Of a stretch of DNA of 64,000 bases, positions 1 to 64,000 are shown piece by piece. The DNA is from Thermobifida halotolerans (GTDB lineage Bacteria; Actinomycetota; Actinomycetes; Streptosporangiales; Streptosporangiaceae): NCBI RefSeq assembly GCF_003574835.2, contig NZ_CP063196.1, positions 2,046,001 to 2,110,000 on the forward strand. Direction: 5' to 3'. The notes under the pieces are model-generated. The model ran no database searches, had not been told where the DNA came from, and worked only from the letters and a program-made list of their open reading frames with translations. A program made the translations under genes and the position numbers. Each line of letters begins with the position of its first letter. Within the stretch, counting starts at the first letter, position 1.

Positions 1-103
1 GGTCCGGGAGGCCGCGACGTGTTCGGGTTTCGGATGTCGTGTGCTTTCCGTGGGCATTGCTCTTCCTTTTTCCTCGGTGGCCCGGGGGCGCGTGCGCCCG
101 CTC

Positions 104-712
104 TCAGGCGGTTCTCACGGCGCGGGCGAACCTGACCACCCGTGCGGCCTGGACCCGGGCCGCGTTCCGGGTGGTCTCGCCGACCGCCGCGGCGTCCGCC
201 CCGCAGGTGTGGGCGGTGCCGTAGGGGTTTCCGTCGGCGAACTTGTCGGGGTGGGTGTATCCGGGGGGGACGATGATCCCGCCGAAGTGGTAGAAGGAGT
301 TGGCCAGGGCCAGCAGGGTGGACTCGCTGCCGCCGTGCGGGCTCTTGGTGGAGGTGAAACCGCTGTAGACCTTCCCGGCCAGCAGTCCCTGGCTCCAGGC
401 GGGGCCGAGCGTGTCGATGAACTGCTTGAGCTGGGCGGAGATGTTGCCGAACCGGGTGGGCGAGCCCATGATGACGGCGTCGGCCCACAGCATGTCCTCG
501 GCGGTGGCGACGGGGATGTCGGCCGTCGCGGCGAGGTGGGCCGCCCATTCCGGTCTGGCGTCGACGGCGGAGCGCGGGGCGGTCTCGGCCACCCTGCGCA
601 GCCGCACCTCGGCGCCGGCCTTCTCTGCCTGCTCGGAGATCTCGCGGGCGATCTGCGCGACGTGTCCGGTCGCGGAGTAGTAGATGACGGCGACTTTCAC
701 CGTGGTGTCCAT
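104..712 (-). CDS. wrbA: WrbA-type NAD(P)H:quinone oxidoreductase (flavodoxin fold)
   Basis: A 202-residue flavodoxin-like protein. The N-terminus reads VAVIYYSATGHVAQIAREI, the FMN phosphate-binding loop (S/T-x-T-G-x) of WrbA proteins. MGSPTRFGNISAQLKQFID is the second flavin loop, and FTSTKSPHGGSESTLLAL with PPGYTHP are further WrbA signatures. Length matches the family (about 200). Known WrbA proteins reduce quinones by two electrons. At the downstream end of the phenazine operon it may handle redox-cycling phenazines or supply reduced cofactor, which is inference. An upstream TTG at 718 lies 5 nt from an AAGGAG and is an alternative start; the ATG at 712 is 11 nt away. Confidence 0.85.
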   Translation of the reverse strand: MDTTVKVAVIYYSATGHVAQIAREISEQAEKAGAEVRLRRVAETAPRSAVDARPEWAAHLAATADIPVATAEDMLWADAVIMGSPTRFGNISAQLKQFIDTLGPAWSQGLLAGKVYSGFTSTKSPHGGSESTLLALANSFYHFGGIIVPPGYTHPDKFADGNPYGTAHTCGADAAAVGETTRNAARVQAARVVRFARAVRTA

Positions 713-839
713 GGCCAAAGCAACTCCTTGTCGCCCGGGCGGGGCCGGGGGGACGGACGGCGGTTCGGGGGGACCGGTCGGAATCGCGCTGCGGCCGGGC
801 GGCGGCCCGGGCCGGGGAAGGGGGGCGGGGCTGTCGCGG

Positions 840-1355
840 CTACCATTCGGCGAGGTGGAGGGCGCTCCACGGCCTCCTTCCCGCCTCGGGGCTGGGTCGG
901 GAGAACGAGCGGTCGCAGTAGAGGAGGGGTGTGCGGTCGCTCACGTGCGTCCGCTCCACCCGGCCGAGCAGGATGCTGTGGTCGCCGGCGTCGACGACGC
1001 GGTACATCGAGCAGGCGACGCGGACGCACGCTCCGGGAAGGCCGGGAAGGCCGAGTTCGCACGGTTGCATGTCCCCTCCGGAGAACCGGTCGACGCCGGA
1101 GGCGGCGAACCTCCGCGCGACCTCCTCCTGCTCGTGTGCCAGGACGTTGACCATGAGGTGTGCGGCCGCGGTGAACGCGGCGTGGCTGCTGGCCTTCTTG
1201 TCCAGGCAGACCAGGACGAGGGGCGGGTCCAGGGACACCGAGCTGAACGAGGTCGCGGTGAACCCCCAGCGTCTGCCCGAGTCGTCGACGGTGGTCACCA
1301 CCGTCACCGGGCCGGGGACCCGGGCCATCGCCGCGGTGAGGAGCGTGTGCTCCAT
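840..1355 (-). CDS. Flavin reductase (HpaC/ActVB-like), partner of a two-component monooxygenase
   Basis: A 171-residue flavin-reductase-like (FMN-binding split barrel) protein. Family features are VPGPVTVVTTVDDSGRRWGF near the N-terminus, then TATSFSSVSLDPPLVLVCLD, then a motif around HLMVNVLAHEQEEVARRFA. Such proteins reduce free FMN or FAD with NAD(P)H and hand it to an oxygenase. The obvious partner is the group-D-type oxygenase at 7619-8833 of the same cluster. The start is the ATG at 1355. The much longer open frame upstream overlaps phzG antisense to nothing sensible and was rejected. Confidence 0.85.
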   Translation of the reverse strand: MEHTLLTAAMARVPGPVTVVTTVDDSGRRWGFTATSFSSVSLDPPLVLVCLDKKASSHAAFTAAAHLMVNVLAHEQEEVARRFAASGVDRFSGGDMQPCELGLPGLPGACVRVACSMYRVVDAGDHSILLGRVERTHVSDRTPLLYCDRSFSRPSPEAGRRPWSALHLAEW

Positions 1356-1429
1356 GGCGTCATCCTTTTCTCCGTCGCGTCGGGAAACTCGGCTGTGCGC
1401 GGGCTCGACCGCCGGCGGGGCGCACCGCG

Positions 1430-2068
1430 CTAGGGCTGGAGCCGCACCGTGTGCCACGTCCGCTCGTGGAGGTCGTAGCGCAGCCTGCGGTGCAGCCGGT
1501 CGGGACTGGCACACCAGAACTCCACCTCGGTGGGCGACAGCAGGTAGCCGACGAACCGGTCGGGGCGGGGCAGGGGGGTTCCCGCCCGCGCCAGCCGCCC
1601 GGCCTCGGCGCGCAGCGCCTCGGCGTCCGAGAGCGGTTCGCTCTGCCGGGAGGCGGTCGACATGGCGTGCAGCGGGTGGGGGCGGGCGGCCCACAGCGCG
1701 TCCGACTCGGCCTCGTCGAGTTGTGCCACCGGTCCGGAGAGGATGATCTGCTGGCCGGTCTCGCGCCAGTAGAGCAGTCCCGACGCCCAGCGCGTGGCCG
1801 CCAACTCCCGGCCCTTGCGGCTGCTGCTGTGGCTGGTGAACACCACGCCGCACTCGTCCAGGCGGGTGATGACCACGATGCGGTTGGAGGCGCGGCCGTG
1901 CTGGTCCGCGGTGGCCAGGGCCAGGGCGCGGGGCTCCCGGACGCCGCGCGCGACCGCCTCGTCCAGCCATCGCCGGACGAGCCCCATGGGCTCGGGGGGC
2001 GGCGTCTCGTACTCGGGGAAGTCGAGGCCGGTCTCCCCGGTGAGGGATTCGAACCTGCTGGTGTCCAT
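1430..2068 (-). CDS. phzG: PhzG, PNPOx-like flavin oxidase of phenazine biosynthesis
   Basis: A 212-residue pyridoxamine-phosphate-oxidase-like protein. SLTGETGLDFPEYETPPPEP, then VREPRALALATADQHGRAS, then KGRELAATRWASGLLYWRET, QQIILSG and the C-terminal HERTWHTVRLQP follow PhzG of pseudomonads closely. PhzG oxidises the tricyclic intermediates formed downstream of PhzB, giving phenazine carboxylates. The start chosen is the ATG at 2068, which places the SLTG block at the usual position; a longer frame to 2125 overlaps phzF. It sits 8 nt after the phzF stop and is last in the conserved phzBCDEFG order. Confidence 0.93.
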   Translation of the reverse strand: MDTSRFESLTGETGLDFPEYETPPPEPMGLVRRWLDEAVARGVREPRALALATADQHGRASNRIVVITRLDECGVVFTSHSSSRKGRELAATRWASGLLYWRETGQQIILSGPVAQLDEAESDALWAARPHPLHAMSTASRQSEPLSDAEALRAEAGRLARAGTPLPRPDRFVGYLLSPTEVEFWCASPDRLHRRLRYDLHERTWHTVRLQP

Positions 2069-2075
2069 CGGGCTC

Positions 2076-2912
2076 CTAGACGTAGAGGGTTCCGCGGGCG
2101 GCGACGGCTCCGTGGCCGCTGACATGGACCGACCGGACGCGCTCTGCGTCTGCCTCGGCCGTGGCGACCATGAGGGAGGGGCGTCCCATCTCGACGCCCT
2201 GGAGGATCTCGATGCGCTGGCCGTACTCGGCGAGGCCGTGCCTGGCCAGGTGGATCGCGAGGGGTCCGGCGGCCGAACCGGTCGCCGCGTCCTCGACCAC
2301 GCCGTAGGCCGGGGAGAACATCCGGGTGCGCCAGCGCGTGCCGCTTCCGGCGAAGCAGTTGGCGGCCATGTCGGGGAAGCGGGACAGCGCCCGGTGGTCC
2401 GGGTGGAGGGCCGAGAGCGCGGCCACGCTGTCGAGCCCCACCAGCACGTGGCGGGGTCCGTTGCGGTAGGCCTCCACCGCCACGGTGGCGGCCGTCACCC
2501 CCAGCGCCTCCAGGAGTTCCGCCGCGTGCTCGTACGGCTCCCAGGTGGGAACCGGCTGGCGCATGCGCACGGTCCTGAGGTCCGCCGCGTCCCCGTCGAC
2601 CTCGACGGGGATGACACCCATCGCGGTCTCCAGGCGCAGGTGCCCGGTCTTTCGGGTCACCGCCAGGGCGACGGCCGTGCCGAGCAGGGGGTGTCCGGCG
2701 AACGGGAGTTCGTTGACCGGGGTGAAGATCCGTATGCGGGCGTCGGCGTCGCCGCGGGGCGGCAGCACGAAGGTGACCTCGGAGAGGTTCATCTCCTTGG
2801 CGATGCGTTGCATCAGGTCGTCGGTCAGGTCGGCGCTGTCGAAGAAGACGGCCACGGGGTTGCCTTCGAGTGGTCGGCGGGCGAAGGCGTCCACGATCAT
2901 GTACTCGTGCAT
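2076..2912 (-). CDS. phzF: PhzF, trans-2,3-dihydro-3-hydroxyanthranilate isomerase
   Basis: A 278-residue protein, exactly the family length. It begins MHEYMIVDAFARRPLEGNPV (diaminopimelate-epimerase fold) and contains EMNLSEVTFVLPP, whose Glu is the catalytic residue in known PhzF. It also has FTPVNELPFAGHPLLGTA and the second-lobe motif VEDAATGSAAGPLA. It isomerises DHHA to the ketone that dimerises to the phenazine skeleton. It overlaps the 3' end of the small YdhR-like gene by 16 nt, so translational coupling is likely. Confidence 0.95.
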   Translation of the reverse strand: MHEYMIVDAFARRPLEGNPVAVFFDSADLTDDLMQRIAKEMNLSEVTFVLPPRGDADARIRIFTPVNELPFAGHPLLGTAVALAVTRKTGHLRLETAMGVIPVEVDGDAADLRTVRMRQPVPTWEPYEHAAELLEALGVTAATVAVEAYRNGPRHVLVGLDSVAALSALHPDHRALSRFPDMAANCFAGSGTRWRTRMFSPAYGVVEDAATGSAAGPLAIHLARHGLAEYGQRIEILQGVEMGRPSLMVATAEADAERVRSVHVSGHGAVAARGTLYV

Positions 2913-3274
2913 GGGCTGCTCTCCGTGTGAGGGGGCGGGTCTGCGGGGGTGAGCGCGGGGCCCAGGCCGTGGAGGGTCGGAAGCGCGTGCAGGCCCTCGA
3001 CCGCGGCCTCGACCTCGAACCGCGAGCGGTGCGTGGGCGGGTAGCCGATCAGTTCGGCCGCGCGGTTGGGCGGCAGCGCGCTGTCGTGGGGGCGGGACTC
3101 CTCCCACACCATCACCGCGCCCCAGCGGTTGCGGTCGCGGTCGGCCATCCACAGCTTCAGCCGCAGTCCGGGGACGTCGCCCCAGACGGCGGCGGCGTCG
3201 GCCAGATGCCCGCGCAGGGTGTCGATGGTCTGCGCGGAGGCGTCCAGGTCCCACCAGGCGATGTCGATCCTCAC
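2897..3274 (-). CDS. Small putative dimeric alpha/beta-barrel protein (YdhR/ABM-like) inside the phz operon
   Basis: A 125-residue protein starting at a GTG whose last two bases begin the phzE stop codon (GTGA overlap); its own 3' end overlaps phzF. The region DVPGLRLKLWMADRDRNRWG followed by AVMVWEES resembles the YdhR/antibiotic-biosynthesis-monooxygenase pattern: a Gly-Leu strand, a Lys-x-Trp strand, then a strand ending in a 'W/F-E' turn. The C-terminal 40 residues are Pro-rich and look disordered. It is not a PhzA/B paralogue. A role as a small oxygenase, cyclase or chaperone for phenazine precursors is only suggested by its position between phzE and phzF. Confidence 0.7.
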   Translation of the reverse strand: MRIDIAWWDLDASAQTIDTLRGHLADAAAVWGDVPGLRLKLWMADRDRNRWGAVMVWEESRPHDSALPPNRAAELIGYPPTHRSRFEVEAAVEGLHALPTLHGLGPALTPADPPPHTESSPCTST

Positions 3275-5163
3275 CGGCCCAGCACCCCCCGGATGGTCCG
3301 GGCGAGGATGCGGGGGCCGTCGACGGTGAGCACCGATTCGGCGTGGAACTGCAGGGAGACGAAGTGCGGCCCGCGCAGCGCGTGCACCTCCCCGCTCGCC
3401 TGGCAGCGGCTGACCTCCACCAGGCCGACCCCGTCGACCTCGCGCTTGTCCTCGGTGCTGTGCGCCACGAACGTGTTGTAGAAGCCGACCCTCTCCCGGG
3501 CGCCGAACAGGTCGATCTCCCGTTGCACGCCCTGGTCGGGGGCGTCCCGGCGGAGCAGTGCGAATCCGAGCCTGAGGCTGAGCACCTGGTGGCTCAGGCA
3601 CACGGCGAGGAAGGGGTGTCGCGTGTCCAGCAGCAGGTCGGCCACCGACCGCAGATGGGCGATGCGGGGGTCGGTGGCCGCACGCGGATCCCCCGGCCCC
3701 GGTCCCAGCACGACCAGGTCGTAGTCCCGCGGGTCGTAGGGCTCGTCGAAGCGCCGCACCGTCACCGACAGCCCCAGGGCCCGGAGCTGGTGGCCGATCA
3801 TCGCGGTGAAGGTGTCCTCCGCGTCGACGACGAGGGCTTCCACGCCGACCAGCCCGTCCACCCGCGCCACCCGGCCGCCGTCGCGCAGCCAGAAGTCCGC
3901 GATCCCGGTGTTGCGGCGCCGCAGGGCCGCGCGCACCTCGGGGTGGTCCGCGAAGCGCGTGTCCGCGCCGGACCGCATCGCGGTGAGCAGGCCGTCGGCC
4001 TTGGCCCGGGTCTCCTCGGCCTCCGAGCGCGGGTCGGAGTGGCGTACCAGCGTGGCGCCCACCGCGATCCGCATCCGGCCGGAGGGGGTGATCTCGGCGG
4101 TGCGGATGAGGATGGCGGAGTCCAGGGTGCGCTCGCCGTCGGCGTCGCGGCCGATCAGCGCGGCGACGCCGCTGTAGTAGCCGCGCCCCTCGGGCTCGTG
4201 GCGGCGGATGACGCGGGTCGCGTTCTCCAGGGGGCTTCCGGTGACGGTCGGGGCGAACATCGTCTCGCGCAGGATCTCGCGCACGTCTCGACTGCTCCGC
4301 CCCTCGATGAGGTACTCGGTGTGCGCCAGCCGCGCCATCTGCCTGAGGTGGGGTCCCGAGACGCGCCCGCCGGTGTCGCAGATCCGCGCCATCATCTTCA
4401 GTTCCTCGTCGACCACCATGTACAGCTCGTCGGTCTCTTTCCGGTCGGCGATGAACTCCGTGATGCCGCGCAGGGTGGGGCCGGTGGGTGGATAGCGGTA
4501 GGTGCCGCTGATGGGGTTCATCGCGGCCACGCCGTGCTCCAGCGAGACGTGCCGTTCCGGGGTGGCGCCCACGAGGGTCCGCTCCGGGGTGTGCACGACG
4601 AAGGTCCAGTAGGCGCCCTGCTCGCGCTCCAGCAGGCGGCGGAAGAGGGACAGGGCGACGTGCGGCGAGTAGTCGCCGACCTCGGCCAGGAAGGAGCGCT
4701 TGATCACGAAGTTGGCTCCCTCGCCGGTGCCGATCTCGTCGGCGACGACCCGGCGGACCGTCGCGGCGTAGTGCGCGTCGTCCACGTCGAAGCGGTTGCT
4801 GTCCAGGCGGATCGGTACGTCGGGGATGCGGCGCACCACGTCGGAGGCGGCCGTACTGCTCTGCTCGGTGACGACCATCGCGACCAGCGGCGCTCCGTCG
4901 TCCGGCACGGTGAAGCCGCGCTCGGCGATCTGCCGGTAGGGGATGAGGACCAGTGCGTCGTGCGCGGGTTTCGGCTCCGGGGGGCGCGGTCCGGTCAGCG
5001 GGATGTCCGCCAGTGTCGCGGGCTGTGTCACCTCTCCGGTCAGGACGTCGACGGTTCCCGGGGTGCCGCCGCCGGCCCGGTGCAGCAGGGCGAAGGCGGG
5101 AGGGGGTGCTGCCAGGATCCGGTCGAGCAGGTCGTGGCCGTGGTCCGCGGCCGGGGGGTTCAT
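3271..5163 (-). CDS. phzE: PhzE, 2-amino-2-desoxyisochorismate synthase (fused MST and glutaminase domains)
   Basis: A 630-residue protein against about 627 in pseudomonads. The N-terminal chorismate-utilising domain (about residues 90-400) holds [36 protein letters not shown] and [13 protein letters not shown]. The C-terminal class I glutamine amidotransferase domain (about 430-630) carries [12 protein letters not shown], the nucleophile loop [17 protein letters not shown] (Cys) and LQFHAES (His/Glu). It converts chorismate plus glutamine-derived ammonia to ADIC. The start ATG at 5163 overlaps the phzD stop (ATGA). An open extension upstream runs through phzD and is not coding in this frame. 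Confidence 0.96.
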
Positions 5164-5783
5164 GCGAACACCTCCTCGGCCGTGACGACCTTCCCGCACC
5201 GCCGTGCCACGTAGTCCAGGGTGAACCGGTGGTCGTCCTCGTGGAAGTCGCCGAGCGCGTCGGCGACCAGGAACGGCTGGATGTCGTTGGTGAACGCGTC
5301 CAGCGCGGTCGCCAGCACGCCCACGTGCGCGTAGACGCCGCACAGCAGCAGTTGGTCGCGTCCGGCCTCCCGCATCCGCTCCAGCAGGTCCGAGCCGTGG
5401 AAGGCGCTGTAGCGCCACTTGGTGAACGTCCAGTCGGCGGCGGTGGGCGTGAGTTCGGGGACCACCGCGCTGTCCGCGGGGTCGGTGCGCATGCCGGGAC
5501 CCCAGAAGTCCGCGAGGAGTCCGCGCTGCTGCGGGGTCATCCGGCCGGGCTGGGCGGTGTAGGCCACCGGCACGCCCAGGGCCGCGCAGTGCTTGCGGAG
5601 CTGGGCGGCGTTGTGGACCAGTTCGGTGCGCAGCGGTTCGGGGAAGGCTCTGAGGAAGTAGTGCTGCATGTCGTGGACGAGGAGTACCGCGCGTTCCGGG
5701 CGCGGCGTCCACCGGACGAGGTTGTCGGGAAGCTGCTCCCGGGTCGGCAGGGAGTAGGGCCTGATCGGCGGGATACCGGCCAT
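5160..5783 (-). CDS. phzD: PhzD, isochorismatase-like ADIC hydrolase
   Basis: A 207-residue protein, identical in length to characterised PhzD. The start [19 protein letters not shown] and [10 protein letters not shown] place the catalytic Asp at residue 38 as in known Phz[17 protein letters not shown] supplies the catalytic Lys region and [16 protein letters not shown] the third catalytic loop. It hydrolyses ADIC to trans-2,3-dihydro-3-hydroxyanthranilate and pyruvate. It overlaps phzE by 4 nt and lies 33 nt downstream of phzC. Confidence 0.96.
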
Positions 5784-5816
5784 CGGGCGTCTCCTTTCGG
5801 GCGGGGCCGGGGCGGT

Positions 5817-7001
5817 TCAGCGGGCCTCGGCCCAGGCCGCGACGAGGGCGGCGGCCTGGTGGGGGTTGAGCCTGGGATCGCACAGCGTGGTGGAGCGGCC
5901 TTCGGCGGCCGTGTACTGGGACGCGTCCGCCACGCACTCGGTCACGTCGTCCGGCGTGGCCTCCAGGTGCAGTCCGCCCGCCACGCCACCGGCCGCGGCC
6001 ACCGCCGCGCGAAAGCCCCGGACCTCGCGCAGCATGGTGTCCAGCAGCCGGGTCTTCCTGCCGGCGGGGGTGGTGACGGTGTTGCCGTGCATCGGGTCGC
6101 ACAGCCAGATCACCGGATGGCCGGCCGCGGCCACCGCCTCCACCAGTGCGGGCAGCCGGTCGGTGACGGTGTCGGCGCCCATGCGCGCGATGAGGGTGAG
6201 GCGTCCCGGTTCCCGCAGCGGGTCGAGCCGCTCGCACAGGGCGGTGATCTCCTCGACGCCCATCGTGGGGCCGACCTTGCAGGCCACCGGGTTGACGACG
6301 CCGGCGAGCAGGTCGACGTGGGCGCCGTCCACCTGCCGGGTGCGGTCCCCGATCCACGGCCAGTGGGTGGAGGCGAGCCAGCGTCGGCCGTCGTCGGTCT
6401 CGCGGACCATGGGGACCTCGTAGTCCAGCAGCAGCGCCTCGTGGCTGGTCCACACCGGGGATTCGGTGTCCGGCCGGGTCGGGGGAAGCGGTGAGCGCCA
6501 TCCGAGCTGCTCGACGATGTCGCTCGCCGCCATGTAGCCGACCAGGATGCGCAGCGGGTCGGGGCGGCGGCTCTGCGGGTCGGGCTCCGGGCTGTTGACC
6601 ATGTGCCCCCGGTAGACGGGCAGGGTGCGGTCACCGACCTGTTCCACGGGGCGGGAGCGGGGTTTGGCGAACTGGCCCGCGATGCGTCCCACCCGCAGCA
6701 CCGGTGTGCCGGTGGCCCTGCCCAGGGTGTCGGCGAGCAGGTCGAGCAGGGCGGTTTTGCGGCGCACGTGCTCGGGGGTGCTCTCCTGCGGGTTCTCGGC
6801 GCAGTCCCCGGCCTGGAGCACGTGGGCCGCTCCGGCGGCGACGTCTTCGAGGAGGGAGCGCAGTACGTCCACACCGTCCACCCCGACCAGGGGCGGGCGG
6901 GACCTGAGGATGTCCCGCACGCGCCGGACCTGGGCGGGGTCACTCCATTCGGGCTGCTGAAGCGCCCCGAGACGCTTACTTTCCGTAACGGCGTATGTCA
7001 A
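5817..7001 (-). CDS. phzC: PhzC, class II (plant-type) DAHP synthase
   Basis: A 394-residue class II 3-deoxy-7-phosphoheptulonate synthase. Visible blocks are LQQPEWSDP near the N-terminus, HVLQAGDCAENPQES, RVGRIAGQFAKPRSRP, STHWPWIGDRTRQVDGAHV, CDPMHGNT and LHLEATPDDVTECV. It feeds carbon into the shikimate pathway, so the cluster secures its own chorismate. The only upstream start in frame is TTG at 7001, with no strong ribosome-binding site, so the exact start is uncertain. It follows phzB by 65 nt. Confidence 0.94.
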   Translation of the reverse strand: MTYAVTESKRLGALQQPEWSDPAQVRRVRDILRSRPPLVGVDGVDVLRSLLEDVAAGAAHVLQAGDCAENPQESTPEHVRRKTALLDLLADTLGRATGTPVLRVGRIAGQFAKPRSRPVEQVGDRTLPVYRGHMVNSPEPDPQSRRPDPLRILVGYMAASDIVEQLGWRSPLPPTRPDTESPVWTSHEALLLDYEVPMVRETDDGRRWLASTHWPWIGDRTRQVDGAHVDLLAGVVNPVACKVGPTMGVEEITALCERLDPLREPGRLTLIARMGADTVTDRLPALVEAVAAAGHPVIWLCDPMHGNTVTTPAGRKTRLLDTMLREVRGFRAAVAAAGGVAGGLHLEATPDDVTECVADASQYTAAEGRSTTLCDPRLNPHQAAALVAAWAEAR

Positions 7002-7066
7002 GGCGGGCCCCCTGGGAAGCGTTGGGAGAAACCGGTCGGAGCACGGAGGTCATGCCGCACGGCCTG

Positions 7067-7558
7067 TCATGTGGGGATCCCCGCTCTCCTGATCGCGGGG
7101 ACCTCGATCCCGAGGGCCCGGAACTGCTGGCACGGGTTCATGAACTCGCGCTGCTGCTTGATCCTGCCGTTTTCGAAGAGGAACGAGTGGATGAAGTGGT
7201 TGCGGTAGTAGCCCTCGGGATATCCGTCGAAGAGGATCCGCCCCTCGCCGTCGCACTCGACCCAGAACCGGTCGGGGTCCTGGGTGTCGAAGATCTCGAT
7301 GTTGGTCCACACCCAGTCCGGGAAGCACTTCAGCGACCACACGGCGTGCTCGGCCAGACGGTCCCGGCCGCGGATGATGATCGGTTCGCCGCTGTCGGTG
7401 GTCCACAGTCCCCCGGATCCGTCCTCGGTGAAGAGCAGGTGCCGGCGGAGTCGGTCCTGTCCCCGGGTGTTCATGTACCGCTCGACGACGGCGCGGTTGT
7501 GGTCGCGCATCTCCTTGTCGTCGGAGAAGCGGGTCGGGAACGCGGTGTCGGTGGACAT
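7067..7558 (-). CDS. phzB: PhzB, NTF2-fold phenazine ring-condensation catalyst
   Basis: A 163-residue NTF2/SnoaL-fold protein. RFSDDKEMRDHNRAVVERYM, LLFTEDGSGGLWTTDSGEP, GYPEGYYRNHFIHSFLFENG and the C-terminal REFMNPCQQFRALGI match the PhzA/PhzB family. Only one copy is present, as in most non-pseudomonad clusters, so this should be the functional PhzB. PhzB promotes condensation of two PhzF products. It lies first in the core operon, 60 nt after the oxygenase gene. Confidence 0.94.
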   Translation of the reverse strand: MSTDTAFPTRFSDDKEMRDHNRAVVERYMNTRGQDRLRRHLLFTEDGSGGLWTTDSGEPIIIRGRDRLAEHAVWSLKCFPDWVWTNIEIFDTQDPDRFWVECDGEGRILFDGYPEGYYRNHFIHSFLFENGRIKQQREFMNPCQQFRALGIEVPAIRRAGIPT

Positions 7559-7618
7559 GGGATGCCTCGCTTTCCGTGTCGTCTGCCGGGTCGTTTCGGG
7601 TTCTCGGTCCGGGTCGTG

Positions 7619-8833
7619 TCACACCAGGACGCTGATCTGCCGGGGGTCCGCGCCGACGAGGGCACGGCCGTAGAGCTGCTGGGGGATTCCCATGCCGAAG
7701 CCCGCGTGCCGGCTCCCCACGTTGATGTCGCGCCAGATCCGCTGGAGCGGGTTGGACTCGTGGAATGCCGAGGAGCCGTACGCGGTGACCAGGACGTCCA
7801 CCGCCTCCCGGCACTGCTGCGCGACGTAGGCGGCGTCCATGCGCGACCGGGCACGGGTCAGCAGGTCCGGGTTGCGCCCCGCCCGCGCGTGGCGGTGGAC
7901 CGTGTCGGCGATGCGCCGCGCGTGCAGCTCGGCGGTGTCGATCCTCGTGGCGGCCTCGGTCAGCGCGAGCTGGGTCGTCGGCGACTCCGCCTGGTTGGCG
8001 TAGGTGGCACCGGCCACGGGACGGGTCGGCGCCTTCTCCCGCACGTAGCGCAGCGCCGCGTCGGCGCCACCGATGAGCGCCCCGAGCAGCCCCAGCGAGA
8101 ACACCCCCGTCATGCTGTTGCGGTAGAGGTTGTCCGCGTCCACCAGCCCGTCCATCTCGCCGTTGCGGACCGGCAGGTACGGCAGCAGGCGGTGCCGGGG
8201 AACGAACACCCGGTCCGCGACCACCGTGTTGCTTCCGGTCCCGCGCATGCCGGTGAAGAACCAGGTGTCCTTGACCCGCACCTCCTCGGCGCGAAACAGC
8301 GCGAAGTGCGGCTGGGGGGTGTCGGCGCCCAGCGCCACCAGCAGGCACACCCACTCGCAGTGCAGGCTCCCCGAGGCGTAGGCCCACTCGCCGCTGACGA
8401 CGGCCCCTCCGTCGACGGGCTCGACGGCCCTGGACGGAACGCCCAGGACCAGTGCGGTGCGCGCGTCGGGGTTGTCCCGCCAGACCTCCTCCTGCGCTTC
8501 TTCCGGGAAGAGGGAGACCACGAAGTTGCCCACGTTCAGCACGCCGGTGACCCACGCGGTCGACGGGCATCCGCGTCCCAGTTCCGTTGCCACGTCCAGA
8601 AGCGTCCGGACATCCGCCTGGTATCCGCCCATCCGCTTCGGCGTCATCAGACGCATCAGCCCGGCGCCGGTGACGCCCGACACCGCCCTTTCGGTGAGGC
8701 GCCGTTCCCGGTCGCTTTCCTCCGCGTCCTCCCACAGTTTCTCCCGGAGCGCTTCGGCCCGTCCCACAAGCGTGTCCCGGTCGGGTGCGGAAATGTCGGT
8801 GGAAAAGGATTCGGTGGCAGTCGAATTGTTCAT
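7619..8833 (-). CDS. Acyl-CoA-dehydrogenase-fold flavin-dependent monooxygenase
   Basis: A 404-residue group D flavin monooxygenase (HsaA / HpaB / ActVA-ORF5 type). Family traits are the all-alpha N-terminal domain with LTERAVSGVTGAGLMRLMTP and GRGCPSTAWVTGV, a central beta-domain with GEWAYASGSLHCEWVCLL, FTGMRGTGSNTV and VFVPRHR, and the C-terminal helical domain with WRDINVGSRHAG. Such enzymes use reduced flavin from a separate reductase, here most likely the gene at 840-1355, to hydroxylate or decarboxylate aromatics. The likely role is phenazine tailoring. The start ATG at 8833 has a GAAGAGATTC leader and the preceding 263 nt can hold the core operon promoter. Confidence 0.88.
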   Translation of the reverse strand: MNNSTATESFSTDISAPDRDTLVGRAEALREKLWEDAEESDRERRLTERAVSGVTGAGLMRLMTPKRMGGYQADVRTLLDVATELGRGCPSTAWVTGVLNVGNFVVSLFPEEAQEEVWRDNPDARTALVLGVPSRAVEPVDGGAVVSGEWAYASGSLHCEWVCLLVALGADTPQPHFALFRAEEVRVKDTWFFTGMRGTGSNTVVADRVFVPRHRLLPYLPVRNGEMDGLVDADNLYRNSMTGVFSLGLLGALIGGADAALRYVREKAPTRPVAGATYANQAESPTTQLALTEAATRIDTAELHARRIADTVHRHARAGRNPDLLTRARSRMDAAYVAQQCREAVDVLVTAYGSSAFHESNPLQRIWRDINVGSRHAGFGMGIPQQLYGRALVGADPRQISVLV

Positions 8834-9096
8834 GGAATCTCTTCTCTCTGGTCCGGTCCGCCGCGGGAGAACCTACCGGCGGAGGCGGATTCCCTCAAGG
8901 CCGCGCCGCATTTTGCGGAAGCATTCCAGTTGTTCGGGGAAACGGTGTCCCCCCTGGGTGGAAAACGGGTGTGCGGCGTACGCCCGAAGAACGTGTCGGG
9001 CGTTTTCTGCTGCTCGGAGGAATGGAGGTGAGTATTCACGCGGCCGGCGGCGCGAAGCGGCGCCCCGCGGGTGGGGGGCTCCCGGGAGGGACCGGT

Positions 9097-9918
9097 TCAG
9101 TCCCCGTGGGCGGCCCCGGCCGCCCCGTCCCAGCGCCGCCAGGTGCGCAGCCGCTCCTCGTAGGTCTTTCGCACGGTGTCGAGCGCCCAGGCGCCGAGGA
9201 GGCAGCGCAGCGGCGGGTGGGGAGCGTCGACGATGTCGAAGAGGGGTTTGACGGTGTCCTCGGGGTCTCCCGGGGAGATCCCGGCCGACGTGTCGCGCAT
9301 GGCCCGCACCGACTCGGCGTAGGCCTCCCCGGGCTCGGCCCACACCGCGGAACTCCCCCTCCAGTCGGTCCTGTAGGGCCCCGGCTCCAGCAGGGTGACG
9401 TGGACGCCGAAGGGCGACACCTCCTGGGCCAGGGCGTCACTCATTCCCTCGATGGCCCACTTCGAGGCGTGGTAGAGGCCCAGCATCGGCCAGGAGGCCA
9501 GACCGGCGATGCTCGACACCTGCACGATGTGGCCGCCGCGCTGGGCGCGCAGGACGGGCAGGACGGCCTGGGTGACCCACAGGGTGCCGAAGAAGTTGGT
9601 GTCCATCTGGTCGCGGGCCTGCTGCTCGGTGACGTTCTCCACGGGGCCGAAGAGCCCGTAGCCGGCGTTGTTGACCACGACGTCCAACCGCCCGAACCGC
9701 CGGTGGGCGGCGGCCACGGCGGCGTGGACGGCCTCCCGGTCCGACACGTCGAGCCGCAGCGGCAGAACGGCGTCCCCGTGCCGCTCGACCAGCTCGTCCA
9801 GGGCCGAGACGGTACGGACGCCGGCGGCGACCCGGTCGCCGCGCTCCAGTGCGGCCCGCGCCCAGACCCTGCCGAACCCTCGGGACGCTCCGGTGATGAA
9901 CCAGACCTTGCCGGACAC
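9097..9918 (-). CDS. Short-chain dehydrogenase/reductase
   Basis: A 273-residue classical SDR. FITGASRGFGR is the nucleotide-binding glycine motif, VVNNAGYG the NAG motif, QVSSIAG holds the catalytic Ser, and YHASKWAIEGMSD carries the catalytic Tyr-x-x-x-Lys; PGPYRTDW follows. The start is the GTG at 9918 (VSGKVWFITG); longer frames reach into the control region without similarity. It points into the phenazine operon but is separated from the oxygenase gene by 263 nt. Substrate unknown, possibly a tailoring oxidoreductase of the cluster. Confidence 0.88.
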   Translation of the reverse strand: MSGKVWFITGASRGFGRVWARAALERGDRVAAGVRTVSALDELVERHGDAVLPLRLDVSDREAVHAAVAAAHRRFGRLDVVVNNAGYGLFGPVENVTEQQARDQMDTNFFGTLWVTQAVLPVLRAQRGGHIVQVSSIAGLASWPMLGLYHASKWAIEGMSDALAQEVSPFGVHVTLLEPGPYRTDWRGSSAVWAEPGEAYAESVRAMRDTSAGISPGDPEDTVKPLFDIVDAPHPPLRCLLGAWALDTVRKTYEERLRTWRRWDGAAGAAHGD

Positions 9919-10000
9919 GGCACTCCCTCCTGTCTTCTGGCGTTCGTGCGCCTGCCGCGCGGTCGCCCGCGTCGGTCCGCGCTGCCCGTGACGACCGTGT

Positions 10001-10021
10001 ATTCGACCAAAACGGTCGAAT
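10001..10021. promoter_or_regulatory. 21-bp perfect inverted repeat, candidate operator
   Basis: The arms ATTCGACC and GGTCGAAT flank AAAAC, an 8-bp perfect inverted repeat with a 5-nt centre. It lies 83 bp upstream of the SDR start and just before the larger StrR-like site. The size and symmetry fit a dimeric regulator. Which regulator binds is unknown. Confidence 0.4.
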
Positions 10022-10043
10022 TCTGTCGAGCGGTGTGCTGTTT

Positions 10044-10086
10044 CCCCGGTGTGCAACTGAGGAGAATTCCCAGTTGCACACCGGGG
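10044..10086. promoter_or_regulatory. 16-bp inverted repeat with 11-nt spacer, candidate StrR-family operator
   Basis: The arms (10044-10059 and 10071-10086) are perfect complements of 16 nt. The inner nine bases read GTGCAACTG and CAGTTGCAC around exactly 11 nt. The StrR consensus known from streptomycin regulation is GTTCGACTG, 11 nt, CAGTCGAAC, so 7 of 9 bases per half-site agree and the spacing is identical. A StrR-like gene lies 4 kb away at 14200. The site sits between the divergent SDR and methyltransferase genes. An RNA hairpin role is an alternative. Confidence 0.6.
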
Positions 10087-10535
10087 GCCTTCCCGTCCTG
10101 CCACGGGCTGACGAGGGTTTTCACGGTTCGGCGCTCCGGAACCGGGGCGGTGGGGCACGCACCCCGGAAAAAGAGGAGGCGGACCGGTCGCGGCACGGAG
10201 CGCATTTCCGGGGGCCGTCCGGTGTTTCGGCTCCGCCGTACGTCCCGCGGCTTGCCGCTTCCTTCTTCCACGGGTACGTTTCCGTAACCGTCCCCGTATC
10301 TCGGGGATCACTGCGGCCTCTCCGGGAGAGGGGCGTTCCGCGCTATTCACGCTCCGGCGGCGACGCGGCGAGGAATTCTCCTCCGCCTTCCTTTCCGCAT
10401 GCCCGGAAAAGCGTTCCCGCCGGGCACGGAGGGGAGTTCCCGCCGCGGGTTCCTTCCGCGTGCGGCAGCGAACCGGCGTTCCTCCGGGTGGGCCACCGCG
10501 GTTGCGCAGAACCCGTTCGTTGTGAGGAGGATCGT
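10087..10535. other. Intergenic stretch before the methyltransferase gene
   Basis: No convincing gene in either strand. The stretch is rich in short G/C inverted repeats (for example CCGGAAAAG...CCCGCCGGG near 10395-10425). It probably holds the promoter and a long leader for the methyltransferase at 10536. No clear -35/-10 pair was identified. Confidence 0.4.
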
Positions 10536-11234
10536 GTGACCGACAGAACCGGCCACTCCTACGACTTCACCGAAGCCGACTTCAACGCCGTCTACGAGGG
10601 CGGCGACCTGCTGCCCGGCGCCGGGATCAGAAGTGTCCCCTGGGACATCGGCGAGGCGCAGCCGGCCGTGGTCGACCTGGAGCGCCGGGGGCGCTTTCGC
10701 GGCGCGGTGCTGGACGTCGGATGCGGCCTGGGCGACAACGCCGTCTTCCTGTCCGCACGCGGCTACCGGGTGACCGCCGTCGACGCCGCCTCCACCGCGG
10801 TCGAGCAGGCCAGGCAGCGGGCGCGGGGGGCCGACGTCGAGTTCGCCGTCGCGGACGCGACCAGGCTGGACGACTACGCGGGCCGCTTCGACACGGTGCT
10901 GGACAGCGCGCTCTACCACACGATGGACCAGGCGACGCGCGAACGCTACGTCGCCGAGCTGTACCGCGTCACCCGGCCCGGCGCCCGCCTGAACATGCTG
11001 TGCTTCGCCGACGTGCCCGGAGGGATGCCGGCCCCGCTGGCGGTGTCGCGGGAGAACGTGCGCACCACGCTGGCCCGGGCGGGATGGTCCGTCACCGACG
11101 TGGAACGGGACGTGTTCGTGGGGGTGGCCGCTCCCGTCCGGGACTTCCTGGACAGGACCGGGGCCGCTCCCGAGGTCGACGAACGGGGGCGCACCCGCCT
11201 GCCCGTCTGGGTGGTCCTGGCGGACCGGGGGTGA
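10536..11234 (+). CDS. Class I SAM-dependent methyltransferase
   Basis: A 232-residue methyltransferase. Motif I is VLDVGCGLGDNAVFLSARGY, the acidic loop is VTAVDAAS, motif II/III is FDTVLDSALYHTM, followed by LYRVTRPGARLNMLCF. The start is the GTG at 10536 preceded by GAGGAGG; the longer frame back to 10035 crosses the inverted repeat and has no similarity. Position opposite the phenazine core suggests O- or N-methylation of a phenazine, the usual last step in actinomycete phenazines, which is inference. Confidence 0.87.
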   Translation: MTDRTGHSYDFTEADFNAVYEGGDLLPGAGIRSVPWDIGEAQPAVVDLERRGRFRGAVLDVGCGLGDNAVFLSARGYRVTAVDAASTAVEQARQRARGADVEFAVADATRLDDYAGRFDTVLDSALYHTMDQATRERYVAELYRVTRPGARLNMLCFADVPGGMPAPLAVSRENVRTTLARAGWSVTDVERDVFVGVAAPVRDFLDRTGAAPEVDERGRTRLPVWVVLADRG

Positions 11235-11288
11235 GCCCCGGGGCCCGTCCGGCGGAGTCGACTGGTCGCCGCCGGGCGGGCCCGGTTC

Positions 11289-11331
11289 CCATAACCGCGG
11301 GTTCTGGCAGCGATAAACACCAGGTCTTGGA
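11289..11331 (+). promoter_or_regulatory. 43-bp shared upstream motif, copy 1 (before the FAD oxidase)
   Basis: Reads CCATAA, 7 variable bases, then TTCTGG, two bases, GCGATAA, two bases, ACCAG and TTGG. It matches the copy at 18089-18131 without gaps across 43 bp. It lies 130 bp (ATAA to ATG) before the FAD oxidase. Two ATAA blocks are spaced 22 bp apart, as in tandem binding sites on one DNA face. Function as activator site or promoter is inferred from recurrence only. Confidence 0.5.
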
Positions 11332-11420
11332 CGTGGGGACCGGAGGCGTCCAGGATGGGGCGGGGAACCAGACACCGGTTCAGGCGGTACGAAAGGCCCA
11401 AGGCGAAAAGGACTGCGGTG

Positions 11421-12812
11421 ATGGGCGACAGCAGTGCTCACGGCGGCTTCTCCGACCTGGCGGCCCGGGTGCGCGGCCCGGTGCTGCCCCGTGGAGGGGA
11501 CGGCTACGAAGAGGAGACCCGCGGCTTCCAGACCGGGTTCCACCACCGGGCGGCGGTGGTGGTCGGCGCGGTCGACGCCGATGACGTGCGCGCGGCGGTG
11601 CGGTTCGCGGTCGAGCACGGGATGGGCGTCGCGGTGCAGTCGACCGGGCACGGGGTGACCGTCTTCGACGACAACAGCGTGCTGGTCACCACCGGGCGGA
11701 TGGACGACGTCACCGTGGACCCCGACGCCCGGTGCGCCCGGATCGGGGCGGGGGCCCGCTGGGAGCGGGTGGTCGAGCGGGCCGAACCGTACGGCCTGGT
11801 CCCCCCCAGCGGCTCCGCCGGGCATGTCGGCGTGGTGGGCTACACGCTCGCCGGCGGCATGGGCCTGCTGGCCCGGGAGTTCGGCTACGCGGCCGACCAC
11901 GTGCGCGCCGTCGACGTCGTCACCGCCGACGGCGAACTGCGCCACGTGACCGCCGACAGCGATCCCGACCTGTTCTGGGCGCTGCGGGGCGGGCAGGGCA
12001 ACTTCGGTGTGGTGACCGGTCTGGAGATCGCCCTGCAGCCGGTCGACCGGATCTACGGCGGGGGGATGTTCTTCGGCTCCGAGCACGCCGCTCCGCTTCT
12101 CTCGTTCTTCCGCGAGTGGACGGCCGGACTGCCCGAGGCCATGACCGCGTCGGTGGGGATGATCGGCTACCCGGCGATCCCGGTCTTCCCCGAACCGCTG
12201 CGGGGCAGGCACGTGGTCCACGTCCGGTTCGCCACCACCGACCTGGCCGCGGGGCCGGAGTTGGTGCGGCCGTGGCGGGAGGTCGCCCCGCCGCTCGTCG
12301 ACGAGGTCGGTGAACTGCCCTACAGCCGGGCGGGATCGATCTACCGGGAGCCGGACTTCGCCCACGCCTACGACGGCAACAACGTGCTGCTGCGCGAACT
12401 GGACCCGTCCGCGCTGGAGGCGGTCCGGGAACTGGCGGGGGCCGAGGCGCCGGTGCCGTGCATCGTCGACCTGCGCCACCTCGGCGGAGCGCTGGCGCGG
12501 CGGCCCGCGGTGGACAACGCGGTCTCCTTCCGGGAGGCGCAGTACATCCTGCGGGTGCTCTCCCCGCTCGACGACGCCTCCCTGGCGGACGTGCGCGACG
12601 CCCACGGACGGCTCGAGGCCGCCGTCGCGCCGTGGACGCTGGGGCGGTCGCCGAACTTCGTCTACGGTGAGCGGGACCCCGCCGACCTCAGGTCCAAGCT
12701 CTACGAGAAGACCGTCGCGGACCGGCTGGCGGCGGTCAAGGCCGTCCACGATCCGGACAACGTCTTCCGCTGCGGCCACAGCGCTGTCGCGCCCGCGGCC
12801 GCCGACCGCTGA
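11421..12812 (+). CDS. FAD-linked oxidase (berberine-bridge-enzyme-like)
   Basis: A 463-residue FAD-binding PCMH/BBE oxidase. The N-terminal FAD domain contains VVVGAVDADDVRAAVRFAVE and VQSTGHGV, whose His is the usual covalent FAD attachment site, followed by GAGARWERV and GYTLAGGMGLLAREFG. WALRGGQGNFGVVTGLEI and the C-terminal BBE motif PNFVYGERDP with KAVHDPDNVFRC are typical. The second Cys of bicovalent enzymes is absent (GSAGHVG), so flavin attachment should be single. The start is the ATG at 11421. Role in the cluster: probable oxidative tailoring or aromatisation. Confidence 0.87.
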   Translation: MGDSSAHGGFSDLAARVRGPVLPRGGDGYEEETRGFQTGFHHRAAVVVGAVDADDVRAAVRFAVEHGMGVAVQSTGHGVTVFDDNSVLVTTGRMDDVTVDPDARCARIGAGARWERVVERAEPYGLVPPSGSAGHVGVVGYTLAGGMGLLAREFGYAADHVRAVDVVTADGELRHVTADSDPDLFWALRGGQGNFGVVTGLEIALQPVDRIYGGGMFFGSEHAAPLLSFFREWTAGLPEAMTASVGMIGYPAIPVFPEPLRGRHVVHVRFATTDLAAGPELVRPWREVAPPLVDEVGELPYSRAGSIYREPDFAHAYDGNNVLLRELDPSALEAVRELAGAEAPVPCIVDLRHLGGALARRPAVDNAVSFREAQYILRVLSPLDDASLADVRDAHGRLEAAVAPWTLGRSPNFVYGERDPADLRSKLYEKTVADRLAAVKAVHDPDNVFRCGHSAVAPAAADR

Positions 12813-13070
12813 CAGGCGGCCGCGGCACGGTCGGAGCACCCGGACGTGCGCGGCCGCCGCCGGCCGCTCCCCGCGAAGCACCGTGCGGCTTCCCCGTGGG
12901 TGTCGGCCGCGGTTCTCCGCCTCCGCGGTCGGCGGGGACCGCGCGGGCAGGGTGGGACCCGGGATCCGGCCGCCTTCGGACCGCTGCTTTCCGGTCGGGG
13001 CGGAGCCGACCTGCGCCCCGACCGGCTCCGCCGACCACGCGCTCCCCGGTCGGGCCTCACCTGCGGAGGC

Positions 13071-13466
13071 TCAGGGGGAGGCCGACCGGTGCGAGGCGAT
13101 CCCCACGGGGTTGCCGTCGGGGTCGGCGACATAGGCGACCCGTTCGCCCCACGGCATGTCGGCGGGGCCCCGGAGCACGGGGACGCCCTCCTCGCGCAGC
13201 CGTTCGACAACGGCGTCGACCTCGGCGACAAAGACAAACATCTCGAAGCGGACACCGTCTTCCGGGCCCCGGCCGTAGCGGTCCCGCGCCTGGGCGGCGT
13301 CGACGACGGCGAGCTCGGCCGAGCCGCGGCGCAGGCCGACGTAGGTCGGCGCGTCCCCGGGAGGGTGCTCGACGGCCCGGGTGAATCCGAGCCGTTCGTA
13401 GAACCCCGCGGTGGCGGGCACCGCCTCGGAGAAGACAACCGGAAAAGCACGGTCAAGGTTCTCCAT
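13071..13466 (-). CDS. VOC-superfamily (glyoxalase/bleomycin-resistance-like) protein
   Basis: A 131-residue protein with the VOC pattern: FYERLGFTRAVEHP near the N-terminus, LRRGSAELAVVD in the middle, FVFVAEVDAVVERLREEGV, and the C-terminal DPDGNPVGIASH. The family covers glyoxalases, dioxygenases and drug-binding resistance proteins. Within a phenazine cluster a sequestration or resistance role is possible but unproven. It is the only minus-strand gene between the FAD oxidase and the regulator. Confidence 0.8.
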   Translation of the reverse strand: MENLDRAFPVVFSEAVPATAGFYERLGFTRAVEHPPGDAPTYVGLRRGSAELAVVDAAQARDRYGRGPEDGVRFEMFVFVAEVDAVVERLREEGVPVLRGPADMPWGERVAYVADPDGNPVGIASHRSASP

Positions 13467-13724
13467 GGCGGGCAGAATAGCACGGTGGCCGCTTGTTCAT
13501 TCTCTCTTTCCTCAGGCGAATCAGCGGCGTCGGCGCCTTCGCACACTTCTTCGGGTTCCGGGGACCGGCCGCACCCGGACTTTCCCTGCGGCGGTCGAAT
13601 AGATTCCGAGGTCAGGGACGCCCACGGCCCCGGTCCGGACACCCGGAGGCACGCGGCACCGCACCGGCATATCTCCCGGAACATGGGAGGCGGCTTTTGA
13701 TAGAAACCGATTATAGCCGGGCCG
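13467..13724. other. Intergenic stretch upstream of the StrR-like gene promoter
   Basis: No gene supported. It separates the divergent VOC gene from the regulator. GC content drops towards 13690-13760, where the promoter lies. Confidence 0.4.
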
Positions 13725-13753
13725 TTGACACTCCGTAGCCGCACAAATAGAAT
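13725..13753 (+). promoter_or_regulatory. Sigma-70-like promoter with long leader for the StrR-like regulator
   Basis: TTGACA at 13725-13730 and TAGAAT at 13748-13753 are separated by exactly 17 bp, close to the housekeeping consensus. The first real gene downstream on this strand starts at 14200, giving a leader of about 440 nt. That leader (13754-14199) contains no supported gene and could carry post-transcriptional control. Confidence 0.65.
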
Positions 13754-14199
13754 TCCAGACGCGCAGATCACGAGGAAATAAATAACTGATCTCCGAAATC
13801 CGCCTGGGGGACTGATGTCACGGGAGCGGCATCCGGCCGCACGGCGAGGACCGGGGTTGCGGTGAACCGGGGCAGGCGGCTCCTCCGCAGCTCCGGGCAC
13901 GTGGAACGTCCCGTCCGGAGCCAGCCCCCGACACACTGGACCACGGTCCGCCACGGCCGTCCGGCGGCACCGCGGCCACCCCCGGAAACGGGGCCGGCAC
14001 CACCCGCCGCACGGGAGTCGGCTGTCTCCGGAAGCCGCTGAAGAGACCACGACGGCCGCCGACGGAGAGCACCGGCACCAATTCTCCGGAAGACCGGAAG
14101 AGAAGAAAATCCCTCGCGTCAAGAGAGTTCTGATTCGCGCCTTGGCCATTGAATTTTCCCCGGAACCAGCAACGGTCAACAGAAGAAGGAAATCCTTGC

Positions 14200-15240
14200 G
14201 TGAACCCCGAATCCGCTCTCCCCAAGGACTCCACCGGTTCGGAAACGGACATCGCATCGCTCCGGAAGCGGTGGTCACAGAACATATCGGCTCCAGAACT
14301 GGTCCCGATAAGCTCGCTGAATCCCGCTGACTCGCCGCGCCACCGCGGACTGAGACCCGAGCACCTGAGAACCCTCACCGAATCCAGGGAGGAACTTCCG
14401 CCCATCCTGGTCCACCGCGCCACGATGCGGGTGATCGACGGCATGCACCGCCTGAAGGTCGCCGCCGACCAGGGAGGAACCCTGATATCCGCGCGGTTCT
14501 TCGAGGGGACGGAGAGCGAGGCCTTCGTCCTCTCCGTCGAGGGAAACACCCGGCACGGCCTTCCCCTGACCCTGGCGGAGCGCACGGCGGCGGCCCGGCG
14601 CATCCTCGCCTCCCACCCGGAGTGGTCGGACCGGATGGTCGCCTCCGTCACGGGCCTGTCCCCCAAGACGGTCCGCGACCTGCGGCACTCCGCCCAGATC
14701 AGTGCTCCCGAGGTCACCGCGCGGGTCGGCCGGGACGGAAGGGTGCGGCCGCTCGACCCCGCGGCGGGCCGCCTCCGCGCGGCGGAACTCCTCCGGAAGA
14801 ACCCGCGGGCGTCCCTGCGCAGGATCGCCGACGAGGCCGGGATCTCCCCCGGCACCGTTCGGGATGTCAAAGAGCGGTTGCGGCGCGGCGAGGAACCGGT
14901 TCCACGGGCCAGGAACCGGAAGAGGATGTCGGGTCCTCCCACCCGGAAGGACTCCTCGAACCTGCCGACGCCCCGGCCGAACCGCGCCCCGGTCCAGTCG
15001 GAGGACCTGCGCGCCTGCCTGGAGACCCTGACCGGAGACCCCGTGCTGCGCTACTCGGAGAACGGTCGCCGTCTGCTCCGGGTCCTCTCCGCGATCTCCG
15101 TCCTCATCGAAAACCGGGAGCAGTTGTTGAGAAGCGTCCCGTCGCACTGGGCGGGCACCATTTACCGGATAGCCATGGAATGTTCCAAGGAATGGCAGGA
15201 ATTCGCCCAGCAGATGGAGGTTCTCGAAGAGGCGCGGTGA
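14200..15240 (+). CDS. StrR-like pathway-specific regulator (ParB/Srx-fold N-terminus)
   Basis: A 346-residue protein. The N-terminal ParB-like domain shows VPISSLNPADSPRHRGLRPE, then LPPILVHRATMRVIDGMHRL and EGNTRHGLPLTLAERTAAAR. It is followed by two helix-turn-helix stretches, MVASVTGLSPKTVRDLRH and LRRIADEAGISPGTVRDVKE. This layout is that of StrR and its relatives, which activate antibiotic clusters. The start GTG at 14200 has AAGGA 9 nt upstream. It is probably the activator of this phenazine cluster, consistent with the StrR-like inverted repeat at 10044. Its own gene has a strong promoter at 13725. Confidence 0.88.
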   Translation: MNPESALPKDSTGSETDIASLRKRWSQNISAPELVPISSLNPADSPRHRGLRPEHLRTLTESREELPPILVHRATMRVIDGMHRLKVAADQGGTLISARFFEGTESEAFVLSVEGNTRHGLPLTLAERTAAARRILASHPEWSDRMVASVTGLSPKTVRDLRHSAQISAPEVTARVGRDGRVRPLDPAAGRLRAAELLRKNPRASLRRIADEAGISPGTVRDVKERLRRGEEPVPRARNRKRMSGPPTRKDSSNLPTPRPNRAPVQSEDLRACLETLTGDPVLRYSENGRRLLRVLSAISVLIENREQLLRSVPSHWAGTIYRIAMECSKEWQEFAQQMEVLEEAR

Positions 15241-15426
15241 GGCGCAGAGGCCACCGCCGCCCCCGCGGCGCCCGAAGACGCGGAGGCCTTCCGGCGAGGA
15301 CGGCAGAAACCCAGCCGGAAGGCCCAGCCGGCAACGTTTCCCCGGCGCCCCCGGCGACGGCCGCTGTGGCACGATCCATCGGTTCCCGACGCGGCGCCGT
15401 AGGTTTCTTCCACTAGGATTTCCTTC

Positions 15427-16338
15427 ATGGAGCTGCGTCAGCTGGAATACTTTATCGCCGTGGCGGAAGAGCAGAGTTTCACCAAGGCCGCCGCACGGCT
15501 GTACGTGGCCCAGCCAGGTGTCAGCGCACAGATCCGGCGCCTGGAGCACGAACTCGGACAGGAGCTTCTGGACCGCTCGGGGCGGAACGTACGGCTCACC
15601 GAGGTGGGAGCCGCCGTCCTCACCTACGCCCGGACCGTCATCGACGGAATCGCCAGCATCCGGCTCACCGTCGACGAGTTCGCCGGACTGATGCGCGGCC
15701 GCGTCTCCATGGGAGTGGTCCGCTCCTGCCCGGCGCTCGACCTGCCCGCCCTGCTGGCGAACTTCCACAAGAACTACCCGGCCGTGGAGATCACCCTGGT
15801 CGAGGAGAACTCCGACCGCCTGCTGGACGACGTCCAGAACGGACTGCTCGACACGGCGATCGTCGCCCTGACGGCCGCCACCCCCGCGGGCATCGACCTC
15901 CACGTCTTCGTCGACGAACCGCTCGTCATCGCCGTCAGCCCCGGCGACCAGCTGGCCGGGGAGAACACCGTCCCCATCGACGCGTTACGCGACCGGACGC
16001 TGACCAGCCTCCCCCGAGGAACCGGCATGCGGGCCTGCCTCGAGGAGGCCTGCTCCGCGGCAGGTTTCGAACCGCGTGTCTCCTTCGAGGTCAGCGACCC
16101 GGACATGCTCGCGCAACTGGCCATCCGCGGTCTGGGACCGGCCGTCCTTCCCGCCTCCCTCGCCGCCGAGTACCCCGAGGAACTCCACGCGATCGCGGTG
16201 TGTCCCCCGCTGCGCGGGCGCATGGCGCTGATCTGGCGCTCGCAGGGACCGCTCAGCCCCGCGGCGCGGACGTTCGTCAACCACGCGCGCAGCGCGCTGG
16301 CGGAGCAGTCGACAGACCCGCAGCCGGAACGCCTGTGA
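15427..16338 (+). CDS. LysR-family transcriptional regulator
   Basis: A 303-residue LysR protein: MELRQLEYFIAVAEEQSFTK and AAARLYVAQPGVSAQIRRLE form the winged HTH, followed by LLDRSGRNVRLTEVGAAVL. The effector-binding domain begins near residue 90 (VSMGVVRSCPALDLPALL). It lies between the StrR-like gene and the exporter gene, all on the same strand. LysR proteins often regulate neighbouring efflux genes, so it may act on the exporter 215 bp downstream and on the shared 43-bp motif. That assignment is inference. Confidence 0.93.
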   Translation: MELRQLEYFIAVAEEQSFTKAAARLYVAQPGVSAQIRRLEHELGQELLDRSGRNVRLTEVGAAVLTYARTVIDGIASIRLTVDEFAGLMRGRVSMGVVRSCPALDLPALLANFHKNYPAVEITLVEENSDRLLDDVQNGLLDTAIVALTAATPAGIDLHVFVDEPLVIAVSPGDQLAGENTVPIDALRDRTLTSLPRGTGMRACLEEACSAAGFEPRVSFEVSDPDMLAQLAIRGLGPAVLPASLAAEYPEELHAIAVCPPLRGRMALIWRSQGPLSPAARTFVNHARSALAEQSTDPQPERL

Positions 16339-16448
16339 CGGAAGCCGCCGACCGGCCCCTCCCCGGGGCGCGTCCTCGCCACGGGGAAGGACGGCCCCAC
16401 GGGTTCCGCACCACGCTGACGCGGCACCGACCCCCCGCAGAGGAACAG

Positions 16449-16491
16449 GCATAAGAATTCCTTCTCACCGCGAGAACGAACCGCTCTTTCC
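16449..16491 (+). promoter_or_regulatory. Shared upstream motif, copy 3 (before the DHA2 exporter)
   Basis: A weaker, gap-free match to the copy at 18089 (about 27 of 43 positions): CATAA, then CTTCT, then CGCGA with AAC, and GCT-TT at matching positions. Its ATAA is 102 bp before the exporter ATG, the same distance as the copy before the NTF2-like gene. Confidence 0.4.
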
Positions 16492-16552
16492 CTTTCCCGG
16501 AAACCGGACCCCAGAATGGTGGGCGGATTTCCACGGGAAGGAGACGGTGAAA

Positions 16553-17989
16553 ATGGGTTCCGCGCGGCGGACGAATCCGTGGGCCTCGCTGTCCGCACTC
16601 TGTGTCGGTTTCTTCCTGATCATGATGGACACCACCATCGTGAATGTCGCGCTTCCCCGGATGATGGCCGAACTGGACGCGGGACTGCACCAGATCACCT
16701 GGGTGAACAGCGCCTACCTGCTCACCTTCGCCGCACCGCTGCTGGTCGCCGGCAGGCTGGGCGACCGGTGGGGGCGGAAGCCGGTGTTCCTCGGCGGCAT
16801 GGCCGTCTTCACCGCGGCGTCACTGTGGTGCGGGTGGTGCGACAGCGTCGAGATGCTCATCGCCGCGCGCGCCCTGCAGGGCGTCGGCGCCGCGGTGATG
16901 ATGCCCCAGCCGATGGCCTTCATCACCACGCTGTTTCCTGCCCGCCGACGCGGCGCCGCCCTGGGCGTGTGGGGCTCGGTGGCCGGTGCGGCCACCACCG
17001 TGGGCCCCCTGCTGGGCGGGTTCCTGGCCGACGGGCCCGGCTGGCCGTGGATCTTCCTGGTCAACGTGCCCATCGGGCTGCTCGGTCTGGCCATGACCGG
17101 CTTCCTGGTTCCCGGGGTGCGGCCGCGGGGCGGGCGCCGCTTCGACCTCGCGGGCACGCTGCTGTCCGCCCTGGGCCTGCTCGCCCTGGTGTTCGGCGTA
17201 CACAACGGCGAGTACTACGGGTGGGGGCGGGTGCTGGGCCCCGTCGGCATCGCGCACATCATCGGTGTCGGAGTGCTGCTGTTGGGCGTGTTCGTGGTAT
17301 GGCAGCGGTACAACGACCGCGAGCCGCTCATGCCGCTCACCCTGTTCGGCAACCGCGACTTCGGCGCGGCCACCGTCACTGCCGCCGCCATCGGTTTCTC
17401 CCTGACCGGCCTGTACCTGCCGCTGACCCTCCTCCTGCAGGAGGTGCTGGAACTCGCGCCGCGGCAGGCCGGTGCGCTCATGCTGCCGATCGCGGTGGCG
17501 AACAGCGTGGCCGGACCGGTCGCGGGCGCGCTTTCCGACCGGATCGGCGGCAGGCGGGTGGTGATGACCGGGCTGCTGGTGTTCGCCGCCGGAATCGGGG
17601 CCATCGCGGTGTCGGCCGGTCCGGAGACGGACCCGTGGCTGGTGGCCGCTGCCCTGGCGGTGTGCGGGATCGGAACCGGCGCCGCGTTCGCGCCGATGGC
17701 CAACGTCGCGGTCGGCGGCCTGTCCCCGGAACTGGTCGGCGCCGCCTCCGGCGTGTACAACGCCGTCCGCCAGGTGGCCGGCGTCCTCGGCAGCGCCGCG
17801 GTGAGCGTGTCGCTGCAGGCGTGGCCCGCGGACGGAGCGTCCCAGCACGGCATGGCGAGTGCGGTCGGAGCGACGCTGCTGCTCCTCGTCGTGGTGCTGT
17901 TCGTGGGGTCGGCCGCGTGCCTGGCCATGGAGCCGCGGCCCCGTCCCGCCGAATCCTTTGACGCTCCGCGGAAGGCCGCCGCGGTCTGA
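16553..17989 (+). CDS. DHA2-family (EmrB/QacA) major facilitator exporter
   Basis: A 478-residue membrane protein with about 14 hydrophobic segments. The first helix LCVGFFLIMMDTTIVNVALP contains the D-T-T motif of DHA2 drug exporters. LVAGRLGDRWGRKPVFLGG is the loop 2-3 motif A. The motif C-like stretch is AAATTVGPLLGGFLADGPGW. The ATG at 16553 has GGAAGGAG nine bases upstream; the GTG at 16547 is too close. The likely role is phenazine export and self-protection at the plasma membrane. Confidence 0.92.
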   Translation: MGSARRTNPWASLSALCVGFFLIMMDTTIVNVALPRMMAELDAGLHQITWVNSAYLLTFAAPLLVAGRLGDRWGRKPVFLGGMAVFTAASLWCGWCDSVEMLIAARALQGVGAAVMMPQPMAFITTLFPARRRGAALGVWGSVAGAATTVGPLLGGFLADGPGWPWIFLVNVPIGLLGLAMTGFLVPGVRPRGGRRFDLAGTLLSALGLLALVFGVHNGEYYGWGRVLGPVGIAHIIGVGVLLLGVFVVWQRYNDREPLMPLTLFGNRDFGAATVTAAAIGFSLTGLYLPLTLLLQEVLELAPRQAGALMLPIAVANSVAGPVAGALSDRIGGRRVVMTGLLVFAAGIGAIAVSAGPETDPWLVAAALAVCGIGTGAAFAPMANVAVGGLSPELVGAASGVYNAVRQVAGVLGSAAVSVSLQAWPADGASQHGMASAVGATLLLLVVVLFVGSAACLAMEPRPRPAESFDAPRKAAAV

Positions 17990-18088
17990 CCGCCGACCGC
18001 CCGCTTCGCGCACAAGCCCCCGCCGCTCCCCGCAGCGCCATCCCGAAAAACCCTTTTTTCCCGGAAAGCTCCACCGGACGGCGGTCTT

Positions 18089-18131
18089 CCATAAACACGT
18101 CTTCTGGACGCGATAACAACCAGCTTTTGGA
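18089..18131 (+). promoter_or_regulatory. 43-bp shared upstream motif, copy 2 (before the NTF2-like gene)
   Basis: CCATAA, TTCTGG, GCGATAA, ACCAG and TTTTGGA occur at the same offsets as in copy 1 at 11289. CTGG and CCAG also form a 20-bp imperfect dyad in both copies. ATAA is 102 bp before the start of the NTF2-like gene. Confidence 0.5.
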
Positions 18132-18192
18132 TTTCCTCTCGGCGGAATCCGAGAATGGAGAGGAAAGGAACACCGCCTGACAGGAGGGGAAC

Positions 18193-18558
18193 GTGACGCA
18201 GCGAGAGACCGCCCGAACCCCGGAGGACCTGACCCGTCTGTTCGTGCAGCGGGCCAACGCCCGGGACGCCGAGGGCATCGCCGCGCTCTACGAGGAGGAC
18301 GCGGTGATGGCCTACCCGCCCGGTCAGGTCACCAGGGGGCGATCGGCCATCCGGAAGCTGTGGGAGGAGTTGTTCTCCTCCACCGAGGACATCGGGGAGT
18401 TCCGGCCGGAGAAGTCGCTGCCGACCCTCGTCAGCGGCGACCTCGCCCTCACTGCCACGGCCCCGCTGGACGACGCCGGCGCGCGGGCCCAGGTCGCCCG
18501 GCGCCAGCCCGAGGGGCACTGGCTGCGCGTCCTCGACCAGCCCGAGTTCCGCCAGTGA
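18193..18558 (+). CDS. NTF2/SnoaL-fold small protein (YybH-like)
   Basis: A 121-residue protein beginning with a GTG preceded by AGGAGGGGA. LTRLFVQRANARDAEGIAAL followed by YEEDAVMAYPPGQVTRGRSA is the helix-strand signature of SnoaL/DUF4440-type proteins, and the C-terminus GHWLRVLDQPEF is typical. The family includes isomerases, cyclases and small hydroxylases acting on polycyclic metabolites. It shares an upstream motif with two cluster genes, so it probably belongs to the phenazine cluster, of which it is the right-hand end. Confidence 0.82.
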   Translation: MTQRETARTPEDLTRLFVQRANARDAEGIAALYEEDAVMAYPPGQVTRGRSAIRKLWEELFSSTEDIGEFRPEKSLPTLVSGDLALTATAPLDDAGARAQVARRQPEGHWLRVLDQPEFRQ

Positions 18559-18804
18559 GCCCCGCGGACGGCCGGATCGCACCGGGCCGCGGCGCCTGAC
18601 CGCCGTGACGGGTCCGCCCGATGCGCGGATGCTGTTGGTGAACCAGGCTCGTGCTGCCGTGTCCCGCCGGGTGGGACCCGGCGGGACACGGCGCCGCCGG
18701 AGGGCGGACGCGGGTGCGGGCACGGGGTATGCCGGTGAGCCGGATACCGGTGCGGACGGGGTTGACCGCGGCAGCGGTGGGTGGGTGCTGCAGGCTGGTC
18801 CTGG

Positions 18805-19242
18805 TCAGGCCGCGGCAGCAAGGCCTGCGTAGGCCATGAGCTGGGAGGCTGGGGAGGCGGCGGCGTATCCGGAGTCGCCCCAGTGCCCGTCGGGCGGCAG
18901 AGCGGCCGGCCGGGCCGGAGTGGACGGCGGCGGCCATGCGGTCGTCGAAGATCGAGGCCTGGGTGGTGGCGACGCCGGTGACCGGATTCGGGGCATCCGG
19001 TCCACGGGGCCCGGTGAGGCGGACCCTGGCACCGGACCAGGGCAGACCGCGTTCGACGCCGCTACGGGGACGGCATCGGCGGCTTCGTCCAGCAGAGATT
19101 TCCACTCCTCCCCGGCACTGTTCCAGCAGATATTGTCCAGATCTTCCGAATCACCAAGGAAGTTTTTCTGTTCGGGGAGACTACGGTTCCGGGTGACGCA
19201 GAAGAAGGCTCCATCGGCGAGTTCCGGAGAGACACCCGACAT
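18805..19242 (-). CDS. Hypothetical protein, possibly partial
   Basis: An open frame of about 145 residues from ATG 19242. The first 60 residues (MSGVSPELADGAFFCVTRNR, then GDSEDLDNICWNSAGEEWKS) are acidic, contain many aromatic residues and use AT-richer codons than the neighbours, so they look like real coding sequence. The remainder is Pro/Ser/Arg-rich and resembles out-of-frame high-GC translation, so the true 3' end may be lost near 19060. The frame also continues upstream with a Glu-rich stretch to the dispersed repeat at 19265. No family recognised. Confidence 0.35.
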   Translation of the reverse strand: MSGVSPELADGAFFCVTRNRSLPEQKNFLGDSEDLDNICWNSAGEEWKSLLDEAADAVPVAASNAVCPGPVPGSASPGPVDRMPRIRSPASPPPRPRSSTTAWPPPSTPARPAALPPDGHWGDSGYAAASPASQLMAYAGLAAAA

Positions 19243-19264
19243 GGCATAGTCGGCGTCCTCTTCC

Positions 19265-19360
19265 TGCTCGTGCTCATCGAGGTTTGATGGTCGGATTCCG
19301 CGGCGGACACGGCTCCGCCGCCACTCCTGGCAAGGTCGAGGCATTCCACCCCGGCCGTCC
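19265..19360 (+). repeat. Dispersed repeat, copy 1
   Basis: Shares with copies at 23339 and 27487 the ordered blocks TGATGGTCGGATTCCGCGG-like start, GAGGCATTCCACCCCGGC and GTCCCCAC. The right-hand 45 bp agree best, especially with copy 3. The repeat lies in sequence that codes for nothing recognisable. Confidence 0.45.
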
Positions 19361-19401
19361 TCGGTCAGTCCCCACGAATACCTCCGCGTAGTGAGGTTCT
19401 C

Positions 19402-19919
19402 TCAACGAAACGGGCCGGGCGGTGGGGCGGGGGCGTTCCCCTGTGAGTGTGGACACCTGGTGGTCAGGCGGCGAGTTCCGGACCAACCGCTCGCTGTTCG
19501 TGGACGAGCGGGCTGGGCCGCCCGTTCGCTGAGTGCCGCCGTCAGGTGCTGTACCGGCCGATCCAGGCGGACACCGCCAACCGGGCCGCCCGAGCGGTCG
19601 GCCACCGCGTTGTCCGCGCTGGAGCCCACGGCCCCCATCGACTGGACCACCCCCAGCCCTTCGCACACCGCGGCGCACTCCCTGGAGGTGCAGGGCGCCG
19701 TGGTCGGAGTGGAACAGCGCCCCGGACGAACACCCGCGCTCGGCGCCGGCCGCGCGCAGGGCATCGACCACCAGCGAGGTGCGCATGTGGTCGGCGATGG
19801 ACCAGCCCACCAGGCGGCGCGAGTACAGGCCGGTCACCGTGGCCAGACACAGCAACCGGCCGTCCTTCCACGGGCAGGTAGGCGATGTCACCGACACAGC
19901 GGGTGCTGGTCTCCTCCAA
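19402..19919 (-). pseudogene. IS3-family transposase (OrfB integrase domain) remnant
   Basis: Pieces of an rve integrase domain appear in three frames on the minus strand. RCVGDIAYLPVEG comes first (near 19890), then LATVTGLYSRRLVGWSIADH and MRTSLVVDALRAAGAERG, then AVCEGLGVVQSMGAVGSSAD near 19650. At least two frameshifts and missing ends make it non-functional. The ordered pieces correspond to the catalytic DDE region of IS3 transposases; no terminal repeats were found. Confidence 0.7.
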
Positions 19920-20285
19920 CTTGGCCGCTCAAGGACAGATCCCCGTCTTCTGCCGTATTGCATGCGGGATCCCGGTGTCAGGCTACGCACCGGCGCATCG
20001 AGATCACTGGAGAAGAGTTCCGCCCCGGCGACGAGCTGGCAGCCCTGTCGTGTGGCGGCCTTCGGGACATGTTGCGCACAAGGAGAAATCAAGTCCAGAA
20101 CATGCACGAAGTGCTTCCCGCGCACGAGAGCTCGGACGCTTCGTCTGGCCGACAAGCAAACCGGCAGCAAGACAGTCATGGGCGCAGTTCCCTTTCCAGG
20201 AAGATGTTCTTCTGGTAGCTTGCCCGGGCTTGTCTTCCTGTCTTTCCTGGCCAGGCCAGTGACGTCCCCCTGACGGAGAGTCTTC

Positions 20286-21959
20286 GTGTCCGATCCTGGA
20301 CCTGTTGATCTGTCGCTGATCACCCGCGGACCGGTCCCGCCGGACGTGGCACCGCGCGAACCGGAAGACCCCCAGCGGGTGGGGCCCTACCGGATCCTGG
20401 GACGGCTGGGCTCGGGCGGCATGGGCGTGGTCTTCGCCGCCACGAACGGCGACGGCACGTGTGTGGCGGTCAAACTCATCCACGCCGAACACGCCACCGA
20501 CACCGACTTTCGCGCCCGCTTCACCCGCGAGGTGGAGTTGATGCGCCGCGTGGCAGGAGTGTGCGCGGTCGCGGTACTGGACGCCGACACCGGTGCGCGC
20601 CGCCCCTGGCTGGCCACCCCCTACGTGGCCGGACCCACCCTGCGCGACCACATCCGCGCCCACGGCCCCCTCACCGGCGGTATGCTCACCGGTTTCGCCG
20701 CCGGCGTGGCCGAGGCCCTGGCCGCCATCCACCGCGCCGGAATCGTGCACCGCGACCTCAAACCCGCCAACGTCCTCCTCTCCCCCCAGGGGCCGCAGGT
20801 GCTGGACTTCGGTATCGCGCGGGCCGCCGACGAAAGCGGCCTGACCCGCACCGGCGGACTCGTCGGCTCCCCTGGCTGGATCAGCCCCGAACAGTACCGG
20901 GGCCAGGCCGCGGGCCCACCCGCCGACGTCTTCGCCTGGGGCGCCCTGGTCGCCTACGCCGCCACCGGACGCCCCCCGTTCGGCACCGGCGCCGTCGACG
21001 TGCTGGCCTTCCGCGTCCTACAAGCTCCACCCGACCTCGCCGGAATCGGCGAACCACTGCACGGCCTGCTCCTGGCCGCCATGAACAAAACCCCCGAACA
21101 CCGCCCCAGCGCCGAACAGTTACTGGCCGCGCTCACCACACCCTGGCAGAACCAGCACACCCCACCCCACCCCGAGGACGGCACCCAGGTCCTGACCCGC
21201 CTACTACACCACGAGTGGACCACCCCCGCACCGGCCCGTTCTCGGCCTGTCCCACACCAGCACCCCGCCTCCCGGCCACGCCGGGAACCCCTCCTGACCC
21301 CCGGCGTCATCGCCACCGGACTCGCCCTGCTCCTTTTCGCACTCGCCGCGGGAACCGGCGCCGGACTACTGATGCGAGAACACGACACCGACCAGGCACA
21401 GGAACCCGGCACACGTCCCACAGCAGAGACGGTCACGGCCACAGGGGAACCGACGCGGGCGGCCGAGGACACCTCGGTCGAACCGCTCGCGGAGGAGGAG
21501 GCTTCCGCGCCGCCCACCACGGACCCGGCGGGATTCACCGTCCTGGTGCCGCGGGACTGGACCCGCGAGGTCGAGCAGAACAGCGTCTTCTACCGGTCAC
21601 CCGACGGCGACAGCTACCTTCAGGTGGACTTCACCCCGCACACCACCGACGACGAGTACCGGCACGTGATCGAACTGGAGGAGAACGCGCTGCGAGCCGG
21701 CAATCTGACCGGTTACGAGCGGGTCCGGGTCGAGGACGTCACGTTCGGGACCGACTATCTGTCCGCGGCCGAGTGGGAGTTCACCTGGGTACGTGGCGGC
21801 CAGCAGCGTCGCTTCCTGAGCCGCAACATCGCGGTGACGCACGGCAGGCACGTCACGGTCGCCTGGGCCGCCCCGACCGCCGTCTGGGCCGACCAGACAC
21901 GGGAGCGCGAGGCCGCGCTGGCCTCCTTCACCCCCCTGGCCTCCTTCGACCCGCCGTGA
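20286..21959 (+). CDS. Transmembrane Ser/Thr protein kinase (PknB-type) with extracellular domain
   Basis: A 557-residue protein. The N-terminal kinase (about residues 30-280) has the P-loop LGRLGSGGMGVVFAA, catalytic loop IVHRDLKPANVLL, DFGIA and the activation/APE region GSPGWISPEQYRG. After a Pro-rich juxtamembrane stretch there is one transmembrane helix near 340-363 (VIATGLALLLFALAAGTGAG). A Thr/Glu-rich linker follows, and then an extracellular C-terminal domain of about 130 residues (FTVLVPRDWTREVEQNSVFY). The start is the GTG at 20286 after GGAGAG. A signalling role in the membrane is known for the family; ligand and substrates are unknown. Confidence 0.9.
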   Translation: MSDPGPVDLSLITRGPVPPDVAPREPEDPQRVGPYRILGRLGSGGMGVVFAATNGDGTCVAVKLIHAEHATDTDFRARFTREVELMRRVAGVCAVAVLDADTGARRPWLATPYVAGPTLRDHIRAHGPLTGGMLTGFAAGVAEALAAIHRAGIVHRDLKPANVLLSPQGPQVLDFGIARAADESGLTRTGGLVGSPGWISPEQYRGQAAGPPADVFAWGALVAYAATGRPPFGTGAVDVLAFRVLQAPPDLAGIGEPLHGLLLAAMNKTPEHRPSAEQLLAALTTPWQNQHTPPHPEDGTQVLTRLLHHEWTTPAPARSRPVPHQHPASRPRREPLLTPGVIATGLALLLFALAAGTGAGLLMREHDTDQAQEPGTRPTAETVTATGEPTRAAEDTSVEPLAEEEASAPPTTDPAGFTVLVPRDWTREVEQNSVFYRSPDGDSYLQVDFTPHTTDDEYRHVIELEENALRAGNLTGYERVRVEDVTFGTDYLSAAEWEFTWVRGGQQRRFLSRNIAVTHGRHVTVAWAAPTAVWADQTREREAALASFTPLASFDPP

Positions 21960-22292
21960 CGCGGAAGCGGCCCGGGCGGCGGGCTCACCGCGGAAGAAAC
22001 CGAGGTTCACCCCGGCGGCGGTGGCCGCTGTTGGCCCCTCCTCGAACCGTCTGACGAAACCGGCCGCTTCCGGCGCGAGGTTGTGCCGCTCGATGATCGA
22101 TGGCTTCTCCACCGTTCCGCGGTCGCCGTGCTCTTCGCCGGGGACATCGGGTACACGTGGCCGTTGCCGTCTCAGCGGGGATGCCGAGTCCCGGAGTTTG
22201 CCGCTCGGCGGCCGCGTACTACAGGATCGGCGGGAATGCGTTCACCGTCGTCTCCGGGGGTCTCCGGGCGACCGGGAAGACAAGGACCCGTC
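21960..22292. other. Intergenic stretch
   Basis: No gene supported. An open frame reads through on both strands, but composition changes little and no motif is recognised. It probably contains the promoter of the next gene. Confidence 0.3.
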
Positions 22293-22793
22293 TTGACCGA
22301 AGAACACGCGGAGGGCCTGGTCACGCTGCGGGAGTGGGCCGAGCGGTGCGGCTACAGCTACAACTACGTGCTCAACATCATGCCCCGCCACTATCCCGAC
22401 TTCCCCGAACCGCGGGTGCGCCGGAAGGGGGATGTCGGCAGGGGCGGAGGTTCGGGCAACAACCTGTACGACCCGGCCGAGTTGGAGAAGTTCCGGCCCC
22501 GCCGCCCCGACCCGGTGGAACTGCCCGATGAGGACCTGGTCAAGCGGGTGACCCTGAACGGCTTCGCCGCGCTGCTCGGCGTCCCCAGCAGCAGCCTCAC
22601 CCAGATCAAGGACGACCGCCCGGACACGCTGCCGCCCACCGTCGACGGCCAGCGCCAGTGGTACCGGGGAGCGCGCTACCACGTGCGCGACCTGCTGCTG
22701 ATGTGGAACAGCCGCCCGGGTCGCGGGCGTGGCTCGGACAAGCGCCGCTCGCCCCTTCCCTGGCAGCGGGCGGACGCCGACTCCGACCGCTGA
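22293..22793 (+). CDS. Putative DNA-binding protein with two MerR/excisionase-like winged-helix segments
   Basis: About 166 residues from a TTG at 22293 (AAGGA 6 nt upstream). An earlier in-frame ATG at 22083 is possible but the added segment looks non-coding. LVTLREWAERCGYSYNYVLN followed by the FPEPRVRRKGD turn resembles the HTH and wing of excisionase-like proteins. A second copy-like unit starts at VTLNGFAALLGVPSSSLTQI. The C-terminus is basic (GRGRGSDKRRS). It faces the small gene at 22858 tail to tail. Function unknown; a regulatory or element-maintenance role is possible. Confidence 0.6.
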   Translation: MTEEHAEGLVTLREWAERCGYSYNYVLNIMPRHYPDFPEPRVRRKGDVGRGGGSGNNLYDPAELEKFRPRRPDPVELPDEDLVKRVTLNGFAALLGVPSSSLTQIKDDRPDTLPPTVDGQRQWYRGARYHVRDLLLMWNSRPGRGRGSDKRRSPLPWQRADADSDR

Positions 22794-22857
22794 GGGTCCG
22801 GCCCGACAAGTGCCGTGTCCGGTGACGCCCGCCGTACGGGACCAAAACCGTCGGCAT

Positions 22858-23148
22858 TCACCGGGCGGCGAGCCTCGCCTCCTCGGTCAACCGCGTGAAC
22901 TCGGCGCGGACCCGAGCGACCTGCTCGGTGTCTGTGGGATCGAGGGCCTCGCGACGGCGGACACACTCCCGACGGTCCCGGCGAGCCTGTTCGACCACCC
23001 GAGGATCAGGGGTGTCCTTGGTGTTCTCGTGGGCGATCAGGGCGCTGTAGGCGCCCATCGCGGCGCTGATCGCCTCCAGCGCGGCCTCGTACTTTCCGGC
23101 CTCGACGCCGGACCATGATCGCCGTTCTCGAGGCGAAGTGCTGTCCAT
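22858..23148 (-). CDS. Small helical conserved-looking hypothetical protein
   Basis: A 96-residue, highly charged and probably all-helical protein (YEAALEAISAAMGAYSALIA near the N-terminus, then EQARRDRRECVRRREALDP). No enzymatic motif is visible. Codon use matches the genome. It converges with the HTH protein at 22293. No function assigned. Confidence 0.6.
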   Translation of the reverse strand: MDSTSPRERRSWSGVEAGKYEAALEAISAAMGAYSALIAHENTKDTPDPRVVEQARRDRRECVRRREALDPTDTEQVARVRAEFTRLTEEARLAAR

Positions 23149-23338
23149 TCCTACCTGCCTTCCAGAAGTGGTGAAGAGGGACAGAAACCGCGCCGCGGAA
23201 CAACACTTGGCCGACCCGCTGTCTTTTTGTGGGCTCGATGCGGGCCCCGGTGGGTCTCCCCTTTTCCAGGGTCGCGAACCACCGTTCCAGGGACGTTTCG
23301 CACCGAACCAGCAGAATGCGTCGGCTCCCTCTCACCGA
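23149..23338. other. Intergenic stretch before the second dispersed repeat
   Basis: The minus strand keeps an open frame with LVRCETSLERWFATLEKG, which has protein-like composition, but no start or family could be assigned. It may be the remnant of a lost gene. Confidence 0.25.
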
Positions 23339-23430
23339 GGTGTGAGTGTTCGGTTCTGCGGTGGGCACGGGGGTCTTTACGGAGACCCCGGGGAGGGGTG
23401 AGGCATTCCGTACCGGCCGTCCGGGGCGGG
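23339..23430 (+). repeat. Dispersed repeat, copy 2
   Basis: TGAGTGTTCGGTTCTGCGG, then GGTCTTTACGGAGA, GAGGCATTCCG and GGGCCCCACG occur in the same order as in copy 3 on the opposite strand. The two align over about 100 bp at roughly 80 percent identity by eye. Confidence 0.5.
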
Positions 23431-23559
23431 CCCCACGCCCTGGCGCCGAGTCCGGACACGGCCCGCCCACCCGCATCCTTGGAGACGGTCCCGCGCCACA
23501 GGGCACCATCCCCCTGGGGTGGCCGGTGTTCCTTCGGCTGATCCACTCGCAGGGCGCGG

Positions 23560-23790
23560 AAGAGGCGACGGCGTCGGAGGCGGTCACCCCGGTGGCGCTC
23601 CACCGTTCGCACAGGCTGCCTTGGCCGATTCCGCAGGAATGGCACTCCCGGCAGAACAGCGGCGGGGCGACCGCCACGCGCTCACCCACGGCGGGCTCGG
23701 TCACCGCGGCACCGACCGCGGCGTCGGCGCGGGCCAGGCCGACCACCCTGTGGCCCGCCTGGCGCGGTTCGAGGGGCGGCGGAGCCGGGT
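23560..23790 (-). pseudogene. Zinc-type alcohol dehydrogenase fragment
   Basis: The minus strand contains GHRVVGLARADAAVG, then VTEPAVGERVAVAPPLFCRE and CHSCGIGQGSLCERWSATGV. This is the GD/ERVAV strand and the cysteine-rich structural-zinc loop of medium-chain alcohol/butanediol dehydrogenases. Only about 75 residues of the N-terminal domain are preserved. The sequence around it lacks the catalytic and nucleotide-binding domains, so it is a relic. Confidence 0.6.
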
Positions 23791-23873
23791 TCAGCCGGAC
23801 GCGCCGGGCGCGAGGGCGCGCACGCGATCCCCCGCGGCCGGTGGCGTGCCGCTGCCGCTCACCGGAGTCCGGG

Positions 23874-24599
23874 TCACCAGGGCAACTCCCCCTCGTCGTC
23901 GAAGAAGCCGCCGGTCGGGCCGTCGTCGGGCAGGGTCGCGAGCCGGACCGCGATCGCCGCGCCCTGCTCGGGGGTGCGCATGCCGCGGAAACCGGTGAGG
24001 TCGGTGGCGCAGTAGCCGGGGCAGGCGGCGTTGATCAGGATGTTGGTGTCGCGCAACTCCCTGGCGTACTGGACGGTGACGGCGTTGAGGAACGTCTTCG
24101 ACGGCGAGTAGGCGGCGGCGATCGGGCCTGCCTGGGCGCCGGCGGTGGTCTGCAGGGTGAGTGAGCCGACGCTGCTGGACATGTTCACGATCCGCGGCGA
24201 CGGCGAGCGGCGCAGCAGCGGCAGCATCGCGTTGGTGACGCGGATGACGCCGATCACGTTGGTCTCCATGACCGCGCGCACCGTGGCGAGGTCGACCGTG
24301 GTGGGCATCTGCGGCATGCCGCCGGGGATCCCGGCGTTGTTGACGAGCACGTCGAGGCGTCCGGCGCGCTCCTGGACCAGGTCGGCGGCGGCGGTGACGC
24401 TGGCGTCCTCGGCCACGTCGAGCGGAACGCCGAACGCGTCGGCGCCGGCCGCCCGCAGCTTCGCCACGGCGGCCTCGCGGCGCTCCTCGTTTCGGGCGCC
24501 GACCCCGACTCTCCAGCCGAGGGCGCCCAACCCGGCCGCGATCTCGTATCCGATCCCCTTGTTCGCGCCGGTCACCAGCGCGGTTGTCTGTTCGCTCAT
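23874..24599 (-). CDS. Short-chain dehydrogenase/reductase
   Basis: A 241-residue SDR starting MSEQTTALVTGANKGIGYEI. GANKGIG is the cofactor motif, LVNNAGIPG the NAG motif, NMSSSVGSL the Ser region and AAYSPSKTFLNA the Tyr-x-x-x-Lys. NAACPGYCATDL with the C-terminal FFDDEGELPW resembles carbonyl-reductase-like SDRs. It is divergent from the LysR gene at 24706 with 106 bp between them, a common arrangement in which the LysR protein controls the reductase. Confidence 0.92.
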   Translation of the reverse strand: MSEQTTALVTGANKGIGYEIAAGLGALGWRVGVGARNEERREAAVAKLRAAGADAFGVPLDVAEDASVTAAADLVQERAGRLDVLVNNAGIPGGMPQMPTTVDLATVRAVMETNVIGVIRVTNAMLPLLRRSPSPRIVNMSSSVGSLTLQTTAGAQAGPIAAAYSPSKTFLNAVTVQYARELRDTNILINAACPGYCATDLTGFRGMRTPEQGAAIAVRLATLPDDGPTGGFFDDEGELPW

Positions 24600-24705
24600 G
24601 CAGTCGATCCTGCCCGCGCCCGGCATGAGCGGGCCAACACCGATCGGGTGGGCGGCGATACCCCGCGGGTATCGATTCCGGTTGGGGGGCGGGTAGCCTT
24701 GCGCC

Positions 24706-25575
24706 GTGGAGACACGGGAATTGCGGTACTTCGTCGCCGTCGCCGAGGAACTGCACTTCGGGAGGGCCGCGCAGCGACTCGGGATCGCCCAGCCCCCGCT
24801 GTCGCGGGCGATCCGCCAACTCGAACGGCGCCTCGGTACGGCGCTGCTGGACCGCACCAGCCGCACGGTCGCCCTGACCGGGGCCGGGACGGTGCTCCTG
24901 GCCGAGGCACGCGCGGCGCTGGAAGCGGTCGAGGCCGCCGAGCGCCGCACCCGCCGCGCCGCCCTCGCCACGACCGGCCGCGCCGGCGTGGTTCTCGCCG
25001 CGAAGGCCGGCGCGCCCAGCGAACTGCTGGCGCGACTGCTCGACGCCTACGCCGCCGAACCCGACGCGGTCACCGTCGACCTGCTGCTGTGCGGGATCGG
25101 CGAGCAGGAACGGGCGCTGCGCGACGGCCGGGCCGACGTGGCCCTGCTGCACCCGCCGTTCGACACCACGGCCGGTTTCGACACCGAGGAACTCCGCACG
25201 GAGGGACAGGTCGTGGTCCTGCCGGCCGGGCATCCCCTCGCCGGTCGGCCCCATGTGCGGACAGCCGAGGTCGCCGGGCTGCCCGACCTGCCGATGCCGC
25301 GCTGGCCCGGCCACGACGGCACCTACCCGGACGGCCCCGGCCCTCGGATCCGGGAGCATGCGCAACTGCTCCAACTGGTCGCGCTCGGCCGCGCCTGCTG
25401 GATCGCGCCGGAGTCGTGCGCGGCCCGGCTGCGCGGCGACCTCGCCGCCGTGCCGGTGCTGGACGCGCCGACGGTCACGACGGTCATCGCCTGGCCGCCC
25501 CACAGCCGGTCCAGGGCCGTCGCCGGGCTCGTCCGGGCCGCGACCAGCCTCTACGCGCCCGCGGAACGACCATAG
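24706..25575 (+). CDS. LysR-family transcriptional regulator
   Basis: A 289-residue LysR protein starting at a GTG. METRELRYFVAVAEELHFGR and IAQPPLSRAIRQLERRLGTA form the N-terminal HTH. The effector domain contains DVALLHPPFD and EGQVVVLPAGHPLAGRPH. It probably controls the divergent SDR and itself from the shared 106-bp region. Confidence 0.92.
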   Translation: METRELRYFVAVAEELHFGRAAQRLGIAQPPLSRAIRQLERRLGTALLDRTSRTVALTGAGTVLLAEARAALEAVEAAERRTRRAALATTGRAGVVLAAKAGAPSELLARLLDAYAAEPDAVTVDLLLCGIGEQERALRDGRADVALLHPPFDTTAGFDTEELRTEGQVVVLPAGHPLAGRPHVRTAEVAGLPDLPMPRWPGHDGTYPDGPGPRIREHAQLLQLVALGRACWIAPESCAARLRGDLAAVPVLDAPTVTTVIAWPPHSRSRAVAGLVRAATSLYAPAERP

Positions 25576-25874
25576 GCGCCTCTTCGTGAGGCGTCCGCCG
25601 GAAAACAGCGGGGCGGGAGCGTCGTACGGGTCGAGGGCGCCCTCCCCGCTGACGGCCGGGCGTGGGGACGTGCGCGGCGGCCGGCGACCGCCCCTCGGAC
25701 CCGGCGCGGGCACACCCACCGCCCCGGGCGGCGCGCTCGCGGTCACCTTGGTGAGCGCGCCGAATCGGGAAGTCCGCCGGAAAATGTTGTGGTGGGATGT
25801 CGAGAACCCGCGCGCGGCCGCGTCCCCGGAGTGAACACGGCCACGAGGGGCCGTACCGCACCGAGGAGGACATG

Positions 25875-26282
25875 ATGGCCAAGTACCTGCTGCTCAAGCA
25901 CTACCGGGGTGCTCCGAAGCCGGTCAACGACGTTCCGATGGACCAGTGGACGCCGCAGGAGGTCGAGGCCCACATGAAGTACATGCGGGACTTCGCCGCC
26001 CGGCTCGAGGCCTCCGGCGAGTTCGTCGACGGCCAGGCGCTGTCCCCGGAGGGCACGTTCGTCCGCTACGACGGCGAGGGGCGACCGCCGGTCACCGACG
26101 GCCCGTTCGCGGAGACCAAGGACCTGATCGCCGGCTGGATGGTAATCGACGTCGAGACCCACGAGCGGGCGCTCGAACTGGCCGGTGAGCTGTCCGCGGC
26201 CCCGGGCGCGGGCGGCGAGCCGATCCACGAGTGGCTGGAGGTGCGCCCGTTCCTGTCCGCGCCCCCGACCATCGCGGAGTGA
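25875..26282 (+). CDS. YCII/DGPF-domain protein
   Basis: A 135-residue protein. MAKYLLLKHYRGAP and the diagnostic VTDGPFAETKDLIAGWMVID give the DGPF motif. The ATG at 25875 is 5 nt after GAGGAGG; the adjacent ATG at 25872 is too close. Genes of this type typically precede ECF42-type sigma factors, and here the sigma factor starts inside its stop codon (GTGA). Function in that partnership is not established in detail. Confidence 0.9.
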   Translation: MAKYLLLKHYRGAPKPVNDVPMDQWTPQEVEAHMKYMRDFAARLEASGEFVDGQALSPEGTFVRYDGEGRPPVTDGPFAETKDLIAGWMVIDVETHERALELAGELSAAPGAGGEPIHEWLEVRPFLSAPPTIAE

Positions 26283-27433
26283 TCACGGTGGACGAGGCTC
26301 TGCTGCGGGCCCTCACCCCCGCCGTGATCGGCGTCCTCGTCCGCCGCGGGGCCGACTTCGCGTCGGCCGAGGACGCCGTGCAGGACGCTCTGGTCGAGGC
26401 CGTGCGCGCGTGGCCGGACAGCCCACCGCACGACCCCAAGGGGTGGCTGGTCACCGTGGCCTGGCGCAAGTTCCTCGACGCCACCCGCGCCGACGCCTCA
26501 CGGCGGCGGCGCGAGGTGCGCGTCGAGAGCGAGCCCGTGCCCGGCCCGGGCGAGACGGCGGACGACACGCTGCGGCTGTACTTCCTGTGCGCGCACCCGT
26601 CCCTGACACCGGCCTCGGCCGTCGCGCTCACGCTGCGCGCGGTCGGCGGTCTGACCACGCGGCAGATCGCGCGGGCCTACCTCGTGCCGGAGGCGACCAT
26701 GGCCCAGCGCATCAGCCGGGCCAAGCGGACCGTCTCGGGCGTCCGGTTCGACCGGCCCGGTGACGTCGCCACCGTGCTGCGCGTGCTCTACCTGGTCTTC
26801 AACGAGGGCTACTCCGGTGACGTCGACCTCGCCGGCGAGGCGATCCGGCTCACCCGCCAACTGGCGGCCGGGATCGACCACGAGGAGGTCGCGGGCCTGC
26901 TCGCGCTCATGCTGCTCCACCACGCGCGGCGCCCGGCACGCACCGGCCCCGACGGCAGGCTCGTGCCCCTCGCCGAGCAGGACCGCGGCCTGTGGGACAC
27001 CCGCATGATCGCCGAGGGCGTCGCCGTGCTGCAGGCGGCCCTCGCCCGCGACCGCCTGGGCGAGTTCCAGGCCCAGGCCGCCATCGCCGCGCTGCACGCC
27101 GACGCCCCGACGGCCGAGGAGACCGACTGGACGCAGATCGTGGAGTGGTACGACGAACTGGTGCGGCTCACCCACAGCCCGGTGGCCCGCCTCAACCGGG
27201 CCGTCGCGGTCGGCGAGGCCGACGGTCCGCGGGCGGGCCTGGCCGCCCTGGCGGAACTCGACCCCTCGCTGCCCCGCCACACCGCCGCGGCGGCCTACCT
27301 GCGCGAGCGCGACGGTGACCTGGTCACCGCGGCGCGGCTCTACGCCGAGGCCGCCCGGTCGGCGCCCAGTCTTTCCGAACGCGACCACCTCACGCGGCAG
27401 GCCGCGCGGCTCAACGCGCGGCTGCGCGGCTGA
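26279..27433 (+). CDS. ECF42-type RNA polymerase sigma factor with C-terminal TPR-like extension
   Basis: A 384-residue protein. Sigma region 2 is at the N-terminus (GADFASAEDAVQDALVEAVR, then PHDPKGWLVTVAWRKFLDAT). Region 4 reads GGLTTRQIARAYLVPEATMA and QRISRAKRTV. The remaining 220 residues (VLRVLYLVFNEGYSGD, LLHHARRPARTGPDGRLVPL, TAAAAYLRERDGD) form the extension typical of ECF42. No anti-sigma gene is adjacent; the coupled DGPF protein is the usual neighbour. Confidence 0.93.
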   Translation: MITVDEALLRALTPAVIGVLVRRGADFASAEDAVQDALVEAVRAWPDSPPHDPKGWLVTVAWRKFLDATRADASRRRREVRVESEPVPGPGETADDTLRLYFLCAHPSLTPASAVALTLRAVGGLTTRQIARAYLVPEATMAQRISRAKRTVSGVRFDRPGDVATVLRVLYLVFNEGYSGDVDLAGEAIRLTRQLAAGIDHEEVAGLLALMLLHHARRPARTGPDGRLVPLAEQDRGLWDTRMIAEGVAVLQAALARDRLGEFQAQAAIAALHADAPTAEETDWTQIVEWYDELVRLTHSPVARLNRAVAVGEADGPRAGLAALAELDPSLPRHTAAAAYLRERDGDLVTAARLYAEAARSAPSLSERDHLTRQAARLNARLRG

Positions 27434-27486
27434 GCCGCGCGTTCCTGGGGCGGGCTCACCGGCCCGGTCGCCGCCAGCCCGTGGGG

Positions 27487-27575
27487 ACCCGCCACGGACG
27501 CCGGGGTGGAATGCCTCGCCTTTCCCGGATTCTCCGCGAAGACCCCGCGCCCACCGCAGAACCCAACACTCAAGC
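27487..27575 (-). repeat. Dispersed repeat, copy 3 (inverted)
   Basis: On the minus strand TGAGTGTTGGGTTCTGCGG, GGTCTTCGCGGAGA, GAGGCATTCCACCCCGGC and GGGTCCCCAC follow in the order seen in copy 2. It lies immediately left of the IS5-type element. Confidence 0.5.
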
Positions 27576-27580
27576 TTCGC

Positions 27581-28512
27581 TCGAGGGCGTCTGGAAAGGG
27601 TCAGGACGGGGCAGAATGGAGGAGGACCCTCCGTCTGGGGAGGCTGTCATGGCCGATCGACCCGCCTATCCCACTGATCTGTCGGATGCCGAGTGGGAGC
27701 TGATCGCCCCGCTCATCCCCGAGCCCAAGCCCGGCGGGCGCCCCGCGCTGCATGAGCGGCGCGAGATCATCAATGCTCTGGCCTACTGGGTGCGGGCCGG
27801 GTGCGCCTGGCGGCTGCTGCCCCACGATCTCCCACCCTGGCAGACCGTCTACCACTACTGGCGACAGTGGCGCATCGAGGGCCGCTGGGAGCAGATCCTC
27901 CTCCGCCTGCGGCAACGGGAGCGCAAACGAGTAGGCCGCCACCTCCAGCCCACCGCGGGCATCATCGACTCCCAAAGCCTGCGGGCCACCGACGGCGGAG
28001 GGCTGCACGGCTACGACGGTGCCAATGAAGGTCCGCGGCATCAAACGCCACCTGCTGGTCGACACCTTGGGCACCGTGTTGACCGCGTGCGTGAGCCCGG
28101 CCAGCGTGGGCGACCGCGAGGGCGCCAGAGTGCTCCTGGCCCGAGCAGCGCTGCTGCTACCGCGGTTGGCTCTGGTCTGGGCCGGCCAGGGCTCCACCGG
28201 TGAGCGGCTGGCCGCCTGGGCGCGCAGGATCGCCGGGGTGCGGGTGGAGGTCGTGCGCCGGGCCGACGGCGGGTTCGGCCGCACGTGGGCGCCCCAGGGC
28301 CTTCCCCCGCCGCCGGTGCCGCGGTTCGCGGTGGTGCCTCGCCGGTGGGTGGTGGAAAGGACGTTCGCCTGGCTGGGCAAGTACCGGCGCACCGCCAAGG
28401 ATGACGAGTACCGGGAAGCGACCTCGGAGCACGTCATCTACCTCGCGATGAGCCTGACCCTGTCGCACCACCTGGCGAGAGCCCCGTCCCGACCCTTTCC
28501 AGACGCCCTCTC
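27581..28512 (+). mobile_element. IS5-family insertion sequence, copy 1 (full length, inactive)
   Basis: About 932 bp. The ends GAGGGCGTCTGGAAAGGGTC and its complement near 28490-28512 are terminal inverted repeats. Related copies lie at 40287-40684 and 42687-43623. No convincing target duplication was found. It separates the ECF42 gene from the sulfotransferase-like remnant. Confidence 0.8.
27649..28512 (+). pseudogene. IS5-family DDE transposase, frameshifted
   Basis: The N-terminal half reads MADRPAYPTDLSDAEWELIA, RPALHERREIINALAYWVRA and WQTVYHYWRQWRIEGRWEQI, then GIIDSQSLRATDGG with the first catalytic Asp. The frame breaks near 28018, where an extra base follows the GYDGA codons. The rest (VRGIKRHLLVDTLGTVLTAC, WVVERTFAWLGKYRRTAKD) continues in the next frame. 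The copy at 42687 is uninterrupted at this point, so this is mutation and not programmed shifting. The stop codon inside the right repeat is also lost. Confidence 0.82.
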
Positions 28513-29080
28513 AGGTGCCGGCTTCTTGGGGACTCTCGTCGAGCCGTGCCAGCAGATCGGCGACGATCTGGTCAGGGGAGTCCCGGAGGGCCTCCAACGT
28601 CACCGACCGGGTCCGCCCTCTCGGAACGTCAGCGAGGATCGCGGAGTTGAACGCGTCGTACGCCTGCTCATGCGTCAACTCGCGGCCATCACGGCGGAAC
28701 ACGAAGCGGTTGCGGGCGAGTGGTTCCGCCACCTCCCTCCGGGGGCGGTCGATGCGGACGTAGCGGATGACCGGTCCGAAGAGCTGTTCGAGCTGACCGA
28801 TCCTGAAAGCGTTGAAGGGTGACTTGGTGAGGAACCGCGACCTGCCGAAGGTCCGAGTGTGGGCGTTGGCCGCGTGCCTGAGCAGATGCTCGCCGCCTAC
28901 CGCGGCAGGCAGGATGTCGTAGGTGTGGCCCGAGAGGTGGCGGTAGGTGGGTAGAGCCCTGGTGTAGACGTCCTCAGCCTCGTACGGCATCACCAGACCC
29001 GGGATGATCCGGGTGGACTTGTTGTCCACGATCAGGACGCCGTCCGGCATCGACTCGAACAACCGCCTCTGCGGGACACC
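28511..29080 (-). pseudogene. Sulfotransferase-like protein, N-terminally truncated
   Basis: About 190 residues with sulfotransferase-like features: GVLIVDNKSTRIIPGLVMPY, SRFLTKSPFNAFRIGQLEQL and IRYVRIDRPRREVAEPLARN (a PAPS 3'-phosphate-binding-like Arg region). The N-terminal P-loop for PAPS is missing; upstream the frame remains open but loses resemblance. The stop codon coincides with the end of the IS5 element at 28512. It may be the distal relic of the minus-strand operon at 29.8-36.3 kb. Confidence 0.5.
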
Positions 29081-29352
29081 GAGGTTTCGTACAGGCCACG
29101 CCCAGCACGTGACCGTGAGGGATGAACGAAAACCAGCAGGCACCCGGGCAGAAACAACCCCCGCCTCACACAGGACGCAGAACCACTGCTCCTCCCCGAT
29201 CCGGTTCCGTTGTTCCTCACATCCCAAAGCCGTGAGGGCGAGGGCCAGGCTCAGATTCCTTGGTAGGAAAGTTGAACTGTCCGACTTTCGGAGCCATCCT
29301 GGAAGCGTGTCACCGGGACGGGAAACCCGGACCACCACCCCAGGGAGCAATC

Positions 29353-29658
29353 GTGAACGAGACGAAAGCGAGACGTCGGCGTGCAGTGATGCGTCGCAAG
29401 AACCAGGTCACCCTGCCCCGCGAGGTCGCCGAGGCCCTCCACATCCGTGAGGGCGACGAGGTGGAGTTCCACATCAGCGAGGACGGCCAGGTCATCCTCA
29501 GGGGCATGACCACGGTCCCCGCCGACCAGGCGTGGTTTTGGGACCGCGACTGGCAGCAGGGCGAGCGCGAGGCCAGCGAGCAGATCGCCGCAGGACAGAC
29601 CGAGGAGTTCGACGACGCGGAGTCGATGTTCGCGGCTTTGGACGACGAGGAGCACTGA
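29353..29658 (+). CDS. AbrB/MazE-type antitoxin
   Basis: A 101-residue protein from GTG 29353 (GGGAG upstream). RKNQVTLPREVAEALHIREG followed by DEVEFHISEDGQVILRG is a SpoVT/AbrB swapped-hairpin DNA-binding domain. The acidic C-terminus (EEFDDAESMFAALDDEEH) is typical of the toxin-binding tail. The next gene overlaps its stop, forming a two-gene toxin-antitoxin operon. The antitoxin probably represses it. Confidence 0.85.
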   Translation: MNETKARRRRAVMRRKNQVTLPREVAEALHIREGDEVEFHISEDGQVILRGMTTVPADQAWFWDRDWQQGEREASEQIAAGQTEEFDDAESMFAALDDEEH

Positions 29659-29963
29659 GAGCACTGGCCACCTTCGCCACCACCCCACGGTTCAGAGCCG
29701 ACTTCAAGAAGCTGACCCGCCACCAGGCGGAGCGCTTCCGCGCAGTCGTCACCACCGAGTTCGCGCCCGATGTGGAGAAAGGACAGTTCCGGCCCGGTCT
29801 ACGGGTCAAAGGCGTGCAGGGGGCCCCCGGAGTCTATGAGATGACGTGGGCCCCCGACGGGCGCGCCACCTGGCAGTACGGCGAGGAGCGCGTCCCGGGC
29901 AAGCCACACGTGATCTGGCGCAGGGTCGGCACACACGCCATCTTCAACCCCGGCCCGCCCTGA
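29655..29963 (+). CDS. RelE/ParE-fold toxin
   Basis: About 102 residues: FATTPRFRADFKKLTRHQAE, RVKGVQGAPGVYEMTWAPDG, ATWQYGEERVPGKPHVIWRR and VGTHAIF. The helix-helix-sheet pattern ending in H-I-I/V-W-R-R-I/V-G-x-H is that of RelE/ParE-like ribosome or gyrase toxins. No ATG, GTG or TTG is in frame near the 5' end. CTG at 29655, overlapping the antitoxin stop (CTGA), is the best start, with a second CTG at 29664. Its 3' half overlaps the phosphotransferase remnant on the other strand. Confidence 0.75.
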   Translation: MRALATFATTPRFRADFKKLTRHQAERFRAVVTTEFAPDVEKGQFRPGLRVKGVQGAPGVYEMTWAPDGRATWQYGEERVPGKPHVIWRRVGTHAIFNPGPP

Positions 29964-30395
29964 CCACGAAGTCCATCGCACTCCCGCCGGTTCTCCGGTG
30001 CCCCACAGTCGCCGGAGAACCGGTCTCAGAAACATGGCTTCGACCAGGGCGGGAGTCAGTTCGGCGACCCACCGACTCCGGTCCAGCCAGTCGAGGCGAG
30101 GGCGGGCGAACGGTGCCAGACACGTACCGTCCGGAGCTGAGAAGGGCTCCTCCAGCCGGGCCTCGTGCAACTGGCGCACGAACGCCACCGCGTGAAGGCT
30201 CCCAAGAAGTGCCGCGACAGCGGGAAGATCCGTGGCCTGGCAGTGCTCTCCGTCGACGTGCGCGAACGCCAGTTCACCGGGTGACGCGTCGAGCAGCGCG
30301 GGAACCGGCGCTCCCATGGACCGGAGCCAACAGTGATGGAATATCGCTGACCGTGCCCTCTCCGGACTCCGATTACTCCTTGATGAAGGCGTCAC
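29799..30395 (-). pseudogene. Aminoglycoside-phosphotransferase-like protein, C-terminally truncated
   Basis: A frame of about 198 residues from GTG 30395, which overlaps the stop of the radical-SAM gene (GTGA). LLDASPGELAFAHVDGEHCQ and AVAALLGSLHAVAFVRQLHE resemble the N-lobe and hinge of APH-type kinases. The catalytic H-x-D-x-x-x-x-N and DFG-like segments are absent because similarity ends near 29970, where the toxin-antitoxin module begins on the other strand. It was the sixth gene of the coupled operon before truncation. Confidence 0.6.
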
Positions 30396-31612
30396 GCATC
30401 CGGGACCCCCACCAGGTAGGAGACGGTGGACGACGCCACGACGGGGATGGCGCATCCTCGGCGCCGCAGCTCCTCGGCCAAAGAGCGGTGGTCGGAACCG
30501 GCGGCGTTGGAGAACGCGTACTTCGGGGTCGTCATCAGGTAACCGGCCAGGTGTTCCAGGCTCTCGAACCGGAACAGGTGCTCTGCGTGCAGAACCTGTT
30601 GGATCTGGAGAACGGGAGCCGCCAACGGGAGGATGTTCGCGCTGTGCGCCGCCGCGTACAGACTGGATCGGGTGGAGGTTTCGGCGGTCAGACCGAGACC
30701 GGCGAGCAGTTCGTCGAGCTCGCCGTAGCTGTCCGCCGCCTTCGTGACCGCGATGAACACGCCCCTGCCGTGCAGGTAACGGCTAATCTCACGGATCACT
30801 GTGGTCGGGTCGGATGCGTGGTAGAGGCAGAACGCCGCGATCGCCGCATCGAAGGTGGTGTCCTTGAACGGAAGCCGATGGAAGTCAGCGGAGACCACAG
30901 CTCGCCGCCCACCACGCGGGAGTGAGATGTGACTGTTCACGTACATGCCGTTGAGGTCCAGTTCGGCGAGGTCGGTGTGCAGTCGCCGGGTATGTTCCCA
31001 GGAGACCGGCTTCAGAGCGGTTTCCAAGGCGTTGCCCACCCCTCGTAGCCGGTGAAGGATGAGCTCACGAGCACCCAGTTCATGGAGTCTGCGGGCGAGT
31101 CCTGGAACAGTCGCGATATTCTCCGCCGTCAGCGTGCACGTCGCTCCGAAGGGGAGCCGGTTCTCGTTTGCCCAGTCGAGTGTGTCGAAGACCGCCGCGA
31201 AGGAGCCGGAACGCCGTATTGCGTCATGCGTCTCGGCGGTGCCGCCGTCCAGAGAGACTCTCAGTAGGTCCAGGTAGGAGAGACACGCGGTGAGGACCTG
31301 ACGGCGTTTGTAGGCGTTGGTGCAGATCTGTGTGGAGAATCCGAGGCCTTTGGCGGCGGCCAGCAGTTCGGGGAGACGCGGGTACAGCAGAGGTTCTCCG
31401 CCGAGGAAGCACACCTGCTGGCAGGAGAACCGGGCGGAGAAGTATTCCAGCGCTCGGACCGCCTGGGGAAGCTGGACCATCTCGGAGCGGTCCAGGTCGC
31501 TGCCGTGGTAGCAGCGGCCGCAGCGGAAGTTGCAGCGAAACAGCAGTTCCAGATAGAGCTTGTCGACGCGCTGGATTCCAGGCAGGGGGTCCGCCGCTAC
31601 GCGTGCGGGCAT
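30392..31612 (-). CDS. Radical SAM protein fused to the C-terminal part of a methyltransferase
   Basis: A 406-residue protein starting at ATG 31612, overlapping the glycosyltransferase stop. Residues 1 to about 235 are a radical SAM domain with LELLFRCNFRCGRCYHGSDL (C-x3-C-x2-C cluster ligands), CFLGGEPLLYPRLPEL (GGEP) and LLRVSLDGGTAETHDAIRRS. From about residue 240 the sequence switches to a class I methyltransferase C-terminal half: SADFHRLPFKDTTFDAAIAA, FCLYHASDPTTVIREISRYL. Motif I (G-x-G-x-G) is missing, and there is no SPASM-like cysteine cluster. The join may be an in-frame deletion between two former genes or a real fusion. Confidence 0.8.
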   Translation of the reverse strand: MPARVAADPLPGIQRVDKLYLELLFRCNFRCGRCYHGSDLDRSEMVQLPQAVRALEYFSARFSCQQVCFLGGEPLLYPRLPELLAAAKGLGFSTQICTNAYKRRQVLTACLSYLDLLRVSLDGGTAETHDAIRRSGSFAAVFDTLDWANENRLPFGATCTLTAENIATVPGLARRLHELGARELILHRLRGVGNALETALKPVSWEHTRRLHTDLAELDLNGMYVNSHISLPRGGRRAVVSADFHRLPFKDTTFDAAIAAFCLYHASDPTTVIREISRYLHGRGVFIAVTKAADSYGELDELLAGLGLTAETSTRSSLYAAAHSANILPLAAPVLQIQQVLHAEHLFRFESLEHLAGYLMTTPKYAFSNAAGSDHRSLAEELRRRGCAIPVVASSTVSYLVGVPDA

Positions 31613-32655
31613 CACAGATCTCCTCCGCTGTCGGTGTTCTCTGGGTCGAGGACGGATTCGATGGCCGGCAACTGGCGGGAGAGCCGGAAGGGCTCCAGAC
31701 GGTCCAGACAGTCGGCGATCAGTCGGGCGTGGGGCGCCGTGCCGGCGATCCGGGCGATGTGTTCGATCAACTGGGTCGCTTCGGCGCCGTCGGCCACGAT
31801 GAGTTCCGAGGGAAGCACCTGGTCGACGCCGTGCATGTCCACTGCTCCGATCGGGAGGCATCCGGCCAGCACCGCTTCGAAGAGCCGCTGAGTGAACTGC
31901 CCGCAGGTCGTGTACCGGTCGGGTGCGAGCAGCATGGTGGTCAGAGCCCTCTGGTGAAGCGTCTCGACTTCGGCGAACGGTCGTCGCCCGAGAAAGGTGA
32001 CGTGCGGCCAGGAGTCGGTTCGGGGCCACTTGCCAGCGACCAAGTGGCGGTGGTGTTTCGCCGCCGGGGCGAAGAAACGGCCGAATGCCTCATCTCGGTC
32101 GTACTGGTTGCCCGCGTAGACCAGTGGCAGGTCCCGGTGGATCTTCGCGAGGAGTTCGGGGTCGGCGGCGTCCAGGAGCGCATCGTGGACGGGAAAGAGC
32201 AGTGTTCGCGCCCCACCACGAGGGAACAGCGCGGCCTCGCACACGGTGATAGCGGGATCCGAGCGGATCGGATCGTCCTCCGCCAGCCGCAGGTCCTTGT
32301 CCCACAGCAGTGTCGGTAGGCCAAGTCCACGCACATAGGTGCGGATGAGGTCCGTCTGGCGGTGAAGGTCGCAAGTGTGGCCAGGGCTGGCGCACGGCGT
32401 CGTGTTGCGTCCGGCGATCGGCCAGCGCCACTCGAGTACGAGGGCGTCGACCGATGGTAGGCCTCCGTCCCAGGTGTACCTGTCGGTGAAGTCCTCACCG
32501 GCCTCGGAGAGGTCCCGGTTGGTCTGGAGGAAGACGATGTGGTGGCCGCGGTTCACCAGGCCGTCGACGAGTACACGGCGGTGACTGCGCCCGCCGTCAG
32601 GGGTGTCCGTGACGCCGTGTCCGAGGAAGCCCCAGAAGCTGTAGCCGATCCTCAT
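31612..32655 (-). CDS. Glycosyltransferase-like protein (GT-B type)
   Basis: A 347-residue protein from ATG 32655, overlapping the carbamoyltransferase stop (ATGA). MRIGYSFWGFLGHGVTDTPD and RVLVDGLVNRGHHIVFLQTN are a Rossmann start typical of GT-B enzymes. The acceptor/donor half has LVYAGNQYDRDEAFGRFFAP, HVTFLGRRPFAEVETLHQRA and QRLFEAVLAGCLPIGAVD (the E-x-x-A-G-C-L-P donor-site motif). Sugar donor and acceptor are unknown. Context suggests glycosylation of a nucleoside-like product. Confidence 0.75.
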   Translation of the reverse strand: MRIGYSFWGFLGHGVTDTPDGGRSHRRVLVDGLVNRGHHIVFLQTNRDLSEAGEDFTDRYTWDGGLPSVDALVLEWRWPIAGRNTTPCASPGHTCDLHRQTDLIRTYVRGLGLPTLLWDKDLRLAEDDPIRSDPAITVCEAALFPRGGARTLLFPVHDALLDAADPELLAKIHRDLPLVYAGNQYDRDEAFGRFFAPAAKHHRHLVAGKWPRTDSWPHVTFLGRRPFAEVETLHQRALTTMLLAPDRYTTCGQFTQRLFEAVLAGCLPIGAVDMHGVDQVLPSELIVADGAEATQLIEHIARIAGTAPHARLIADCLDRLEPFRLSRQLPAIESVLDPENTDSGGDL

Positions 32656-34351
32656 GACTTCTCCACCCACCACTGTTCCAGCAGCAGTGCGTCCAGGCCG
32701 GAGGCCTCCAAGCAGTCCAGGGCCATTTCCGGTGTTCCACAGATGGGCTTGCCCTTGACGTTCAGGCTGGTGTTGATCAGCACGGGCACGCCGGTCAGCT
32801 CCGCGAAGGCGGTCAGAACCTCGGCCAACAGCGGGTTGCGCTGGTGGGTCACTGTTTGGACTCGTGCGGTGCCGTTGGTGTGTACGACGGCCGGGATCGT
32901 GTCCCGAGCCAACGGGGTGACACCGCTGGCGATGGACATGAAGGGAGAGGGCTGACCGAGGGTGAAGTAGTCCGCGGCCTTGTCTTCCAGAACGGCGGGG
33001 GCGAACGGGCGGAACGGCTCCCGGAACTTCACTGTTGAGTTGAGGCGGTCAACCACGTCGGGCCGTAGAGGCGAGGCCAGGATCGATCGGTTTCCCAACG
33101 CACGCGGCCCCGACTCCAACTTTCCCTGGAACACGCCCACGATCCGACCAGCCGCCAGTTGTCGTGCGAGGTGACGGGCTGGGTCGGTGACCAAACGGGC
33201 GGACAGTCCTTCGCGGAGCTGGCCCGACAGGTCGACTTCGGGCTAGGCCGGGCCGAGATAGCAGCGGCGTGCTGTACCGCTGGCCAGGGTGCCCGTCGTG
33301 TCGGCGTAGTGGGCGAGCGCGGCTCCGGCCGCAGTGCCCGCGTCTCCCGGTGCGAGTGGAACGGAGACCTCCTCGAACACAGAGTCCCGGACGATTGCTC
33401 CGATCGACAGGCAGTTCATCGCCACGCCACCGCCCACGCACAGGAGCGACTCTCCGGTCAGGTCCCGGGCTCTGCGTGCGAGATGGACCATCACCTGTTC
33501 GGTTCGCTCCTGGAGGGCTGCGGCGAGATCGGCGTGAGTGCTCGATGGTGTGCTGCCGTCTGTCCGGGGAGGGCAGGTGGCCGCGATGAACGCCGGAGAC
33601 AGCCTGGGGTAGCGGCTGGAGACAACCCGCAGCGGGAAGAGCGTCGGATCGAGGGTGAACCCGTTCTCGGTCAGATGGATGGCCCGACGGAAGAGGGTGC
33701 GGAAGCGGACGGGGTCTCCCAACGCGGCCAGGGCCATCACCGTGCCCTCTTCGTCTCCGCGGCGCCACCCCAGATGCTCGGTGACCGCACCATAGGCGTA
33801 GCCGAGGGAGGCCGGATCGCTGATCCGCGCCACCGGCTCATACCGGATGCCGTCACCTTCCAACTGGGCACGGGCGATCGAGGTGGTCGTGGTCTCGCCG
33901 AGTGAGTCGACGACCAGCACTGCGGCGCTCTCGTACCCTGACGCGGCGAACGCGTAGATCCCGTGGGCTCGGTGGTGCTCCACACCCACAACGTGGGCTT
34001 CCGGGAAAGCGCCCGCGAGGGTGGCGAGGCGTTCGGTGGCTCGACGGTAGACCTTCCTGAAGCTGTTCGCCCGGGGCAGGGCCCTACGCCGCGTCGCTCC
34101 TCGGAAGAGATGGGGGAAGCTGGAAAGCACCCCGTGGCGGTACAGGTCCAGATTGAAGTTGTACGCCACCGACGTGACCTCGCTGGCGGTTACGCCTGCG
34201 TGGTCCAAGAGCCAGCCGATGGCGTTCCGGGGGAAGGCACGAGTGTGCTTCTCCCCGTTGAGGCGTTCCTCCTCACGAGGCCGACGAGCTTGCCGCCGCT
34301 GAGCAGTGCGGCGGCGGAGTCATGAGTGCCCGAGCAAAGGCCGAGTACCAC
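32652..34351 (-). pseudogene. NodU/CmcH-type carbamoyltransferase, broken by a frameshift and an amber codon
   Basis: The frame from GTG 34351 reads VVLGLCSGTHDSAAALLSGG KLVGLV and then loses one base near 34283, where GTG-AGGAGG replaces an expected GTG-GAGGAGG. After the shift, EERLNGEKHTRAFPRNAIGW continues the family sequence (metal/His region HRAHGIYAFAASGY, VDSLGETTTT, GGGVAMNCLS). A TAG at 33243-33245 interrupts the same frame, which then continues with the YrdC-like C-terminal domain (GKLESGPRALGNRSILASP, VLINTSLNVKGKPICGTP). Total about 566 codons, normal length. Either a decayed gene or, less likely, sequencing errors. Confidence 0.85.
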
Positions 34352-35308
34352 GGGTGGGCGTGTCGACACCGTTCCTCCTCTCCTCGCTCCGACGCGTGAG
34401 ATGTCCGTACCAAGCAGTGAGGGCGTTCCCGAGAACTCCCGTGACGGCGTGTGCCTGTTCCCGGGCCTCGCTGCGGTTCCCCGCCTTCCAGAGCCGGTAG
34501 CTGTGCATGGTCTGGGCGAACTGCTCCCATGCCTCCGACCGTGTTGGGTCGCCCGCCCTCACCTGAGTCAGGGTCGTGTCGAGCTCCTCCCAATCCGCTG
34601 CGAGCGGTGCGCTCTGGGGTGCGGAGCGGGATCGACAGGCAACCGGGCGGCGGCGTCCCAGTGCTTGGCGTACAGGTGGAGGGAGTCGACCTGGTGGTGG
34701 TACTCGCCCAGCTCGGCACCGACCCAGTGGGCCATGAGCTCGTGCAGGACCGAGAACGTGAAGATGTCGTAGCAGAACCCCAGCCACAGATCCTGGCTGC
34801 GCATGGTGGTGTGCATCCGCAGCCGGCCGTCGCGGAGAAGGAAGCGGAACCCCAGCGTGCAGGGCACGTCCTTGTTCAGCACCGAGTCTCGGCCGGGGTC
34901 GTAGAGCTGGATGACGGCGCGCCGGGTGTCGGGATCCTCCAGGAGGAGGCGGCGGACTCGATCCAGTTGGTCGACCGCGCCCCTCCACCTGCGTAGCCGA
35001 GGGCCGTAGGCGCCTCGGAGTACACCGTCGTCCGCAAACTCCGTCAGCCGACGGTTGTAGTCGAAGATCCAGGCATCGTCGCTTCCGGAGAGGATCCAGA
35101 CGGCCTCCGCCACGGCGAAGGCCGGATTCGGGATCCTGACAGGCGGGAGTGACACCAGTCGACGGCGGGGATCACGCAGGTGAAGGTGTGCTCCGAGGAC
35201 CTCCCTGGTGGCTGATCCTCGAGGGGAGACGAGGCTCCCCTCGGACATGACCGTGCGCACTGCCGATGTGAACAGCTCGGTTGCCGAGTCACCCTCGATC
35301 GAGATCAC
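34320..35308 (-). pseudogene. Thymidylate-synthase-like (nucleotide hydroxymethylase/methylase) gene, frameshifted
   Basis: From GTG 35308, which overlaps the epimerase stop (GTGA), the protein has the ThyA fold. It contains VRIPNPAFAVAEAVWILSGS, GVLRGAYGPRLRRW, RRAVIQLYDP, the active-site loop KDVPCTLGFRF (Cys), RSQDLWLGFCYDIFTFSVLH and HQVDSLHLYAKHW. Near 34600-34640 the frame shifts; the C-terminal part (ADWEELDTTLTQVRAGDPTR, WKAGNRSEAREQAHAVTGVL) lies in another frame ending at 34320. Without repair the protein stops at 34568. Members of this group in nucleoside antibiotic clusters methylate or hydroxymethylate UMP/CMP. Confidence 0.8.
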
Positions 35309-36321
35309 CGAATACCTCCTGGGACGGCCACGCGTGCTGCGGACCGGACAGTTCGAGCAGCAGCCGCTCGGTACCACTCCCAGTGAGCGGTGATCCCTTC
35401 AACCGGATCAACCCGTGGCCGGTAGCCCAGCAGCGTGGAGGCTGCACCAAGATCCGCCTCAGAGGCAGAGACATCACCCGGACGGTCGGCCTCGTACCGA
35501 ACGGGGACCGGATTCCCGACCACGGACTCAGCCACGGTCAGTACGTCGGAGACGCTGATGCTGTGGGGGCCGGCCACATTGACCACACAGGAGTCCGTCA
35601 GCGGACGGGTTCCCGCCAGGACCGTCGCCTCGACGGCGTCGTCCACGTAGGTGAAGTGCCGCCGCTGCGAGCCGTCCCCGAACACCATCAACGGGCACCT
35701 CGTGTACGCGGCCTCGAGCACGCGGGCCATCAGCATCGTCGGTCGCTGGCGCGGACCGTACACGGTGAAGTAGCGCAGGATGCAGACGTCGAAACCGGCT
35801 GCTGGGCGCTCCGCGTACGCCAGAGCCAGGCGCTCGGCGGCGAGTTTGGAGACCCCGTACGGCGACACCGGGTGGGGAAGGTCGTCGGTCAGCGACGGAC
35901 GGCCCGTCGCTGATCCGTAGACGCTGGAGGACGATGCGATGACGACGCGCTGGACTCCTGCCGTTCGACATGCCTCCAACAGCCGTTGTGTTCCGAGGAC
36001 GTTCGCGTGGACGTAGTCGGAGAAGCGGTTTCCCCAGGATTCCCGGACCCCGCTCATACCCGCGAGGTGGAACACCGTGTCCATCCCTCGCAGAATGGGG
36101 GCCAGGTCGTCGGTGGACAGGTCGCACCGCTCGAACACGAGACCGGTGCCCGGCATCGGAACCTCCTGACCACGCATCGCGGTCGGATCGTGTGCCGGGG
36201 GAACCCGGTCGAGCCCTACAACCCGCATGCCCTCGTGCACGAGGCGTTCCGCGAGGTGGAACCCGAGAAAGCCACTGATCCCCGTAACGGCGACACTTCT
36301 CGGTTGTTCGATGCCGATCAT
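35305..36321 (-). CDS. NAD-dependent nucleotide-sugar epimerase/dehydratase
   Basis: A 338-residue extended SDR from ATG 36321. VAVTGISGFLGFHLAERLVH is the Gly-rich NAD motif. VFHLAGMSGVRESWGNRFSD, IASSSSVYG (Ser/Thr) and SPYGVSKLAAERL (Tyr-x-x-x-Lys) are the catalytic motifs; RYFTVYGPRQRP and RRHFTYVDDAVEA are typical of UDP-sugar 4-epimerases. It is first in the coupled minus-strand operon. The promoter should lie between it and the divergent XRE gene (36322-36564). Confidence 0.92.
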   Translation of the reverse strand: MIGIEQPRSVAVTGISGFLGFHLAERLVHEGMRVVGLDRVPPAHDPTAMRGQEVPMPGTGLVFERCDLSTDDLAPILRGMDTVFHLAGMSGVRESWGNRFSDYVHANVLGTQRLLEACRTAGVQRVVIASSSSVYGSATGRPSLTDDLPHPVSPYGVSKLAAERLALAYAERPAAGFDVCILRYFTVYGPRQRPTMLMARVLEAAYTRCPLMVFGDGSQRRHFTYVDDAVEATVLAGTRPLTDSCVVNVAGPHSISVSDVLTVAESVVGNPVPVRYEADRPGDVSASEADLGAASTLLGYRPRVDPVEGITAHWEWYRAAAARTVRSAARVAVPGGIR

Positions 36322-36564
36322 TGGCACCACCCCGTCAGCGTCATCACCTGGATCACCGTCGTGATCCCTCCTTCGTGGAAGTTCGTCGATGTCCTTGTGG
36401 CTGCGGGTCACGGAAACGACCTGGAGGAGCATGGAGAACGCTCTTCACCGAGTACACGCCGCAGCGGTTGTCTTCTCCAATCTGGTGGCGCGCTGGGACA
36501 TGAGTCGAGATGCTGATGCGGACACCAGTCGCTGTCCGCTTGAGCGCTCACGGGAGGTGCCTCG

Positions 36565-38035
36565 ATGCCGCAACCCCTGAAAACACTGCGACCAGGCCAC
36601 TCAGTAAGAGACTGGTTCGGTGCGGAACTGCGCCACTGGCGGTTGGAACGTGGGCTGACACAGGCAGACCTCGGCCGACAGGTATGGACCAGTGGAAGCC
36701 TGATCGGCAAGATCGAGACCGCTGAGCGCGAATGTCCAGAGGACCTGGCCCGAAAGCTCGACGAGGTCCTCGGCACCGGAGGAGTCCTCGGCCGCGCGCA
36801 GGAACTCCTCAAGCATCGGCAGCCGCCGAAGCTGGCTCCGGCCCTGCGCCGCGAGGCCGCACCGTCGGGAACCGGCCTGGACGGTCCCTGTGGGCGTGGG
36901 ACGGGGACGCGTCACCCGGCGCACGCGCCGCTCTCACAGCCCTTCCAGGTTCCTTCTTCGGTGGCGCCACGATTGAGATGGCAGTCCACGCTGCTTCACG
37001 CGACTCGGATCGCATCCTCGTCGAGACGCCGGAAGACCGGTTGGACCCGGTCCACCGGTACCGGCTGGTGATCGGTCTCAGCGAAGGTGGCCATCGGCAG
37101 ATGGTCGCCTGGACGCGCGAAGGGCCCGGAGAACGCAGAGGGAGGGACGGCAAGGACTGGACGGCGTCCGGTTACGTGTCCCCGACGCCTACCTACTCGA
37201 CGACCTCACGCTCGGAGTGCTGTGGGCGGTCAGCTCCCTGGACAGGGCACTCCTCTACGACGATGCCCTGATCACAGGGCTGAGGCGAGAACTCGACGCG
37301 TTCGCGCCCTTCCACCGGTCCTCTGCTGGCCGGGACATGGTCGCCGAACTGACTCCGGTCTCCCAACTGTGGATGGGTTCGGACTTCTGCGCCCGCTACA
37401 TCCTCCGGCAGTCCGATCACCTCAACTCGACACCAGCCTTCTGGACCCGAGAACGCAGTGGAGAGGAGGCCAGTACCTGGCTGCTCTTCGCTCACAAGTA
37501 CGACTACCTCCGAGCCCTCTCGAACCGGTTCCCGGCAGGCGCCACACGATCGTTCTGTGTTCCTGAAGCTGTGGTCGGCGACGCACCCCGAGCAGAGCGA
37601 ATCCTATTCCTGCTTGCCGCAGCTCTCATGGAGTCCTTCGGTATCCGAGTTCAGGTGTCGGACGACCCTGTCTACGACACAGTGGAAGGGTTCGTTCTCG
37701 ACCCAGGACAGCGGGCGATCGTCGCTAACTGGCTCGGCGCGGACGGCATCTGGAATGTGGACACTACTGACAGCGCGCCAACCGTACGCGAGTACACGGA
37801 CGTCATCGAGTACGCGCATTCGCACTCAGTGATCAGTTCGCATACGCCAGGAAACCGATTGCAGGCCCTCGCTGACTACCTGAGTGTGGAATGGTCCTGG
37901 CTGGTGAGCCGGTGCGCGCAGGTCGGTGCCTACGGGTTCGGTGGGCTGGCCTCTCCATCCAGTCGCCTGTTGTCCACAGCGGGCGTCGACCGGGCTTGTC
38001 GATTCCTCGGTCAGGCCGGTTCCTCCGGACGTTAG
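36565..38035 (+). pseudogene. XRE-type transcriptional regulator with large effector domain, two frameshifts
   Basis: Starts at ATG 36565 after GGGAGG. The first frame encodes an XRE HTH (FGAELRHWRLERGLTQADLG, SGSLIGKIETAERECPEDLA, KLDEVLGTGGVLGRAQELL). Before about 36890 the coding frame changes to give FFGGATIEMAVHAASRDSDR and HRYRLVIGLSEGGHRQMVAW. Near 37150 it changes again and stays open to 38035 (VPDAYLLDDLTLGVLWAVSS, LDRALLYDDALITGLRRELD). Together about 490 codons of one protein are preserved. It is divergent from the decayed operon and was probably its regulator. Confidence 0.75.
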
Positions 38036-38070
38036 GCTGCCCCCACAGAACCTGCGGTGAAGGGAGAACC

Positions 38071-39090
38071 GTGCCCACCAAGGAGTCTCGCCCCCGTGTG
38101 GCGGTGTTCGGACTGGGCGGCACCATCGCCATGACCTCAGACGGCGGGGGCGGTGTCGTCCCGGCTCTGTCTGCGGCGCAGCTCGTCGATGCCGTTCCCG
38201 GGCTGGCCGAGACCGGGGTCGACATCGAGGTCGAGGACTTCCGGCGTCTGCCCGGAGCCTCCCTGGGCTTCGCCGACCTGACCGAGCTGGCCGCGGAGAT
38301 CGACAAGCGCCTGGCCTCGGGAACGGTGGATGGTGTCGTGGTCACCCAGGGCACCGACACCATCGAGGAGACCAGCTACCTGCTCGATGTGTTCCACACC
38401 GCGTCGCAGCCGGTGGTGGTGACCGGTGCGATGCGCAACCCGACCCTGGCCGGGGCGGATGGGCCCGCCAACCTGCTTGCCGCCGTTCAGACCGCTGCCC
38501 ACCCCACCGCCCCGGACCAGGGCGTCCTGGTGGTGCTCGCCGACGAGATCCACGCCGCCAGCCGGGTGCGCAAGACCCACGCCACCAGCGGCTCCACCTT
38601 CTGCTCCCCCAACGGCGGCCCGCTCGGCTACATCGTCGAAGGCACCCCGCGCCTACTCAACCAGCTCACCAGCCGCCGCCCCACGCTCGACCTCACCAAC
38701 CTGAGCACGGAGCCGCGAGTGGCCCTGGTGACCGTGTCCCTGGGCGACGACGGGCTGCTGCTCGACGGGCTGGCCGACCGGGTCGACGGCGCCGTCATCG
38801 CCGCGTTCGGCGTCGGACACGTCCCCCAGCGGATCGTGCCCGCACTCGAGGAGCTCGCCAGCCGGGTGCCGGTGGTGCTCGCCTCGCGCACCGGCGCCGG
38901 GTCCGGGCTCGCGACCACCTACGGTTTCCCCGGCTCCGAGAAGGACCTGCTTGAGCGCGGGCTGATCCGCGCCGGGTTCCTGGACCCGCTTAAAGCCCGG
39001 ATCCTGCTCTGGGCACTGTTGGCCACCGGCTACGACCGCGCCGCCACCCTGGAGGCCTTCGCCACGGCGGGCGTCTACGCCGACTCCTAA
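38071..39090 (+). CDS. L-asparaginase (type I/II bacterial fold)
   Basis: A 339-residue asparaginase from GTG 38071 (AGGGAG upstream). VAVFGLGGTIAMTSDGGGGV holds the first catalytic Thr (GGTIA). DGVVVTQGTDTIEETSYLLD holds the second triad (TQGTDT). VVVTGAMRNPTLAGADGPAN and RTGAGSG are further family motifs. It hydrolyses asparagine to aspartate and ammonia. No signal peptide, so probably cytoplasmic. The PPC-domain gene follows 39 bp downstream, suggesting an operon. Confidence 0.94.
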   Translation: MPTKESRPRVAVFGLGGTIAMTSDGGGGVVPALSAAQLVDAVPGLAETGVDIEVEDFRRLPGASLGFADLTELAAEIDKRLASGTVDGVVVTQGTDTIEETSYLLDVFHTASQPVVVTGAMRNPTLAGADGPANLLAAVQTAAHPTAPDQGVLVVLADEIHAASRVRKTHATSGSTFCSPNGGPLGYIVEGTPRLLNQLTSRRPTLDLTNLSTEPRVALVTVSLGDDGLLLDGLADRVDGAVIAAFGVGHVPQRIVPALEELASRVPVVLASRTGAGSGLATTYGFPGSEKDLLERGLIRAGFLDPLKARILLWALLATGYDRAATLEAFATAGVYADS

Positions 39091-39129
39091 CCCTTCCACC
39101 CACCCCTCAGAGAAGAAGCGGAACCCGAC

Positions 39130-39597
39130 GTGCGCAGCCACGAACTGACCCAGGGTCGGACCTTCGGCCTCGTCTTCGACCACGGGGAGGACTTCTTTAC
39201 TTCCCTCACCGAGTTCTGCCGGTCCAACGACGTCCGCCAGGGCTACATTCCGGTCTTCATCGCCGGGTTCGCCCACGTCGACATCGTCGGCACCTGCGAG
39301 AAGCTCGCCGACCCGGCCGCGCCGGTCTGGTCCAAGGTCCAGCTGAGCAATGTCGAGGCCCTGGGCGGGGGCACTATCGCCTACGACGAGGCCACCGGCA
39401 CCATTTCCCCGCACGTCCACGTCTCTGTCGGGCTGAAGGAGCACAGCGCGACGGGGCACACCAGCCACCTGCTCGGCGCCCAGGTCCAGTTCCTCACCGA
39501 GATGCTGCTCGTCGAGGTCGCATCACCGAAGATCCAGCGAGTCCCAAACCCCGACCTCTACGGTGTTCCGCTCCTCCATTTCGGAAGCGACAGCTGA
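39130..39597 (+). CDS. PPC/DUF296-domain protein
   Basis: A 155-residue protein from GTG 39130. RTFGLVFDHGEDFFTSLTEF, GYIPVFIAGFAHVDIVG, EALGGGTIAYDEATGTISPH and VHVSVGLKEHSATGHTSHLL fit the PPC (DUF296) fold, with the conserved PHxH/V-x-S core and GGHL-like end. The fold occurs in plant AT-hook proteins and in bacterial stand-alone proteins of unclear role. Pairing with an asparaginase suggests a regulatory or metabolic link; this is inference. Confidence 0.85.
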   Translation: MRSHELTQGRTFGLVFDHGEDFFTSLTEFCRSNDVRQGYIPVFIAGFAHVDIVGTCEKLADPAAPVWSKVQLSNVEALGGGTIAYDEATGTISPHVHVSVGLKEHSATGHTSHLLGAQVQFLTEMLLVEVASPKIQRVPNPDLYGVPLLHFGSDS

Positions 39598-39864
39598 AGC
39601 CCTGCGATGTAGGTGCAACGTAGACGGTCCCAAAGGAAATGGGTGTGGCGAGAGTCACATTCGCTATCGCTCTCTATCGAAGCAGGTAAGAGCGCACAGA
39701 GCGGTTCGTTGGTGTTCCTTCTGCGTGATTCTCACCCTGAACGTCGTGGGGTTCGGTCACGATGAACCGGTGAGATACGTGGTTTCAGTGGGCATGAAGA
39801 TCTCGGAGGGCACCTCCGAGTTGGACCCTCTCCAGCGAGAGGGGCAGGCGCGCTGCTGCAGAAC

Positions 39865-40286
39865 GTGCTTGGTTCCGTCGAGGGCGTCGAAGGCTCTGAC
39901 GGAATGGGCATCCCCCTGGAAGACTTCGTCGTGGCCGTCCACCCTGGAGGCGCGATCCTCAAGGTATTCGTTGACGCTCCAGCGTTGGAGTTTGCGGAGG
40001 CAGCGGTCCATGAGCTCTGCCTGGAGCTGCTGGAACGCTCGGAGCTGCTTTCCGAGTGGACGATCGACCAGTGCGAAGTTCAGCTTCACCCGGAGCTCGC
40101 CCAAGAGAGCCTCGCCGCTGCGGACGGCCCCGATGTGCCTCCTGCCGATGTCGAGGGCGTGTTCTGGATCCTGGATGGGCTGCCGGGGCGCTTCGCGTAT
40201 CAGTACGACACCTCGTTCGTTCGCCGTTTCCTCGTGGTATCTATCGCGATGACCGCACGATTCACTAGTAAAGGATCCCCCCTGCT
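39865..40286 (+). CDS. Hypothetical protein truncated by an IS5-derived insertion
   Basis: From GTG 39865 a plausible coding frame runs through GIPLEDFVVAVHPGGAILKV, FVDAPALEFAEAAVHELCLE and PADVEGVFWILDGLPGRFAY, then enters the IS remnant at 40287. Upstream of 39865 the frame is open only to 39763 without a standard start. Composition is protein-like (hydrophobic/acidic helices). No family recognised; the natural C-terminus has been lost or replaced. Confidence 0.45.
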
Positions 40287-40684
40287 GAGAGGGCGTCTGA
40301 AAAGGGTCAGGACGGGGCAGAATGGAGGAGGACCCTCCGCCTGGGGAGGCTGTCATGGCCGATCGACCCGCCTATCCCACTGATCTGTCGGATGCCGAGT
40401 GGGAGCTGACCGCCCCGCTCATCCCCGAGCCCAAGCGACGGCGGGTTCCGCCCCACCTGGGCACCCAAGGACCGCCCTGCGCCCCCGGTGCCGCGGTTCG
40501 CGGTGGTGCCCCGCCGCCGGGTGGTGGAGCGGACCTTCGCCTGGCCGGGCGAGTACCGGCGCACTGCCGAGGACCACGAGTACCTGGCCGCGCACTCCGA
40601 AAGCGTCCTCCACCTCGCGATGAGCCTCACCCTGCCCCACCGGATGGCGCGGGCACCGCCCTGCCCCTTTCCAAACACCCTCTG
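40287..40684 (+). mobile_element. IS5-family internal-deletion derivative (copy 2)
   Basis: 398 bp with both IS ends kept (GAGAGGGCGTCTGAAAAGGG at the left, complement of CAGAGGGTGTTTGGAAAGG at the right). The transposase start (MADRPAYPTDLSDAEWELTA to PEPK) is joined directly to the last 75 residues (WAPKDRPAPPVPRFAVVPRR, RTAEDHEYLAAHSESVLHLA) in another frame. About 540 bp are missing compared with copy 1. It could be mobilised only by a transposase in trans. Confidence 0.75.
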
Positions 40685-40696
40685 AGGGAGCGAAAT

Positions 40697-41116
40697 TCAC
40701 ACGTGAACTACGGTGACCCGCTGGTTCTTGGGACGGTCAGGTTCCTCGACAAGTTGGTTCATGTCGCCGGGGTCGCTGGTCAGCAGCACCACGGGACGTG
40801 CTTGCTGCAGCGCGGTTACCGCGACCACGGCGTCGATCGCGTATCGGTGACCAGACAGTCCGGTTCTCCCGAGCAGTTCCCCCGAAGTCCGCGCGATCTC
40901 CGGCGTGACGGGAAGGACCGAGGTCCGTGACAGCACACGGTGGACGGCGGCATCGCGGCGAGGGTCGCCACGAAGCACCTCGGTCAAGGTGATCGCGCTG
41001 ATCACCACCCGGGCGCCGCGCTTACGGGCGGTCTCCAGATGAGCCCGCACGTTCATCGCCAGTTGCGAGCTTGGACAGTCCTTCGCCGTCAAGAACGAGA
41101 GTCCCCCTCTCGACTA
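40697..41116 (-). pseudogene. VapC-type PIN-domain toxin, frameshifted
   Basis: The N-terminus GTLVLDGEGLSKLA (with the first PIN Asp) and the rest, LAMNVRAHLETARKRGARVV, SAITLTEVLRGDPRRDAAVH, GHRYAIDAVVAVTALQQARP and LLTSDPGDMNQL, lie in two frames. A single inserted A near 41055 explains the break. Conserved acidic residues of the PIN site (D, E, D, D) are otherwise present. The vapB gene is immediately upstream. Translation from an internal ATG would lack the first catalytic Asp. Confidence 0.7.
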
Positions 41117-41377
41117 GTCGGCGTCCGGCCACGCCGCCTCCGCCTCCGCCAGGGCCTCCTCAGAAACCGGACCGTACTCGTCTTCGAGTAGGTCTGAGAG
41201 GTCGGCCAGCAGGTCCAACTCCAACTGGCGGGCGACAGCCTCAGTCACGTAGCTGCTGAGTCCGCCGGGTCTGACGCGTTCCCGGATCGCGGCGCTCAGG
41301 TCCTCGGGCATCGAGATGCTGACTTTACGGGTCCGACTGGTGGATCTGGGTGCGTTTGCCCGTTTCTGTCGAGTCAT
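41114..41377 (-). CDS. VapB-type antitoxin
   Basis: An 87-residue protein from ATG 41377 with AAGGAGG upstream. TRKVSISMPEDLSAAIRERV followed by RPGGLSSYVTEAVARQLELD is a ribbon-helix-helix DNA-binding domain. The tail (DLLEDEYGPVSEEALAEAEA) is the acidic toxin-binding region. It is paired with the frameshifted PIN toxin. With the toxin dead, this antitoxin may be free of selection or serve against related toxins. Confidence 0.82.
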   Translation of the reverse strand: MTRQKRANAPRSTSRTRKVSISMPEDLSAAIRERVRPGGLSSYVTEAVARQLELDLLADLSDLLEDEYGPVSEEALAEAEAAWPDAD

Positions 41378-41893
41378 CAGAACCTCCTTGACCTGCCTCT
41401 CAAAGGCCCCAGAAGTCTTACCTGCGTCATGCAGGGCAAGAAGGACCGCAGCAAGGCCCGAAACTTGCGAGGACTCAGGGAGGTCATGACCGCCGTGTTC
41501 CTCTGATTCCGCAAGGACCTTGGATGTGTCACGGGATCTGACGGCTTTTGGTTTCATACGTCCGATATTTCACAACGGTGATGCCACCAATGGCAGTACC
41601 GTTGTGCCCGGTGTAGGAGGAGGGAAAACGGAGGAGTGCTCCGTCCCGGGGCGAAGCAGCTTGTTTTCGAGCCCCCGAAGCCACGGTCCCCGGAACGACC
41701 GGCAGCCACCTCCACAGGTCCCGCTCCACCGCATCGGGCCAGCAGACTCAGCCTGGCCTTGGGAGCGTGCTCCGGGTCTCTGAAAACCCGGCGCGGACGT
41801 CCGCCCACTGCCGCAGGACACCCCAGGACAACGGCGGGATCCTCTCCGAGGACCTCATGGCGCATACACGGCCTCGACGGTCAGACTGGCCGC

Positions 41894-42400
41894 ATGAAAA
41901 CTCTCTACCTCGCGCTCTCCGGCGCGTCCACCACCCCAGAGGAGACCGCCCCCGATCTGGTCCGCCTACTCCGGGACAAGGGGTGGCGGATCACCGTCCT
42001 CTGCACGCCGACAGGCACCCGCTTCCACGACCTCAACGCGCTGGAGGCCCTGACGGGGGAACCGGTACGTGTGGATTTCCGCCGCCCCGGCACCGGTAGG
42101 AGTCTGCCGGTGCCGGGGGCGGTCCTCGCGTGTCCCTGGTCGTTCAACAGTACGAACAAGACGGCTCTCGGTATCACGGACACGTTCGCCGTCGCGCTCG
42201 TCTGCGAGATGATCGGGCGCGGCGTGCCCACGTTCCTCGTTCCCAAGGCCGGTGACGGCCTTGCAGGCCACCCCGCATGGGACCGAGGCCTCCATCTTCT
42301 GAGAGAGGTCCCCCATGTCACCCTCATCCGCGACCCCGTCCGCAGTCTTCCGCAGTGGCGTCAGATCGCCGACACCCTTGCGGAGGCTGCCGTGCCGTAG
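41894..42400 (+). CDS. Flavoprotein (Coab/Dfp-like decarboxylase fold)
   Basis: A 168-residue protein from ATG 41894. MKTLYLALSGASTTPEETAP and LLRDKGWRITVLCTPTGTRF are the N-terminal Rossmann-like part of flavoproteins of the phosphopantothenoylcysteine-decarboxylase type. NSTNKTALGITDTFAVALVC is the conserved N-K-x-A-x-G-x-x-D core. HPAWDRGLHLLREVPHVTLI follows. Stand-alone members often decorate natural-product loci, but no partner is visible here. No strong ribosome-binding site was seen. Confidence 0.75.
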   Translation: MKTLYLALSGASTTPEETAPDLVRLLRDKGWRITVLCTPTGTRFHDLNALEALTGEPVRVDFRRPGTGRSLPVPGAVLACPWSFNSTNKTALGITDTFAVALVCEMIGRGVPTFLVPKAGDGLAGHPAWDRGLHLLREVPHVTLIRDPVRSLPQWRQIADTLAEAAVP

Positions 42401-42686
42401 GGTCTGCCCACGGGAGCGGCCACACAGATCCTCCGCGCTCTGGGGGGAGTCCTCACGGGGCCCTGAATTGCCTGACTGGAACGGTACTGCACCGCGTTGT
42501 CTTCGCTGCTGGCACCCGGCCGGTGCGCCGTTCTCCAGGAAGCGGACGGTGCTTCCGGTCCGTGCTCGGTCGGTGTGGGGGATGCCCGCGGGGTCGACAG
42601 CGGGCAGCAGGGGCTGTCTCTTTGCGGTCAGCCGTGAAGCGGAAACCGGGCCTGTGGCGGCCGATCCGCAAAGATCACGCGCGTCT

Positions 42687-43623
42687 CAGAGGGTGTTTGG
42701 AAAGGGGCAGGGCGGTGCCCGCGCCATCCGGTGGGGCAGGGTGAGGCTCATCGCGAGGTGGAGGACGCTTTCGGAGTGCGCGGTCAGGTACTCGTGGTCC
42801 TTGGCAGTGCGCCGGTACTTGCCCGGCCAGGCGAAGGTCTGCTCCACCACCCGGCGGCGGGGCACCACCGCGAACCGCGGTACCGGGGGCGCAGGGCGGT
42901 CCTTGGGTGCCCAGGTGGGGCGGAACCCGCCGTCGGCTCGGCGCACGATCTGGACTTGCACCCCGGGCGGTCGGGGGGCGCCCAGGCTGCCGGCCGCTCA
43001 CCGGTGCAGCCCTGGCCGGCCCAGGCCAGGGCCAGTCCGGGCAGCTGTCGCGCTGCCCGGGCGAGCAGCACTTCGGTGCCGTCGCGGATCACCCAGACTC
43101 GCGGGGCTCACGCACGCGGCCAGGACGGTACCGCGGGTGTCGGCCAGCAGGTGGCGCTTGATCCCGCGGATCTTCTTGGCGCCGTCACAGCCGTGCGGGC
43201 CGCCGCGGTCGGTGGCCCGCGGGCTCCGGGAGTCGATGATGCCCGCGCTGGGCCGGGGGTGGCGTTTGACCCTTTTGACGTTCGCGTTGACGCAGCGGGA
43301 GGAGGATCCGTTCCCACCGGCCCTCGATGCGCCGCTGCCGCCAGTAGTGGTAGACCGTCTGCCAGGGCGGGAGGTGGTGGGGCGGCAGCCGCCACGCGCA
43401 CTCGGACCGCGCCCCGTAGGCCAGCGCGTTGACGATCTCGTGCCGCTCGTGCAGCGCGGGGCGCCCACCGGGCTTGGGCGCGGGGATGAGCGGGGCGGTC
43501 AGCTCCCACTCGGCATCCGGCAGGTCCGTGGAGCAGGTGGGTCGACCGGCCATGACCGCCTCCCCGGCGTGGAGGACTCTCCTCCCAGCCTGCACCTGTT
43601 CGACCCTTTCCACACACCCTCTC
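42687..43623 (-). mobile_element. IS5-family insertion sequence, copy 3 (inverted, inactive)
   Basis: About 937 bp bounded by CAGAGGGTGTTTGGAAAGG (42687) and the complement of GAGAGGGTGTGTGGAAAGGG (43623). The transposase on the minus strand (from ATG 43553, RPTCSTDLPDAEWELTAPLI, to VPRRRVVEQTFAWPGKYRRT, ending 42686) is broken into at least three frames. Breaks lie near 43285 and between 43130 and 42960. In the middle it preserves HGCDGAKKIRGIKRHLL in one frame, showing the uninterrupted ancestral reading. Confidence 0.78.
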
Positions 43624-43639
43624 AGGTGGCAGGGTCTGC

Positions 43640-44300
43640 GCGGGAAGGTTGACGGTCCCCTGCCCTTGACTTCCTCCCCGGCGGGGGCTGCGGTGCGCGC
43701 TGGCGCGCGATCCGCGTGGACGTCTTGTGCGGGAAGTCCTGCCGGGTGTGGCGGCCCCCGCGGCACACTCCCGCGCCCTCTTCCGGGCCGTGCGCCGCTG
43801 GTAGCGGGCCAGGCGGCAGGCCCTGCGGTCCAGGTGCCGGGTGAAGACCACGTACCAGCGCCCGTCCGGTTCCCGGGACACGACGACGGTGATCGGGTTG
43901 AGGCCAGCGAGACCGGCGTCGGGCCGCGACCACGACCCGAAGCGGACTCGTCCACTCGGTCGGCCACAGGTGCCCGTCCACGGGGCGTCAACCTCGGGTG
44001 GCGGGCCCGCTGGGCGGAGAAGTCGGCGAACGCGGCGTGTCGGCAGCTCAGCGTCTGCCGCAGCGGCGCCTGGGGTGGAAACGCCTGCTCTCCGCTGTGC
44101 TTCCACGCGGTCAGCGCGGCATCGGTCCGCCTGTGCGAGGTCTTCTCGCCGCACCGGTGGCAGGCGGTCTGCGGCCAGGGCCGTGCTCCCCACCGGGCGC
44201 ACGCATCCGAGCAGGCAACCCACCGGGCCTGCTGTCGGGGTTCCGGGCAGGAGCGGCACTCCTACGCCACCCTCACACCCGGGAGAGGCATGTGTGAGAC
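43640..44300 (-). pseudogene. TnpB (IS200/IS605 OrfB) remnant
   Basis: Minus-strand fragments in several frames match the TnpB order: ACHRCGEKTSHRRTDAALTA and WKHSGEQAFPPQAPLRQTLS with FADFSAQRARHPRLTP, then RFGSWSRPDAGLAGLNPITV and VVSREPDGRWYVVFTRHLDR, then DFPHKTSTRIARQ. The RuvC catalytic residues and the C-terminal zinc finger are missing. It is a decayed accessory nuclease gene of an IS605-type element. Confidence 0.65.
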
Positions 44301-44462
44301 CGAGCGGGAGAAGTGCGGGTCGCCTCTCCGCCCGGAGACCGGGGCTCCCTCCGGAAGGCAGATGAAGGGGAGGCGCGCAGCCGTTCAGCGGCGGTGGTGA
44401 GGGCCTGTCTCCCGGGCCTGAGGGGGCGGGCTGCCGCACGACGGGGTGTGCGGTGGAGGGCG

Positions 44463-45071
44463 TCAGGACCTGACGGCGGCGACCGCCTCGTCCCAGAGGT
44501 CTTCGAGCGGCACGGTCCCGTTGCGGCGTACCCAGGTTTCGGTGGCCACGTCGAGGCAGGCCAGGGCGGTCGCGATGATCGCGGCGGCGCGGTGGATGGC
44601 GTCCGTCTCCTCAAGGCCCTCCAGGGTGCGCAGCCGCCGGGCCAGTTCAGGGGTGAGCATCTCCTGCCAGGCCAGGTGCTTTTCCAGGTGACGTGCGCGC
44701 AGGGACGGCGTCTGGAAAAGCATGCGGGCGATGCGCAGTTCGGTCCCGACGCTATCCCGGGCCTCGTCGCGCAGCGCCAGGAACGCGGCGCGGACGGCGG
44801 TCCAGGGTTCCTCTTCGGCTGGTCGTGCGGTCAGCGCGGAATGGACGCGGTGCCCCCGATCGATCAGGTCGCCCAGGACGACGTCCTCCTTGGTGGCGAA
44901 GTAGCGGAAGAACGAGCGTCGGGAGATCCCGGCGGCCTCGGCGATCTGGTCGACGGTGGTCGCCTCGAAACCGCGCTCGAGGAAGAGGGCCATACCGACT
45001 TCGGCGATCTCTCGGTGCACCGCGCGACGTGCGCGTTCCCGCAGACCGGGTTTGGCTTCTCCACTGCTCAC
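44463..45071 (-). CDS. TetR-family repressor
   Basis: A 202-residue protein from GTG 45071. AVHREIAEVGMALFLERGFE, TTVDQIAEAAGISRRSFFRY and FATKEDVVL form the TetR HTH. The C-terminal helical ligand domain (RTLEGLEETDAIHRAAAII) resembles the MftR/TetR_C groups. It is divergent from an SDR, with an inverted repeat of 14-bp arms between them that is the natural operator. Its own -10 (TAGGGT on the minus strand) is so close to the GTG that the message may be leaderless. Confidence 0.93.
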   Translation of the reverse strand: MSSGEAKPGLRERARRAVHREIAEVGMALFLERGFEATTVDQIAEAAGISRRSFFRYFATKEDVVLGDLIDRGHRVHSALTARPAEEEPWTAVRAAFLALRDEARDSVGTELRIARMLFQTPSLRARHLEKHLAWQEMLTPELARRLRTLEGLEETDAIHRAAAIIATALACLDVATETWVRRNGTVPLEDLWDEAVAAVRS

Positions 45072-45100
45072 ACGGCCACCCTACAAGGCAATGCACCACA

Positions 45101-45133
45101 CGCCGAACATGGCATCGAGTGCCATGTTTGGCG
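45101..45133. promoter_or_regulatory. TetR operator: 14-bp inverted repeat, 5-nt spacer
   Basis: CGCCGAACATGGCA and TGCCATGTTTGGCG flank TCGAG; 13 of 14 arm positions pair. It lies in the 74-bp gap between the divergent TetR and SDR genes, just upstream of a TACAGT (45134-45139) that is 6 nt from the SDR ATG. Binding would block both promoters. Confidence 0.7.
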
Positions 45134-45145
45134 TACAGTGTCGGC

Positions 45146-45967
45146 ATGGCTGTCGACCACTCCTCCCAGACCACGCTCATCACCGGTGCCAGCTCCGGAA
45201 TCGGTGCGGCCCTGGCCCGCAGGCTCGCCGAACGCGGCACCGACCTGGTCCTCGTCGCCCGACGCACCGAACGACTGGACGCCTTGGCCACCGAACTGCG
45301 CGAGACGCACGGTGTCCGGGTCGAAACCGTGCCCGCCGACCTCGGCCGTCCGGGGGCGGGCCGGGACCTGGCCGCTGAGGTGGACCGCCGTGGCGTCCGC
45401 GTGACCAGCCTGGTCAACAACGCGGGGGTCGGTTCGGACGGCGCTTTCGCCGACCAGGACCCCGCCGAACTCGAGGCGCTGCTCACGCTCAACGTCGTCG
45501 CCCTCGTCGACATCACCCGGGCGTTCATCGACCGGCTGAGCCGGGGCCAGGGCGGATACCTGGTCAACATCGCGAGCGCGGCCGCCTACCAACCGATCCC
45601 CGGCATGGCCGTCTACGCGGCGAGCAAGGCGTTCGTGCTGAACTTCACCGAGGCGCTGTGGTGGGAGACCCGTGGGAGCGGGCTGCGCACCCTGGCGTTC
45701 TCCCCAGGACTGACCCGCTCGGAGTTCTTCGACGCGATCGGCACCGAGGGATACGGGAACGGCTTCCAGACCCCCGACGAGGTCGCCCAGGCCCTGGTTC
45801 GCGCCCTCGACCGGCGCAGGTCCGTGCCGAGCGCGGTGTCCCGGGCGAGTACCGCCGTCTCCGCGGGGCTGAGCCGGCTCCTCGGCCGCAGGACCGCTGT
45901 TTCGGCCACGGCGCGGATGGCGGGTTCGGCCGCCCTGATGGGTAAGCGGCGCCCTGTCACGACGTGA
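45146..45967 (+). CDS. Short-chain dehydrogenase/reductase (DltE/YqjQ-like)
   Basis: A 273-residue SDR from ATG 45146. TLITGASSGIGAALARRLAE, SLVNNAGVGSDG, NIASAAAYQ and AVYAASKAFVLNFTEALWWE give the complete SDR signature. FSPGLTRSEFFDAIG and the C-terminal extension are typical of the DltE-like subgroup. Divergent from the TetR repressor that probably controls it. Substrate unknown. Confidence 0.93.
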   Translation: MAVDHSSQTTLITGASSGIGAALARRLAERGTDLVLVARRTERLDALATELRETHGVRVETVPADLGRPGAGRDLAAEVDRRGVRVTSLVNNAGVGSDGAFADQDPAELEALLTLNVVALVDITRAFIDRLSRGQGGYLVNIASAAAYQPIPGMAVYAASKAFVLNFTEALWWETRGSGLRTLAFSPGLTRSEFFDAIGTEGYGNGFQTPDEVAQALVRALDRRRSVPSAVSRASTAVSAGLSRLLGRRTAVSATARMAGSAALMGKRRPVTT

Positions 45968-46553
45968 ACAGGCGCCATTCCCACCGGCCACCACAGACGG
46001 GGAGCGGCGGTTGTCCACGGATCGGCTCTCGTCGGCCGGTGGCCTGGATCTGTGCTCCTGACCAGGTTGACCGTGGTGCTGGGCGGCCTCTTGCGGCCCG
46101 CTGCGGCTTGGTCCGGTTTGCCTGGGGTCACGAGGCCGTGGGTTCACACGTCCCCGACAGTAGGCGGGCGCTCACCCGGGAGAGCGCCCGTTCGTCGTTG
46201 CACGAGGAAGGCCGGTCGCGGCAGCGGCGCACATCAGCGCCGTGACCGGTCCTCATCACTTCCTGGACAGCCCTTCGGGGCCGCCGTCCTGCACGCGTGC
46301 ATCGCGTCAGCGATTCCGTCCGAGCCGCCAGGACCATGAATGCCGGTGGGCCGGCCCGACCACCGGGCCTCTCGGCGGTCGGGCCGGGCTCCCGGGGGTC
46401 GCTCGGGTAGGTGGGTGTGCCCGTCGCGCGGTGTCGGGTGCCGGAGGCGGCCGTGTCGCCGACCGGGCCGCCCGGATCTCACTGCTCGGGCGCTCCTCCG
46501 CCGCCTGGCCGCGGCTGCGGGAGAACCGGGCCCCGGGCCCGCGGTGGACTCCC
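45968..46553. other. Intergenic stretch
   Basis: No gene supported on either strand and no repeats of note, although long open frames persist because of the high GC content. Confidence 0.35.
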
Positions 46554-47093
46554 TCAGCAGAAGGCGCGCAGGGAGGCGTCCAAGCCGGCCATGAGTTGCG
46601 TGACACGGCTCCTGCCGGTCGGCGCGGGTGGGTACCGGCGAAGGACGTCGACCAGGACCGGTGTGGCCCGCTTCCGAGCCTGCTCGACCAGTCGGGTTCC
46701 AACGGCCGGATCGCCGCCCGCGTGCAACTCGGCTGCGCGCGCCGCGCACGCGGCGGCGCGCAGAATGTGGCCCACCTGGGTGGCTTTCGCGATCGGGTGC
46801 AGGTACGCGGCGGACGCGGCATCGCCGGCGGCGCGTGCGGCCAGACGTGCGGCCTCGGTGGCCGCCTCCTTCGCCGCCCGGTGCGCGTCCAGCGAGGCGA
46901 CGCGCTGCCACCTGGTCCTTCTCGCGCCGTTGGCGAACTCCCAGGCGGCGTCGACGGCCGCTCGGGGCCGGGGATCACCGGGCACGGCGTCCTCGAATAC
47001 GGGGAGGACTTCCTGCGCGCTCTCAGCCGCGTAGCGCGCCACAACCCGCAGCTCGTCCATCGTCAACTCGAAGTCCCCGGACACGACCGCCAT
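46554..47093 (-). CDS. Imm5-like putative immunity protein
   Basis: A 179-residue, Ala-rich, all-helical protein. Features are LRVVARYAAESAQEVLPVFE, PGDPRPRAAVDAAWEFANGA, YLHPIAKATQVGHILRAAAC and DVLRRYPPAPTGRSRVTQLM. This pattern (E-x-L-P-x-F-E, D-P-R-P, A-x-x-A-Y-L-H-P, then R-Y-P-x) is that of actinomycete Imm5-like 'putative immunity' proteins. No toxin gene is adjacent, so it may be an orphan immunity gene. Confidence 0.6.
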   Translation of the reverse strand: MAVVSGDFELTMDELRVVARYAAESAQEVLPVFEDAVPGDPRPRAAVDAAWEFANGARRTRWQRVASLDAHRAAKEAATEAARLAARAAGDAASAAYLHPIAKATQVGHILRAAACAARAAELHAGGDPAVGTRLVEQARKRATPVLVDVLRRYPPAPTGRSRVTQLMAGLDASLRAFC

Positions 47094-47122
47094 GGCCCCG
47101 ATTCTGCCAGGGGCGCAAACCC

Positions 47123-47362
47123 CCGGCCACCGACAGCGCGACGTGGACCGCCTACCAGCGGAGCAGTTCCACCGCGATCGGCGCCGACGCCTCCTGCGGC
47201 ACGACGGCCGGGGTCGCCACGGCCACGGCGTTGGGCACGGTCACCGCCAGCAGTCCCGCGAGCTTCGCGGTGTACAGCCGCAGCCAGCCGGGCACCGCGG
47301 CGAGTGCCACCCGCGATTGGCCGTGGTGGTACCCGCTGGCGGCCGCGAAGACCGCGACGCAG
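47123..47362 (-). repeat. Left copy of a 240-bp direct repeat (ABC-2 permease fragment)
   Basis: Almost identical to 50100-50330 in the same orientation; differences are scattered single bases and one indel of about 9 nt near the right end. On the minus strand it codes for part of an ABC-2 permease (LAAVPGWLRLYTAKLAGLLA, VTVPNAVAVATPAVV) and shares with the right copy an in-frame TAG after ELLRW. Confidence 0.8.
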
Positions 47363-47808
47363 GCCCCTGGACCGCAGTACCTCACGCCCTCCGGTTTCGA
47401 AAGCCTGCCGCCACCGCCACGCCGACATCCACGCCCCCGGTAGCGGGCGGCCACCTGTGCGGTGAGGTCCTCGACCGTCATCATCGGTATAAACCGCCAC
47501 CGGCGGCCGCACCAGGCAGCACACAACCCCGTGGAAGCCCGGCCAGGGAACTGTTCCTGCGACCAGGCCGACCCCGTGGACTTCAGGTGATTTTTGTGGT
47601 TTCGCCCTCAGAGCGCCGCGGGTTGGCGCACATTTCCGCGCCGGGGCAGGGCGCTGTCTCGGGCAGAATTTCCAGAGCGCCCAAGGGAGCACGGCACGGC
47701 CAGCTCCTAGAACGACGACGGCTGGCTGCCGTGGAGGCGCTTTTCTCGGCCGGGGCCGCTAGACGTGCATGGTGTTACATACTGCGCTCTGGTGCGGTGA
47801 GGACACGG
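47363..47808. other. Stretch between the left direct repeat and the PIN-like gene
   Basis: No gene recognised. The first 170 bp keep minus-strand frames of Arg/Gly-rich composition without similarity. The part from 47700 is AT-richer and may hold the terminator of the three-gene operon. Confidence 0.3.
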
Positions 47809-48423
47809 TCAGGGCCAAAGGTCGGGCGACAGCAGTCTGGTCGCCTCGATCGGTGGAAGCCCGTCATCCAGTTCGCGCAACCGCCGGTAGAGCTGACGCA
47901 TATCTGCTTTGCCTGCAATGCGCTTCTTCTGTGCCGCGCGTTCCAAGACGGTCAGCGTGCTGGCCAGGGTGATCGATCCCACTGGGCGTCCGCTGCGCCG
48001 GAGCCGCTTGAGGCGGTCGATCTCCGAGGTGGCGGTCCGTGCCCCTTGCCCGTCGTCGATGAGCACGGTCACCTTCTGGCCTGTTTCGGCGGTAACGACC
48101 GCGTGGGCGATGACCATGATCTCGCCCAGGTCCTTGGGGCGCTTCAGCCGTTCGGCCATGGGCTGGTGGGTGATGCGCTGGACGACGGCCGCGAGTTCGG
48201 GAGTCTGGTCGTCGGACAGGATCTGCATCCAGTCAGGGGTCAGCTTCCTCCAGACCTTCTCGGCACTACGGAAGCGCTTGTCCCGCCGGGACTTGTCCAG
48301 CACCTCGTCCTGCACGGTCTCCGGGGCGCTGAGCCTGCCCAGAACGCTGATGAGGAGACGCTCTTGGTTGATGGAGAGGAAGTTCAGGCCGGGGCCGGCG
48401 TCGATGATCGGCCGGTGGCTCAT
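47809..48423 (-). CDS. PIN-like domain protein, third gene of an XRE-ImmA/IrrE-PIN operon
   Basis: A 204-residue protein from ATG 48423, overlapping the metallopeptidase stop by 4 nt. MSHRPIIDAGPGLNFLSINQ places an Asp at residue 8 as in PIN nucleases. Further acidic positions are ETVQDEVLDK (about 38-41), KRPKDLGEIMVIAHAV (about 97-100) and TVLIDDGQGAR (about 120-123), matching the four-acid PIN geometry. The C-terminal 70 residues are helical and basic (RLKRLRRSGRPVGSITLAST). Probably an RNase-type toxin or effector. Coupling to a protease and an XRE repressor suggests stress-triggered release. Confidence 0.65.
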   Translation of the reverse strand: MSHRPIIDAGPGLNFLSINQERLLISVLGRLSAPETVQDEVLDKSRRDKRFRSAEKVWRKLTPDWMQILSDDQTPELAAVVQRITHQPMAERLKRPKDLGEIMVIAHAVVTAETGQKVTVLIDDGQGARTATSEIDRLKRLRRSGRPVGSITLASTLTVLERAAQKKRIAGKADMRQLYRRLRELDDGLPPIEATRLLSPDLWP

Positions 48424-49289
48424 TCGCGTTCTCTCGTTGTCGTGTCGGGGGGTTCGGGGGTGTGGTCGGGCGTGTTGAGAGCTTCGTCCAAAGCCGCGAG
48501 GTCCACTTCAACGTCCGGTAGTTCGGTGGGGTCGGCCCACACGACCGGCCGTTCGCACGGAACCACTCCCGCCTCCCGCAGCTCCGTTTCGGCTTCCTGC
48601 CGGGTGATGCCGCGAAGCGTGGCGATGGCCTGTATGGACAGCGCGCCTTCGGCGTAGGCTCTGACGGCTCGGGCGAGCAGCCGCTGCGGGGCCCTGCGCC
48701 GAGCGGATTCGTCCTGGAGGGCGCGGTACTGGTCGCTCCATCCGAACCGCGTGGCCAACTGCGGCGTGGTGAGTGACAACCACTCCTGTTTGGTGGCATC
48801 ATCGATGTATTCCGCCTGGTACAGCGCGATCGCGGCAATCTTGGGTGAAACCAGGAAGCGCTGAACGGTCTCGGAGAGCACGGACTGGGTCAGCGATCCT
48901 CGCTCCCCGAGGAATTGACGCAGACCCTCGATCGGGATGAGCAGGTGCCGGGCGAAGGCGTCGGCTCGGATCTCTTCAGGAGACCGGTGACTCCAGCCGC
49001 CCGCCGTACTGTCCGTCACGTCTGCGAACAGGACGTGGCCGAGTTCGTGGGCAAGCGTGCTGCGCTGCCGCATCGGATTGCGGGTGCACGCGACGCCGAT
49101 GAACACGGCGTCGCGTTGCGGGTCCCGCATCATCAGGCCGTGTTGATCCTGGTCGGCGTCGAGTATGGCCACGTCGATCCCCGTGGCCTGCTCGATGATC
49201 GCCACGAGGTCACCCAACGGCTGCACGCCCAGGTTCTGCTGACTGCGGAACCGTTCGGCAGCGGCGCGGCCTTCGGCTTCAGCACTCAC
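48420..49289 (-). CDS. ImmA/IrrE-family metallo-endopeptidase
   Basis: A 289-residue protein from GTG 49289. RNPMRQRSTLAHELGHVLFA contains the HExxH zinc site (HELGH), followed by RSPEEIRADAFARHLLIPIE, whose Glu is the third ligand region. The middle and C-terminal part has LTQSVLSETVQRFLVSPKIA and a helical repeat region (ARAVRAYAEGALSIQAIATL). ImmA/IrrE proteases cleave XRE-type repressors; such a repressor gene is 17 nt upstream here. The PIN-like gene overlaps its 3' end. Confidence 0.88.
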   Translation of the reverse strand: MSAEAEGRAAAERFRSQQNLGVQPLGDLVAIIEQATGIDVAILDADQDQHGLMMRDPQRDAVFIGVACTRNPMRQRSTLAHELGHVLFADVTDSTAGGWSHRSPEEIRADAFARHLLIPIEGLRQFLGERGSLTQSVLSETVQRFLVSPKIAAIALYQAEYIDDATKQEWLSLTTPQLATRFGWSDQYRALQDESARRRAPQRLLARAVRAYAEGALSIQAIATLRGITRQEAETELREAGVVPCERPVVWADPTELPDVEVDLAALDEALNTPDHTPEPPDTTTRERE

Positions 49290-49306
49290 AGTTCTTCGGC
49301 CCCGTT

Positions 49307-49645
49307 TCAGATCGTGGCGGGAATGGCCTGGTCGTCCAGGTAGGCGTCCAGTTCCAGGAAGTCCAGCAGTGCCTGGCGCATGTCGCTCATGTCGGAGCCG
49401 TTGGTGGCGCGGGCCGCGCACTGTACACGCTCGGACACCGCCCCGGTTCCGGTGAGTTGGGCGACCGTTTGCCCGGTCTCCCACGCGATCGCCACGAGTT
49501 CCGGCATCTTCGCCGCCCGGTCCCCGGAAATGATCCGGGACAGGGTGGACTGCGAGATACCCGTGGCGTCAGCGAGGGCGCGCTGGCTCAGACCCGCTGT
49601 CGCACGGGCGCGTTCGATTCGCGCGCCGATGTCCGCCGTTGCCAT
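49307..49645 (-). CDS. XRE-family repressor
   Basis: A 112-residue protein from ATG 49645. DIGARIERARATAGLSQRAL and DATGISQSTLSRIISGDRAA form the HTH. The C-terminal helices (DMRQALLDFLELDAYLDDQA) may dimerise or bind the protease. Upstream on the minus strand lies the dyad GAATCA - 13 nt - TGATTC next to a TATACT box (about 49667-49697), a fitting autorepression site. First gene of the three-gene operon. Confidence 0.88.
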   Translation of the reverse strand: MATADIGARIERARATAGLSQRALADATGISQSTLSRIISGDRAAKMPELVAIAWETGQTVAQLTGTGAVSERVQCAARATNGSDMSDMRQALLDFLELDAYLDDQAIPATI

Positions 49646-49849
49646 CGTCACCACCCCACCAGTCTGAATCACTTTGCTCGAACCTGATTCAAGTATAGGC
49701 GTACGCCCTGTACCGCGCCACGGTCCGAACGGCCGGACACGCCCCCTCACCGACACCACATGTGTTGAGCCCCGTCCCCGGTCGAGCGGGGCCGTCCGAG
49801 CAACCGCCTCACCCGGCGGCCGACCACCCGCGCAGCCCACGCGCGCCGT

Positions 49850-50560
49850 CCGGGGCAGGAGTCCGGGTGTAGAAGAGAGTAGCCGCCCGCCACCCCCGCG
49901 AGGACCGCCGCGGCGAGGACTGGGACGAGTCCGGTGGCGCTGTAGGCCCGGGGTGCCCACCAGGCTCAGACTGGCCTCGTGCGGCAGCAGCCGGATCACC
50001 TCCGGCACCTGGAACACGCCGGTGGCGACCAGGGCGGGCGCCAGTACCGGGACCGCCAGCGGCGCCACCACGTTGCGCGTGATGATCGCGAGGCCGAAGC
50101 CGGCCACCGACAGCGCGACGTGGAACGCCTACCAGCGGAGCAGTTCCACCGCGATCGGCGCCGACGCCTCCTGCGGCACGACGGCCGGGGTCGCCACGGC
50201 CACGGCGTTGGGCACGGTCATCGCCAGCAGTCCCGCGAGCTTCGCGGTGTACAGCCGCAGCCGGCCGGGCACCGCGGCGAGTGTCACCCGCGGTTGGCCG
50301 TGGTGGTACCCGCTGCCGGCCGCGACGCAGACGAACACGTGGACCGGCGCCATCATCACGCCGTCGAGATCGGACAGCGCCACCGGTGCCGACGCGGACG
50401 GCGTCGGTGGCGGCAGCGACGCCCAGTCCGGTGTTGAGCACCAGTGCGGCGACGATGGCCCGCCACGTCGCCGGATGCGTGACGATCTTGGTGACCTCGC
50501 CCGCCAGCACGTCCCGCCAGCGCACCGCCGCGGTGGCTGCTTCGGCCGTCACCGGGCGTC
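49850..50560 (-). pseudogene. ABC-2 type permease, decayed
   Basis: Minus-strand pieces: WRDVLAGEVTKIVTHPATWR and AIVAALVLNTGLGVAAATDA near 50555-50420, then MMAPVHVFVCVAAGSGYHHG, RVTLAAVPGRLRLYTAKLAG and LLAMTVPNAVAVATPAVV. A TAG follows ELLRW, then GFGLAIITRNVVAPLAVPVL and APALVATGVFQVPEVIRLLP. This is the transmembrane pattern of ABC-2 exporters with a frameshift near 50380 and a nonsense codon near 50130. Its middle is duplicated at 47123. Confidence 0.7.
50100..50330 (-). repeat. Right copy of the 240-bp direct repeat
   Basis: Same orientation as 47123-47362; the interval 47363-50099 between them contains the XRE-ImmA/IrrE-PIN operon. Permease homology continues on both sides only at this copy, so this is the original site. 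Confidence 0.8.
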
Positions 50561-50990
50561 CCACCGGTGGAGCGCGACCGCCGCCGCGACGGTGAGCACC
50601 GCCCAGCCGACCAGTACCGCCGCACCGTGCGCCGGGCTCGCGGTGAGCACGTTGGTGGTGGGTTCCAGCAGGAGGTTGCGTGCTGCGCTCAGCGGCAGCA
50701 GGGCGTCGGCGGCCGGTACGGCGGCGAACAGTTGGGCCATCGTCAGCGCGATGAGCACGGTGACGGCGATGATTCCGGTCAGGTTGCGGCGGGCCAGCAG
50801 CGGGGCGGCGAACCCGGTCAGGGTCATCAGGACCGCGTACAGCAGGAACCGTCCCTGCCCCGTCAGCGCCTCGGTGCTCCACAGCAGGGCGGGGTTCCAG
50901 TCGCCTACGCCCAGGTACATGAAGAGGATCGGCAGTACCGCTCGGACGAGTTCGCCGGGTGCGGTGCTGCCCGCACCGCACCCGGCGAAC
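50549..50990 (-). pseudogene. Second ABC-2 permease, 3' portion only
   Basis: The minus strand encodes LFMYLGVGDWNPALLWSTEA, LLYAVLMTLTGFAAPLLARR, NLTGIIAVTVLIALTMAQLF and GWAVLTVAAAVALHRWDAR, about four hydrophobic segments, ending at 50549. Its stop overlaps the start region of the other permease remnant. The 5' part is replaced at 50967 by an IS5-transposase end that forms the palindrome described separately. Confidence 0.65.
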
Positions 50991-51007
50991 TCGTCCGAGC
51001 GGTACTG
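50933..51007. repeat. 35-bp perfect inverted repeat with 5-nt loop
   Basis: Arms 50933-50967 and 50973-51007 are exact complements around TGCCC. The right arm belongs to the plus-strand end of an IS5-type transposase (GELVRAVLVLQLREA); the left arm is the same sequence inverted and fused into the permease remnant. The same end sequence recurs near 58428-58515. Confidence 0.85.
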
Positions 51008-51346
51008 GTCCTCCAACTCCGCGAAGCAGGATGAGAAAGGTTCAGTTCGCCCATTCCCAGACCATCGCGTCCACCTCAGCGATCTCGCGTTCGGTGACCG
51101 CGTTCCGGGTGGATCGGAATCCCGGCTCTGCTGCCTCTCGTCCGCCGTGCAGCGGAATCCACCGAAGGTTGGACAACGGTGTTTCGGATCAAGACGTGCG
51201 ACGGTGGCCGATATCGGCCATATCGCCACGGGTCGGCATCTCAGCCGGATCAACAGGGGAGAGCGGGATGACTTGGTGGCGGGAGAAGTCCGACATCGGT
51301 CAGTGAAATGGAGGGCCACCCCGACCCGCCAACAGCAAGGAGAATC
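51008..51346. other. Stretch between the palindrome and the antitoxin-like gene
   Basis: The first 30 bp finish the IS5-transposase tail. The rest has no recognised gene; it likely carries the promoter of the epsilon/zeta-like pair (an AAGGAG ribosome-binding site lies at 51337). Confidence 0.35.
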
Positions 51347-51610
51347 ATGGCCGGTTCAGCGCGCTTCAGCCCGGACACACCGACCACCGTGATCCACGAA
51401 ATCCTCATGGAGGTCTCCAACCAGGTCGCCGGTGAATACGCCGGACGCTACGGCGACGCCCAGGACCGCCCTGAAGACCAGCGGCAGGCCAACCGGCAGA
51501 TGCAGCGGATCCGGGACCTCAAGCGAAACGTCGCCCCGGAGGATCGCGAGGGTATGACCGCGCAAGTACTGGAACTGGAGCGGGAGCTGCGCGTTCTGCG
51601 TGCGATTTGA
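51347..51610 (+). CDS. Small antitoxin-like protein upstream of a zeta-type toxin remnant
   Basis: An 87-residue, charged helical protein from ATG 51347 with AAGGAG five bases upstream. TTVIHEILMEVSNQVAGEYA, DRPEDQRQANRQMQRIRDLK and a C-terminal coiled region (LELERELRVLRAI) look like an epsilon-type three-helix antitoxin. Its stop overlaps the start of the zeta-like frame (TGATG), the normal order of epsilon/zeta operons. Identity is inferred from this context. Confidence 0.55.
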   Translation: MAGSARFSPDTPTTVIHEILMEVSNQVAGEYAGRYGDAQDRPEDQRQANRQMQRIRDLKRNVAPEDREGMTAQVLELERELRVLRAI

Positions 51611-51854
51611 TGACGGACTACACGGAGTTCCACCTCGACGAGGACACCCTCACCACACGCTTCAACGACCTCATCCGGGACAAGGTCTTCGGTGCCGCCA
51701 AGCCCCCCACCGGCCGGTCGTCGTGCTCTTGGGAGGACAGCTGGCGACGGGCAAGTCCAGCTCTCTCAAGCGGATCACTCAGGACCATCCCGGTATCGTC
51801 CAGATCAGCCCTGATGAGTTCCGGCCCGTCCACCCGAAGTATCTCCGGAGCTGA
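51610..51854 (+). pseudogene. Zeta-type toxin (kinase) 5' fragment, frameshifted and truncated
   Basis: From ATG 51610: FHLDEDTLTTRFNDLIRDKV, then after a frameshift near 51720 VVVLLGGQLATGKSSSLKRI (Walker A) and [15 protein letters not shown]. These are the N-terminal helix, P-loop and the D-x-F/Y-R substrate segment of zeta/PezT kinases that phosphorylate UDP-N-acetylglucosamine. The rest of the gene is missing; IS30 sequence follows. Confidence 0.7.
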
Positions 51855-52230
51855 TGCGAGAACGCCCACACGAGATGCCGCCGGCCACGGAACAGGCGAT
51901 GCAGGCGTGGTCGCTGACCTGGGACCAGGGCAACGAGACGGCCCGCCACCACGAGTTCACGCTGGCCACCGACATCCCGGTCTACTTCTGCGATCCGGCC
52001 AGCCCCTGGCAGCGCGGCTCGAACGAGAACATGAACGGGCTGCTCCGCCAGTACTTCCCCAAGGGCACCGGCCTTTCACAGCACTCCCTGGAGCACCTGG
52101 AGGCCGTGGCCGTCGAGCTGAACGGTCGTCCACGCAAAACGCTCGGCTGGGACATCCCAGCCGAGCGTCTCGCTAAGCTCCTCACGGCCGCCAACTGACT
52201 TCGCGTGTTGCGGCGACCGTTGGATTTCAC
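51855..52230 (+). mobile_element. IS30-family transposase 3' fragment and right end
   Basis: Frame 51854-52198 encodes the C-terminal third of an IS30 transposase: [60 protein letters not shown] and [20 protein letters not shown]. The D and E of the catalytic DDE triad (D-x-[11 protein letters not shown]) are present, while the N-terminal part is missing. GTGTTGCGGCGACCGTTGGA at 52206 looks like the IS30 right terminal repeat. Confidence 0.8.
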
Positions 52231-52312
52231 CCTACTGCGTCGAGGGCCTCACACTCGTGCGGGGTCACATATTCACGAGCAGGCCCGCACACAGGGAAAG
52301 GCTGGTTCCAGG

Positions 52313-54154
52313 GTGTCCATCCCCATCACCGGAGAAGTGGTTCGCCCTACGAGCGGATTGTTGTCCTCGATCACCTCACGGAAGGAATGGGTCTTCTTCG
52401 CCACCCTGTGGCGGTCGCACCCGTGGCTCACCGCGACATGGTGGGCCCTGATCCTGCTCCAAGGCGTCCTGCCCGCCGTCTTCGTCGTGGCGGTCGGCGT
52501 GCTCGTCGGCGCCCTCGCCGACGGCGCCCCGATCCGCACACCGCTGATCCTGATCGGCGCGGTCTTCGTCCTCATGCAGCTCCTGACGCCTCTGCACTCC
52601 CAGGTCGGTTCCCTCCTGGGCGAGCACGCCTCCGACCGGCTGCACGATCGCCTGCTCGTGGCCGCCGGCGCCCCCGAGGGTGTCGCGCACCTGGAGAACC
52701 GCGAGCACATGGACGAACTGACCGCCGCCCGGGACTTCGACCTCGGGATGAGCGGCCCGCCCCTGCACCTGTCCATGGGCATCATCGCGGGCGGCCTGGT
52801 CGAGGCGGTCGCGGGCCTGGCCCAGGCGGCCGTCCTGGCCGCCTACGCGTGGTGGGCGCCCCTCCTGGTGGGAGGAGCCTGGCTCTCCACCCACTGGCTG
52901 CTGCGCGAAAGCACCCAGTGGGACCGCAACACCGGCGAGGTCCTCGACGCCCAACGCCGCGCCGAGTACTCCTACAGGCTGGCGGTGGACTCCCCCGCCG
53001 CCAAGGAGATCCGGCTCTTCGGCCTCGCGAACTGGCTGACCGACCGCTTCGCCTCGGACCGGCGCACCCTCGTCGAACTGCGCTGGCAGGCCACCCGGCT
53101 GCGGCAGAAGCCGATGCGCTGGATGGTCCTGGTCCTCGTGGTCTCCGGAGGACTGTTCTTCTGGTCCCTGGGACGCGACGCCGCCACGGGCGCCATCGAC
53201 CTGGGCCAGGTGAGCACCTTCGCCTACGCGGCCGTCGGCGCGAGCGCCCTGGCCTTCGGCGGCCTGAACTGGGCCCTGTCCCTGGCCGCCGAAGGCGTGA
53301 TGTCGGTGCTGCGCGTGGAGAGGACGATGTCCTCGACCGCCGCGGCCCGCGCCGTGGTCTCCGGCCGGACCCCGGCGGAGGGCATGCCCGCAGCCGAGAT
53401 CCGGTTCCGCGACGTGACCTTCGTCTACCCGGGCATGTCCTCGCCGGTCCTCGACGGCCTCGACCTGACCATTCCGGCCGGCGGTTCGCTGGCCGTGGTC
53501 GGCGTCAACGGGGCGGGCAAGTCGACCCTGGTCAAGCTCCTGTGCCGTCTCTACGACCCGGTCTCGGGGACGATCGAGGTCGACGGCACGGACCTGAGGG
53601 ACCTGGACCTGGAGTCCTGGCGTCGCCGCATCAGCGCGATCTTCCAGGACTTCATCCGCTACGAACTCCCGCTCAAGGACAACGTCGCGCCCCTGGGCGC
53701 CACCCCCGAGGAGGTCCTCGAAGCCCTGGCGACCGCGGGCGCCGCGGGTCTGCGCGATCTGCAGACCGTGCTCTCCCCGGGGTATGAGAACGGCACCGAC
53801 CTGTCCGGAGGGCAGTGGCAGCGCATCGCCCTCGCCCGGGTCATGTGCGCTGTGCGCCAGGGCGCGGGCGTGGTCGTCCTGGACGAACCCACGGCCCAAC
53901 TGGACGTGCGCGGTGAGGCCGAGGTCTTCGACCGGGTGCTGGAGGCCACAGAGGGCTGCACCACCATCCTCATCTCCCACCGCTTCTCCACGGTCCGCCG
54001 CGCCGACCGGATCTGCGTCGTGGACCAGGGCCGGGTCGTGGAACTCGGGAGCCACGACGAACTCATGGCCCTCAAGGGCACCTATGCACGGCTCTTCGAA
54101 CTCCAGGCCGCGCGGTTCAACGAGGAACAGGACGGATCCGACGATGCCGCGTGA
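52313..54154 (+). CDS. ABC exporter half-transporter (membrane plus ATPase domains)
   Basis: A 613-residue protein from GTG 52313. The N-terminal transmembrane domain (about 1-330) has six hydrophobic segments (TATWWALILLQGVLPAVFVV, MVLVLVVSGGLFFWSLG and others). The ATPase domain has Walker A VVGVNGAGKSTLVKLLC, the signature LSGGQWQRIALARVM, Walker B VVVLDEPTAQL and the H-loop ILISHRFSTV. It overlaps the next ABC gene by 11 nt, so the two probably form a heterodimer. Export of a peptide or small metabolite from the locus that follows is inferred. Confidence 0.93.
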   Translation: MSIPITGEVVRPTSGLLSSITSRKEWVFFATLWRSHPWLTATWWALILLQGVLPAVFVVAVGVLVGALADGAPIRTPLILIGAVFVLMQLLTPLHSQVGSLLGEHASDRLHDRLLVAAGAPEGVAHLENREHMDELTAARDFDLGMSGPPLHLSMGIIAGGLVEAVAGLAQAAVLAAYAWWAPLLVGGAWLSTHWLLRESTQWDRNTGEVLDAQRRAEYSYRLAVDSPAAKEIRLFGLANWLTDRFASDRRTLVELRWQATRLRQKPMRWMVLVLVVSGGLFFWSLGRDAATGAIDLGQVSTFAYAAVGASALAFGGLNWALSLAAEGVMSVLRVERTMSSTAAARAVVSGRTPAEGMPAAEIRFRDVTFVYPGMSSPVLDGLDLTIPAGGSLAVVGVNGAGKSTLVKLLCRLYDPVSGTIEVDGTDLRDLDLESWRRRISAIFQDFIRYELPLKDNVAPLGATPEEVLEALATAGAAGLRDLQTVLSPGYENGTDLSGGQWQRIALARVMCAVRQGAGVVVLDEPTAQLDVRGEAEVFDRVLEATEGCTTILISHRFSTVRRADRICVVDQGRVVELGSHDELMALKGTYARLFELQAARFNEEQDGSDDAA

Positions 54155-55943
54155 GGACCACCCCCTGCCCTCCTCCTGGCGGGCACTGGGCCGCATACTC
54201 CGACTGGGGTGGACGGCCTCCCCCGGACTCATCGCCGTCGCGTTCGCCACCACGGTCGGTGCCGCCCTACCCGACGTCCTGGTCGCCGCCGCACTGGCGT
54301 GGCTCGCCGAGGCGGTGCTCTTCGGCGGCCAGGTCGACATGATCACCGCCGCCGTACTCCTGGGAGCGCTGGCCGCCCTGAGCTGGCTGCTGCGCGTGGT
54401 GGGCGAGAGGGCCAACCGTCGCTTCGCCGACCGTGCCGCGGTGTTCATGGAAGCGCACGTGGTGCGGCTGCAGAGCGGCATCCCCTCCCTGGAGCACCAC
54501 GAACGCCCCGCCTACGTCAACCGCGTCCAGCTGCTGCGGGACCACGCCGATACCCTCAGCGAGGTCTACCAGTACCTGTTCCAGGCGATCGGCGCCCTTT
54601 TGCGCCTGGGCCTGACCATGGCGCTGTTGATGACCATCCACCCCCTGCTCGGACTGCTGTGCCTGTTCGCCGTGCCCACCGCCCTGGTCTCCCACTGGCG
54701 GGGCGGGGTGGAGCACGCTCTGCAGGAGAGGGTCGGACACCACGAGCGCCTGGCACGGCACCTCTTCCTGCTCGGCACGAAGGCGTCCCCCGGGCGCGAG
54801 CTCCGCGTCACCCGGGCCCGGGAGCGCGTACGCCAGGGGCGTCACCAGGCTTGGGCCGCGCGCCACCGGATCATGTCCCGGGCCCGGTGGACCACCGCGG
54901 CGTGGCAGTCGGCGGCGCTGGCGGTCTTCAGCTGCGCGTTCGTCGCCTCCGTCGTGTGGGTGGCGACGGGCACCGGCTCGGCGGCCGACGTCGTCCTGCT
55001 GCTCACCGCCGGAAGCCGTCTGGCCCAGTACATCGGCCAGACGCTGCGCCAGGTCCACTTCCTGCGCACGATCTGGCTGGAGGGGGGCCGCCGCCTGCTG
55101 TGGCTGGAGGAACTGTCCGCAGCCTCCACCGGGCGGAGCGTCGCGGCCGCGCCGGAGCGGATGCGCTCCGGCATCACCGTGGAGAACGTCTCGTTCGGCT
55201 ACCCGGGGACGGACCGGCGGATCCTGGACGGTGTCTCACTCCACCTTCCGGCGGGAGCGGTGGTGGCCGTCGTCGGAGAGAACGGGGCCGGCAAGTCCAC
55301 CCTGGTCAAGCTCCTGGCCAAGATGTACGAACCCGACGCGGGACGGATCCTCGTCGACGGCCGCGACCTGGCCGACGTGCCGGCCGACGCCTGGCGTACC
55401 CGGCTCTCGGGCGCCTTCCAGGATTTCGCGCGCTTCGAGTACCCGCTGCGCCTGTCCATCGGCCTCGGTGATCTGCCCAGGGCCGATGACGGGGAGGCCG
55501 TCGGTCGGGCGGTCGAGCGGGCGGACGCGCGCGCCCTGGTCGAACGGCTCGACAGGGGGCTGGACACACAGCTCGGCAATACGTGGGCCGATGGGGCCGA
55601 GCTGTCCGAGGGACAGTGGCAGAAGGTCGCGCTCGCCCGCGGCTACATGCGCGACCATCCCCTGCTCCTGCTCCTGGACGAGCCCGCCTCCGCCCTGGAC
55701 GCCGAGACCGAGTACCTGCTGTTCGAACGGTACGCGGAGCGAGCCCGGGCCCTGAAGCACCGGGACCACATCACGCTCCTGGTCTCGCACCGCTTCTCCA
55801 CCGTGCGTATGGCCGACCTCATCGTCGTCATGGACGGGGCGCGGGTGATCGAGCAGGGCACCCACGCAGAACTCATGGAGTTCGGCGGACGCTACGCCGA
55901 TCTGTACGGGATCCAGGCCCGCGCCTACCGAATCGAGAGGTGA
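54144..55943 (+). CDS. ABC exporter half-transporter, second subunit
   Basis: A 599-residue protein from ATG 54144. The membrane domain is at the N-terminus (PGLIAVAFATTVGAALPDVL, VFSCAFVASVVWVATGTGSA). The ATPase domain has Walker A VVGENGAGKSTLVKLLA, a divergent signature LSEGQWQKVALARGY (Glu in place of the second Gly), Walker B LLLLLDEPASALD and LLVSHRFSTV. Partner of the preceding gene, overlapping by 11 nt. The altered signature motif suggests one of the two ATP sites may be degenerate. Confidence 0.93.
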   Translation: MPREDHPLPSSWRALGRILRLGWTASPGLIAVAFATTVGAALPDVLVAAALAWLAEAVLFGGQVDMITAAVLLGALAALSWLLRVVGERANRRFADRAAVFMEAHVVRLQSGIPSLEHHERPAYVNRVQLLRDHADTLSEVYQYLFQAIGALLRLGLTMALLMTIHPLLGLLCLFAVPTALVSHWRGGVEHALQERVGHHERLARHLFLLGTKASPGRELRVTRARERVRQGRHQAWAARHRIMSRARWTTAAWQSAALAVFSCAFVASVVWVATGTGSAADVVLLLTAGSRLAQYIGQTLRQVHFLRTIWLEGGRRLLWLEELSAASTGRSVAAAPERMRSGITVENVSFGYPGTDRRILDGVSLHLPAGAVVAVVGENGAGKSTLVKLLAKMYEPDAGRILVDGRDLADVPADAWRTRLSGAFQDFARFEYPLRLSIGLGDLPRADDGEAVGRAVERADARALVERLDRGLDTQLGNTWADGAELSEGQWQKVALARGYMRDHPLLLLLDEPASALDAETEYLLFERYAERARALKHRDHITLLVSHRFSTVRMADLIVVMDGARVIEQGTHAELMEFGGRYADLYGIQARAYRIER

Positions 55944-55948
55944 CCACC

Positions 55949-56822
55949 GTGAACCCCCGGTACCCCCTGTGGGAACTCCTGGGACGGCCGAGCAGCTTCG
56001 GAGTTCCCGAGTACACGGCCACGCACGCCCGGGGAGTCCGCGTCCGCTTCGCCGGCGACCGGTGGCGCCTGTGCGCGACCAGCGGCCTGTGGAGCTCCAA
56101 CCTGGGCTACGGGAATCAGCGCGTCGCCGAGGCGGTAGGGACAGCCCTGATCGACCACTCCTCCCTGAGCCTGTTCCGGGGTGGCCACAGTCCCGCCGTC
56201 GAGGCGGCCCACGCGCTCCTTGGGGTCTGCGGCCAGGACCACTACGGCCGGGTCCTGTTCGCCACCTGTCGCCACAGGGTTCGGCCGGACCGGTCCCTAC
56301 TTCGCCGGCCAGGAGTGGCCCGAGCCGCCCGACATCCTGCTGGCTTCCAAGGGACTGACCAACGGCACGTGCGCGGCGGCCGCGGTCGTGGCCTCGACGG
56401 AGGTCCTGTCGGTGTTCACCCGGGCCGATGCCTCCCTCGTCCACGCGGAGACGCAGGCCGGTTCCCCCTCCACCTGCGCGGCGATCACCGCGGTGACGGG
56501 TGAGATGGAGCGGCTCGACGCGCTCCAGAACGGGAAGCGGGGTCCGCAGGACTGGACAAGCTCCTCGAATCCATCAGCGACCACCCCCTTGTGAGTTCCA
56601 CCGGCGGCGCAGGATGCTTCCGGGCGATACGGCTGCGCACGCCGGGCAAGATCGCAGCCGCGGCGGCCGTCGACAGGATCCACGCGGCCGGCGCCGTCGT
56701 GAGTCCCGGCCCCGGCTGCGTCCAGCTGGCTCCCGCTCTCGTCTACGAACCCGATGACCTGGAGGAGCTGGAGCACGCCCTGCGTACAGGGCTGGACGGA
56801 ACCGCGGAAAGATCCTCCTGAC
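55949..56822 (+). pseudogene. Class III aminotransferase, internally deleted and frameshifted
   Basis: From GTG 55949 (6 nt after the ABC stop) the first part is intact: YPLWELLGRPSSFGVPEYTA, RWRLCATSGLWSSNLGYGNQ, LIDHSSLSLFRGGHSP. Near 56275 about 150-200 residues, including the PLP-Lys approach region, are deleted. GFGRTGPYFAGQEWPEPPDI, LLASKGLTNGTCAAAAVV (the Lys-containing SKG-L-T segment) and HAETQAGSPSTCAAITAV continue in another frame. The end (GAVVSPGPGCVQLAPALVYE) lies in a third. Sequence style is that of aminotransferases found in RiPP (daptide-like) loci with twin ABC exporters. Confidence 0.75.
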
Positions 56823-56839
56823 GGAAGGCGTGGCCTCGC

Positions 56840-58040
56840 CTTGACAGGGAACGTGCACAGCCCGAGTTTTCCCGCAGCCCGGGAGAACCCCTACGATCCG
56901 CCGAGCTCCTGTCGAGGGCGGTACGGCCCCTACCGGGTGGCGCTTGCCCGCGGCGGCCACGCCTGGATGGTCACGGACTTCGAGACGGTTAGGACGGTCC
57001 TGGCGGACGTGCGTTTCAGCTCCGACTCGACCACCCCCGCCTATCCTGGCCTTCCCTCTCTCCTCCGAACGCCACGTGCCGGGCCACTTCCTGTCCATGG
57101 ATCCACCCGAGCACACCGCAATGCGCAAACTGGTCACCTCCGACTTCAGCGCGGCCCGCGTCCGGCGCCTGCGTCCCAAGGCGGACGCGGTCGTGGCCAG
57201 CCTGATCGACGCCCTGATCGCAGGAGGGGCGTCGTCCGGCGACCTGGTGGCGACGGTGGCGGTTCCGCTTCCCGGTGCGGGTACAGCGGAAATGTTCGGT
57301 GTGCCGGACGAGTCAGAGGCCGGTCTTCATGGACTGCGCTCGCAAGCTCCAGGTCCAGGACGTGGCGACGGCACAGCGTGTCGCGGTCAGTGGGCGAACA
57401 AACCGTCTGCTCACGAAGATGATCGACGCGAAAGCGGGCCCTCCTGGCGGCGACATCCTCTCCCGGCTCGCCACGCTCCGAGCCGACGGCGAACTGATCA
57501 CGGCACAAGCCGTCGGCATCGCCAGCCTCATTCTCGTGGCTGGCCTGGAGACGGACGGTGGCCGGGCTGTTCTCCCTGACGATGCTCTCTCTGCCCAGGG
57601 ACGAGAACCAACGCTGCCGGATGAGTGAGTGCCCCCGGCGATGGGCCGCCCCGGCCGTTGACGAGTCGCTGCGCTACTGGACCGTCATCCAACACGGCGT
57701 GGCCCGGGTATCCACTCACGGCGTGGAGATCGGAGGGCAATTGATCCGCGAAGGTGATGCCGTCATCGTCCACCTGCCCACGATCAACCGCGACCCGTCC
57801 GTCTTCCCGAATTCTGACGATTTCGGCATGACGAGAAACACACGAGGGCACTTGGCTTTCGGCTACGGAGTACATCGCTGCCTTGGAAGTTCAGTAGCGC
57901 AGATACAAGCGGAACTGGCGATCGCCGCGCTCTTCGAGCGGCTCCCCAAGCTCCGCCTCACCACGCCAGAGGGCCTCTTCGGTTTCTTGGACCACGTGCT
58001 GGTCTACGGCCTGCGAGAGTTGAACGTCACATGGTCTTGA
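56840..58040 (+). pseudogene. Cytochrome P450, multiple frameshifts
   Basis: Successive frames give ENPYDPPSSCRGRYGPYRVA, WMVTDFETVRTVLADVRFSS, PGHFLSMDPPEHTAMRKLVT and SDFSAARVRRLRPKADAVVA, then GDILSRLATLRADGELITAQ, GIASLILVAGLETD (I-helix), VDESLRYWTVIQHGVARV (K-helix ExxR) and the heme loop FGYGVHRCLGSSVAQIQAEL. The order is complete for a P450 of about 400 residues, but at least three shifts are needed. The locus was probably inactivated together with the aminotransferase. Confidence 0.82.
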
Positions 58041-58147
58041 CGCTCCTTCAAGAGAGGGGAGGCACGTAGGCCATTCCTCACAGCAGTCATGAGACCGTGT
58101 GTGAACAACACACAGGAAGCGGATCCGACCGGTGGCGGGAGAGATGT

Positions 58148-58261
58148 GATCGCGAGCACCGCGCAGATGTACGAGGAATTGGCAGACGAGTTCGACCAGG
58201 CAGTTCCTTTCTACATCTGGCGGCTCGCCGAGCGGATCAAGACCGCGGGGCTGTTTGGTCC
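58148..58261 (+). pseudogene. 5' fragment of an unidentified gene cut by an IS5-derived fragment
   Basis: A frame with ASTAQMYEELADEFDQAVPF and WRLAERIKTAGLFGPADK has natural-looking composition and may be the beginning of a methyltransferase-like protein, but only about 38 residues remain before transposase sequence starts. Identification is weak. Confidence 0.25.
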
Positions 58262-58510
58262 GGCCGACAAGGGCCTGTGTCGGCCTGCCCTCCGGAGGTG
58301 GTGTCTGTCCGTTCAGGGGCCGGGGCAAGCCACGGTGGAAGAAGGACGTCAACTCCGCCCACGCCAGGCTCCGCAGCCCCGGCGAGCGGGCCGTCGCCCG
58401 GTTGGAGAACCGGCACGTCCTCCGCCGGGTGCGGTGCTGCCCGCACCGGGTCGGCGAACTCGTTCGAGTGGTGCTGGTCCTGCAACTCCGCGAAGCAGGA
58501 CGGAAAAGGT
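58262..58510 (+). mobile_element. IS5-family transposase 3' fragment
   Basis: RGRGKPRWKKDVNSAHARLR, SPGERAVARLENRHVLRRVR, CCPHRVGELVRVVLVLQLRE is the C-terminal part of an IS5-type DDE transposase different from copies 1-3. Its last 80 bp are nearly repeated at 50958-51044. No left end is present. Confidence 0.7.
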
Positions 58511-58892
58511 TCACGGTGTCCCGGTACCGGTTCAGGGGGTATGCCCTTCCGGCCCCGTGGACCTCGCGACTTACAACCTGTTGAGGAACCGCGGAGAGCT
58601 CGTTGCGTTGAGAGACGCACGGCGGGTTCGAAGGACGAACCGTGGAAACCTGCCGTGGGCAATCGCAGCAAGGCGCCACGGTCCGACCCTACTGGTGCGG
58701 TGTCCTTCAACAGGGCGCTGCCTCCGTTGCACACATGTGGCCGGTTTCGGCCATTTCTGGTTGGCTTTCCGCGTTTTCCGGTGTGACCTGGGTTGACGTG
58801 TTTCCCGGATTCTTCGGATGATCTCCGCCGTTCTCCGGTTTTCTCTACAGTGGTGCCGCTTGGCGGACTAATAGAGGCGCGGAGGCTGTCGG
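58511..58892. other. Promoter-bearing stretch before the polymorphic toxin gene
   Basis: No gene supported. AT-richer tracts near 58720-58860 (TTGACG at 58794 among them) suggest a promoter; GGAGG at 58881 is the ribosome-binding site of the toxin gene. Confidence 0.4.
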
Positions 58893-61718
58893 GTGAGCGG
58901 CGACGGAGTGATCAACCCCGACAGGATCCTGATTCCGGACGCGGATCCCGATGCGATCGAGGCCGCGGGCAAGGCCCTCAAGGGCGACGCGGGCGACATC
59001 GCCCAGGCCGGCCACGACATCAAAACCTCCTGGTCCGGCCTGGAGGGCCACTACCTCGCCCCTGAGTCCGAGGAACTGCTGGCCGCGGTCGATCCGGTCG
59101 CCGACGACGGCGACACCATGGACGACAGGATCACCACGGTCGGCCAGGCCCTCATCGACTTCGCCGAGGAGATCCGCCCCCTGCTGGCCCGGTGGAAGAG
59201 CCTCAAAGCCGACGCCGAGACCATGGCCGACCAGATCACCGAGGCGGGCGAGGACTGGACCAAGGACGAGGACCGGGTCGAGGCCCACAACCAGCTCAAC
59301 GACGACCTGGCCGCGGTGCAGACCGACTACCAGGCGGCCGAACGCGAGTGCGCCAACACCATCACCGCCCTGGTCGAGGGCGGCACCCGCTTCATCGCCG
59401 CGCACCTGGACGGCTCCACCGTCGCCGATGACGGCGAGATGGTCTACGGCCTGGCCGAGGCCCCCCAGGGCAGGGAAACCGCGTGGGCCACCCCCCAGGA
59501 CCACGACGCGCCCTGGTGGGCCGATGTCGGCGCGGCGCTGTGGGACATCGGTGCGGGCACCGTCACCGACGTCGCGAGCATGGTGGGCCTCTACCACGAC
59601 CAACGCGGCTGGGGCGTCAGTTCCCTGAGCGAGTGGGGCGCCAACTTCCGCGACTACCAGCTCGACTCCCTGGAAGGCGCCGCCTACCTGACCGGCCTCT
59701 ACGACGGCACCACGTGGGGTGTGGACTCTCCCGGCCAGTGGTGGGGCAACTTCTCCGGCGCGTGGAAGGAGGTCGGCCACTCCATCGTGCCCTGGCGGGA
59801 ATGGGACACCCGACCCGGCTACGTGATCACCACCGGGGTGGTCAACATCGGCAGCATGGTCGCCGGTACGGCACTGACCGCCACCGGGGTGGGCGCGGTG
59901 GTCGGTGCGCCGCTGCTGGCCTGGCGCGGCACCCGCGTCATGCGCACCATCAGCAACCTCGGCGACATCCTGCCCAACTCCCCACTGGACCGCTTCGACC
60001 CCGCCTCCCACCTCGGCAACCTCCTGGGCGGCCGCTCCCCCGGCGAGGTCACCACCGACCTGGGCGACACCACCGACGCCCTGAACACTCCCCCCACACG
60101 CATCGACGCCCTCAACGACGCCCTGACCAACGCCAACAACTTCGGCCACCCGCCGAGCGGAGACAGCGGCACCCCACCCGGCAATACCCCCGATACCGGT
60201 GATGTCTCACCCACACGCCCCGGCGGCGACGAACCGGCCGCCACCGCCGACTCCGAGGACCACCGACCGCCACAGCAGCCCGGCGACAGTGAACAGCCCG
60301 CCCAAGACACCCACGACGGCACCGACAGCGGCGAGGACGGTGGCACCGGAGGCAGCGCCTCGCTCGCCCGCACCCCCGACACCACTCCCTCGGACACCGG
60401 CCAGGCGGCCGAGCTTCCCACCACCGAGCAGATCCTTCGGTTGCATGAGGAGATCGAGCACTTCCTCAGGCAGAATGCGGAGGTTCCGGTCGGCGCGGGC
60501 GTGGGCGGCCACAGCCCGGGCGGCGGCCTGCCGGACTCCTTCGACCCCACCGCCCACCACGACACGCCCGGTTCCACCCCGGGCAGCAGGTCGGAAGGCC
60601 CCGCCGACCTGCCCGGCGCGGAAGGCGGGGACGGAGGCCCGGGCTCCGGAGAGTACAGCCGTAGCGGCACGCTGGACCTCGGCGGCGGAGGCTCCGGCCA
60701 CGGCCCCGCCGACGGCTCCCCCACCTCTCCCGGCCCGGGAGACGGCGGTGGTCCGGGCTCCGGTTCCGGTGGCGGCGAACTGCCCCCGCCCGTCCGCATC
60801 GGCGCGGACCACCCACTGGCTCCCGAACCGGGCAAGCCGTTCGGCAGGGACGGCGGTCTGGCTCCCAACGCCCGGTACGAGGTTGTCGACTCCTCCGGCA
60901 GACCGCGCGGCACCTACATCACCGACGCCGACGGCAACATCGACCGCATCCGCATCGACCAGAACAGCCCCCTGGCTCCTGGGCGTGACGACCGATTCGG
61001 GGAGAACGAGGATCTGGACCCCGACGCGCGGTACGAGGTTGTCGACGCGGCTGGCAGGCCGCGCGGCACCTACACCACTGACGCCAACGGAGAAATCACT
61101 AAGCTTGAGACCCGGTCTGGAAAGCCTAGAAGTTGGAACCCTGAACTGCGCAATCCGCGCCCTGACATGACCTATGTGGTGGATGGCCGGTACACCTACC
61201 GCACTGACCATCTGGCTCGCACGGTTTCCATGGAGGGGGAACTCGAACTCAGAAAGGGGTTCCGTGGACCGGACCAAACTCCGATCGGCCATGAGGGAAG
61301 GGACGAGTACAGAGATCTCAACCAGGAGACCCTCAGGCAGTTCGAAGAAAAATACGGTCGCACCCCGCAGTCCGGTGAGGTCCCCTTGTATGAGAATGCA
61401 AGGTGGAACGGTGGGCACCTTGTCGGTACACAATTCAACGGCCCTGGCGAGCGTATCAATATGGTCCCCATGCTGGAGGCCATCAACCAAGCAAAAATTC
61501 CCAACGCCAACCATGTCAACAACTTCTATAGACTAGAGGAGCATTGGGCTGACCTGTTGAGGCGGCAGCCGCCACCCAAAATCCATGTGAAGATCAACTG
61601 TATTTACAGTTCTGATATGAAATCTCCTCGGACGATTCGAGTGGATTACTCGGTTGACGGGATTCCTGCAGATCCAGTCCGTCTCCCCATGAATGCCCCT
61701 CCGCTGAGGGCAGAATAG
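58893..61718 (+). CDS. Polymorphic toxin with WXG100/LXG-like N-terminus and nonspecific-nuclease C-terminal tip
   Basis: A 941-residue protein from GTG 58893 after GGAGG. Residues 1-190 are helical with the ESX/WXG-like pattern (DIAQAGHDIKTSWSGLEGHY, then EAHNQLNDDLAAVQTDYQAA). A second part to about 350 includes a hydrophobic stretch (VVNIGSMVAGTALTATGVGA). About 400-650 is a Pro/Gly/Asp-rich linker. Two repeats follow (NARYEVVDSSGRPRGTYITD and DARYEVVDAAGRPRGTYTTD). Residues about 745-941 form an Endonuclease_NS_2-like tip: ENARWNGGHLVGTQFNGPGE RINMVPM with the catalytic His at 842. No signal peptide, consistent with type VII export. Base composition drops in the tip, indicating a swapped module. 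Confidence 0.85.
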   Translation: MSGDGVINPDRILIPDADPDAIEAAGKALKGDAGDIAQAGHDIKTSWSGLEGHYLAPESEELLAAVDPVADDGDTMDDRITTVGQALIDFAEEIRPLLARWKSLKADAETMADQITEAGEDWTKDEDRVEAHNQLNDDLAAVQTDYQAAERECANTITALVEGGTRFIAAHLDGSTVADDGEMVYGLAEAPQGRETAWATPQDHDAPWWADVGAALWDIGAGTVTDVASMVGLYHDQRGWGVSSLSEWGANFRDYQLDSLEGAAYLTGLYDGTTWGVDSPGQWWGNFSGAWKEVGHSIVPWREWDTRPGYVITTGVVNIGSMVAGTALTATGVGAVVGAPLLAWRGTRVMRTISNLGDILPNSPLDRFDPASHLGNLLGGRSPGEVTTDLGDTTDALNTPPTRIDALNDALTNANNFGHPPSGDSGTPPGNTPDTGDVSPTRPGGDEPAATADSEDHRPPQQPGDSEQPAQDTHDGTDSGEDGGTGGSASLARTPDTTPSDTGQAAELPTTEQILRLHEEIEHFLRQNAEVPVGAGVGGHSPGGGLPDSFDPTAHHDTPGSTPGSRSEGPADLPGAEGGDGGPGSGEYSRSGTLDLGGGGSGHGPADGSPTSPGPGDGGGPGSGSGGGELPPPVRIGADHPLAPEPGKPFGRDGGLAPNARYEVVDSSGRPRGTYITDADGNIDRIRIDQNSPLAPGRDDRFGENEDLDPDARYEVVDAAGRPRGTYTTDANGEITKLETRSGKPRSWNPELRNPRPDMTYVVDGRYTYRTDHLARTVSMEGELELRKGFRGPDQTPIGHEGRDEYRDLNQETLRQFEEKYGRTPQSGEVPLYENARWNGGHLVGTQFNGPGERINMVPMLEAINQAKIPNANHVNNFYRLEEHWADLLRRQPPPKIHVKINCIYSSDMKSPRTIRVDYSVDGIPADPVRLPMNAPPLRAE

Positions 61719-61733
61719 GTCAGAGGAAAAGTC

Positions 61734-62183
61734 ATGACTGAGGATCGAATGCGACCAGAAGAACAGGAAGAGTACCTGAGAAGGATGGCGCTGTCCCTCC
61801 TGGGAGCTACCGTTGGGGAGTGGAGGGAGTTGAATTTTTACTATCGGGGGATCGTGGATATTTCAACTGCGCGATTCGAAGTTGTGAGAAAGGACGGATC
61901 GAGGGAGAGGATCTCTCCTCCAGAGGAGGCGTGCGAGGTGATGGACGACCTTCGGGTAAATATGTTGATTCCTGGGAAGGGGACTTGGTATTCATCTTCC
62001 TTTGTTTTGGAGTATCCTAATTACTACCACATTTCTTACGATTATGACAATGAGCCGGAATTTGCTTTCTCTCCGAGTAGTGCGAGCTACGCTCTCGACC
62101 TCCAGTATTTCCCGCGCGATGAGGAGCACATTCCTGACTGGCTGCGTCAGAAGCTCCGGGAGGCGGAGAGCGGCCAGGGGTAG
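61734..62183 (+). CDS. YezG-like immunity protein 1
   Basis: A 149-residue protein 15 bp after the toxin gene. RMALSLLGATVGEWRELNFY, YYHISYDYDNEPEF and the end LDLQYFPRDEEHIPDWLRQK match the YezG/DUF600 immunity fold (Y-x-Y-D-x-E-P-x-F, then F-P-R-x-x-x-x-I-P-x-W-L). Position directly after the nuclease tip makes it the cognate immunity protein. AT-rich codon use matches the toxin tip and differs from the genome. The last 35 codons are in the 170-bp repeat. Confidence 0.85.
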   Translation: MTEDRMRPEEQEEYLRRMALSLLGATVGEWRELNFYYRGIVDISTARFEVVRKDGSRERISPPEEACEVMDDLRVNMLIPGKGTWYSSSFVLEYPNYYHISYDYDNEPEFAFSPSSASYALDLQYFPRDEEHIPDWLRQKLREAESGQG

Positions 62184-62248
62184 TCTCCGCTGTCCCGATA
62201 CCGTCTCGCTGGCAGGTGCTTTTCCATCGGGCTTCCACCGCACGGGCG
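62079..62248 (+). repeat. 170-bp direct repeat A (immunity 3' end plus spacer)
   Basis: Identical to 62783-62952 except for about three base changes; offset exactly 704 bp. It contains the last 35 codons of the immunity gene and 65 bp of following DNA. Such homology can drive module exchange. Confidence 0.9.
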
Positions 62249-62435
62249 AGGAACGGAAGGAAGGCGACTGGTGATCCACCCTTGTTGGAGCGAAGGGTGG
62301 GAGCGGGTCATCCACACCATGAAGATGGTCGCCGGCCACAGTCCGGACCAGGTTGCTGTTGAACTCTCGGACGGAACAGACCGGGTGACGGCAGCCCGCT
62401 ACCGTCACGATCGGCGGGGGCGGTGGAAGCCATGA
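62249..62435 (+). pseudogene. Orphan tip fragment A
   Basis: After repeat A, a frame with PCWSEGWERVIHTMKMVAGH, SPDQVAVELSDGTDRVTAAR and YRHDRRGRWKP ends just inside the next immunity gene. It lacks a start and resembles the tail of another toxin tip, so it is probably a displaced C-terminal module. No catalytic motif recognised. Confidence 0.45.
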
Positions 62436-62887
62436 ATAGAAGTATTGATCCCCTGGGGTCCGAAGAGCAAGAAGCGCTGCTCAAGGAAGTGGGCGCACTT
62501 CTTGTCGGTGCTGCGCCTGACGATTGGCAAGAGATCTCACTCACCTATGTCTCCACTGTCGACAGGTCAACGATGCGGACGGAAGCGAAGAGGGGCGGCG
62601 GAGCAGAGGAGAGGTTTCCCGCAAGCTCAAGCATTTTCAAAAAAATGAATGAGCTCCGATGGGGTATGTACATCCCGGGCAGAGGAACCTGGTTCTCTGC
62701 CTTCTACGCGGTTGAACGACCGAACCGCTTCAGAGTCGAATACGACTACGACGGCGAACCGGCGTTCAATCTTCCTCCTGTGAGTGCGAGCTACGCTCTC
62801 GACCTCCAGTATTTCCCGCGCGATGAGGAGCACATTCCTGACTGGCTGCGCCAGAAGCTCCGGGAGGCGGAGAGCGGCCAGGGGTAG
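62432..62887 (+). CDS. YezG-like immunity protein 2
   Basis: A 151-residue protein from ATG 62432 (a GTG at 62423 is an alternative). VGALLVGAAPDDWQEISLTY, RVEYDYDGEPAFNLP and an end identical to that of immunity protein 1 (LDLQYFPRDEEHIPDWLRQK). The first 110 residues differ strongly from protein 1, so specificity is expected to differ. It follows orphan tip fragment A and probably once protected against that toxin. Confidence 0.82.
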   Translation: MNRSIDPLGSEEQEALLKEVGALLVGAAPDDWQEISLTYVSTVDRSTMRTEAKRGGGAEERFPASSSIFKKMNELRWGMYIPGRGTWFSAFYAVERPNRFRVEYDYDGEPAFNLPPVSASYALDLQYFPRDEEHIPDWLRQKLREAESGQG

Positions 62888-62952
62888 TCTCCGCTGTCCC
62901 GATACCGCCTCGCTGGCAGGTGCTTTTCCACCGGGCTTCCACCGCACGGGCG
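62783..62952 (+). repeat. 170-bp direct repeat B
   Basis: Second copy of repeat A. It runs from the conserved 3' end of immunity gene 2 into the orphan nuclease tip. Confidence 0.9.
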
Positions 62953-63451
62953 CTTTCCGGAAGACGGCGAAGTACGGCAGTATGCAGACGTCAAGTGGAA
63001 TGGCGGGCATCTGATCGGTTCCAGAGAGTTCTTTGGAACCGGCGAACGCCTGAACATGGTTCCGATGCGGTACGATATTAATCAGGATCGGACACTGAGA
63101 ACAGCATTCCAGGACAGGCGAGGGGGAATTAGGGAAAGCATTGACTAGAGCTTTCGGAGTATTGAGAAGGTTTGGCAGAGTCTCCTTAAGTATAAGCTGA
63201 ACAGTGAGTACCTCGGCAGGGAAAATTACGATGATGGCACATGGGAAGACGCCCTTAGACTCAACCTGAATGATCCGAAAATCGATGTAGAGATCAAACC
63301 GATATATGATACCAGCCTGCCATCCATCCCTGACCCCAATAAGCCTGGCAAGGTGGTCCATCCTCCGCCGTCAAGAATTCAGGTAGACTGGAGAATTAAT
63401 GGCGTAGAAATGGGTGTCAAAATTTACCCCAACCTACCGCCTTTTGCTTGA
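62944..63451 (+). pseudogene. Orphan nuclease tip B with internal amber codon
   Basis: One frame without a start reads GRFPEDGEVRQYADVKWNGG HLIGSREFFGTGERLNMVPM, a variant of the nuclease tip of the main toxin (same NGGH...GTGERxNMVPM core). A TAG at 63146-63148 interrupts it. It then continues with SIEKVWQSLLKYKLNSEYLG and IQVDWRINGVEMGVKIYPNL to TGA 63451. It is a silent toxin module that could replace the active tip by recombination. Confidence 0.8.
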
Positions 63452-63474
63452 GGAGGCGAAAGAGAGAGTGAGCT

Positions 63475-63963
63475 TTGTATTCTCCTTACCTTAGAAGAGG
63501 GGAACTTGATCCCATTGAGAAGCGGGAACTCCTCAATCAGATTGGCGTGATAATAGCCGAGAAAGCTCCTAACGGGTGGGAACGGCTTGTCTACGCGATA
63601 GGGACTGTTGTTGAGCACGGAACAGTCAATCTCATCGTGGAGTTTCCGGATGGAACAAGCCGGAGATCATCTCCGCCCGCAGAAGTTCTTCCCATGATCG
63701 ACAAGCTCCGGGTGGGGATGTACCTGGAGGGCAAGGGGACCTGGTTCTCGATGGAGTACGTGATCACCCGCCCCGGGAACTACAACGTCCACTTCAACTA
63801 CGACCAGGATCCCGAGATCACCTTCCCCACCCCCCAGGGGTACACCCAGGACCTGAAGTACTTTCCCCGCGACGAGGAGCACATTCCCGACTGGCTGCGC
63901 CAGAGGCTCCGCGACGAGGCTGAGGGACGGGTGGGAATGCCGTTCTCGGAGGACGACGGCTGA
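63475..63963 (+). CDS. YezG-like immunity protein 3
   Basis: A 162-residue protein; TTG 63475 is the only usable start, with the nearest GGAGG 20 nt away. LLNQIGVIIAEKAPNGWERL, YNVHFNYDQDPEITFPTP and LKYFPRDEEHIPDWLRQRL are YezG features. The 3' part is GC-richer than the 5' part, a mosaic consistent with module swapping. It follows orphan nuclease tip B and is presumably its cognate immunity protein. Confidence 0.82.
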   Translation: MYSPYLRRGELDPIEKRELLNQIGVIIAEKAPNGWERLVYAIGTVVEHGTVNLIVEFPDGTSRRSSPPAEVLPMIDKLRVGMYLEGKGTWFSMEYVITRPGNYNVHFNYDQDPEITFPTPQGYTQDLKYFPRDEEHIPDWLRQRLRDEAEGRVGMPFSEDDG

Positions 63964-63978
63964 CTGTGAGGATGTGAC

Positions 63979-64000
63979 GTGCAGTGGCTCCTCCGACGGG
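63979..64000 (+). CDS. Possible start of a further gene, cut by the window end
   Basis: GTG 63979 preceded by GAGGATGTGAC begins an open frame reading VQWLLRR up to the last base. Only seven codons are visible. Given the repeated layout it may be another orphan module or immunity gene. Confidence 0.2.

Follow-up and report, generated by a model that had tools for sequence, protein, structure and literature searches.

A candidate StrR-type operator with guanine at half-site position 3 in a phenazine cluster of Thermobifida halotolerans

The StrR protein of Streptomyces griseus (streptomycin) is a cluster-situated, ParB-like helix-turn-helix (HTH) activator of sites made of two inverted 9-bp half-sites with an 11-nt gap, which can occupy divergent gaps and follow the consensus GTTCGActG-N11-CagTcGAAc, with T at half-site position 3 (PMC8306873). 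The glycopeptide operator of Bbr and Dbv4 is given as GTCCAR(N)17TTGGAC, with C at position 3 (PMC6022936, PMC7852140). This is the same site as that of StrR, since CTG/CAG and N11 make up the N17, and in the 9+11+9 frame the site of the activators Bbr, Dbv4, Tei15*, and AoStrR1 is written GTCCARNNN-N11-NNNTTGGAC. StrR, Bbr, Dbv4, and AoStrR1 have been reported to bind such sites and to activate (PMC8306873, PMC6022936, PMC7852140). NovG (novobiocin) and the StrR-like regulators of lipodepsipeptide, enediyne, and other clusters belong to the same protein family (PMC10886168). The locus studied here shares the inverted half-sites, the 11-nt gap, the divergent position, and a cluster-situated regulator of this family, but differs from the StrR system by G instead of T at position 3 and by its phenazine rather than aminoglycoside cluster, and from the glycopeptide system by G instead of C. 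The ParB and Noc chromosome proteins also resemble the regulator of this locus by a predicted ParB-like fold, with a specificity that comes from few residues in and near the HTH (PMC7383237); they act on parS/NBS as CTP-dependent spreading clamps, whereas StrR proteins regulate clusters and have a second HTH in which residues correlate with the operator.

A StrR phylogeny published in 2024 cites the paper on the esmeraldin (phenazine) cluster in its supplementary references (PMC10886168), so a phenazine StrR-like protein has probably been listed before; the text of that source consulted here reports no operator or function for a phenazine cluster. A partial literature search found no description of StrR control of a phenazine pathway. 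StrR control is known; the phenazine setting, the G variant, and the residue-base rule proposed below seem undescribed in the literature searched. The preliminary description of this DNA had described StrR control as classically known from aminoglycoside and glycopeptide clusters, but StrR-like genes turned out not to be rare in phenazine clusters, as 21 of 201 searched genomes of the bacterial family had PhzB and 13 of these 21 had a StrR-like gene within 20 kb, often directly upstream of phzB.

The window, i.e., the whole 64,000-nt stretch of T. halotolerans DNA that was analyzed, carries the dyad between the head of a leftward phenazine (phz) run and a rightward pair of genes for a methyltransferase (MTase) and a FAD-linked oxidase, followed rightward by the StrR-like gene, a LysR gene (15427), and an MFS exporter. 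The features are as follows:

104..7558, minus strand: phz core and tailoring genes (PhzB, PhzC [class II DAHP synthase], PhzD, PhzE, a small ydhR-like protein, PhzF, PhzG, a flavin reductase, and a WrbA-like protein); the run ends at base 104
7619..8767, minus strand: HsaA-like flavin monooxygenase of the leftward run
9097..9918, minus strand: SDR oxidoreductase at the head of the leftward run; its start codon and the dyad centre are 147 bp apart
10044..10059, no strand: left arm of the perfect dyad, CCCCGGTGTGCAACTG
10051..10079, no strand: candidate StrR-type operator core, GTGCAACTG-N11-CAGTTGCAC, with G at position 3 of both half-sites
10060..10070, no strand: 11-nt spacer aggagaattcc, whose GGA...TCC ends are the spacer preference of other family sites
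10071..10086, no strand: right arm of the perfect dyad, CAGTTGCACACCGGGG
10536..11234, plus strand: MTase, putative target on the divergent side; its start codon and the dyad centre are 471 bp apart
11418..12812, plus strand: FAD-linked oxidase, BagK/FevA1-like, downstream of the MTase
14200..15240, plus strand: StrR-family regulator of 346 aa, with a ParB-like N-terminal domain, two HTHs, and a helical C-terminus

The preliminary description had reported a perfect 16-bp dyad with an 11-nt gap between the divergent SDR and MTase genes, inner half-sites agreeing with the StrR consensus at 7 of 9 bases, and a StrR-like gene in the same cluster, and each of these points was borne out. The arms of CCCCGGTGTGCAACTG-aggagaattcc-CAGTTGCACACCGGGG (10044-10086) are 16 nt long and 100% complementary, the recount against GTTCGActG-N11-CagTcGAAc again gives 7/9 bases for each of the inner halves (GTGCAACTG and CAGTTGCAC), and the 346-residue gene is real and the sole StrR-like match in the 5.5-Mb genome, 4.1 kb from the dyad. 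The candidate operator core lies in a promoter region of a cluster with a StrR-like gene and consists of inverted 9-bp half-sites with exactly 11 nt between them. Compared with the StrR/NovG form GTTCRACTG-N11-CRGTYGAAC, this 9+11+9 part agrees at 8/9 bases per half, and it departs from the strict published consensus GTTCRACTG only by the G at position 3. In the whole genome, the GTTCRACTG-N11 form is approached to within 2 mismatches at this dyad alone. Perfect arms of at least 16 nt with a gap of at most 30 occurred 3 times in the real window and never in 40 first-order random copies of it. A chance origin of the dyad was ruled out by these random copies, by its uniqueness in the genome, and by the excess of N11 sites around StrR relatives described below.

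The outer 7 bp of each arm (CCCCGGT) extend beyond any StrR consensus, which does not account for them. Outward perfect palindromes of unrelated sequence, 7 to 12 bp long, were seen at three G-type sites (window, 10044-10050 and 10080-10086; L039, 9746; L062, 11042), far beyond chance for 66 sites. No sigma-70 promoter match was found near the dyad. A second perfect dyad, TTCGACC-AAAAC-GGTCGAA (10002-10020), lies between the StrR-type site and the SDR start; no other copy occurs in the genome when up to 1 mismatch is allowed, and it is possibly the operator of another regulator of the phz side. The 330-bp gap between the SDR and monooxygenase genes leaves room for another promoter. Elsewhere in the window, two perfectly complementary 35-nt arms lie 5 nt apart within an ORF (50933-51007) and may form a genuine hairpin or reflect a misassembly, and a perfect dyad with 17-nt arms and a 3-nt gap (18656-18692), just downstream of a SnoaL-like gene, is a hairpin without a T-run.

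The comparison covered about 150 relatives overall. Sites were counted in 92 stretches (1.78 Mb) surrounding StrR relatives. At N11, pairs of the half-site GTNCRACYG, required to be symmetric at position 3, numbered 28 as exact matches and 49 when up to 1 mismatch was allowed; the remaining gaps between 5 and 17 gave 0 to 2 and 0 to 5, respectively, and half-sites with permuted columns gave 0 to 2. A generic count of all dyads by gap gave no N11 excess, because chance dyads swamp the signal that the half-site-specific count reveals. With up to 2 mismatches, 74 sites were found, 22 inside strR genes and 52 elsewhere. Across the family sites the spacer ends prefer GGA...TCC, and CCG is often paired with CAG, a C-A mismatch that breaks a stem and fits a protein. 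When one site was counted per locus hit (up to 1 mismatch, clear context, genes called by a simple codon-position score), 61 sites outside strR were divergent (23), codirectional (32), convergent (5), or inside a gene (1), a placement that is operator-like and not terminator-like. In many StrR relatives, the strR gene itself also contains a StrR-type N11 site, which encodes the peptide (R)STEG.PQSN C-terminal to the first HTH (L009, L017, L023, L030, L034, L048, L059, L074, and others, near base 10390-10450); the strR gene of the window and its nearest relatives, in contrast, have neither the in-gene site nor the peptide.

The 346-aa protein is homologous over most of its length to proteins of 79 loci at 42 to 56% identity, including S. 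griseocarneus, S. bluensis, and S. toyocaensis records, and 35 columns are invariant over 59 StrR-family proteins. Its AlphaFold2 model (mean pLDDT, 86.7) predicts a ParB-like N-terminal domain, a first HTH at residues 144 to 164, a second HTH at residues 206 to 229, and a helical C-terminus. The published descriptions consulted name one HTH (PMC10886168). The two HTHs are encoded as follows:

14629..14691, plus strand: first HTH, residues 144-164, WSDRMVASVTGLSPKTVRDLR, which resembles the second HTH
14815..14886, plus strand: second HTH, residues 206-229, in which Gly218 and Arg221 correlate with half-site position 3

With SPKTVRDLR in the first and SPGTVRDVK in the second, the two look like an internal duplication. 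Each half-site together with half of the spacer is long enough for both HTHs to touch DNA. The best Foldseek matches were ParB, Noc, and KorB (E about 1e-5), and Pfam HTH_23 matched with an E of 1.4e-6. By sequence, no ParBc Pfam match was obtained for the 346-aa protein and a search of solved structures returned no match, the fold search alone making the link to ParB/Noc.

Among 107 family sites with up to 1 mismatch, position 3 was T in 75, C in 18, and G in 14, and never A. Since G recurs in these 14 sites, the departure of the window at this position reads as a recurrent variant and not as a loose match. The letter was first seen to follow the second HTH among 41 loci: sites had C where one residue of this HTH was Glu, and G where the same residue was Gly and the third residue after it was Arg. 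In the window protein, the two positions are occupied by Gly218 (14851-14853) and Arg221 (14860-14862), which the confident AlphaFold2 model places second and fifth in the recognition helix (217-229); most of the surveyed StrR relatives whose sites are of the C type have Glu in the place of Gly218. The rule held for 70 newly fetched loci, from which ten already known loci were set aside: Glu only went with C, PGTxR (Pro-Gly-Thr-x-Arg) with G, and neither with T, with L207 and the two-StrR loci L190 and L191 as exceptions or mixed cases. Counted as one member per 70%-identity cluster (59 clusters), Glu went with C in 7/7, PGTxR with G in 7/7, and GTx followed by a residue other than Arg with T in 15/15, while Ala, Ser, Thr, or Asn went with T in 21/23 (2 C) and GTxR without Pro gave 4 T and 3 G. 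The helix-letter association had Fisher p values of 1e-7 and 4e-7 with the clusters treated as independent. On the tree, whose backbone is weak and poorly resolved, the Glu state changed at least 3 times and the position-3 letter at least 11 times, and only 2 phylogenetically independent pairs were supported, a comparison with no power. The picture was the same over all loci with the shorter pattern GTNCRA-N17-TYGNAC: E came with 5 C and no other letter, G..notR with 23 T and 1 C, and G..R with 13 G, 5 T, and 1 C.

Glu-to-cytosine and Arg-to-guanine are familiar protein-DNA contacts, and the second HTH of StrR proteins may pair residue and base in this way. We consider it reasonably likely that recognition-helix residue 2 and the residue three further on set position 3 of the operator: Glu would select C; Gly with Arg, above all after Pro, would select G; and a small residue, or Gly without Arg, would select T. 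The window would then represent a third, G-reading class, in which the operator changed in step with the helix although the phenazine clusters are syntenic in other respects.

Two such syntenic phenazine clusters, L143 and L142, have a gene set in common with the window and carry N11 dyads of their own, GTCCGACCG-cggaaattccg-CAGTCGGAC in the SDR/MTase gap of L143 and GTCCAACCG-gggaatttccc-CGGTTGGGA in the monooxygenase/MTase gap of L142. The 11-nt gap and the frame are kept in all three dyads, while the arms changed on both sides together. The window combines SPGTVR with G at position 3, and L142 and L143 combine Glu with C. From the dyad centre, the first phz-side start codon is at 147 bp in the window, 164 bp in L143, and 160 bp in L142, while the MTase start is at 471, 187, and 124 bp, respectively; the phz-side distance being kept and the MTase distance varying, the phz side is suggested to be the constrained target. 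Other phenazine clusters with a StrR gene (L144 to L152) had only degenerate or convergently placed sites. In L144 and L146 to L152, where strR is upstream of phzB, degenerate GTGCAACTG-like sites lie ~1.7 to 2.3 kb upstream of strR, mostly where genes converge next to an ECF sigma factor gene. The L144-L152 sites, most of them at converging gene ends and with at least 2 mismatches, were dropped as support. In seven phenazine clusters that lack a StrR gene (L153 to L159), allowing up to 2 mismatches outside position 3 revealed no site.

The reading of the dyad as a StrR-type operator, already put forward in the preliminary description, is supported by the following: (i) its uniqueness in the genome, (ii) the N11 spacing of the family, (iii) its conservation, with co-varied arms, at the promoters of the syntenic clusters, and (iv) the G at position 3, which agrees with this reading because the SPGTVR helix of the window predicts it. 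We propose that the dyad is very probably the operator, in its G variant, of the StrR-family protein encoded at 14200 and that this protein would switch the pathway on through it. A dimer of the 346-aa protein would occupy the two GTGCAACTG half-sites, which repeat at 20 bp (two turns); in each subunit, the second HTH would read the outer GTGC, Gly218 and Arg221 at the helix tip accepting the G at position 3. From its position 147 bp ahead of the SDR start codon, the bound protein would turn on the leftward phz run; from the same site, 471 bp upstream of the MTase, it would perhaps also activate the MTase-FAD oxidase pair, resulting in a single pathway switch. Binding, dimer geometry, activation rather than repression, and the identity of the responding genes are all predicted here from sequence; binding of the protein to the dyad appears highly probable, and activation of the phz side quite probable.

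The alternative that survives best, though we regard it as rather unlikely, is that the dyad is a StrR operator acting as a repressor or fine-tuning site for one side only (MTase or SDR). Since only the phz-side distance is kept among the three clusters, only the phz side may respond, and the 471 bp to the MTase start are long and count against direct activation of that gene; the characterized family members, however, are activators (PMC10886168, PMC7852140, PMC6022936). Much less probable is an operator of another regulator, whether the LysR protein encoded at 15427 or a regulator outside the cluster, with a StrR likeness due to chance. The LysR gene adjoins strR and could be a second or the main regulator of the cluster, and operators in divergent promoters are common in many regulator families. 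However, the site is unique in the genome and near its only StrR gene, StrR-type N11 half-sites are kept in the syntenic clusters, position 3 agrees with the StrR helix in the window as well as in both of these clusters, and the stretches fetched for L142 and L143 yielded no LysR homologue. Equally improbable is a role as RNA, either as an intrinsic terminator or as a hairpin in a 5' leader, for which the perfect 16-bp stem with its 11-nt loop would fold strongly and the outer palindromic extensions also speak, but which we rejected in view of the absence of a T-run on either strand and of any terminator match, the position between diverging genes, the divergent rather than convergent family placement, the gap fixed at 11, and the frequent C-A mismatch.

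If the StrR-type operator is real, a phenazine pathway could be switched on by way of one site and one regulator gene, and control of the StrR type would be a common arrangement that also takes in phenazine clusters. If true, the helix-base rule would unite the operators of StrR (T) and of the glycopeptide regulators (C) in one family code, with G as its third letter, and would make the targets of uncharacterized StrR-like regulators predictable from sequence.
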